This document shows positions 1-37,505 of a stretch of DNA of 37,505 bases, piece after piece. Below the pieces are notes generated by a model. That model made no database searches and was not told where the DNA came from. It was given only the letters and a program-made list of their open reading frames with translations. The stretch is from Acidobacteriota bacterium (GTDB lineage: Bacteria; Acidobacteriota; Vicinamibacteria; Vicinamibacterales; UBA8438): assembly GCA_021296485.1 (NCBI GenBank), contig JAGWAI010000002.1:16743-54247 (forward strand), given 5' to 3'. The translations under genes were made by a program, and so were the position numbers. Within the stretch, counting starts at the first letter, position 1. The number at the start of each line of letters is the position of its first letter.

Positions 1-52
1 AGAACGGTGGGATCACTTCCCGGAGGATGTAGCGGTCCGTAATGCGCAACAT
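1..52 (-). CDS. LptF/LptG family LPS export permease, N-terminal 17 codons only (cut by window edge)
   Basis: Reading leftward from an ATG at position 52, the frame gives MLRITDRYILREVIPPF before it runs off the window. The pattern with DRYILRE followed by a proline-phenylalanine pair is the typical start of LptF and LptG. These are the paired inner-membrane permeases that work with the LptB ATPase to extract lipopolysaccharide and pass it to LptC. Only the first cytoplasmic residues are present, so LptF and LptG cannot be told apart and no membrane helix is visible. The ribosome-binding site is weak (a CAGAG element close to the ATG). The gene follows the bactofilin-like gene at 376-1518 in the same direction, 323 bp away. 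lptB and the LptC-LptA fusion lie about 19 kb away in this window, so the Lpt genes are split between loci. Confidence 0.78.
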   Translation of the reverse strand, partial: MLRITDRYILREVIPPF

Positions 53-375
53 GACTCTGCTCAGAGCATCTTAACAGCCCGCGCGTCGAGACTGGCATGC
101 GGGATCCTCCGCGCCGCGCGCGGCGTCCATCTGAACAGGAGGCGAGTCACCCATGTCGAACAGGGATGAAACCGCTGCCGGACACTCGTGGCATTACATG
201 CGTTTCTGCGGGGTTTGCGGTGCGCGGCCGGCTGAGCTGCTACCGCAGGCAAAGCCGCGCTGCAGGCTGCACGGCGGCCGCGGCCTTCGCGACGGTGAAC
301 GCCTCCCGAGCAAGCCTCGCACCGGCAGGGCCTGGCGCACGACCGGCACGGTCCGGCACTGAGCCGCTGCGCCCG
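53..375. other. 323-bp intergenic region without a convincing gene
   Basis: This stretch separates the end of the bactofilin-like gene from the lptF/lptG start. The frames crossing it on both strands have arginine- and proline-rich composition and no recognisable family, so they look like shadows of high GC. A 14-bp GC-only palindrome lies at 112-125 and could form a hairpin, but no T-run follows. I see no tRNA or other RNA gene, and no good -35/-10 pair for the downstream gene. Confidence 0.6.
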
Positions 376-1518
376 TTATCCTTCCCAACCGGTTTCCGGC
401 GCCAGATACCGGCGGCCCGACAGGACCATGGCGCCGAGGCCCAGCCACGTCGCCGCAAGCCAGAACAGCCAACCGACCCAGGGCATCGCGAACAGCAGAT
501 ACAGCGTCACGACGCCGGCGGCCATCGCCGCATACGGCGAAGCGTCCGGGCGGCCTGCGAGGGCAAGCAGCCGCCCCCCGGCCCACGCCGCAATGGGCAA
601 CTTGGCCACGTATAGCGCCATTCCGAACAGCAGCATGACGATCAGGCCTACCGGCAGGCCGACCACGGTCACCATCACGACTACCGCGGCAACGGGGACG
701 ATCAGGAACGCGCCGAATCCGAGCAACACGCCGAGCGTGGTCTGTTCCGCGATCGCCGCCACGAACTGCAGCACGAAACGCCGGCACAACGCGACGGCCA
801 GCAGGCCGGCCAGCAACGCCGCCCCGGCTTGCCAGCCCCAGAAGAGGATGCTGCCGATCCAGCCGCCGCCCGAATCCTCGTCGTCGATCGGCTCCGTATG
901 GCGCACCGTCCCCCCAACGCGGGCCGCCTCCTCCGCACTGATGGGCAGGCGCGTCCGGTAGTTGAGGTCGCCGTCTATGCGCGCGCCGGGAGCCAGCTCG
1001 AGACGGTCGGCAATGACGTATGCATCGCCGCGGACCGTGCCGCTGACGATGATTTCCCCCGCCGCCGCCCGGAAGTTCTCTTCGACGATCCCCGCGAGAT
1101 CAATGGTGCTGCTGGCTGTCATCAAGCCGCCCCGGATGACCGCGCCGCCGAGAATCTGCAGTCGGTTCCCGGCCACCAACAGGTCGCCGTCAATCACGGT
1201 GTCCACGGTGATTGATTCCCCGGCCACGCGTGTCGAGTCGCCCACCGGGCCATGCAGATCGACCGTCCTCCCGGCCGCGAACAGGTCACCGTCGACCTCG
1301 CCGCGCACGAGCACGCGCTGCGCCGCCGCGACCAGGTCTCCGGCCAGCCGTCCGTCGACGCGGACTGCCTCCCCCGTGGCGTAGAGGTCTCCCTCGCGCA
1401 CTTCGCCACTCGGAACGGTCACCACGGGACCCACCTCGGCTCCCTGCGCGCCGGCCGCCAGGGGCGCGCCTGCGAATGCAGCGGCCAGAATCAACGCTAT
1501 CGACATCCTGCGAACCAT
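376..1518 (-). CDS. Secreted bactofilin-like beta-helix protein with C-terminal membrane domain
   Basis: The 380-residue product starts with a signal peptide (about residues 1-24, ending in an Ala-rich stretch). Residues about 35-190 have short repeats such as VDGRLAGDL, VDGDLFAAG and VIDGDLLVAG, typical of the right-handed beta-helix of bactofilins (polymer-forming CcmA/DUF583 family). A charged linker follows (about 195-218), then roughly four or five hydrophobic helices between residues 221 and 366. Classical bactofilins are small cytoplasmic polymers. Here the repeat domain should lie outside the cytoplasm, tethered by the C-terminal helices. A role in envelope organisation is inference. 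The ATG has a strong GAGGAGG site at 1526-1532. The gene lies 122 bp downstream of the LytTR regulator in the same direction and may belong to its operon or be its target. Confidence 0.8.
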   Translation of the reverse strand: MVRRMSIALILAAAFAGAPLAAGAQGAEVGPVVTVPSGEVREGDLYATGEAVRVDGRLAGDLVAAAQRVLVRGEVDGDLFAAGRTVDLHGPVGDSTRVAGESITVDTVIDGDLLVAGNRLQILGGAVIRGGLMTASSTIDLAGIVEENFRAAAGEIIVSGTVRGDAYVIADRLELAPGARIDGDLNYRTRLPISAEEAARVGGTVRHTEPIDDEDSGGGWIGSILFWGWQAGAALLAGLLAVALCRRFVLQFVAAIAEQTTLGVLLGFGAFLIVPVAAVVVMVTVVGLPVGLIVMLLFGMALYVAKLPIAAWAGGRLLALAGRPDASPYAAMAAGVVTLYLLFAMPWVGWLFWLAATWLGLGAMVLSGRRYLAPETGWEG

Positions 1519-1640
1519 GTGTCGTCCTCCTCAGGCTGCCAGTGGATGGTGCCGCCGGCGGTCCGCCAGCGCAACGCGATTGCGATGGGTGGCTACAGAA
1601 GGAAGGTCGGCGGTCGGGAACAGCCGGTGGCCGGTAGGCC

Positions 1641-2408
1641 TCACCACGGAAATATCTCACGCAGCCGGCGCGCCCGACGGCGCGAAAGCGGCACCGCACC
1701 CGCCCCGGGACACACGATCGTGTAAGTGCCCGCATCGGCCGTCCGAATTTCGGAGATCCGCCCGAGGTTGACGAGACAGCTCCGGTGCGCCCGAAAGAAC
1801 CGGCCTTCGAGCTGCCGCTCCAGCTCGGACAGGGTTTGGTCGACCGTGAACCGCCCGGCCGCGGTCCGCGCGAAGACCAGTGCGTCTTCCGCCTCGAACC
1901 AGATGATTTCGTCCGGGTCGAGCAGGAGGATCCCCGAGCCGCTGCGGGCGCTGACGCGGTAGGGGAGGGGCACTGCCGCCGCGGGACCCTCGCCGACCAG
2001 CCGCCGCAGCGCATCGAGCTCGTCGAGGATCCTCCGCGCCGAGCCGGCGCCGTCAATCTGCTCCCGAGCCCGTTCGAGAGCCTGGGCGAAGCGCTCCCTG
2101 CCGACGGGCTTCAGCAGATAGTCGATCGATCGCACTTCGAACGCGGGAACCGCGTAGCGGTCGTACGCCGTGACGAATATGACGTGCGGCACGTGCCTGA
2201 CCCGCTGCAGGACATCGAATCCGGTGCCCTCCGGCATCTGTACATCGAGAAAGCACAGGTCTGGCCCGGTCTCGTCGATCAGCCGCACCGCCGCCTTTGC
2301 ATCGGCCGCCTCACCGGCGAGCTCGAAGTCGGGATGTGCGTCGAGCAACCGCTTCATCCGGTCGCGGGCCGGCTTTTCGTCGTCGATGACGACGCAGCGC
2401 CGCCTCAT
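1641..2408 (-). CDS. LytTR-family response regulator
   Basis: The 255-residue protein has an N-terminal receiver domain (about 1-120). It carries the acidic pair in VIDDEKPAR, the phosphoacceptor Asp55 in LCFLDVQMPEG, Thr80 and the conserved Lys100 in DYLLKPVGR. After a linker, residues about 150-252 form a LytTR DNA-binding domain, with the FFRAHRSCLVNL signature and a following ISEI strand. This is the AlgR/LytR/YehT architecture: phosphorylation by a LytS-type kinase drives binding to direct repeats in promoters. Its ATG overlaps the stop of the kinase gene by 4 bp (2405-2408), so the two are translationally coupled and almost certainly a cognate pair. The target promoters are unknown. The bactofilin-like gene just downstream is one candidate, but I could not recognise a LytTR repeat in the 122-bp gap. 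Confidence 0.92.
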   Translation of the reverse strand: MRRRCVVIDDEKPARDRMKRLLDAHPDFELAGEAADAKAAVRLIDETGPDLCFLDVQMPEGTGFDVLQRVRHVPHVIFVTAYDRYAVPAFEVRSIDYLLKPVGRERFAQALERAREQIDGAGSARRILDELDALRRLVGEGPAAAVPLPYRVSARSGSGILLLDPDEIIWFEAEDALVFARTAAGRFTVDQTLSELERQLEGRFFRAHRSCLVNLGRISEIRTADAGTYTIVCPGAGAVPLSRRRARRLREIFPW

Positions 2409-3511
2409 GGAGCGCTCACCTCGGACCGGGGGAGCGCGGGAACGACCGGCAGGGTGAGTCGCGCGCTCGCGCCCACGCGGTCCGGCCCGGCGCCAAGCGT
2501 GAGAGCCGCGCGTGTTCCGTAGGACGCGTGGAGCCGGCGGGCGATGTTGCCCAACCCGTGGCCGTCGCGGATCAGGCCCCCTTCATCGCCGGAGAGCCCG
2601 ACTCCGTCGTCGACCACATCTATGCGTAGCACCTCGCCGTCGACGCGCGTCGAGACGTCGATGCGTCCTCCGCGCGCCCGCGGAGCGAGGCCGTGTCCCA
2701 CCGCGTTTTCGACCAGCGGTTGGAGTACCAAGCCGGGAATCCGGACCGCCAGCGAGTCCGGATCGACGTCCCAGGCGACCCGTAGCCGGTCGCCGAACCG
2801 GACGTGTTCGATACGCAGATAACCCTTGGTGAAGGCGATCTCGTCGCGCAGCGGAACGGGCGCGGCGTCGGCCGCGTCGAACGCGTAGCGGAACAGATCC
2901 GCGAATGTCTCCAGCAATTCCTCCGCCGTGCGGGCGTCTTCGTCGAGCACCGAGCTGATGGTGTTGAGGGTGTTGAAGAAGAAATGCGGGTTGATCCGCG
3001 CCTGTAGCGCGGCCAGCTCGGCGCGCGCCGCCTCCTCGCGCAGTCGTGCCTCGACCAGTCGGACCTCCCGCATCTCGCGCAGGGCGTCCTGCAACCGCAG
3101 CCGCATCTCCTCGTAACCGAGCACGACGCCCCCGACCACCAGCGCTAGGACGCTGTTGAGAGCGATGACCCCCACCGCGAGCCGCGGCTCGCGAAAAACG
3201 AACAGCGGGTAGGCGGCGAGCACGGCGAGGCTGCCCAGGACCGCACCCGACAGCAGTGCAAGGACGAGCAGCGGGAAACGCAGCAGTCCCGAGCGTCCCC
3301 GCAGGCGCGGAAACAGCCAGACGGAGCAGACCATCGCGGTGAGGCCCACCACGTTGGCGAACAGCACGGAGATCACAAGGATCGGGCGCTCTACGCCTTC
3401 GCCCTGGAATACGCTCACGCCGAATCCGACGGCGAGCCCGGCGAGACTGCTGGCCGCGATCCAGAGTCCGGCGTGGCGGCCGAAGCTGACGGCCGTTCGG
3501 GATCGGTTCAC
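2405..3511 (-). CDS. LytS/YehU-type sensor histidine kinase
   Basis: With the GTG at 3511 the product is 368 residues. Residues about 12-135 contain four hydrophobic segments, followed by a coiled-coil-like stretch (about 135-170). The phosphotransfer motif is ARINPHFFFNTLN, with His176 the probable phosphorylation site. This is the His_kinase (LytS/YehU) type rather than a HisKA dimerisation domain. The ATPase domain (about 265-360) has LQPLVENAVGHG and DDGVGLSG as nucleotide-binding boxes, then HGLGNIARRL. The GTG overlaps the TGA of the phosphatase gene by 4 bp, and the stop overlaps the start of the response regulator by 4 bp. The upstream extension of the frame is antisense-like Arg-rich sequence and overlaps the phosphatase, so it was rejected. 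The membrane region resembles that of the neighbouring phosphatase. Confidence 0.9.
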   Translation of the reverse strand: MNRSRTAVSFGRHAGLWIAASSLAGLAVGFGVSVFQGEGVERPILVISVLFANVVGLTAMVCSVWLFPRLRGRSGLLRFPLLVLALLSGAVLGSLAVLAAYPLFVFREPRLAVGVIALNSVLALVVGGVVLGYEEMRLRLQDALREMREVRLVEARLREEAARAELAALQARINPHFFFNTLNTISSVLDEDARTAEELLETFADLFRYAFDAADAAPVPLRDEIAFTKGYLRIEHVRFGDRLRVAWDVDPDSLAVRIPGLVLQPLVENAVGHGLAPRARGGRIDVSTRVDGEVLRIDVVDDGVGLSGDEGGLIRDGHGLGNIARRLHASYGTRAALTLGAGPDRVGASARLTLPVVPALPRSEVSAP

Positions 3512-4722
3512 CGCGCCCTCGCCAGGACAAGGGTTACGTCGTCGTGGGGATCCACCGGGCCGCTCCACTGCACCAGAGCGTCGAGCACGACCTCGATGAT
3601 CTTGTCGAGCGGGCGTCCGCGATGGGCGCGCAGCAGCTCGGCGAGCCGCGTCGCTCCGAATTCCTCTCCGTCGGGCGCCGGCGCCTCGGTAACGCCGTCG
3701 GTGAACAGCGCCAACAGGTCTCCGGGCGCCAGCGTCCGGGCGCCCGTCTCGTAGGCGGCGCCCTCGAACATGCCGATGGGAAAGCCGCCTTCTTCGCAAC
3801 GCGCCGTATTTTCCTCATGTACGAGGATCGCCGGCAGGTGCCCCGCGTTGGTATACGACAGGCGGCGCGTCTCCCGATCGAACGTCGCCAGGAACAGGGT
3901 GGCGTAGCGCGACGCTGATGACGATCCGCACAGCGCCTCGTTCATATCCGCAACGAGCAATCCCGGAGTCGCCGCGGTGGGGAAGCGGCTACGCATCGAG
4001 GCCTGCAGGTGGGCCATGAGAAGCGACGCGGAAACCCCCTTGCCGGACACGTCGGCGATAACCACGCCCAGCCGGCCGTCACCGTCCCGCAGGTAGTCGT
4101 AGTAGTCCCCGCCTACCGCAATGGCCGGCCGGCAAACCCCCGCCAGCTCCAACCCCGCAACGGGGGGCGCCTCGCGCGGCAGTAGCTCGCGCTGGACCTC
4201 ACGGGCCACGCTCAACTCGCGCTCGAGCGCATCCCGCTCCCGGAGAACCCGGTACGACGCTTCGATCTGGCGGCGCATGCGGTCATAGGTGCCCAGCGCG
4301 ATTGCGACCCCCGCCGCGAGCACCGCGTTGAACACCACCATGAGCAGGGCGGCCCGAGGCTGCGCAAGCACGAAGAACGGATCGATCAGGAACACGAGAA
4401 TCGAACCGAAGATCGTGCCCGCCAGCACGATCAACGCGTCGAGCAGCAGGCGCAGCGCGCCCGGCAGTCGCGCCAGCAGCGGGAACACGAGCCGCGCGGA
4501 GATGTACGCGCTGTAGCCGACGGCCACCGCAAACGGCACGCTCAGCCGCAGGACGGGCCCGAAGTCGACACCGGCCCCGAACGCGGCCCCGGCCCCGAAC
4601 ACAACGCCGGCCCCGAGCCACGCGCCGGTCCAACGCACCAGGAAGTGCCAGTCCGGAGCGGCCACCAGCGCGGTCGGGCGGTGTGAGCCCGTGGCCTGCG
4701 TCGTTGCGGAAGACGGAGTCAT
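3508..4722 (-). CDS. Membrane-anchored SpoIIE-type PP2C serine/threonine phosphatase
   Basis: The product is 404 residues if the ATG at 4722 is used; an in-frame TTG at 4767 would add 15 residues. Residues about 28-145 hold four membrane segments. A coiled coil leads from about 148 to 180, ending in VAREVQRELLP, the usual entry to SpoIIE/RsbU phosphatases. The catalytic domain (about 185-404) shows GGDYYDY (Asp206), VIADVSGKG (Asp224), LFTDGVTEA and HDDVTLVL, so the metal-binding aspartates are in place. Such enzymes usually dephosphorylate STAS-domain anti-anti-sigma factors, but no STAS or anti-sigma gene is visible nearby, so the substrate is unknown. The gene sits upstream of the kinase with a 4-bp GTGA overlap. 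No clear Shine-Dalgarno precedes either start candidate. Confidence 0.88.
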   Translation of the reverse strand: MTPSSATTQATGSHRPTALVAAPDWHFLVRWTGAWLGAGVVFGAGAAFGAGVDFGPVLRLSVPFAVAVGYSAYISARLVFPLLARLPGALRLLLDALIVLAGTIFGSILVFLIDPFFVLAQPRAALLMVVFNAVLAAGVAIALGTYDRMRRQIEASYRVLRERDALERELSVAREVQRELLPREAPPVAGLELAGVCRPAIAVGGDYYDYLRDGDGRLGVVIADVSGKGVSASLLMAHLQASMRSRFPTAATPGLLVADMNEALCGSSSASRYATLFLATFDRETRRLSYTNAGHLPAILVHEENTARCEEGGFPIGMFEGAAYETGARTLAPGDLLALFTDGVTEAPAPDGEEFGATRLAELLRAHRGRPLDKIIEVVLDALVQWSGPVDPHDDVTLVLARAR

Positions 4723-4794
4723 CGCGTGTGACGAAGCCGGGTCTTGGTGCCTGGACCGAGGGTCCAATAAGGGATGTTATGTTAACTTACGGCT

Positions 4795-5605
<811 letters not shown>

Positions 5606-5613
<8 letters not shown>

Positions 5614-6361
5614 GTGCCATCACCTCCTCGCACAGGCTGTAGTAGTCGGCGGCGCCGGTCGAATTCGGCGCGTGACTGAAAATTGACTCGCGATAGGCGG
5701 GACTCTCCTCCAGGCGTACGTTCTTCGAGATGATCGTCTTGAACACCTGGGCTCCGAAGACCTCTCGGATTTGCAGCTTCGTATCCCTCGCCAGAGAAGT
5801 ACGGCGGTCGTGCATCGTGATCAGGACGCCGAGCATCTTCAGGCTCGGGTTTGCGCGAAGGCGCACCTTGTCCATCGTTTCAAGCAGGTCGTCGGTCCCT
5901 TCGAGCGCGAAGTACGACGACTGGATCGGAATCAGCAGATGCGTGGCCGCGACCAGGGCGTTGACCGTGAGCAGCCCCAGGGTAGGCGGACAGTCGATAA
6001 CGACGTACGGAAACTGGTCCCGGACAGCGGCCAGCTTGTCCTTGACTCGAAAGGCTGCGTCGAGATCGCCGACCAGTTGCGCCTCCAGCTTGGCCAGTCC
6101 GATGCGCGCCGGCGCAACCCAGAGCCCCTCTTGTGTCGACGGCTGGATGACGTCGGACAAACTGCACGCGCTGTCGGCGATTGCGTCGTATACGCTGCGG
6201 TCGACCTTTTTCTGGTCAACGTATGACAGCGTGCTGTTCGCCTGCGGATCGAGATCTATCAGAAGGGTCCGGTGTCCTCGCAGCGCCAATGCCGAGGAGA
6301 GATTGATCGCCGTCGTGGTCTTTCCCACGCCACCTTTCTGGTTTGCGATGGCGACAATCAT
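5606..6361 (-). CDS. parA: ParA/Soj-family partition ATPase
   Basis: The 251-residue protein is a complete Soj-type P-loop ATPase. It has the deviant Walker A KGGVGKTT at residues 9-16, LIDLDPQANST around 35-44, and VVIDCPPTLGLLTVNAL as the Walker B region. It lacks the N-terminal DNA-binding extension of large plasmid ParA proteins, so it resembles the chromosomal type. With ParB it should drive origin segregation by forming a nucleoid-bound gradient. It is the first gene of its transcript. A sigma70-like promoter lies about 50-80 bp upstream, and the ATG has only a weak ribosome-binding site. parB is translationally coupled to it. Confidence 0.93.
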
Positions 6362-6414
6362 AGGCGCTGGTCGTGCGGATGGAGCGTGCGGCCCCTCGCC
6401 CGCCGACGCGACGC

Positions 6415-6443
6415 ATTCTAGGAAAGGCTCCCGGCCCTGTCAA
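6415..6443 (-). promoter_or_regulatory. Sigma70-type promoter for parAB
   Basis: On the minus strand a perfect TTGACA (-35, positions 6438-6443) is separated by 17 bp from TAGAAT (-10, positions 6415-6420). Transcription would start near 6408, giving a leader of about 47 nt before the parA ATG. It is the clearest promoter match in this part of the window and separates parAB from the recN-miaB-bfn genes upstream. Confidence 0.75.
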
Positions 6444-6508
6444 GGCAACACAAGCCGGACCGCAGTCATGCCAGGCAGCGTAAGTTATTCAGAAATCAGG
6501 ACTTGACG

Positions 6509-6532
6509 CGCATGTCGGCCGGCCGACATGCG
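6509..6532. repeat. 24-bp perfect palindrome between bfn and parA
   Basis: The two 12-bp halves are exact reverse complements around a GGCCGGCC centre. The palindrome begins 3 bp after the bfn stop and lies about 65 bp upstream of the parA -35 box. As RNA it could form a 10-bp stem with a 4-nt loop, but no T-run follows on the minus strand. It is therefore not a standard intrinsic terminator. It may be a 3'-end stabilising or Rho-linked hairpin, or an operator for a dimeric regulator of parAB. Confidence 0.7.
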
Positions 6533-6535
6533 GTG

Positions 6536-7021
6536 CTACATCTTGTACTTGCCCAGGTCGTCGGGGTCCAGGCTCTCCAACCACTTGGTAAGTCGCTCGG
6601 AATCGTCCTTCTTGGGCGTAAAGTCGATCCCGCGGGCGTTGTCTATCACCGTGTCCTCGACGAAGATTGGCGCGCGCACGCGCAGCGCGAGCGCGATGGC
6701 GTCACTGGGACGCGCGTCCACGGAGACAGCCTCGCCGTTCACGCGCAGCTGGATGGTGGCATAGAAGGTGTTGTCATGGAGATCGGATACGACGATTTTC
6801 TCGACGGCGCCGTGCAGGTCAGTGATGATGTTGCGCAGCAGATCGTGGGTCATCGGCCGCGGCGTGGCGATGTTCTCGATCTGCAGTGCGATGGCGTTCG
6901 CTTCGAAGATACCGACCCAAATCGGCAGCACGCGCTGGCCGTCCTCGTCGCGCAGGATGACGATGGGCATGTTGGTGACTGGATCCACCATCAGCCCCTT
7001 GATCGTCATTTCGATTTGCAT
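6536..7021 (-). CDS. Bifunctional nuclease family protein (DUF151)
   Basis: The 161-residue protein matches the BFN/DUF151 family throughout. It begins MQIEMTIKGLMVDPVTNMP and contains VLPIWVGIFEANAIALQIE, RPMTHDLLRNII and SVDARPSDAIALALR, the family's hallmark region. Members are described as nucleases acting on RNA and DNA in plants and as conserved proteins of unknown cellular role in bacteria, so the exact function here is uncertain. The start at 7021 was chosen because a GGAG element sits 6 nt upstream; an ATG at 7027 is too close to it. The longer open frame overlaps miaB and has no homology character. The gene follows miaB by 25 bp in the same direction. The C-terminal 25 residues are rich in Lys and Asp. 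Confidence 0.88.
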   Translation of the reverse strand: MQIEMTIKGLMVDPVTNMPIVILRDEDGQRVLPIWVGIFEANAIALQIENIATPRPMTHDLLRNIITDLHGAVEKIVVSDLHDNTFYATIQLRVNGEAVSVDARPSDAIALALRVRAPIFVEDTVIDNARGIDFTPKKDDSERLTKWLESLDPDDLGKYKM

Positions 7022-7046
7022 CGACATCTCCGTGGTAGCGGCCGTC

Positions 7047-8372
7047 CTATGCGCTGCCTGAAACTTGCCCGCGCAGGCTGTACGGACCGGCTCTTTCCAC
7101 GCGCACCTTGAGCATACTGCCCAACCACTCCGGCCGGCCCGGAAAGTTGACCACCGTATTCTGCGTCGTGCGCCCCGAGAACATCTCGACATCCCGCTGC
7201 CGGCGGCTTCGGGAGTCGACGAGCACCTCGACGCTCTCGCCGACGCAGCCGGCGTGCAGGCGCTCCTGGATCGTCTTCTGACGCGCCTGTAACGCCATCA
7301 GCCGCGCGGTTTTCTCCGATTCGGGTACGGTGTCCGGCATTCTCTTCGCCGCCAGCGTGTTGGGCCGTTGCGAGTACTTGAAAGAGAACATGCTGTGAAA
7401 CCCGACAGACTCGACCAGTGACATGGTCGCTTCGAAATCGCCGTCCGTCTCACCGGGGAACCCGACGATTATATCGGTCGATAAGGCGATGTTCGGGATG
7501 GCCTCACGGACCTGCCGGACAAGTTCGAGATAGGTTTCTCGGGAGTACCGGCGGCGCATGTTCTTCAAGACCCGAGTGGATCCCGACTGGAGCGGTAGAT
7601 GCAGATGCCTGCATACCTTCGGGAGATCCCGCATGGCGGCAATCATTTCGGGCGTCACGTGTCGGGGGTGCGGACTGGCGAAGCGAATCCGGTCCACGCC
7701 CGGAACCTCATGGACCCGGCGCAGCAGCCAGGCGAAATCGTGCTGCGGATCGCCGGGATCCTGGTAGTGGTTGACGATCTGCCCCAGCAGGTGCACTTCC
7801 CGGTGGCCCGCTGCCGCCGCCTGCCCCACCTCGGCCAGGATCTCCCCCGCCGGGCGCATCCGTTCATGCCCGCGCGTATAGGGAACCACGCAAAAGGCGC
7901 AGAAATCGTTGCATCCTTCGATAATCGTCACATAGGCCTTGACGGGATCGCTGCGCACGGCGATGCCGAGCGGGAACGAGACGTCGTCGTACGGGTTGAC
8001 GTCGACCTGCGACTCCCCCGTTGCGTCCGCCCGATCCACGAGCAACGGCAACCGCCGCAGCGCCTGGGTGCCGACCACCACGTCCACATGGGAGGAGCGC
8101 TCGAGCAGCCGGCCGCCCTCCTGCTGGGCAACACAACCCGTGACCGCGACCAGCGGGCGCCCACGGCCGCCGCGGCCGAGCTCGCCAAGCCGGCCGAACA
8201 GCTTGTCCTCCGCCTTCTCCCGCACGCTGCAGGTGTTGATCAATACGAGGTCCGCTTCACCGATGTCGTTCGTGAGCTCGTATCCCGCCTGCTCGATCAG
8301 GCCGGCCATGCGTTCGGAGTCGTGGACATTCATCTGACAACCGAACGTTTCGATGCATGCTTTCTTCGCCAT
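7047..8372 (-). CDS. miaB: tRNA-2-methylthio-N6-dimethylallyladenosine synthase MiaB
   Basis: The 441-residue enzyme is a methylthiotransferase that adds the 2-methylthio group to i6A37 of tRNAs reading UNN codons. The N-terminal UPF0004 domain supplies cluster ligands Cys12 (TFGCQMNVHDSE), Cys48 (NTCSVREKAEDK) and Cys80 (TGCVAQQEGG). The radical-SAM motif CNDFCAFC gives Cys154, Cys158 and Cys161, with the VPYTRGHERMR sequence after it. A TRAM domain ends the protein. NTCSVREKAEDK is diagnostic of MiaB rather than RimO or MtaB. The ATG at 8372 lies 2 bp after the recN stop, so the genes are coupled. The frame continues upstream inside recN as Arg-rich noise and was trimmed. Confidence 0.95.
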   Translation of the reverse strand: MAKKACIETFGCQMNVHDSERMAGLIEQAGYELTNDIGEADLVLINTCSVREKAEDKLFGRLGELGRGGRGRPLVAVTGCVAQQEGGRLLERSSHVDVVVGTQALRRLPLLVDRADATGESQVDVNPYDDVSFPLGIAVRSDPVKAYVTIIEGCNDFCAFCVVPYTRGHERMRPAGEILAEVGQAAAAGHREVHLLGQIVNHYQDPGDPQHDFAWLLRRVHEVPGVDRIRFASPHPRHVTPEMIAAMRDLPKVCRHLHLPLQSGSTRVLKNMRRRYSRETYLELVRQVREAIPNIALSTDIIVGFPGETDGDFEATMSLVESVGFHSMFSFKYSQRPNTLAAKRMPDTVPESEKTARLMALQARQKTIQERLHAGCVGESVEVLVDSRSRRQRDVEMFSGRTTQNTVVNFPGRPEWLGSMLKVRVERAGPYSLRGQVSGSA

Positions 8373-8374
8373 GG

Positions 8375-10051
8375 TCAGACTCCGGCGCTCGACGCGGCTG
8401 CCGGCCGGTAGCCGCCGCCATTCTCCTGCTGCCGGCTGTCCAGCAACGCGCGTGCGCCGGCGCGCGCGGCGGGGGACGTATTCCCCGTCATCAGACGCGC
8501 GAGCTCCACCTCCCGATCCGGCTCGTCGAGCGTGTCGACCGACGTCTCCGTGCGGCCGTTCCGGACCGCTTTGGATACGCGGCAGTGGATGTCGGCATAC
8601 GCCGCGATCTGCGGCAGATGCGTGACGCACACCACCTGGAAGCGCTCCCCCAACAATCTGAGCAGCCGGCCTACGCTGTTGGCGGCGCTGCCGCCGATGC
8701 CGGCGTCTATCTCGTCGAATACAAGCGTCTTGCCCGGCATGTCCGTCGTCGCCAACGTCTTTAGCGCCAGCATCACCCTGGACAACTCACCCCCCGACGC
8801 GATGCGTGCGAGCGGCCTGGGCGCCTCTCCGGGATTCGCCGAAAAATACAGCTCCACGTCGTCTATCCCGCGCGCCGTCCAACGCTCCGGCGCGCGCGCG
8901 CCATCTCCAAATTGTACGTGCACGCGCGCATGCGGCATGGCGAGGCGTTCCAGGACCGCCGCCAATTTCCGACTCAGATTCGCCGCGGTCTTGCGGCGGC
9001 GGGCCGACAGCCCCTCGGCTGCATCCAGGAACCTCGATCGGGCGCGTTCCTCATCACGCGTCAGCTCTTCGATCTGCCCTGCCCCGTCCCGCAGCGCGTC
9101 CAGGTCACCGCCAATCCGCCGGCGATGCTCCAGCACGTCGTCAAGGCTCGGTCCGTACTTGCGCTTCAGGCGCTCGAGCGCCGCCAGGCGCCCCTCGACA
9201 TCCGCGAGCTGCTCCGGCGACCCCTCCACATCCGCCGCGCAGGACCGCAGCGCAAACGCAAGATCCTCAAGATGCGCCTCAACCGTGCCGCGCGCCTCGA
9301 GATGCGTCTCGAACGATGGATCGATGGCCGCCAACTCGGCAACCTGCCGCCAGACCTGCCCCAGCGTGGGTATCGCGGCGCCGTCCTGTTCGTACAACGC
9401 GCCGTACGCCTGCGAGCACAGTGCGACCAGGCGTTCGGCATGCGCCAGCCGCTTTCTCGACACGGCCAGCGCGTCGTCCTCCCCCGGCGTCGGCGCGACG
9501 TCGTCGATCTCCTTCTGCTGATACGCCAGCAGCTCCAACCGTTCCGCGCTTCGGTCCCGCTCCGACCGCGCGCCGTCGAGCCGCGCCAGCGCGGTTCGCC
9601 AGGCATCGAACGCCGTCGCCACCGTGGCCGCCGGTGCGGCCAGCTTGCCGTGGACATCGAGCAACGGCAGGTGATTGCGAGGCTCCAGCAGCGCCTGATG
9701 GGCGTGCTGTCCGTGGAAATCCAGCAGGCGCAGTCCATTCACCTGCATTTCGCCGATCGTCGTCAACGTGCCGTTGATGAACGCCCGGCTGCGCCCCTGC
9801 GCCGTCACTTCCCGGCGCAGCAGGACTTCATCACCCTCCCGGGCATCCAGCGCCGCCTGCACGACAGCCTTCGCCGCCCCCGTGCGCACCAGGTCGCCGC
9901 TGGCGCGCCCGCCTGCAAGCAGGTTCAGCGCGCCGAGCACGATCGACTTTCCGGCGCCGGTCTCGCCGGTGAGCACGGTGAAGCCGGGCTGCAGATCCAG
10001 GTCGAGATGCTCGACGACGGCAAGATGTCGTACGCTGAGAAAGCGAATCAT
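8375..10051 (-). CDS. recN: DNA repair protein RecN
   Basis: RecN is an SMC-like ATPase that acts early in double-strand break repair by holding DNA ends and aiding RecA. The 558-residue protein has the usual length and order: Walker A GETGAGKS at residues 29-36, a long central coiled-coil region (about 150-370), the ABC signature ASGGELSRVMLALK and Walker B LVFDEIDAGIGG near the C-terminus. The ATG at 10051 gives the standard N-terminus MIRFLSVRHLAVVEHLDL. It is the first gene of recN-miaB-bfn and is divergent from tolQ across 195 bp. A TATGAT-like element on the minus strand around 10152-10162 could be its -10 box, but no good -35 goes with it. No LexA box was recognised. Confidence 0.95.
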   Translation of the reverse strand: MIRFLSVRHLAVVEHLDLDLQPGFTVLTGETGAGKSIVLGALNLLAGGRASGDLVRTGAAKAVVQAALDAREGDEVLLRREVTAQGRSRAFINGTLTTIGEMQVNGLRLLDFHGQHAHQALLEPRNHLPLLDVHGKLAAPAATVATAFDAWRTALARLDGARSERDRSAERLELLAYQQKEIDDVAPTPGEDDALAVSRKRLAHAERLVALCSQAYGALYEQDGAAIPTLGQVWRQVAELAAIDPSFETHLEARGTVEAHLEDLAFALRSCAADVEGSPEQLADVEGRLAALERLKRKYGPSLDDVLEHRRRIGGDLDALRDGAGQIEELTRDEERARSRFLDAAEGLSARRRKTAANLSRKLAAVLERLAMPHARVHVQFGDGARAPERWTARGIDDVELYFSANPGEAPRPLARIASGGELSRVMLALKTLATTDMPGKTLVFDEIDAGIGGSAANSVGRLLRLLGERFQVVCVTHLPQIAAYADIHCRVSKAVRNGRTETSVDTLDEPDREVELARLMTGNTSPAARAGARALLDSRQQENGGGYRPAAASSAGV

Positions 10052-10163
10052 CGGTACTGCTCTTGACAGCTTCAGGAACGGTCGGTGAGGATGGATGAAT
10101 TGCTGTCCGCCGCCGCTTGCCCCGCAGGCGTCAAAATGACAGAAACTCCATCATATCATAGAC

Positions 10164-10192
10164 TTGACAGGACTTCGGGGTCGTGCTAAAGT
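10164..10192 (+). promoter_or_regulatory. Sigma70-type promoter for the tol-pal operon
   Basis: A perfect TTGACA (10164-10169) and TAAAGT (10187-10192) are spaced by exactly 17 bp. Transcription would start near 10199, giving a leader of about 48 nt before the tolQ GTG. The tolQ ribosome-binding site GGAGGG is at 10237-10242. The -35 box lies next to AT-rich sequence that could serve the divergent recN. Confidence 0.75.
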
Positions 10193-10246
10193 GCGCAAAT
10201 CTGCGCTGTCCCAGCGGCGCGCCAGTGTCCGGTTACGGAGGGTTCG

Positions 10247-10990
10247 GTGCGTGCCATCGGTTGTTACGCGTTTGCCCTCCTCCAGACTACAGGCGTTAGC
10301 GAGTCTGGGGGAGCGTTCGGGGGTGGATTGCTCGAGTTGCTCGAGCGATCCTCCTTGCTGTCACAGGCCGTCCTGGTCATTCTCGGCCTTTTTTCCGTCA
10401 TTTCCTGGGCGGTCATCCTCGTCAAGCTCAGGCAGTTCCGGCGGGTCGACGTGCAGACGGCCCGCTTCTCCGACGTATTCCGCCGCAGCAGCAAGTTCTC
10501 GGAGGTCCAGTCGGCGTGTCAGTCGTTGACGCACAGCCCCCTGGCCGGGGTTTTCCAGGCGGGCTATGTCGAGCTGAACGCGCAACTCCGCCAGGGCATG
10601 CAGGGTCAGACCGAGCGGCCGGTGCTGCGCAGCTTCGAGTCGCTCGACCGCGCGCTCCTGCGGGCGTCCAGCATCGAGGTGACCAAGCTTGAACGGCGCG
10701 TGGGATTTCTCGCCACAACCGCCAGCCTTACGCCTTTCATCGGCCTGTTCGGCACGGTTTGGGGCATCATGAATGCGTTTGCCGGCATCGGCGTGGCCGG
10801 TTCGACGAACCTGGCCGTCGTGGCGCCCGGCATCGCGGAGGCCTTGATCGCGACGGCCGCCGGGTTGTTCGCCGCGATCCCGGCGGTCTATTTCTACAAC
10901 CACCTGACGCAGAAATTGAAAGAGATCGCCTCGACGATGGATGACTTCGCGATGGAGTTCCTGAACATCACCGAGCGCAACTTCTCCTAG
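10247..10990 (+). CDS. tolQ: TolQ (MotA/TolQ/ExbB proton channel family)
   Basis: TolQ and TolR form the inner-membrane, proton-driven motor of the Tol-Pal system, which pulls the outer membrane inward at division sites. The 247-residue product has one membrane segment at about 39-60, a cytoplasmic loop (about 62-145) and two further helices. These carry the family motif LTPFIGLFGTVWGIMNAF and a small-residue-rich third helix (VVAPGIAEALIATAAGLFAAIP). The GTG start at 10247 has a GGAGGG site 4 nt upstream. The gene is followed by tolR after 10 bp. Assignment as TolQ rather than ExbB rests on the downstream tolB and pal. Confidence 0.93.
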   Translation: MRAIGCYAFALLQTTGVSESGGAFGGGLLELLERSSLLSQAVLVILGLFSVISWAVILVKLRQFRRVDVQTARFSDVFRRSSKFSEVQSACQSLTHSPLAGVFQAGYVELNAQLRQGMQGQTERPVLRSFESLDRALLRASSIEVTKLERRVGFLATTASLTPFIGLFGTVWGIMNAFAGIGVAGSTNLAVVAPGIAEALIATAAGLFAAIPAVYFYNHLTQKLKEIASTMDDFAMEFLNITERNFS

Positions 10991-11000
10991 TTCGTACGAT

Positions 11001-11459
11001 ATGCCCACGGTTCGCACGACCGACAGTCATGGCGGCGGTCGCCGCCGCGGCCGGCGCGTTGCGACGTCCCTGTCCGAGATCAACGTCATTCCGCTGGTCG
11101 ACGTTATGCTCGTCATGCTGATCGTGTTCATGGTGGCGGCGCCGATGATGCAGCGCGGACTCGACGTGAATCTTCCCGAGGCCCGGCGCGCCGATCCGAT
11201 CGAAGTGGAGCGCCTGTACGTAACCGTGCCGCTGAGTTTCCGAACGGACGGCATCGTACAGGTGGACGACGCGGCGGTGCCGTTCGATGTGTTGCAGGAA
11301 CGAATCGGCGTGGAGATGGACAGCCGCGCCGAACGCAACGTGCTGCTGCGCGGCGATGGCGGCATCACATATGACGAATTGATGAGCGTCATGGATAAAC
11401 TGAAGGAGGGGGGAGTCGAGGAGGTCGGCCTCGTCGTCGACTTTCCGAACGAGCCATGA
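11001..11459 (+). CDS. tolR: TolR (ExbD/TolR family)
   Basis: The 152-residue protein has a basic cytoplasmic N-terminus (residues 1-22). Its single membrane helix begins at about residue 28 and carries the essential proton-relay aspartate, Asp34 in IPLVDVMLVMLIVFMV. The periplasmic domain (about 52-152) includes LLRGDGGITYDELMSVMDKLKEGG, cut into the usual ExbD/TolR strands and helix. It is the partner of TolQ in the motor that energises TolA. It starts 10 bp after tolQ and is followed by the tolA-like gene after 30 bp. Confidence 0.93.
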   Translation: MPTVRTTDSHGGGRRRGRRVATSLSEINVIPLVDVMLVMLIVFMVAAPMMQRGLDVNLPEARRADPIEVERLYVTVPLSFRTDGIVQVDDAAVPFDVLQERIGVEMDSRAERNVLLRGDGGITYDELMSVMDKLKEGGVEEVGLVVDFPNEP

Positions 11460-11489
11460 AGCGGCCGTCCCCAGGATGGTGTTGAAACC

Positions 11490-12296
11490 GTGGTGAACGA
11501 GCAGAGCGCCGCCCGGCCGGCATGGCGGGCGACCGACGACGAGCCGATGCGGGGACCCCTGGCGATCTCCATCGGCGCGCATGCGGTTGCGATAGTCATC
11601 ATCCTGTTCGGTCCGGCATCGTGGATCGGCGGGCTTAGCGGCCACGTCAACGCTGAGCCGGACGTCGTAATGGCCATTCGGCTCGGCGGACCCGAGGGAC
11701 CGGGCGAAGGTGGGCAGACAGCGCTCGGAGGGCGGCCGATCCAGGAAATCCTGACTCTGGAAGAGGCGCGCCGTCCGCAGTGGATTCAGCCGCCGACGCC
11801 TACCCCGCCGCAGATGACGATTCCGGTTCCCGACGCACGGCGGCGGCCGGAGCCGGAAACCCCGGTGGAGACGACGCCGGATGAGGCCCGCGGCCGAACG
11901 CCGACCCGCGGACCGGAGCTGCTGGAGGGCAGCACCATGGCGGACACCGGCGTGGAGGGTATCGGGATCGGGCTGTCCGGCGGCGGCCTCGGCGGCAGCG
12001 CTGGCGAGCTCAGTCTGGCGAATTTCTGTTGCCCCGAGTACCTGTCCACGATGCTGCAGCTCATTCGACGGCAGTGGGACTCTAACCAGCAGGTGCCCGG
12101 GGTCAGCGTGGTACGGTTCACGATCCAGCGCGACGGCGGGGTCGATGCGGTGGCCGTGGACCGCAGCAGCGGCTTTCTGGCCCTGGACATGAGCGCCCAG
12201 CGCGCAATCCTGATGACATCGCAACTGCCGCCGCTGCCCGGCGCCTTCACCGAGCCGAGCCTGACGGTCCGTCTGACGTTCGAGTACCGAAGATGA
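11490..12296 (+). CDS. tolA: TolA/TonB-like energy-transducing protein
   Basis: The 268-residue protein has one N-terminal membrane helix (about 22-45) with the Ser27-x3-His31 pattern typical of TonB and TolA. Next comes a periplasmic segment rich in Pro, Glu, Arg and Thr (about 85-140). The C-terminal TonB/TolA domain (about 180-268) includes LQLIRRQWDSN and VVRFTIQRDGGVDAV. In the Tol system this protein couples the TolQR motor to TolB and Pal. It is shorter than E. coli TolA and has no long Ala/Lys helix; the spacer is proline-rich as in TonB. A Cys-Cys pair precedes the C-terminal domain. Start is GTG 11490 (or GTG 11493). Its stop overlaps the tolB ATG by 4 bp, supporting the TolA role. 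Confidence 0.85.
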   Translation: MVNEQSAARPAWRATDDEPMRGPLAISIGAHAVAIVIILFGPASWIGGLSGHVNAEPDVVMAIRLGGPEGPGEGGQTALGGRPIQEILTLEEARRPQWIQPPTPTPPQMTIPVPDARRRPEPETPVETTPDEARGRTPTRGPELLEGSTMADTGVEGIGIGLSGGGLGGSAGELSLANFCCPEYLSTMLQLIRRQWDSNQQVPGVSVVRFTIQRDGGVDAVAVDRSSGFLALDMSAQRAILMTSQLPPLPGAFTEPSLTVRLTFEYRR

Positions 12297-13675
12297 AGAC
12301 ACCCGCGCGCACTATTGCCTGCCTGCTGACACTCTGCGGCGCCACGTTGCTGGCGCACGGTCAGGAGCCACCCGGATCCCAGGCGGAGTCCGCGCGGCAG
12401 CAGTCGCAGGTCGATCTGATCATCGGCAACCGCATCGGTGCGCAGCCGACATTCGCCGTGCCGGACTGCCTGGCGCCAGGGGGTGACGAGGCGCTCGCCG
12501 AGACCGGCAGGACGATTGCCGAGGTGCTCTGGGCCGACCTGGAGTTCGAGCGCGAGTTCCGGATGATGGCGCGCGACACATACGAGTCCATACCCCGGGC
12601 GCGCTCTCTCGAAGCCGTTCCGTTCGATCGCTGGATCCAGCTCGGTGTCGACGGGGTCGTGAGCTGCCGGGTGGAGTCGACGGGCGGCGGGCGGCTGCAG
12701 GTAGCCGCGCGGCTCTTCAATACGCGCTCCCGCACGTCCGCGTTCGGCGTGGAATACAGCGGTACCACGGACAACGTCCGTCTCTACGCCCACCAGTTGT
12801 CGGACGAAATCCACCGCCAGCAGCGCGGCTTGAATGGCGTCGCGCGCACGAAGATCGCGTTCGTGTCCGACCGTGACAGCGAATCCGTGCTCGGCCTGGT
12901 CGAAAACCGCCAGACCAAGGAGGTGTACTTCGTCGATTACGACGGCGTGAACAACCGCCGCGTGACGGTGAGCAGGTCACTGAACACCAACCCGCAGTGG
13001 TCGCCGAAGGGAGACGCGATCGCCTACACCTCGTGGCGCCGGGGAGCGCAGGACGTCTTCGTGTCCCACATCTACGAGGGACGCCTCGAATCGCCGGCCG
13101 GCGGGTCGCGGCATGTCCACAACTGGCTGCCGGCCTGGTCGCCCGACGGCACGCAGATGGCGTTCACGTCCAACCGGGACGGCAATCCCGAGCTGTACGT
13201 GATGGATGCGGACGGCGCCAACGTGCGGCGGCTGACGACGCATCCCGGCATCGACACCACGCCCACGTGGTCGCCGCAGGGTCACCAGGTCGCATTCACG
13301 TCGGACCGCACGGGCTCGCCCCAGATTTACGTTATCGGCGTTGACGGCACGGGGCTGCGCCGAATCACGTTCGAGTCGTACTGCGATCGGCCCACCTGGT
13401 CGCCCGCCCCGTACAACGAAATCGCTTACTCGTCACGCACCGGCAGGGGCCATGACATCAAGGTCGTGGACCTTGCCACGAATGAGGTGCGCCAGCTAAC
13501 GTTTGGACAGGGGACCAACGAAAGTCCAAGCTATTCGCCGAACGGGCGGCATCTGGCGTTTACATCCACGCGCGGCGACGGCGACAAGCAGATCTGGCTC
13601 ATCGGCCGCGACGGACGCGGCCTGCGGCGCCTGACGAATATGGGCAACAATGAAATGCCCAGCTGGTCGCGCTGA
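12293..13675 (+). CDS. tolB: TolB periplasmic beta-propeller protein
   Basis: The 460-residue product has a signal peptide (about 1-24) and an N-terminal alpha/beta domain (about 35-175). A six-bladed propeller follows, built from TolB/PD40 repeats: [48 protein letters not shown] and a closing PSWSR. TolB binds Pal in the periplasm and is released by TolA, which lets Pal relocate to the division site. The ATG overlaps the tolA stop by 4 bp. pal begins 46 bp downstream. Length and domain order match the family. Confidence 0.95.
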
Positions 13676-13721
13676 TGCCCGAATGCCTGACGCCGTGCCG
13701 CAAGCTGCGGGAGACAACTTG

Positions 13722-14315
13722 ATGTTCACGTGGAGTCACTTTTTCACCCGCGCCGTTCCGGTCGCCCTGCTCTGCGGCGTCGTGAGCCTTGCCTGCACGC
13801 GCAATCCGCCGCCGGAGGCGCCGGACACACCGGAGCTGCCGCCGTCGGTGCTGGACAACGTGCCGGAACCGCCGCCGCCGCCCGTCGAGCCCGAACCCCC
13901 TCCTCCTCCTCCGTCGCCGCCGGTTCTGGAGCCGGAAGAGGACCTGGTCACGCGCAGTCTCGAAGAGCTCAACCAGGATTCCCCGCTCATGCCGGTATTT
14001 TTCGGCTACGACAGCTCCGAGATTGACACGGAGAGCCGGCGCGTCCTGGACGAGAACGCCGAGGTTCTCAGGGGCAATCCCAACTGGGTTGTCACCATCG
14101 AGGGTCATTGCGACGAGCGCGGCACGGCCGAGTACAACCTGGCGCTCGGGGAGCGGCGCGCCGTCGCCGCCAGGGATTACCTGGTCAACCTCGGCTTGCC
14201 GGGGAATCGACTGCGGACCGTGAGTTACGGCAAGGAATTTCCGTTCGACCCGGGCCACGACGAGACGGCCTGGAGAGCGAATCGCCGGGCGCACCTGGTA
14301 ATCACCGAGCAGTAA
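13722..14315 (+). CDS. pal: Pal, peptidoglycan-associated outer-membrane lipoprotein
   Basis: With the ATG at 13722 the product is 197 residues. A signal sequence ends in VVSLAC, making Cys25 the probable lipidated residue, although serine at -3 is not the usual lipobox residue. A proline-rich linker (about 30-70) with runs of five and six prolines follows. The OmpA-like domain (about 85-197) has [10 protein letters not shown] and the peptidoglycan-binding [12 protein letters not shown]. Pal tethers the outer membrane to peptidoglycan. A GGGAGA site lies 8 nt before the ATG; the upstream part of the frame overlaps tolB and is not coding in style. Confidence 0.93.
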
Positions 14316-14331
14316 AGCGAGAGGATCCGCC

Positions 14332-15171
14332 ATGACGCGCAGCCGCCCCACCGCGTGGCTTACGGCCGCCAGCCTGTTGCTCGTCCCGGCCCTGGCGCTC
14401 GGCGCCGACCGGGAACATCAGCAGATCGTGGCCGACATCCGCATGTTGCAGGAGCAGACGGCACGGCTCGAGCTGCTGATGGCGTCGCTCGACACGGCGT
14501 TGCAGCAGATTTCGGGCAAGATGGACGAGCAGGCCGATATCGTCCGGCGTTCCTTCACCGACCAGCAGCTCGCCGTCGACGATGTCGCCGACGGCGTACG
14601 CATTCTGCGCGAGCGCTTCGACGAAGCGAACGTTCGCATTGCCTCGTTGTCTCAGGAGATCGAAGCGCTACGGGTTACCATCCCGCCCGCCACACCGGCA
14701 TACACGCAGCTCGCGACGGACCCGGAAACGGGTTTGGCGCTCGATCACGCGCCGGCGGTGGCAGCCCCGCCGCCCACGCTCGGTCCGGGCGTTTCGCCGC
14801 AGCGGATGTACGACACGGCGTGGGCCGACTACACGAACGGTCAGTGGGTGCTTGCAATTCAAGGCTTCGAAGCCTACATCAAGACGTTTCCGCGCTCCGA
14901 GCTGGCCGACGACGCCCAGTTCTACATCGGTCAGACGCACTACGCCGACGGGGCGTTCCTCGAATCCGTGGACGCATTCGAGCAGGTGTTGCTGACCTAT
15001 CCGGACGGCAACGTCGTTCCCGATGCATCCTACAAGCGCGGCCTGGCGCTGGACCAGCTCGGCGAGACGGAGCGTGCGCAGCAGGCGTTCGAGCTGGTCG
15101 TGAAGAACTATCCCGACAGCACGATGGCGACGCTTGCGCAGCAGGCGCTCGATCGATTGAATCGGCAGTGA
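14332..15171 (+). CDS. cpoB: CpoB/YbgF-type TPR periplasmic protein
   Basis: The 279-residue protein has a signal peptide (about 1-22) and an N-terminal coiled coil (about 28-110, [20 protein letters not shown] and following heptads). The C-terminal TPR domain (about 155-275) shows [20 protein letters not shown] and [15 protein letters not shown]. CpoB/YbgF is the last member of tol-pal operons and coordinates outer-membrane constriction with septal peptidoglycan synthesis. It starts 16 bp after pal with a GAGAGG site. The order of coiled coil then TPR and the genetic position make the call secure. Confidence 0.9.
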
Positions 15172-15196
15172 CACCCGCAGAGGTGAAGACGCGACT

Positions 15197-15667
15197 ATGG
15201 GCAGCGTGAACAAGGTCATTCTGGTGGGCAACCTCGGGCGTGACGCCGAGGTGCGGTATACGCAGGGCGGCACAGCCGTGGCGACGCTCAACATGGCTAC
15301 GACGGAGGTATGGAACGACAGGACGTCGGGCCAGCGCCAGGAGAAGACCGAGTGGCACCGGGTCGTGGTCTGGGGCAAGCAGGCCGAGACGCTGTCCGAA
15401 TACCTGCTCCGCGGACGCCAGATCTACGTCGAGGGGCGTCTGCAGACCCGCCAGTGGGACGATCGCGACGGTAACAAGCGGTATACCACCGAAGTCCGCG
15501 CAGATCGGGTGGTCCTGCTGAGCAGCCGCGGCGGCGAGCCGGGTCGTAGTGGCGAGCCCGCACGTGGCCGGGAAGCCGGAGGCCCGCAGCCCGCAGAACG
15601 GCAGGACCAGGGCCATCCCGGACCGGACTCCCCGGTAGAGCTGAACGAGGACGATATTCCGTTCTAG
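15197..15667 (+). CDS. ssb: Single-stranded DNA-binding protein
   Basis: The 156-residue protein has the OB fold (about 3-110) beginning [19 protein letters not shown], with [12 protein letters not shown] and [12 protein letters not shown] Gly/Pro/Glu/Arg-rich flexible tail follows and ends in the acidic tip EDDIPF, which docks repair and replication partners. SSB protects single-stranded DNA at forks and repair sites. It starts 25 bp after cpoB in the same direction and may be read from the tol-pal transcript. No separate promoter could be recognised in the short gap. The next gene is convergent. Confidence 0.95.
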
Positions 15668-15680
15668 GCGCTCCCCGCGG

Positions 15681-15709
15681 CGCTACCCTTACGGCGCCCG
15701 GCCGTAGCG
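15681..15709. terminator. Inverted repeats at the ssb/cupin convergent junction
   Basis: CGCTAC (15681-15686) pairs with GTAGCG (15704-15709), and TACGGC (15690-15695) can pair alternatively with GCCGTA (15701-15706). They lie between the converging stops and over the last cupin codons. There is no T-run on either strand, so a bidirectional terminator is only a weak suggestion. Confidence 0.3.
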
Positions 15710-16045
15710 ATCTTCAAGCCGGACCACGTCGTCGAGCTCCGGTGTCGACACCTCGATGACGTCGCAGTCCTCGATGGCTGTCATGCGGTGCACCGTGCCC
15801 GGCGGCACGTGCACGCGCTCGCCCGGCTCCATCTCCCAACTGCGAACGTAGTCTCCCTCGCGCATCTCGAACAGCAGCCGGCCGCTCCAGAGGAGGATCG
15901 TCTCGTCCTTGCGGTTGTGGTACTGCAGACTCAGCGCGTGGCCGGCTTCGATGTGGATCACCTTGCCCACGTAACGATCAGTCCTCGCCCAGTGGCGCTC
16001 ATAGCCCCACGGCTTGGCCACATGCGTTGCGTCCCGCTCGCTCAC
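15689..16045 (-). CDS. Mannose-6-phosphate isomerase-type cupin protein
   Basis: The 118-residue protein is a single cupin fold, very like the C-terminal domain of bifunctional GDP-mannose pyrophosphorylase/phosphomannose isomerases (type II). KPWGYERHW opens the fold. The metal-site elements are YHNRKDETILLWSGRLLFE (His, Glu) and PPGTVHRMTAIED (His). The lack of the pyrophosphorylase domain means it is either a stand-alone isomerase-like enzyme or a sugar-binding cupin; the substrate cannot be read from sequence. It starts 34 bp after rapZ and is the last gene of the ten-gene minus-strand run. Convergent ssb ends 21 bp away. Confidence 0.8.
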   Translation of the reverse strand: MSERDATHVAKPWGYERHWARTDRYVGKVIHIEAGHALSLQYHNRKDETILLWSGRLLFEMREGDYVRSWEMEPGERVHVPPGTVHRMTAIEDCDVIEVSTPELDDVVRLEDRYGRAP

Positions 16046-16079
16046 GGTTACCTCCCTCGGCGTCGCACCATGCCCGGCG

Positions 16080-16982
16080 TCATTCCGCGAACGCGTCCCG
16101 ATGCTTCAGCCGCAGGCGCACGCCTTCCAGAGGCTCCAGACGGCGGCGCAAGGCTTCCGCCACCATCACGGAACGATGCCTGCCGCCCGTGCAACCGACC
16201 GAGACCGTCAGGTAGCTCTTTCCCTCGGCCGCGTATTGCGGAATTAGAAAGCGCAACAAGTCGGTCGTCTTGTCGAGAAACACGCCGGTAGCCTCCGCCC
16301 TGGTGAGAAATTCCTGGATTGCCGGGTCGCTGCCCGTGAGTGGCCGCAGGGCCGGCACGAAATACGGATTCGGCAGAAACCTGACGTCGAACAGCAGATC
16401 CGCCTCGCGTGGAACACCATGCTTGTAGCCGAAGCTCAGGACGGTGACGACCAGCTGCTTCTCGGCGCCGACGCGAGAGAGATCGATGAATGCGCGGCGC
16501 AACTCGTGGACGGTCAACTCGGACGTATCGAACACCTTGTCCGAAGTCTGGCGAAGTTTCTCTAAAGCCTTGCGTTCTTTGAGGATACCCTCGATCGCAG
16601 CCTGGTCTGCGGCGAGCGGATGCGGGCGCCTGGTCTCCGAGAACCGCCGCACGAGGACGTTGTCGTTCGCTTCCAGGAATATGAGAATGGTCCCCAGTGA
16701 TGCGCGGCCGCGCAGCGCCCGCAGCGCGGCTGGAAAGCGCTCGAGGAACGCCGGATCCCGCATGTCGACCACGACCGCCGTAGGCGGCGCATCGGAACCC
16801 CGGGACTCGGCGAATTCCGCCAGCGCCGGCAGTAACGACGTCGGCAGGTTGTCGACGCAGAAATAGCCGAGGTCCTCGAGAGCGTGAATGGCCTGGGACT
16901 TGCCTGCGCCGGACAGGCCGGTCAGCACGACGAAGCGGGCTGCCTGGCCGAGTAGTCGCGCGTCCCGGTGGCTGCCAGGCAT
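16080..16982 (-). CDS. rapZ: RapZ (YvcJ family) RNase adapter / nucleotide-binding protein
   Basis: The 300-residue protein has Walker A GLSGAGKS at residues 22-29, VVVDMRDPAFLERFP and the FLEANDNVLVRRFSETRRPHP signature. The C-terminal domain has LSFGYKHGVP and SVGCTGGRHRSV. In enterobacteria RapZ senses glucosamine-6-phosphate and guides RNase E to the sRNA GlmZ. Outside that group the partner RNA is unknown. The ATG at 16982 lies 17 bp after hpf; the frame extends further upstream into hpf as noise. Its place downstream of rpoN and hpf is the widespread arrangement, but the usual PTS-Ntr gene ptsN is not between them. Confidence 0.93.
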   Translation of the reverse strand: MPGSHRDARLLGQAARFVVLTGLSGAGKSQAIHALEDLGYFCVDNLPTSLLPALAEFAESRGSDAPPTAVVVDMRDPAFLERFPAALRALRGRASLGTILIFLEANDNVLVRRFSETRRPHPLAADQAAIEGILKERKALEKLRQTSDKVFDTSELTVHELRRAFIDLSRVGAEKQLVVTVLSFGYKHGVPREADLLFDVRFLPNPYFVPALRPLTGSDPAIQEFLTRAEATGVFLDKTTDLLRFLIPQYAAEGKSYLTVSVGCTGGRHRSVMVAEALRRRLEPLEGVRLRLKHRDAFAE

Positions 16983-16999
16983 GTGCGTCGAGGCGGCGC

Positions 17000-17311
17000 C
17001 TACCGCACGGCAACCCGGCGGCGCTTCTCCCAACGGGTCTTCAGGGTATGCGCCTGCTGCTGCACCTTCTCGACGGCCCCGCCGATAGCCTGGGCCCACT
17101 GCCCGCCTTCATCCTCGCCATGCAGCATGTGGTCGCCCCGCACATGCACGGTCATCTCCGCACGGCAGCGGTGGCGCTCCTGCGACAGCACTACCTGCGC
17201 CGACAAGGCATTTTCCTGCAGAAGCCGCTCGAGCTTCGCGAGCTTCTGCGTGAGGATCAAACGAATGGCAGGTGTGATTTCGACGTGGCGGCTGGTAACG
17301 GTACTCGTCAT
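17000..17311 (-). CDS. hpf: Ribosome hibernation-promoting factor, short form
   Basis: The 103-residue product is a short HPF/YfiA protein: an N-terminal VTSRHVEITPAIRLILTQKLAKLERLL strand-helix unit (residues about 5-31) and HRCRAEMTVHVRGDHMLHGED in the middle. There is no C-terminal dimerisation domain, so this is the short form that needs RMF-like help or acts as a stabiliser of idle ribosomes. Its ATG overlaps the rpoN stop by 4 bp (17308-17311), and rapZ follows after 17 bp. This is the conserved rpoN-hpf gene order. Confidence 0.92.
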   Translation of the reverse strand: MTSTVTSRHVEITPAIRLILTQKLAKLERLLQENALSAQVVLSQERHRCRAEMTVHVRGDHMLHGEDEGGQWAQAIGGAVEKVQQQAHTLKTRWEKRRRVAVR

Positions 17312-18777
17312 GATCGCTTGGCCTCGGCCCAGTACAACATCTTGCGCTGGCTCGATGTGGAAATCTTCAGGTCCTCCCGGTACTTGGCAATCGTCCGCCG
17401 GGCGAGCATGAGCCCCTCCTCCTGCAGGAGCGCGACGATGCGCGAGTCGCTGAGCGGCTTGCGCACGTCCTCGGCCTCGATCATCTTCCGGATGCGCTGC
17501 TTGATGGTGACCGACGAAACGCTCTCCCCGTACGAGCTGTGTATGCCGCTGTGGAAGAAATACTTCATCTCGTACACGCCCTGCGGCGTGTACATGTATT
17601 TGTTGTTGACTACCCGGCTAACGGTCGACTCGTGCATGCCGATGCTACCGGCGACGTCGCGCAGCACCAGCGGGCGCAGGTGCTCTATCCCGTGCTCCAG
17701 AAAGGCGCGCTGGAACTGAATGATGCTCGTCGCCACCTTGTGGATGGTCTTCTGGCGCTGGTCGATCGACTTGAGGAGCCAGAGCGCCGAGCGGAACTTC
17801 TCCTTCACGTAGGAACGGGTCTCGGCCGAATTCTGGTTGTTCTTCTCGAGCAGGCGGCGGTAAACCGGGCTGATCCGCAATTGCGGCAGACCCTCCTCGT
17901 TGAGGGTTGCAACGTACTCGCCGTCGACCTCGATGACGTACACGTCGGGCGTGACGTATTGCGACGGCGACGGGTTGTAGCGTGTGCCCGGCTTTGGATC
18001 CAACCGTCTGATGATCTCGATGTGCGGCTTGAGATCGGAAACAGACATCTGCAGCTGACGCGCCAGCTCCGGGATCTGGTTGGTCTGCAGGAGGTGGAGA
18101 TGCCGCCGCACTATGACTTCGCTCGGCGTCCCCTCCAGGCCGTGGTGGCCCAGCTGGAGCAGCAGGCATTCCTGCAGATCGCGGGCGGCGACGCCGACCG
18201 GATCGAACGCCTGGACGAGCAGCAGCATCCGCTCGACTTCGGCGGTCGGCCAGTTTCCCATCGCGCCGATTTCCTCGACCGAGGCGACAAGATAGCCGTC
18301 CTCGTCAAGATTACCGATGATGGCCACCCCGATCTCCCGCAGCAGCTCGTCATCCGTACGGGCTGACAGCTGCCACATCAGGTGGTCGGCAATCGAGTTC
18401 GAGTCTTCGGGCGAGGATGTCGACAGGGTGTTCTCGATCGGCGGCAGTTCCTTCACCTCCCGCGGCGTGCGCGGACGGTAGCCGTCGTCGAGATAGTCGC
18501 CGAAGAAGTACTCGTAGTCGGCGTCGTCCCAGGCGTCCTGCTTCTCGGCCGCCTGGTCGGAATCCTGATCCGCCTTCTCCGTCTGGGCCTGGGCGTCCGA
18601 CGGCTGCAGCTCCTCCGCGGGCACTTCCTCCAGGAGCGGGTTCTCAACGACCTCCTGGTTGAGCATGTCCATCAATTCCACCGTCGTCATCGGCAGCAGC
18701 TTGATCGCCTGCTGCAACGACGGCGTAAGGATCAGCCGCTGGGAAAGCCGTGTCTGGAGCTTCTGCTGGATGGCCAT
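17308..18777 (-). CDS. rpoN: RNA polymerase sigma-54 factor
   Basis: The 489-residue protein starts with the Gln/Leu-rich activator-binding region I (LQTRLSQRLILTPSLQQAIKLL, trimmed here to its pattern). An acidic region II follows (about 55-90, many Asp/Glu). Next come the core-binding domain and the DNA-binding domain, with IGMHESTVSRVVNNKYMYTP as the helix-turn-helix. The RpoN box ARRTIAKYRE is at residues 459-468. Sigma-54 needs AAA+ enhancer-binding proteins to open promoters; none is encoded in this window. The gene begins 33 bp after lptB and is coupled to hpf by a 4-bp overlap. Confidence 0.96.
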   Translation of the reverse strand: MAIQQKLQTRLSQRLILTPSLQQAIKLLPMTTVELMDMLNQEVVENPLLEEVPAEELQPSDAQAQTEKADQDSDQAAEKQDAWDDADYEYFFGDYLDDGYRPRTPREVKELPPIENTLSTSSPEDSNSIADHLMWQLSARTDDELLREIGVAIIGNLDEDGYLVASVEEIGAMGNWPTAEVERMLLLVQAFDPVGVAARDLQECLLLQLGHHGLEGTPSEVIVRRHLHLLQTNQIPELARQLQMSVSDLKPHIEIIRRLDPKPGTRYNPSPSQYVTPDVYVIEVDGEYVATLNEEGLPQLRISPVYRRLLEKNNQNSAETRSYVKEKFRSALWLLKSIDQRQKTIHKVATSIIQFQRAFLEHGIEHLRPLVLRDVAGSIGMHESTVSRVVNNKYMYTPQGVYEMKYFFHSGIHSSYGESVSSVTIKQRIRKMIEAEDVRKPLSDSRIVALLQEEGLMLARRTIAKYREDLKISTSSQRKMLYWAEAKRS

Positions 18778-18810
18778 CGCCGTACCGCGCCTCGCGCCGC
18801 TTGTCTCATC

Positions 18811-19536
18811 TTAGTCCAAACGAAAATCAGCGCCCAGGTAGATCCGCTTGACGTCATCGTCGCCCGCGAGGTCGTCCGGCGTGCCGCTGCGAAACACCGC
18901 GCCGTCGTGGATGATGTAGGCCCGATCCGTGATGCGCAGCGTCTCCCGCACGTTGTGATCCGTAACGAGCACCCCAATCCCGCGGGCTTTCAGATGAAAG
19001 ATGATGGTCTGTATGTCGGTCACCGCGATGGGGTCTATGCCGGCGAACGGCTCGTCCAGCAGGATGAAGACGGGCGAGATGACCAGGGCCCGGGTGATTT
19101 CCACGCGCCGTCGCTCGCCGCCGGAGAGCGTGTGGGCCGGCGCCGACGCGAGCGGCGCCAGCTTCAGCTCATCGAGCAGCTCGGCGGCTCGCGCGCGGCG
19201 GGCCGCCCTCGTCATGTCGAGCGTCTCCAGAATGGCGAGGATGTTCTGCTCGACGGTCAGACCGCGGAATATCGACGGTTCCTGCGGCAGATACCCGATC
19301 CCCTTGCGGGCCCGGACGTACATCGGATCACCGCTGACCTCCTTGCCGTCCAGCAGCACCCGGCCGCTGTCGGGCGCGGTTAGTCCGACGACCATGTAGA
19401 AGGTGGTGGTCTTCCCCGCCCCGTTGGGTCCGAGCAGCCCGACCACCTCCCCGGACTTGACCTCGAGGTTCACTTCACGGACGACGGTGCGGCCGCCGTA
19501 CGATTTGGTGAGGTCCTGCGTCCGGAGCGTCGCCAT
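18811..19536 (-). CDS. lptB: LPS export ABC transporter ATPase LptB
   Basis: The 241-residue ATPase has Walker [10 protein letters not shown] at residues 36-44, the signature [15 protein letters not shown] and Walker [18 protein letters not shown]. The characteristic LptB segment [19 protein letters not shown] is also present. It powers lipopolysaccharide extraction by the LptF/LptG permeases and transfer along the LptC-LptA bridge. Its ATG immediately follows the TGA of the upstream LptC-LptA fusion with no spacer, and rpoN comes 33 bp later. A candidate permease partner begins at the left edge of the window. Confidence 0.95.
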
Positions 19537-21654
19537 TCAATTGAGGAGCTGCGCGGGACAGGCGACGCTTGCCGTAGCCGTGCGGACCTGGGATTGTCCG
19601 TCAACGGAAACGTCATTGGCCGTGGTGAAGAACGTGAGCGTGCGTCCCAGCGTCTCGCGACAACCCTCGTCGACCTGTTCGACGAACGTGGCCGGCCGGC
19701 CTTCTATCTCGTAGCGGCCGCCCGCGTCATGGTAGACGAGCCTGTCGCCCGACACGACGCGGCCGGGTATGAGCAGCGTGACGCTGCCGCTGGCCGTTAC
19801 ACGGTCGAGGGTCAAGTCATCCGGTTGCAGCTGCACTCGAATGTGGTCTGCCTGCAAGTCGCCCTGCGGTCCGTCGAGATGGGCGGCGCCGGCAAAGGTC
19901 ACCCGGTGCAGCTCCTGCTCGTAGCGCATCGCTTCCGCGCTGCCCGTTGCAAGCGAAGTCTCGACCTCCTCCGTTTCCTGGTTCAGCCGGCTCATCGAGA
20001 AACGGGTCTGCACGGCGCCGTCGATCAAGAGATTGCCGGTCGCTTCGTCGAGTACGAGCGTCTCGCCGCGAAAGGTCGTATCACCCTGCCACAAGTGCGC
20101 GCCGCCCGCGTACATGACGAGTTGCTCCGCGCCGTCATAAACCAACTGCGACGCCGTGACCAGCAGCGGCTCGACTGCGTCGACCAGACCGGGATACTCG
20201 GCGCCGGCGTCCTCGCCCGCAGCGCCGCCCAGCACGCTCTCGACCCCGCCCTGCGCGCCGATCTGCGGACCGCTGAATCCGATGCGAAGGGTCTCCGCAC
20301 GGACCGATCCGCGTTCGTAGACAACGCGCGGCGCCTGGCCCTCCTCCTCCGCCGCGACGAGCTCCACCGCGTTGTCGGCGATCAGATAGTGCGCTGCGTC
20401 CCCCTGTCCCACGATGCCGCCGTCCTCGAAGGTAACGCCGCCCCTGAATGTCGCGGCTTCAAGCGACGACAACCCACCGGCCAGCGTTGCTTCAAGCTCC
20501 TCGGCGCGGGCGACGCGCGACGCGCCGTCCGCGGCACCCCGCTCGCGGTACTCGACGCCGCCGGTGAAACGGGCCTCCTCCGGCCCGTCGCCCGACAGCC
20601 CGTCCACCTCGAGCGCATCCGCCTCGATACGCTGTTCCGCTGACGATTCCGCCGCCGGCAGTTGCAGCGCCACGTCGTCGCGAGCAGTCAGGCCGCCGAT
20701 GCCGTCGCCATCCGCGACAAACCCGATCTCCATCGACGCCGCGCCGATCTCCGAGCCGCGATCCGGGACGCTGCCCGCCAGCGCCAACCGGGCTCCGCCG
20801 GTCAGGGTGGCCTGCTCTATTGCCCCACCCTCTTCGCTGTACGCCAGCTCGATATCCGCCGCCGCCATGGTGCGCAGTTGCCCCGCCCCCGACTCGCTCC
20901 CGGCGATCTGCACACCGTCACCCAGCGCGAGAGCCTTGATCCGCGAGCTGTCAGGGATGAGATCCGCATGCGCGCGAGCCGCCTCCATCAGCAGGCCGCC
21001 CGCGTCGATCGATACCCCGCCCTCGAATGCCATGTAACCATCCGCCTGTGCGACCGTGGCGGAATCGGAGCCGATGGTGGTAGTCGTCTCGCCGGCGCCG
21101 GCCAGCGTTACGGCAGCCCGGCTGTGCAACTGCAGGAGGTCGGCGCTGCGATCGTACACGGACCGCGCGGCCGACGCTTCCATGTCGCCGCGCACGAACG
21201 TCGCCGCGCCCGGCATGCGGACAACCCCTTCGGATTCGGTGTACTGCGCGGATTCCGTGCTCGCCTCCAGGTCACCCCCGGCAACCAGCCGCACGTCGCC
21301 GCTCAGCGACAGCTCCGTCTTGCCGGCGTCGACCGTGGCGGTCCGGCTGCGCAGGACGAAGCCGTCGCGGTCATCCCGCGCCTCGACTGTCACCTCCACG
21401 CCGTCAGTCATGCGCAGTCCGCCGCCCGCATAGGTCATCTGCTGGGCGGCGACCACGCGGATATTGTCACCGAACGCATCGGCCTGGACGACGTCGCTGC
21501 CGCGGGTCTGGATGATGGCGTCGGGATCGGTGCGCTGCACCACCACGGCCTGGACCGGCTCGGCGCGCTGTCGCAGATTGAGAAAAACGGCCGCACTGAC
21601 GCCCACGACGACCAGCGCCAGCCCAATCCGCAGCGGATGCCTCCAGAATGCCAT
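19537..21654 (-). CDS. Fused LptC-LptA-type periplasmic LPS transport protein
   Basis: The 705-residue product has an N-terminal membrane anchor (about 8-26), as in LptC. Repeating short beta-strand units then run through the rest of the protein. An LptC-like part (about 30-190) contains DNIRVVAAQQMTYAGGGL and LSLSGDVRLVAGG. Further OstA/LptA-like repeats follow, such as ATFRGGVTFEDGG, then THLWQGDTTFRGETLVLDE-type sequence near residues 520-540 and ASGSVTLLIPGRVVSGDRL near the end. Separate LptC and LptA are about 190 residues each, so this single chain is much longer than both together. It probably forms most or all of the bridge from the LptB-driven permease towards LptD. Two cysteines lie near the C-terminus. 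It starts 19 bp after recJ. Confidence 0.82.
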   Translation of the reverse strand: MAFWRHPLRIGLALVVVGVSAAVFLNLRQRAEPVQAVVVQRTDPDAIIQTRGSDVVQADAFGDNIRVVAAQQMTYAGGGLRMTDGVEVTVEARDDRDGFVLRSRTATVDAGKTELSLSGDVRLVAGGDLEASTESAQYTESEGVVRMPGAATFVRGDMEASAARSVYDRSADLLQLHSRAAVTLAGAGETTTTIGSDSATVAQADGYMAFEGGVSIDAGGLLMEAARAHADLIPDSSRIKALALGDGVQIAGSESGAGQLRTMAAADIELAYSEEGGAIEQATLTGGARLALAGSVPDRGSEIGAASMEIGFVADGDGIGGLTARDDVALQLPAAESSAEQRIEADALEVDGLSGDGPEEARFTGGVEYRERGAADGASRVARAEELEATLAGGLSSLEAATFRGGVTFEDGGIVGQGDAAHYLIADNAVELVAAEEEGQAPRVVYERGSVRAETLRIGFSGPQIGAQGGVESVLGGAAGEDAGAEYPGLVDAVEPLLVTASQLVYDGAEQLVMYAGGAHLWQGDTTFRGETLVLDEATGNLLIDGAVQTRFSMSRLNQETEEVETSLATGSAEAMRYEQELHRVTFAGAAHLDGPQGDLQADHIRVQLQPDDLTLDRVTASGSVTLLIPGRVVSGDRLVYHDAGGRYEIEGRPATFVEQVDEGCRETLGRTLTFFTTANDVSVDGQSQVRTATASVACPAQLLN

Positions 21655-21673
21655 CAGTGCCTGCCGACAGAAT

Positions 21674-23389
21674 TCACTTTATATCAGCCACGGACAGCTC
21701 GACGAACGTCTCGTTGCGCCAGGTGTTCTCGGCCAGCGAGAACGCGAGGTTCAGCGAGCCGCGTCTGGCGCGGACGAACTCCTCCTGCTCCGCCCCTCGC
21801 CAGGCCATCGCGCGGAACCGGGCGCGCCCCTGGCGCACCGTCATGCTGAGATGGCGCTGCTTGATGACGCGCGGTCCGTCGACCACTTCAACCGCTTCCG
21901 CATGGAACACCGGCCGGCGGTTGCCGATCCCGAACGGCTCCAGCGCATCCAGCCCGGCCAGCAGGCGGCTGTCGATGCCCGTCAGCGGCAGCGGCGCGTC
22001 GATGGCCAGGCGCGGCGCCAGGTCCTCCGGCTGCAGGCGCTCGTTCGCGTAGTCCGCCAGTCGGCGGCGAAACGCCCCCAACTGCGCCGCCGGCATCTCC
22101 AGCCCCGCCGCCTGCCGGTGGCCGCCGAAGCGGGTGAACAGGTCTGCGCATCGCTCCAGCGCCTGCAACAGGTCGAATCCGGGAATGCTGCGCCCGGAAC
22201 CGTGCGCCACCTCACCGTCGACCGCCAGCACGACCGCGGGACGGCAGAATTGATCCACCAGCTTCGACGCCACGATTCCGATGACGCCGCGGTGCCAGCC
22301 CTCGCCCCAGACGACCAGCGCGTTCTGCGCGGCGATATCCGGATCACGCTCTATGCGCTTCCGGGCGTCACGCAATATCCCGGCCTCCTCTTCGCGCCGC
22401 CGCAGGTTCTCGGCGTCCAGCCGCTCCGCCAGCTCTCGCGCCTGGTCCGCCAGGCGCCTGTCCGACGTGAGCAGCAGACGCGCCGCCAGGTCCGGCGTGT
22501 TCATCCTGCCGGCGGCATTGACGCGCGGCGCCAGCATGAAGCCCACTTCCTCGCTGCCGATCTTCTTCTTTCGCGCCAGTCCGCTCACGTCCAGCAGCGC
22601 CTGCAGCCCGACAGCGTTGGGACCGCGGGTCAATCGCTCCAGTCCCAGGCTCGCGATTACGCGATTCTCTCCGGTGAGCGGCACCACATCGGCGACCGTC
22701 CCGATAGCCGCAAGCTTGAGGAAGGCCGGCATCCACTCCAGATGCCCGGTCTTCATGCACAGACCGTGCACGAGCTTGAGGGCGACCCCCACACCGGCAA
22801 GATCCTTGTCCGGATACGGACAGTCGAATCGCCGCGGATTGATTACCGCGAGGGCCGCGGGCAGGTCCGACTCCGGTTCGTGATGGTCGGTGATGACGAG
22901 GTCCATCCCGAGCTCCGCCGCCCGCGCACCGGCCGCCCGGCTGCGTATGCCGCAGTCGACCGACACCGCGACGCGCACGCCCATGCCGTGCAGCCGGTCG
23001 ATGCCCTCGGGCTGCAGGCCGTAACCGTCCCGGAGCCGCTCCGGGATGAAGTGCATGACGTCGCCGCCCAGCAGTTCGATCATCCGGCGCAGCATGACCG
23101 TCGACGTGATGCCGTCGACGTCGTAATCACCGTGCACGGCGATGCGCTCGTTGCGGGCGATGGCGGCCAGCAGCCGCTCGACACCGGCCGGCAGATCGGT
23201 CAACAGGAACGGGTCGTGCAGCTGATCAAGGGACGGATTCAGAAAGCGGGCCGCTATCTCGGGTGTGTCCACGCCGCGCAGCACCAGCAGCCGAGCCACC
23301 ACCGGATCGACGTCCAGCGCACGCGCCAGATCCGCGACCCGCGCGTCGTCGCACGGCAGATGCTGCCAGACGGTTGTCGGACGCGTCAC
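21674..23389 (-). CDS. recJ: Single-stranded-DNA-specific exonuclease RecJ
   Basis: RecJ degrades single-stranded DNA 5' to 3' in recombination and mismatch repair. The 571-residue protein has the DHH-family motifs HGDYDVDGITS (residues about 86-96), VSVDCGIRS (143-151) and TDHHEPESD (DHH at 168-170). It also has IGTVADVVPL and the DHHA1 motif GGHRQAAGLEM in the second half, then an OB-fold domain. The GTG at 23389 overlaps the accA stop by 4 bp. The longer ATG-initiated frame runs through accA antiparallel in style and was rejected. Length and motif order are normal. Confidence 0.95.
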   Translation of the reverse strand: MTRPTTVWQHLPCDDARVADLARALDVDPVVARLLVLRGVDTPEIAARFLNPSLDQLHDPFLLTDLPAGVERLLAAIARNERIAVHGDYDVDGITSTVMLRRMIELLGGDVMHFIPERLRDGYGLQPEGIDRLHGMGVRVAVSVDCGIRSRAAGARAAELGMDLVITDHHEPESDLPAALAVINPRRFDCPYPDKDLAGVGVALKLVHGLCMKTGHLEWMPAFLKLAAIGTVADVVPLTGENRVIASLGLERLTRGPNAVGLQALLDVSGLARKKKIGSEEVGFMLAPRVNAAGRMNTPDLAARLLLTSDRRLADQARELAERLDAENLRRREEEAGILRDARKRIERDPDIAAQNALVVWGEGWHRGVIGIVASKLVDQFCRPAVVLAVDGEVAHGSGRSIPGFDLLQALERCADLFTRFGGHRQAAGLEMPAAQLGAFRRRLADYANERLQPEDLAPRLAIDAPLPLTGIDSRLLAGLDALEPFGIGNRRPVFHAEAVEVVDGPRVIKQRHLSMTVRQGRARFRAMAWRGAEQEEFVRARRGSLNLAFSLAENTWRNETFVELSVADIK

Positions 23390-24372
23390 GGCCCGGGCCG
23401 TACCGGCTCGTCCGCCGGCGGTTCGTGGATGCCGCTGTTGCCCATTTGCCGGAATTTCGCGTAACGCAGCTCGCTGCGCGCCGTCTCGGACAGCGACGCG
23501 ACGCTGTCCAGCGCCGAGCGCAGGGCCGGCGCCAGCAACGCCGCCGCGCCCGCCGGGTCGGCATGCGCTCCGCCCGGCGGCTCGGGAATCACCTCGTCCA
23601 CCACCTGCAGCGCGTAGAGATCGTCCGGACGGATCTTGAGGGCTTCGGCGGCGTCCACCTTGTTCCCGGCATCCCGCCACAGGATGGCGGCGCACCCCTC
23701 CGGCGGAATGACGCTGTAGATGGCGAACTGCTGTATGAGGACGCGGTCGCCGATGGCAATGCCCAGCGCTCCCCCGCTGCCGCCCTCACCGGTAATGATG
23801 ACGACAACCGGAACAGCCAGCATGGCCATCTCGCGCAGGTTGACGGCGATTGCCTCGGCGACCCCGCGCTCCTCGGATTCGATGCCGGGATAGGCCGCCG
23901 GCGTATCAACGAACACCACTACCGGGCGGCCGAATTTCTCGGCCAGCTTCATCGCCCGCAGCGCCTTGCGGTATCCCTCCGGCCGCGCATATCCGAAGTT
24001 GCGGCGGATCTTCTCGCGCGTGCCGCGCCCCTTCTGGTGCCCGACGATCATCACCGGCGTGGCGCCAAAGCGCGCGAAGCCGGCCACTATCGCCGCGTCG
24101 TCGCCAAATCGCCGGTCACCGTGAATTTCCGTAAAGTCCGTGAACAGGCGGTTGACGTAGTCCAGCGTGTGCGGGCGGGCGGCATGGCGGGCGACGAGCA
24201 CGTGCTGCCAGGGCGTGAGGTTGTCGAAGACTTCGCGGCGCACCTCGGCGACCCGCTGGTTCAGCCGCTCGATTTCCTCCTGCCGCTGCGGCGTACGCGG
24301 CAGCATGCGCAGCGCCTCTATCTCACGCTGCAGCACGCCGATTGGTTCTTCGAATTCGAGCGCTTCCGGCAT
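23386..24372 (-). CDS. accA: Acetyl-CoA carboxylase carboxyltransferase subunit alpha
   Basis: With the ATG at 24372 the product is 328 residues and starts MPEALEFEEPIGVLQREIEA, the standard AccA N-terminus. The carboxyltransferase core includes TEIHGDRRFGDD, GHQKGRGTREKIRRNFGYARPEG, VDTPAAYPGIESEERG and GEGGSGGALGIAIGD. AccA pairs with AccD to move carboxyl from biotin to acetyl-CoA, the first committed step of fatty acid synthesis; accD is not in the window. A GTG at 24396 would add eight residues but overlaps the dnaE end. The C-terminus is Pro/Glu-rich. The gene begins 4 bp after dnaE. Confidence 0.95.
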   Translation of the reverse strand: MPEALEFEEPIGVLQREIEALRMLPRTPQRQEEIERLNQRVAEVRREVFDNLTPWQHVLVARHAARPHTLDYVNRLFTDFTEIHGDRRFGDDAAIVAGFARFGATPVMIVGHQKGRGTREKIRRNFGYARPEGYRKALRAMKLAEKFGRPVVVFVDTPAAYPGIESEERGVAEAIAVNLREMAMLAVPVVVIITGEGGSGGALGIAIGDRVLIQQFAIYSVIPPEGCAAILWRDAGNKVDAAEALKIRPDDLYALQVVDEVIPEPPGGAHADPAGAAALLAPALRSALDSVASLSETARSELRYAKFRQMGNSGIHEPPADEPVRPGP

Positions 24373-24376
24373 CAGG

Positions 24377-27300
24377 TCAATTCCAGGATATGGCACCCTC
24401 TCCGCAGATGCTCTCGACGTCCTTCACCAACACGTCCGAACGACAGATACGGGTCTGCGGCAGCGCGGCGCGCAGCCGCACCGGCTGCTCGGCGCGGCGC
24501 AGCTCCAACTCGATCAGTACCGGGTCATCGCCCCGATGCCGCCTGAGAATATCGGCCAGCGCCTCCAGCGTCGCCCGGTCGTGCGGCGGCGTCGCCAGCC
24601 GCACGGTCATCGTCCGTCCCGCGCCGGCTCCGAGCGCGGAGACCGGGGCGGCCTCCTCGATGACCAGGCGGCGCGTATCGTCATCCATTTCCAGCCGCCC
24701 CCGGGCGACCACCAGGCTGTCGGGCTCGAGACACGCCGCGAACTTGCTGTAGGCGGCCGGATAGACCACGCCCTCCAGGCTGCCGCCGCGATCTTCGAGC
24801 GTCACGACCGCCATCGGCTGTCCCTTGCGCGTGGTCATCTGCCGCCGCGCAGCGATGACTCCGGCGATCGCCGCGCTGTGGGCCGGTCCGTTCAGATCCT
24901 CGATGCGCGTCACACCGTTCGCCCGCAGCTCCGCATCGAACCTGTCAACGGGGTGTCCGCTGAGGTACAGGCCGAGCGATTCCTTCTCGTAGGCGAGCTG
25001 CTCCGATTCGGTCCACGGTTGCACGCGTTCGCCGTACGGCGCCGCCACGACCGACTCCCCGGCATCCGACTCGGCGAACAGCGCCGCCTGCCCGCGGTCC
25101 CGATCGCGCTGGCTGCGGTTGCCGTGCTCGATTGCGCGGCCTACTGCCGCAAACAACATCGCACGAAATTCCGCCGCAGGCAGGCTCGCCTGCGGCGGCG
25201 CCAGCGAATCGAACGCCCCGGCCTTGACCAGGCTCTCGAGCACGCGCCGGTTGACGAGCCGCAGGTCGGCCTCCTCGCACAGCCGGTTGAGCGACGTAAT
25301 CCGGCCATCGGCCTCGCGCACCTTGATGACGGAGGCAATTGCCGCTTCGCCGACGTTCTTGATGGCCGCGAGACCGAAACGGATGCCGTCCGGCACGACC
25401 GTGAAATGCAGTCCGCTGGTGTTGACGTCCGGCGGCAGCACCGGCACTTTCATGTCGCGGCACGCGCCGAGATACAGGGCCAGCTTGTCCGTGTTGTGGC
25501 GCTCGATCGTCAGCAGCGCGGCCATGAAATGCCGCGGATAGTTCGCCTTGAGGTAGGCCGTCTGATACGCCAGCAGCGCGTACGTCGTCGAATGGCTCTT
25601 GTTAAAGCCGTAGCCGGCGAAGTACTCCATCAGGTCGAAGATCTTGGACGCCTTCTCCTTCCGGATGCCGCGCTCCACCGCGCCGCTGACGAACCGCTCG
25701 CGCTGCGCCTGCATGACGGCGGCGTCCTTCTTGCCCATCGCCTTGCGCAGCACGTCACCCTCGCCCATCGTGAATCCGCCGAGGTCGCTCGCAATCCGCA
25801 TCACCTGTTCCTGATAGGCGATGACGCCGTATGTGTGGGCGAGGATCGGCTCGAGCTCCGGCACCTCGTAGGTGATCTCCACCTTCCCGTGCTTGCGCTT
25901 GATGAAATCGTCGATGACGCCGCCGCGCAGCGGTCCGGGCCGGTACAGCGCGTTCAGAGCGATCAGGTCGTCGAACCGCTTCGGCTTGGCCTTGCGCAGC
26001 GTCTCCCGCATGCCGGAGCTCTCGAACTGGAACACCCCCAGCGTCTGGCCGTCGCCGAACAGCTCATAGGTCTTCGCGTTGTCGAGCGGGATCCGCTCCA
26101 GCGCCAGCGACTCGCCGGTCGTTTCCGCGATGTGCGCAACGGCGTCGTGCAGCAGCGTCAGCGTGCTCAGGCCGAGGAAGTCCATCTTGAGCAGCCCGAC
26201 GCGCTCGACCTCCTTCATCGCCCACTGCGTGGTGATTTCGTCCTTCTGGCTCTTGTAGAGCGGCGCAAACTCGGTCACCGGACGCGGCGCAATGACGACG
26301 CCCGCGGCGTGCACCGACGCATGGCGGGTGATGCCCTCCAGCCGGCGCGCGACGCCGATCAACTCCTTCACCCGCTCGTCGCGCTGGTACATCTCCTTGA
26401 GGGTCGAGCTTTCATCCACCGCCTTGTCGAGCGTCATGTCGAGCGTCGGCGGGATCTGCTTTGCGACGCGATCGACGTCGGCGTACGACATGCCGAGCGT
26501 GCGGCCCACGTCGCGGATCGCGGCGCGCGCCTTCATGGTGCCGAACGTGATGATCTGCGCCACGTTTTCCCGGCCGTACTTGCGGGTGACGTACTCGATG
26601 ACCTCGCCCCGCCGGCGCTCGCAGAAATCGATGTCGATGTCGGGCAGCGACACCCGTTCCGGATTGAGAAACCGCTCGAAGATAAGGTCGAACTCCAGCG
26701 GGTCGATGTCCGTGATGCGCAGGCAGTAGGCCACCAGGCTGCCCGCCGCCGACCCGCGCCCCGGACCGACCGGGATGCCGTGTTCCCGCGCGTAGCGGAT
26801 GAAGTCCCAGACAATCAGGAAGTAGCCCGGGTAGCGCATCCGCTTGATGACGTCTATCTCGTAGGCGAGCTTCGCCTCATACGCCTCGATGGGATGCCGC
26901 AGCGCCCCGCGCTGCTCCAGATCGCGCAACCGGGTCAGGCGCTCCTCGAAGCCCTGCCGGACGACATGCTCGAAATACCCGTCGACGGTAAAACCCTCCG
27001 GCACATCGAATCCCGGCAGGTGGTTTTCCTTCGCGCTCAGGTCGACGTCGCAACGCTCGGCTATGGCCACCGTGTTCTGCAGCGCTTCCGGGAAGTCGCC
27101 GAATATCCCGGCCATCTCCTCCGGCGTCTTGAGATAGAACTGGTCGCCGTGGTACCGCAGCCGCTGCTCGTCCTGCACGTTCTTGCCGGTCCCGATGCAC
27201 AGCAGCACGTCGTGCGGGCGGTGGTCGTCCTGCCGCAGGTAGTGCACGTCGTTCGTGCACACCAGCGGCAAGCCCACTTCCTTCGCGATTGGCGGCAGGC

Positions 27301-27868
27301 CGCGGTTGACGACCAGTTGCTCGTCGATGCCCTGGTACTGCATTTCCAGGAAGAAGTTTCCGGGCCCCAGAATGTCGCGGAAGGTGGTTGCCGCCTCGAC
27401 CGCCCGGCGCTGCTGCTCGAATCGCAGGTGCGTGGCGACCTCGCCCTTGAGGCAGCTGCTCAACCCGATCAATCCGTCGGCGTGCTGCGCGAGCAGCTCC
27501 TTGTCGATGCGCGGCTTGTAATAGAAACCCTCGGTGTAGCCGGCAGAAACCAGCTTGATCAGGTTGTGGTATCCCGCGCGGTTCTCCGCAAGCAGCACCA
27601 GGTGGTTGGCGGTCTCGCCGGGCTTGCCGCTGCGGGCCAGCCGGCTGCCGTTCGCGACGTACACCTCGCAACCGATGATCGGCTTGATGCCGCGCCTGCG
27701 GGCCTCGTCGTGGAACGCGATGGCCGAGAACAGGTTGCCGTGCTCCGTGACGGCCGCCGCAGGCATTTTCAGGTGCTCGGCCTGTTCCAGCAGCTCTCCG
27801 ATGCGGCACGCGCCGTCCAGCAGCGAGTACTCGGTGTGCAGGTGAAGATGGACGAACTCGGTGTTCAT
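24377..27868 (-). CDS. dnaE: DNA polymerase III subunit alpha
   Basis: This is the 1163-residue replicative polymerase. The N-terminal PHP domain begins [16 protein letters not shown]. The polymerase active site includes [16 protein letters not shown] and the catalytic aspartates of PDIDIDF (about residues 409-415). The fingers, HhH region and an OB domain ([20 protein letters not shown]) follow in order. It is of the DnaE1 type by length and architecture. The ATG overlaps the guaA stop by 4 bp, so translation is coupled to guaA. accA follows by 4 bp, the familiar dnaE-accA neighbour pair. The open frame upstream of the ATG lies inside guaA and is not coding. Confidence 0.97.
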
Positions 27869-29406
27869 TCCCATTCGATCGTTGACGGCGGCTTCGAGCT
27901 GATGTCGTACACCACCCGGTTGATGCCCTGCACCTCGTTGACGACGCGCGACGAGATTGTCGCCAGCACCTCGTGCGGCAGGCGCGCCCAGTCGGCCGTC
28001 ATTCCGTCCCGGCTCTCCACCGCGCGTACGGCGATCGTGTACTCGTAGGTGCGCTCGTCGCCCATGACGCCGACGCTCTGGACGGGCAACAATACGGCGA
28101 ACGACTGCCACAGGCGGCGGTACAGGCCGGCGCGTCGAATCTCCTCGGCGACGACGGCATCCGCGCGGCGCAGCAGGTCGAGCCGGGACGGCGTGACCTC
28201 GCCCAGAATCCGGACCGCCAGCCCGGGCCCCGGAAACGGCTGGCGCCAGACGAAGTCGTCTTCCAGACCGAGCGCCGTACCCAAAGCGCGCACCTCGTCC
28301 TTGAACAGCGATCGCAACGGCTCGACCAGGGCGAACCGCAGCCGCTCCGGCAGCCCGCCGACGTTGTGATGACTCTTGATGGGCGCCGACGGTCCGACGA
28401 CCGAGACGCTCTCGATCACGTCCGGATAGAGCGTGCCCTGGGCCAGAAAATCGAATTCGCCGATAGCCCCCGCGGCGCGTTCGAATACGTCGATGAAGGT
28501 CGACCCGATGATTTTCCGCTTCCGCTCCGGATCCGTCACCCCGGCCAGCCGGTCGACGAACAGCGCGCTCGCATCCTCGGCCACGAGCGGCAACTGCATG
28601 CGGCCCTGGAAGCGATCCTCGATCTGCCTGGCCTCATTCAGCCGCAGCAGGCCGTTGTCGACGAAGATGCAGGTCAGGCGGTCACCTATCGCGCGGTGCA
28701 GGAGCACGGCCGCCACCGTGGAGTCGACCCCGCCGCTCAGACCGCACACGACCCGCCCCTGCGGACCGACCTGAGCACGAATGCGGCCGATTGCCTCGTC
28801 GGCGAACGAGGTCATTGTCCAGTCGCCGCGGCAGCCGCAGATATCACGGGCGAAGTTGCGCAGAATGTCGAGGCCGTGTTCCGTGTGCGCCACTTCCGGA
28901 TGGAACAGCAGCCCGTACAACCTCCGCTGCCCGTTTTCCATCGCCGCGACGGGCGCATTGGCGCTCGTCCCGGTAACGTCGAATCCGGCCGGTGCGCCGG
29001 CCACCCGGTCGCCGTGGCTGGCCCAAACGCGCAATTCCTCGGTCCCGGTCGCCAACAACGGGCTGGCGGAGCGGACCGCAACCATGGCGTGTCCGTACTC
29101 CCGTTCGGGCGCCGGAGCGACCTGCCCGCCGAGCGCCCGGGTCATCTCCTGCATGCCGTAGCAGATGCCCAGCACCGGCACGCCCGCGTCGAACCATCCC
29201 TGATCGCAGTGCGGGGCGCGCTTGTCAAGCACACTGGACGGCCCACCGGACAGGACCACTCCCACGGGCCGCCGCTCCCGAATTACATCCGCCGGCGTGT
29301 CGAACGGAATAATCTCCGTGTACACGGAGAGCTCACGAAGGCGTCTCGCGATCAGCTGGGTGTACTGCGAACCGAAGTCGAGGACGAGAATAGTCTGATG
29401 GGCCAC
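27865..29406 (-). CDS. guaA: GMP synthase (glutamine-hydrolysing)
   Basis: The 513-residue enzyme converts XMP to GMP. The N-terminal glutamine amidotransferase domain has VLSGGPSSV, the nucleophile Cys82 in [10 protein letters not shown], and His169 and Glu171 in LFHPEVAHT. The ATP-pyrophosphatase domain has SGGVDS at residues 224-229. The dimerisation domain ends with the canonical PPSTIEWE. The GTG at 29406 puts the start at [20 protein letters not shown]. The longer ATG frame crosses the promoter region and was rejected. It is the first gene of a ten-gene minus-strand run. Confidence 0.96.
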
Positions 29407-29463
29407 CGGGATCGCGCCGGATCGCCGCGCACGGGACCGCACGTCGAGCGACAGCGTACCGCT

Positions 29464-29493
29464 ATTATAGCGGGGTGAGCACCCTGTTGTGAC
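29464..29493 (-). promoter_or_regulatory. Probable promoter of the guaA-dnaE run
   Basis: A perfect TATAAT is read on the minus strand at 29464-29469. At 18 bp spacing, GTCACA (29488-29493) matches the -35 consensus at four of six positions. Transcription would start near 29457, about 50 nt before the guaA GTG. The -35 region overlaps the start of the divergent gene at 29489. The TATAAT lies in a 9-bp palindrome, so a plus-strand TATTAT is also present. Confidence 0.5.
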
Positions 29494-30739
29494 CACAATA
29501 TTTAGTGGTGGTACCGGCCGGATACGCATGATATGCGCCCTCTGGCTGCTGGCGGCGCTTCTCTGGCCGACACCGATTCGGGCCGAGCGGCGCCCCGCGG
29601 GAATAGTCGAACCGGCGCCCGCTCCCTTCTTCCCCCTGCAGGTCGGCTGGACTGCCGAGTTGGGGGCGCCGCCCGCGACGCGGCCGGGGTACGACTCGGC
29701 GCACGCCTATGTGCCGCTCCGCGACGGCACGTTGTCTGCCGTGCGCCTGCGCGACGGCGAAGTCACCTGGAACATCGATCAGGCGTCTACGTTTCCTCCC
29801 GCTACCGGCGGCGGCACCGTGGTCGTGGCGGACGGCGCCAATCTCGTTGCGCTCGAGGGGGCGACTGGCGCGCAGCTCTGGTCCCGGGATCTCCCGTCGC
29901 AGGTATCGGCGCCGCTCCTGCGCGGCGCGGGTTGGTTGATTGCACCGCTCGAGGGTGGCCAGCTGCTGGCGCTCGAATCCACCGACGGCCGCGAGATTTG
30001 GCGGCGTCCGCTTGGTGGTCCCTTGCGCACGCAGCCCGCGTTCGGCGGCAACCGCCTGTTCGTCCCCATCGACGACGGCCGGCTGGCTGCGCTTGACGTG
30101 ACCACCGGCGCGCTCCTGTGGGAACAGCCGCTCAGCGGCAACCCGCGGGAGGTATTGCCGCTCGACGCCGTGTTCGTCGGCACGACCGGCAATTACCTGT
30201 ACCGGATATCGCCCGCCAACGGCCGCATCGAATGGCGCTGGCGTACCGGCGGCGACGTTATCGGTGCGCCGATCGTCGACGAGGAACGCGTCTACTTTGC
30301 ATCGCTGGACAACATGGTATGGGCGCTCGACCGCGACAGCGGCGTGCAGCGCTGGCGGGAAGTGCTGCCGCGGCGCCCGCGCGCGGTACCCGGTCTGGTC
30401 GGCGAGCTGCTGCTGGTATCCGGCGTCTCCGAGCAGCTCCCGTCGTTCAAGCGCGAATCCGGTGAGCCGGGGAATGCCATCGCCGCCCCCGGCGAGCTGG
30501 GGGCACCGCCCTACGTGGCCCCGTCGCTGGCCGCGGCCGGCTTGCGGATGGTGTTTCTGGTGGCTGACGGCCGGTTGGTCGGCATGCGGCGGCCGGCGCC
30601 GCCGCCCGCCTGGTCGCTCGTCGAGCCGCTGCCGCCGCTGCAACCAGCGACGTACGGCATCCTGCCGTCCACGCCAATCGCACTCGAACCGGTCACCCTG
30701 GCGCCGGTATTGACGCCGGCGGGCATCGCGCTGCAATGA
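29489..30739 (+). CDS. Secreted PQQ-type beta-propeller protein (BamB-like)
   Basis: The 416-residue product has a signal peptide (about 1-31, [20 protein letters not shown] then Ala). Repeated propeller blades follow, each with a Gly-x-x-x-Trp core: [48 protein letters not shown] and [10 protein letters not shown]. This is the PQQ_2/BamB fold. In BamB it is a scaffold without bound cofactor, and quinone-binding residues cannot be judged here, so an enzyme role is not claimed. There is no lipobox, unlike BamB. The start is GTG 29489; ATG 29528 would leave a signal peptide without a basic n-region. The last four bases overlap the kinase start (ATGA), implying joint function with that membrane sensor. 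Confidence 0.82.
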
Positions 30740-33700
30740 GCGGTAACGGCTACTGGCGGCAACTTGCGGCGGCCGGTCTCATCATCGCCGGCGCCGGCGC
30801 GATTCAGCTCGCCGGCGGGCTGGTGGAGCTTGCGCGCCTGGGCGTAACCGATGATGCAGCATTTGCGGGCATCGAGCGCCAGGCAACACAACGCTTCGAG
30901 ACCATGGCGGCGGCGCTCGAAACGCTTGCCGTAAGGCTGGCCGCGCGGCCCGCCGTCATGGCCGGGTTGCGAGGTGAGCCCAACTCGGCGGCGGCGCTCT
31001 TCGACGCCGTGCGCGCGGCGCCCGAGGGCAGCGCCGGCGCCGACGCGGCGATAACGGTCTACGACGACATGGGCGCCGCGCGCGCCTGGACGGGACGTCC
31101 ATCGGAGATCGCCCTCGAGCGCATCCTGGGCGGCCAGACGTTTTTCGTTGCGCCGGGGTCGCTCGGTCTGCGTCTCGTCTACATCGAGCCGCTCCACGAC
31201 GCGTTCTCTGACAGCAGCCCGCCACCGCGCATCGGATCGATTGCCGCAGAGTTCGTACTCTCGCCGGCGCTCGGCGTAACCGCGACGCCCGCGGGGCCGT
31301 TCAACCTGCGGTCGACCATAGCCGACGTTTCGGTGCGGGCGACAGGCGCCGCCGGGGACCGCAGCACGCGGCAGCCGGACGGCGCGCTCCGTTTCGATCT
31401 TCTGTCCCCACGGGGCGGTCCGCTCCTGGAGGCGTCCGTTGCGGTCGCGGACCTGCGCATGACGCGCATCCGCTGGCGGCGCGCGGTCACGAATCTGACG
31501 CTGCTGTTCGTGGCGCTCGCAATCATCGCGGCGGTACTCATCGCGCTCCGCCGGCTGCCGCGCGGCGGCCCGCCGCTGAACCTTGTCGGCCGCGCCGCGC
31601 TTGCCGTTGTCGGCCTTGGGGGCGCCGGCCTTCTGCTGCGGGCGTCAAACGCACCGGAAGCGGGCCGCGGCAGGTTGTTCGCACCGGATGTGTACAGCTC
31701 CCGCCTGCTGCCGGACCTCCTGCGTTCTCCCGCCGATCTCCTGGTCTACGGCGTGCTCGCCGCGGCACTGGCGCTCGTCGCCGCCGCCCTGTTGCAACAC
31801 ATCCGTCCCGCGGCGCGGCGGCTGCGGCGCACGCCTTCCCGCCGCGGGCTCGTGCCGTTTCTGCTGACGCATGCGGTTGGCGGGCTCGTGCTCGCCGTGC
31901 TCACGATCGGCTTGCACGCGATGACCCGTGACGCCGCCTTCAACTCGACCGTCGATCTCCTCCATACGTCGCTGGCACCCTGGGATGCGGGACGCATCGC
32001 TCTGCTCTGCGGCCTGATCCTGGCGGCCGTCGGCGCGGTATGGAGCGGCGCCGTCGTGCTGGCGACCACGCGCGCCCTATGGCGCTATCCACGCCGCCGG
32101 CTGTTGCCGCTGCTGGGGACCATCGCAGCGTGGGGCGCCCCCGGCGCGGCCGGCATGGTCTGGCTGGGACAACCGCTGCTGCCCGGCCTCATCCTGCCGG
32201 TTGGAACGATACTGGCCGCCTTGGCGATGCCGGCCGTCCGGCCGCGGTTTCGCCACACGTCCCAGGCCGCGCGCGTGCTCGTGATGTTGCTGGCGGTCGC
32301 CGCACCGGCGCTGCTGCTGTACCCGTTGCTGGCGCACCATGCGGACCGTGCCAAGCGACAGCTCGTCGAGACACGCTACGCCCGCCAGGCGGCGCGCCAC
32401 CCCGCCGATCTGCAGGGGTTTCTGAACCGCTCCCTGGGTCAGATCGACGAACTGGCCGAGCTGCAGGCGGTGATGTCGGCACCCGTCCGACGGCCGGGCG
32501 CCGATCAGGCTTTCTCCATCTGGCGCCAAACGGAACTGGCGCAGTTGCGGCTGACATCGGCCATCGAGCTGTACGACGCCGGGGGCGGCCTGATCAGCCG
32601 CTTCGCACTGAATTTTCCGGAGTACGCGGATGTGCCGCAACGCTGGGTATCCAGCGGCTGCGAATGGGAGATCTTCGGCGAGGCGGCGCCCTTCGGATCG
32701 GAGGAACGCCGCATCCTGCACGGCGAGCGCGCCATCTGCATCCCCGCCCCGAGCGGCGGCGCACCTGTCGTTCAAGGTTCGGTCGTCGTGCATCTGGCCC
32801 TCGACTACCAGGCGCTGCCGTTCATCTCACCCCAGAATCCATACGTCGAGCTGCTCCGCGAACGACCCGACGCCGGCGCGGAGCGCCGCGACGTGGAGCT
32901 GGTCATCTACGGCTGGGGACTGCAGCCGATATTCACGTCGGGCTCCAGCCCGTGGACCGTGGACGACGATCTGTTCGCGCGCATCTATGCCTCCCGGGAG
33001 CCGTTCTGGACCACCCGCGCCAAGGGCGGCCGGCGCTACGACCTGTACGTGGTCAACAACCGCGCCGGCATCTACGCGCTCGGCTACCCCGCGTTCGGGC
33101 TCTTCGACCACCTGGTCCGGCTGGTCGAAATCACGGCCCTGGTCGGGTTGGGCTGGCTCGCGCTGCTGCTGCTTGCGGTATGCGCGACGCCATGGACGAC
33201 CGGCTGGACCGGATTCGGCCGCGACCTGTTCCGCGAGGTGCGCACCAGCTTCTATCGCCGCCTGTTCCTGGCCTTCGTCGCCGCTACCGTGATCCCGGTG
33301 CTGGCGCTCGCACTCGTGATCCGCATCTACCTCTCCGCCCAGCTGCGCGCGGACGTCGAGACCGGCGCCGCCCGCACGGCTGCCGTGGCGCAACGGGTTA
33401 TCGAGGAGTCGTTCGGTCTGCAGCAGACGGGTGAGGAGCCGGCCGCCATCATCAACGACGACCTGCTGGTGTTCATCAGCCAGGTGATTGATCAGGACGT
33501 CAACATATTCGAGGGCTCGCAACTGCTGGCCACCAGCGAGCGCGACCTGTTCGCCTCGGGCCTGTTGCCTACGCGGACGCCGGCCGGCCTCTATGACGCC
33601 ATCGTGCTGCAGCGTGTCTCCGGCTACGTGGCGGAGGATGTAATCGGCGACCTGCAGTACCTGGTCGCGGCGACGCCGATCCGGGCCGGCGGCCGCGACG

Positions 33701-34680
33701 CCATCCTGACCGTACCGCTTACCTCCCGGCAGCAGGAAATAGAAGATCAGATCGCCAATCTCGATCGCGCCATCCTGATCGGCGTGGCCCTGTTCGTCCT
33801 GCTCGGCGCGGCAAGCGGCTACTACCTCGCGGAACGCATTGCCGACCCCGTCAAGCGCCTTACGCGCGCCACGAAGCGGATAGCGCGCGGCGAATTCGAC
33901 GCCCAGGTGGCCGTCAGGTCCGCAGACGAGCTGCAGCGACTCGTGGCGGCGTTCAACCGGATGGCGCTTGACCTCAAGGACCAGCAGCAGCGGCTGGAGC
34001 GGACGCACCGCATCGAGGCGTGGGGCGAAATGGCCCGCCAGGTGGCGCACGAAATCAAGAACCCGCTGACGCCCGTGCAACTTTCCGCAGAGCATCTGCT
34101 GCGGGTCAACCGCGACCGCGGCGAGCCGCTCGGACCGGTGCTGCAAACCTGCGTCGATTCGATACTGGCGCAGGTGCGCATACTCCGGCAGATCGCGTCC
34201 GAGTTCTCCAGCTACGCCTCCTCCCCCACGGTGAATCAGGAGGAAACCGACCTCGGCGCGCTCGTGCAGGATGTGCTGGCGCCCTATCTGCCGGGCCTGG
34301 AAGGCCGTATCACCGTGGCGAGCGACCTCGAGACCGGTCTGCCGCCTGTCTCCGTCGATCGCACGTTGGTCGCGCGTGCGCTCACCAACGTCATCGACAA
34401 CGCGCTGCATGCGATGCCCGGCCAGGGGTCGCTCGAGGTGCGCGCGGCGCCGCAGGATGCCGCCGTATCCCTGGTGGTCCGCGACACCGGCGTCGGCATC
34501 GACGAGGCGACCCTGCAGCGGATCTTCGAGCCCTACTTCTCCACCAAGGTATCCGGCACTGGGCTGGGCATGGCAATCGCCAAACGAAACGTAGAGCTGA
34601 GCGGCGGACGGATCGCCGTAGAGAGCCGGCTGCACACCGGCACGGTGGTAACCATCGCCTTTCCGGCCCTGCCGGGCTAG
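30736..34680 (+). CDS. Very large multi-membrane NtrY-like sensor histidine kinase
   Basis: The 1314-residue protein starts with a helix (about 7-29) and a first extracytoplasmic segment (about 30-245). A block of about seven membrane helices follows (about 250-535), then a second extracytoplasmic domain (about 542-795), a helix (798-818), another helix (842-864) and a third sensor segment (about 866-1010). After a further helix come a HAMP domain (about 1031-1083), a HisKA domain with phosphoacceptor His1105 in RQVAHEIKNPLTPVQLS, and an ATPase domain with NVIDNALHAM, VRDTGVGID and GTGLGMAIAKRN. The HisKA box is of the NtrB/NtrY type. There is no PAS or receiver domain, and no response regulator gene lies beside it. 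It is coupled to the propeller gene by a 4-bp overlap. Confidence 0.9.
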   Translation: MSGNGYWRQLAAAGLIIAGAGAIQLAGGLVELARLGVTDDAAFAGIERQATQRFETMAAALETLAVRLAARPAVMAGLRGEPNSAAALFDAVRAAPEGSAGADAAITVYDDMGAARAWTGRPSEIALERILGGQTFFVAPGSLGLRLVYIEPLHDAFSDSSPPPRIGSIAAEFVLSPALGVTATPAGPFNLRSTIADVSVRATGAAGDRSTRQPDGALRFDLLSPRGGPLLEASVAVADLRMTRIRWRRAVTNLTLLFVALAIIAAVLIALRRLPRGGPPLNLVGRAALAVVGLGGAGLLLRASNAPEAGRGRLFAPDVYSSRLLPDLLRSPADLLVYGVLAAALALVAAALLQHIRPAARRLRRTPSRRGLVPFLLTHAVGGLVLAVLTIGLHAMTRDAAFNSTVDLLHTSLAPWDAGRIALLCGLILAAVGAVWSGAVVLATTRALWRYPRRRLLPLLGTIAAWGAPGAAGMVWLGQPLLPGLILPVGTILAALAMPAVRPRFRHTSQAARVLVMLLAVAAPALLLYPLLAHHADRAKRQLVETRYARQAARHPADLQGFLNRSLGQIDELAELQAVMSAPVRRPGADQAFSIWRQTELAQLRLTSAIELYDAGGGLISRFALNFPEYADVPQRWVSSGCEWEIFGEAAPFGSEERRILHGERAICIPAPSGGAPVVQGSVVVHLALDYQALPFISPQNPYVELLRERPDAGAERRDVELVIYGWGLQPIFTSGSSPWTVDDDLFARIYASREPFWTTRAKGGRRYDLYVVNNRAGIYALGYPAFGLFDHLVRLVEITALVGLGWLALLLLAVCATPWTTGWTGFGRDLFREVRTSFYRRLFLAFVAATVIPVLALALVIRIYLSAQLRADVETGAARTAAVAQRVIEESFGLQQTGEEPAAIINDDLLVFISQVIDQDVNIFEGSQLLATSERDLFASGLLPTRTPAGLYDAIVLQRVSGYVAEDVIGDLQYLVAATPIRAGGRDAILTVPLTSRQQEIEDQIANLDRAILIGVALFVLLGAASGYYLAERIADPVKRLTRATKRIARGEFDAQVAVRSADELQRLVAAFNRMALDLKDQQQRLERTHRIEAWGEMARQVAHEIKNPLTPVQLSAEHLLRVNRDRGEPLGPVLQTCVDSILAQVRILRQIASEFSSYASSPTVNQEETDLGALVQDVLAPYLPGLEGRITVASDLETGLPPVSVDRTLVARALTNVIDNALHAMPGQGSLEVRAAPQDAAVSLVVRDTGVGIDEATLQRIFEPYFSTKVSGTGLGMAIAKRNVELSGGRIAVESRLHTGTVVTIAFPALPG

Positions 34681-35483
34681 GACGCGCTTCGATCCCGCCG
34701 TGGTTCCTGCTGTGGCTGCAGCTGTTCTTCAGTGCGCTGCCGGCGGCGCACCCTGGAGATGACCAGGCCAATCAGGCCCGAGGCGAGATAGGTGTAGGCC
34801 ATGAGCGCCAGCACGACCGGCGGGTTGCTGGCGATGGCCGCGATCACACCGGCCACGACCAGCAGCACCAGCGACGGCTGCCGGCGTCCCGGGATCAGGG
34901 TATGGAAGCTGCGGTAGCGGATGCGGCTGACCATCAGTCCCGCCGCCACGAGCACGATGGCCAGGGCGGACGCGGATGCGACGACGTTGTCGAGACCGCC
35001 GGGATAGGCATAGACGGTGCCGGCCAGCACGCCGGCGGCGGGCGGGCTCGGCAATCCGACGAAGTAGCGCCGGTCGCCGCCTTTGCCCTGGATGTTGAAG
35101 CGGGCCAGCCGAATGGCCGTCGCGGTCACGTACAGGAAGCCGGCGGCCCAACCGAACCGCCCGAGCGATTCCAGGCCCCAGCTGAACACCAGCACCGCCG
35201 GCGCGACGCCGAACGAGATCACGTCGGCCAGCGAGTCGAACTCCACGCCGAAGTCGCTCGACGTACCCGTCATGCGGGCGATGCGCCCGTCGAGGGTATC
35301 CAGGATCATCGCGAAACCGATCAGCGGTGCGGCCGTGGCGTAGTCGCCGCGCATGGCGAACACGATGGATGCCCACCCGCAGAACATGTTCCCGACCGTG
35401 AACATGCCGGGCAACAGGTATACGCCGCGCTGGAAGCGCCGCTCGCGCCGCGGCCGCCGGAAGATGGAGAGCACTCTCGGCAT
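34677..35483 (-). CDS. pssA: CDP-diacylglycerol-serine O-phosphatidyltransferase
   Basis: The 268-residue membrane enzyme belongs to the CDP-alcohol phosphatidyltransferases. The motif DG-x2-AR-x8-G-x3-D-x3-D is complete: Asp65-Gly66, Ala69-Arg70, Gly79, Asp83 and Asp87, within DTLDGRIARMTG and FGVEFDSLADV. About eight hydrophobic helices follow the family pattern. It makes phosphatidylserine from CDP-diacylglycerol and serine, the substrate for Psd encoded 3 bp upstream. The C-terminus is polar, rich in Gln and Arg. Its TAG stop shares a CTAG with the stop of the convergent kinase gene. Confidence 0.93.
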   Translation of the reverse strand: MPRVLSIFRRPRRERRFQRGVYLLPGMFTVGNMFCGWASIVFAMRGDYATAAPLIGFAMILDTLDGRIARMTGTSSDFGVEFDSLADVISFGVAPAVLVFSWGLESLGRFGWAAGFLYVTATAIRLARFNIQGKGGDRRYFVGLPSPPAAGVLAGTVYAYPGGLDNVVASASALAIVLVAAGLMVSRIRYRSFHTLIPGRRQPSLVLLVVAGVIAAIASNPPVVLALMAYTYLASGLIGLVISRVRRRQRTEEQLQPQQEPRRDRSAS

Positions 35484-35486
35484 GGG

Positions 35487-36134
35487 CTAGGAGCTCGCAT
35501 CCGGCGGCGATGCCAATTCCGCCACCACCGTTTCACCGCCCCGCACGGTGTCGCCGGCCCGTACACGCAGCGGCACCCCTTCGGGAATGAAAAGGTCCAT
35601 TCGCGATCCGAACTTCATGACCCCCAGACGCTGGCCAGTATCGACGGCCATTCCGGGCGCCAGCCGGCAGACGACTCGCCGCGCAAGCACCCCGACAACC
35701 TGCCGGCATACCACCGTCTGCCCGGCATGGCTGAACCAAGTCTCGCAGCGTTCATTCTCATCCGCCGCCTCGGCACGATACGCGGGCAGAAAACGACCGC
35801 TCCGATACTCCACGCGCGTTACTGTACCGCTCACCGGCACGCGGTTCACGTGCACGTCCATGAGCGACAGGAATACGCTCACCTGCTGCCAGGCGCCGGC
35901 GGGCGCCACGTCGGACCTCGCCGGACCCGCCTCGACGACGCGGCCGTCGGCCGGTGCAACCACTACGCCCTGCTTTGACGGGGGTTGCCGCGCGGGATCC
36001 CGGAAGAAGAAACCGAAGAAACCGGCCAACACCGCGGCGGCGGCGGCCGGAATGTCGAATCCCAGCACTAGCAGGAGGACGCCGACCACGAGTGCGCCGG
36101 CGATGAACGGGGCGCCGGCTGGATCGATGCGCAT
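35487..36134 (-). CDS. psd: Phosphatidylserine decarboxylase, short Archaeal/PSD-B type
   Basis: The 215-residue proenzyme has two N-terminal hydrophobic segments (about 8-45), then FFFRDPARQPP and VVVAPADGRV. The maturation site is KFGSRMDLF, where self-cleavage at Gly176-Ser177 would turn Ser177 into the pyruvoyl cofactor and give a large beta and a small alpha chain. The SVFLSLMDVHVNRVPVSG segment is typical. It decarboxylates phosphatidylserine to phosphatidylethanolamine. The gene is 3 bp upstream of pssA in the same direction, giving a two-step pathway. A strong hairpin rather than a Shine-Dalgarno lies directly before the ATG. Confidence 0.93.
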   Translation of the reverse strand: MRIDPAGAPFIAGALVVGVLLLVLGFDIPAAAAAVLAGFFGFFFRDPARQPPSKQGVVVAPADGRVVEAGPARSDVAPAGAWQQVSVFLSLMDVHVNRVPVSGTVTRVEYRSGRFLPAYRAEAADENERCETWFSHAGQTVVCRQVVGVLARRVVCRLAPGMAVDTGQRLGVMKFGSRMDLFIPEGVPLRVRAGDTVRGGETVVAELASPPDASS

Positions 36135-36141
36135 AGTGTCT

Positions 36142-36160
36142 CGGCGCGCTCTGCGCGCCG
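36142..36160. repeat. 8-bp stem, 3-nt loop hairpin just before psd
   Basis: CGGCGCGC and GCGCGCCG flank a TCT (plus strand) loop. In the minus-strand mRNA the stem ends 7 nt before the psd ATG, where a ribosome-binding site would be. It could damp translation or be a GC-rich spacer between the DUF465 gene and psd. No T-run is present. Confidence 0.55.
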
Positions 36161-36211
36161 CGCACCAGACGGCGCAGCGCGGACAGGCCGTATGGACCGG
36201 GCGGGAGCGGT

Positions 36212-36469
36212 TCAGCCCCGGACCGGCGATTCCAGCGCCGGCACGGCGGCGGGGGCGCTGTGGCGGCGGAGAATCTCCTCCATGCGATCCTTGAGCTGCA
36301 ACTTGCGTTTCTTGAGGACGGCCTTTTCGCGCTCTTCCTGACCGGTTCGATAGAGCTGGCGCGAGAGCTCGCCCAGCCGTGAATCGAGGTCTCGATGTTG
36401 TGCCGCGAGTCGACGGAACTCTTCGTCCGTCTGCAGGAGAGACTCCCGCAACTGCTGCGAACCTGTCAT
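36212..36469 (-). CDS. Small YdcH/DUF465 family protein
   Basis: The 85-residue protein is highly charged and helical. Its central part (about residues 10-70) contains FRRLAAQHRDLDSRLGEL and the signature LKKRKLQLKDRMEEILRR, matching the DUF465/YdcH family of small coiled-coil proteins. Their function is unknown. The ATG at 36469 has an AGGAGA site about 5 nt upstream; the longer frame has no support. It lies 89 bp after tsaB and 77 bp before psd in the same direction, so it may share their transcript. Confidence 0.85.
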   Translation of the reverse strand: MTGSQQLRESLLQTDEEFRRLAAQHRDLDSRLGELSRQLYRTGQEEREKAVLKKRKLQLKDRMEEILRRHSAPAAVPALESPVRG

Positions 36470-36558
36470 TTCGTCTCCTGGTACTGGGATTCGCCGAAGC
36501 CGCGCGCGAGGGAGAAAGACCGCACCGCCATCATCAGCCAACGGAAGCTATCACACGG

Positions 36559-37305
36559 TCACTGGAGTTTCAAGCGCGCCAGCACGGCATCCGGACGTCG
36601 CACGTAAACGGGGCGCGCCGCGTGCGGTTGGACCGCTGTGCGGCCGTGCGCCGCCAGCCGCGCCGCAATGGGCGCGAGCGGCGGAACTGTCTCCGCCAGC
36701 AGCCCGGCGCAGTCCAGCTCGCGCTCCAGCAGCGACCGCGCCGGACCGACGGCATCTCCGATCACGGCCACCCGCCGGCCGTCCGCGCGCAACAGGTCGC
36801 GCCACTGCTGCGCCACCACCTCGGGCGCAGACGCCACGGGCTCCGCGATTTCCACGAGCGGCCCCACGGCGGCCGCTACCGACCCATCCGCCCCGTCCGC
36901 CGCCGGTGATTCGAACAGCGCGGCAAACACCTCGCCGCGGTGCGCGTTCATCCACGCACCGACAAGCGGCGCCTTGCCGCCTCCGTTCGCCGGCGCGGCC
37001 GCACGGGCCACCGCCTCGAGCGTCGGGACCGTGACGACCCGCCGACCGTTGACGAACGCCAGAGCCTGGATCGTGGCGAGGCCGACCCGCAGGCCCGTAA
37101 ATGAACCGGGGCCACAGCAAACCGCATATACGTCCACCGCGCTTGCGGCGCACTCGTGCGCCGCAAGCAGCGCCGTCACGTCGCCCGGCAGGCGCTCGCC
37201 GTGCGTGCGTTCAGTGTTCCCGACAGAGCAGCCGAGCAGTTCCGCGTCCCGCACCAGCGCGACGCTGCCCGCGGCCGTGGACGTGTCCAGCGCCAGCACC
37301 AGCAT
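36559..37305 (-). CDS. tsaB: tRNA threonylcarbamoyladenosine biosynthesis protein TsaB
   Basis: The 248-residue protein starts MLVLALDTSTAAGSVALV, the ASKHA-fold N-terminus of TsaB, and has CCGPGSFTGLRVGLATIQ as hallmark. TsaB is the inactive paralogue that dimerises with TsaD and, with TsaE, transfers the threonylcarbamoyl group to A37 of ANN-decoding tRNAs; tsaD is not in this window. The start at 37305 was chosen by the family N-terminus. An upstream in-frame extension of 56 residues lacks family character. An AGAGCAG element lies just before the ATG. The C-terminal end (VYVRRPDAVLARLK) is the usual tail. Confidence 0.93.
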   Translation of the reverse strand: MLVLALDTSTAAGSVALVRDAELLGCSVGNTERTHGERLPGDVTALLAAHECAASAVDVYAVCCGPGSFTGLRVGLATIQALAFVNGRRVVTVPTLEAVARAAAPANGGGKAPLVGAWMNAHRGEVFAALFESPAADGADGSVAAAVGPLVEIAEPVASAPEVVAQQWRDLLRADGRRVAVIGDAVGPARSLLERELDCAGLLAETVPPLAPIAARLAAHGRTAVQPHAARPVYVRRPDAVLARLKLQ

Positions 37306-37505
37306 CTGCTCTGAGAATAACGGAATATCGCCACTCGGGGCTGCCTTCCGACCGCCGGGCGGCAGGCTGTTAGCAGCCCGCGGTGAAAGTCCCGCTGCAT
37401 TCGACCGCCCATGCATCCCGCCTGAACTGCGTTGTTCGTCGCTCACATATGGTCGAATATGCTCGCTTCTCACGCCTTGTCAGCCGGGCGCCTGGACGGT
37501 CTCGG
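37306..37505. other. Upstream region of tsaB to the window edge
   Basis: No gene is recognised in these 200 bp. A 7-bp inverted repeat (37338-37344 with 37373-37379) encloses a second GC-rich inverted repeat around 37352-37362. Part of the first arm can pair alternatively with 37361-37365. No strong promoter was found on the minus strand, though AT-rich TATTCC and TTATTC elements lie at about 37314-37326. Confidence 0.5.

Follow-up and report, generated by a model that had tools for sequence, protein, structure and literature searches.

Among described two-component systems, those closest to the one considered here are NtrY/NtrX, CbrA/CbrB, WalK/WalR and the 7TMR-DISM kinases. The last (RetS, LadS) carry a periplasmic domain and a block of membrane helices ahead of the kinase. 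CbrB is an NtrC-type regulator and WalR, the partner of WalK, an OmpR-type one. Pairing specificity is set by residues around the kinase phospho-acceptor and on the receiver, and Cache domains, when they serve as sensors, commonly bind small solutes. NtrYX of Rhodobacter sphaeroides governs envelope genes (PMC7240162), and CbrA is a transporter-kinase with CbrB as its two-component partner (PMC7096432).

The giant orphan kinase analysed below is probably the sensor in an NtrYX-like two-component pair; its partner would be a specific orphan regulator, and the two genes would have drifted apart. Literature searches, some judged from titles and abstracts, gave no description of such a kinase family. 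The window (the whole stretch of DNA analysed, 37,505 nucleotides) comes from an Acidobacteriota assembly, G000 (88% complete, 2.38 Mb), whose nearest named relative is the Vicinamibacteria MAG L034, at 78% identity. Two genes on the forward strand, encoding a secreted 416-aa propeller (29489..30739) and a 1314-aa sensor histidine kinase (30736..34680; ORF, Pfam, AF2 and hydropathy), lie exactly where an earlier, sequence-only reading had placed them, and the propeller stop and kinase start share the 4-bp overlap ATGA (30736..30739). Chance is excluded for both ORFs, because their orthologues are real and both show coding bias; the observation of a propeller beside a giant orphan kinase is thus real and confirmed.

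Pfam assigns to the kinase a HAMP domain (residues 1031-1081, 33826..33978), a HisKA/DHp domain (residues 1096-1161, 34021..34218; phospho-acceptor H1105 in HEIKNPLTP, also from alignments) and a HATPase_c domain (residues 1208-1311, 34357..34668), all on the plus strand like the features that follow. Pfam and core trees place this core in the NtrB/NtrY class, as had been proposed for the HisKA box. Residues 1-1030 have no significant Pfam match, Pfam detects neither PAS nor receiver in the protein, as already noted from the letters, and NtrY_N (PF19312), present in an NtrY-like paired paralogue, is absent from the giant kinase. Hydropathy and the positive-inside rule predict 12 helices in the order 1+8+2+1, an order that the AF2 model reproduces. 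The total agrees with the eleven or twelve expected at the outset, but the central block, thought to have seven helices, has eight (TM2-TM9, about residues 245-537, 31468..32346; AF2 and positive-inside rule), the number being even because the block connects two periplasmic segments. Its inside loops bear 3-6 K/R and no acids, a positive-inside pattern, and with a mean conservation of 0.47 it is the least conserved region of the kinase.

Three extracytoplasmic segments precede the HAMP-HisKA-HATPase core, as first read. Sensor 1 (residues 37-244, 30844..31467) has a Cache-like predicted fold (AF2, alignments) and an AWxG motif (A117 W118 G120) kept across phyla; sensor 2 (residues 538-796, 32347..33123) has a double-Cache-like predicted fold and sensor 3 (residues 866-1008, 33331..33759), the most conserved of the three in the alignment, a single Cache-like one (both AF2 and Foldseek). 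The AF2 model, which covers residues 1-1094 (pLDDT 76, pTM 0.68), consists of three periplasmic modules with mixed alpha/beta sheets and a long helix before each. Its best Foldseek matches include the Cache-type sensors WalK, DctB, PctD, TlpA and Mlp24, WalK 9a5d being the best PDB match (E 5e-7), and also, with low probability, phytochrome PAS/GAF structures; sensor 2 modelled alone retrieved mostly double-Cache domains (E about 1e-4, low TM-scores). No Pfam Cache domain matches the periplasmic segments, and the assignment depends on models with pLDDT 74-76 and low TM-scores. The modelled folds are called Cache-like here, short of proven Cache. In sensor 2, C642 and C668 are invariant in alignments of Vicinamibacteria only; the pair was ruled out as a general redox sensor, not being found outside this class.

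Orthologues of the kinase, full-length or truncated at contig edges, occur in 39 of the 40 sampled genomes of the order (Vicinamibacteria, Acidobacteriota), the exception being G011. The same architecture also occurs in several phyla: kinases with this helix plan come from Thermoanaerobaculia, Gemmatimonadota, Krumholzibacteriota, Eisenbacteria and Rhodothermales, and profile comparison indicates homology of the N-terminal 790 residues between Vicinamibacteria and Gemmatimonadota kinases (98.2%, E 2.8e-14). HAMP-HisKA spacing is ~100 residues longer in kinases of Thermoanaerobaculia and some Gemmatimonadota, and in the L040 kinase the insert between the two domains is a weak PAS_8 at the detection edge. 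Neighbourhoods vary: directly upstream of the kinase, Thermoanaerobaculia and Rhodothermales have a DUF4783 gene; Gemmatimonadota have a divergent TolC-HlyD-ABC-type efflux operon beside it, and Eisenbacteria, by eye, SecD/SecF-like ORFs nearby. One locus, L108, is titled Candidatus Kuenenia stuttgartiensis; the kinase tree and the efflux-operon context place it with Gemmatimonadota, and the record is probably mislabelled or a mixed bin. Collectively, the kinase family is conserved and ancient, and it probably belongs to a system like NtrYX in which the input module is new and the genes are separated. A deeply conserved family, with an input module outside Pfam models, is hereby defined in two soil phyla that are abundant and have been little studied, Acidobacteriota and Gemmatimonadota.

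The gene overlap had suggested a dedicated periplasmic sensor complex, in which the propeller would act as a ligand or quality-sensing subunit of the kinase. The propeller is a secreted, BamB-like protein (Pfam PQQ_2/BamB, 2.8e-38; 118 bits against TIGR03300, the NCBIfam BamB model, below the cut-off of 285) with, by eye, a signal peptide, no lipobox and no Cys at the signal end; its relatives carry a C-terminal SPOR domain. In G009 (L137:7512-7793), the SPOR-like part appears by eye as a separate short downstream ORF. The two genes are adjacent, sometimes with the 4-bp overlap, in some families, the window's among them, and Cache-like sensors can have periplasmic partners, as in LuxP-LuxQ, which is among the Foldseek matches. 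This adjacency was found only in Vicinamibacteria, and no propeller adjoins the kinase in Thermoanaerobaculia or Gemmatimonadota loci; loss of the propeller beside the kinase in relatives, named at the outset as counter-evidence, is thus seen outside the class. Even within the class, opposite-strand aminotransferase and membrane-protein genes separate propeller from kinase in L133, L136 and L138, and a similar gap of 2.4-2.6 kb is found in G025, G026, G027, G028, G030, G038 and G039. Finally, G011 has the gene order guaA-propeller-pssA, with the kinase cleanly missing, no Ns at the site and the propeller kept with its SPOR domain, which indicates that the propeller does not depend on the kinase. 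A dedicated complex is therefore improbable. Judged from gene order, the propeller is a conserved neighbour, apparently coupled to it translationally in the family of the window; it is not an obligate subunit of the kinase.

With the propeller set aside, the partner has to be sought among response regulators. None lies beside the kinase within the flanks examined, in agreement with the sequence-only reading. The only receiver in the window belongs to a LytTR-type regulator (1641-2408), which has its own adjacent LytS-type kinase (His_kinase PF06580; pair at 1641-3799, minus strand, Pfam). In G000, each of the seven receivers above the cut-off has a kinase next to it, and only the giant kinase is left without a partner. 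Three other candidates were rejected or set aside: a receiver at G000:C36, with 24 bits, below the cut-off; a receiver-less sigma-54 activator at G000:C75, whose glutamate synthase/PII/ammonium-transporter-like neighbours (by eye) point to nitrogen control; and the C59-type NtrC, since all genomes checked encode a kinase of its own. At the C59 locus (L205:2164-7000) an NtrC-type regulator is paired with a second large kinase, an ORF of about 1100 aa, and such pairs stand at matching positions in 7/7 genomes checked.

Four better assemblies (G001, G005, G006, G008) carry an NtrC-type regulator without a nearby kinase. In L199 this protein has 456 aa, with a receiver, a sigma-54 AAA+ domain and a Fis-type HTH; its orthologue from the window's genus (G001:C68:127524-128885) is 70% identical. 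Pfam and alignment confirm the domain set of a sigma-54-dependent response regulator, with the phospho-acceptor Asp in 35/35 sequences and the G[AS]FTGA sigma-54 loop in 34/35. Against NCBIfam NtrX it scores 440.8 bits (cut-off 600), and the AtoC and NtrC models score alike. Orthologues (>=64% identity, against <=52% for paralogues, a clear gap) occur in 30 of the 40 order genomes, all 30 of which also carry the kinase. In kinase-bearing genomes of other classes and phyla the regulator is the clear top match, full-length and 51-60% identical, in 13 of 16; it is a frameshifted 60% piece in G043, and no clear orthologue was found in G046 and G053. Co-occurrence of an orphan NtrX-like regulator across genomes, which had been suggested as a check, is seen in most of those sampled. 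Against the pairing, nine kinase-bearing order genomes, the window's own assembly among them, have no detected regulator: five assemblies lack the syntenic neighbour, the contigs of three stop short of the regulator position, and the ninth is G003. In G011, the single case of joint absence seen, the order metG-tatD-prenyl synthase-ligA-SDR is intact and the regulator is missing, with no Ns at the site. An RNase P RNA-like sequence (by eye) stands there instead, after ligA and ahead of the next gene of this genome (L299:12276-12845).

A regulator just outside the kinase in relatives, which had been named as evidence against an orphan kinase, exists only in part, in some Gemmatimonadota and at a distance of 4-22 kb. 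In L041, L051, L056, L072, L092, L094 and L102, an NtrC-type regulator follows the kinase at a distance of 4-10 kb on its downstream side; all seven are of the candidate type by identity, and six are in the tree. Two more lie ~11 and ~22 kb downstream. Since regulators are nearby in nine loci with varying intervening genes, linkage in this phylum is probably ancestral. In G047 the two genes are ~690 kb apart. Sampled regulator flanks contain no kinase except three that are distant or separately paired (L221, L269, L272). The candidate regulators of the order, of other phyla and of the Gemmatimonadota loci form one clade (35 sequences, UFBoot 100), sister to NtrX-like regulators, with UFBoot 100 for the joint node. 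In the surroundings fetched for the order, these NtrX-like regulators adjoin NtrY-like kinases with HAMP-HisKA-HATPase cores; the one scanned in full, L227, has NtrY_N, HAMP, PAS, HisKA and HATPase. In FastTree no paralogues stand closer to the giant core than such NtrY-like kinases, and the giants are monophyletic at 0.92. In IQ-TREE, with trees likewise built on the 230-aa core, monophyly is weakly supported: it has UFBoot 64 without L039, a long-branch Cytophagales fragment, and is lost with it.

Alternatively, the kinase may have no private regulator, and either cross-talk to NtrX-like or other paired regulators or act mainly as a phosphatase. Such behaviour would fit the relatedness of the giant core to NtrY-like cores and an assembly in which every above-cut-off receiver is already paired. 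The predicted interfaces argue otherwise. Around the phospho-acceptor, giant kinases have M, Q and V ahead of the His, then H and, for the most part, V/A at +15 and +19, whereas NtrY-like kinases have V/A, R and L/I, then R and K/H, so that the two classes differ almost completely (M vs V/A, Q vs R, H vs R). Receiver positions 20, 24 and 91 also differ between giant-type and NtrX-like regulators (Y vs D, E vs R), and in the alignment the class-wise shifts fall on helix 1 of both the kinase and the receiver. Together with the absence of both kinase and orphan regulator from G011, these differences make cross-talk or a mainly phosphatase role a doubtful explanation. A distant sigma-54 activator, already suspected in the sequence-only reading, is instead supported as partner, in the form of this specific NtrX/NtrC-like clade, because the trees, the joint loss, the gene neighbourhood of another phylum and shifts at specificity positions concur. 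By these comparative criteria the kinase-regulator pairing appears well supported. Paralogy, shared absence and conserved neighbourhood thus offer this orphan kinase a testable partner where adjacency fails.

In the proposed two-component system, periplasmic signals would be received at the three Cache-like domains arranged around the 8-helix membrane core, and the final transmembrane helix and HAMP would relay them to the HisKA/HATPase core. The kinase would then phosphorylate or dephosphorylate the orphan regulator, which would switch on sigma-54 promoters. RpoN, required by such an output, is encoded in the window as first reported (17308..18777, minus strand; Pfam Sigma54_AID/CBD/DBD). Next to the rpoN gene and one for an LptB-like ABC protein lies a 705-aa ORF (19537-21654, minus strand) whose N-terminus is LptC-like (13-183) and whose C-terminus is LptA-like (492-621), a possible LptC-LptA fusion judging by these similarities. 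A search for sigma-54 motifs upstream of the propeller, kinase, htrA, regulator and neighbour genes gave nothing above background, and no regulon is claimed for these candidate targets.

As to the signal, the gene immediately preceding the regulator in G025, G026, G030, G036 and G038 encodes an HtrA-type protease (among these neighbours, L221 was scanned with Pfam), and in G033 an HtrA-type gene begins after ligA at the contig end. Given the HtrA, BamB/SPOR-like and efflux-operon neighbours and the precedent of Rhodobacter NtrYX, the system probably serves the envelope, whose state it may monitor; this is a weaker claim than the pairing. If it is true, the kinase would belong to a major envelope-sensing pathway of Acidobacteriota and Gemmatimonadota, linked with HtrA and sigma-54. 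A nutrient or transport sensor of the CbrA type would use the same regulator for another signal, its 8-helix core being transporter-like. The size of the membrane core, the CbrA/CbrB precedent and the solute-binding habit of Cache domains would suit such a transceptor, but Pfam finds no transporter match in the kinase, and core helices that are the least conserved part of the protein would be unusual for a transporter; we consider this unlikely. Slightly less so, and still tentative, is the idea that residues 1-790 (sensor 1, 8-helix core and sensor 2) make up an ancient input module, undescribed so far and common to at least five phyla, whose core itself senses or transports something (a lipid, a lipid-linked precursor or a solute), which the three Cache-like domains would integrate into one sigma-54 output monitoring envelope assembly.

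Compared with known systems, the neighbouring propeller resembles BamB in its PQQ_2/BamB match and differs by its sub-threshold TIGR03300 score, the lack of a lipobox and the SPOR domain of its relatives. WalK, the best structural match, has an extracytoplasmic Cache-TM-HAMP-kinase arrangement, which the Cache-like predicted folds here would share, but two membrane helices only. Like RetS and LadS, the giant kinase has a periplasmic domain and a helix block before the kinase; unlike them, it has no Pfam 7TMR-DISM match, and its block of eight helices is followed by two more periplasmic domains. CbrA is likewise large and polytopic, whereas the giant kinase has no SSF/SLC5 or STAC Pfam match and has Cache-like periplasmic domains instead. 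The differences from NtrY/NtrX are an extra N-terminal TM-sensor-8TM-sensor module of ~790 residues, the frequent lack of PAS (here none between HAMP and HisKA) and a regulator gene that does not adjoin the kinase, being 4-22 kb apart in some Gemmatimonadota. The likeness to NtrY/NtrX lies in both partners: the HAMP-HisKA-HATPase core and the last-sensor/TM/HAMP region are homologous to those of NtrY-like kinases (hhalign 98.7%), and the candidate regulator is sister to the NtrX-like regulators.
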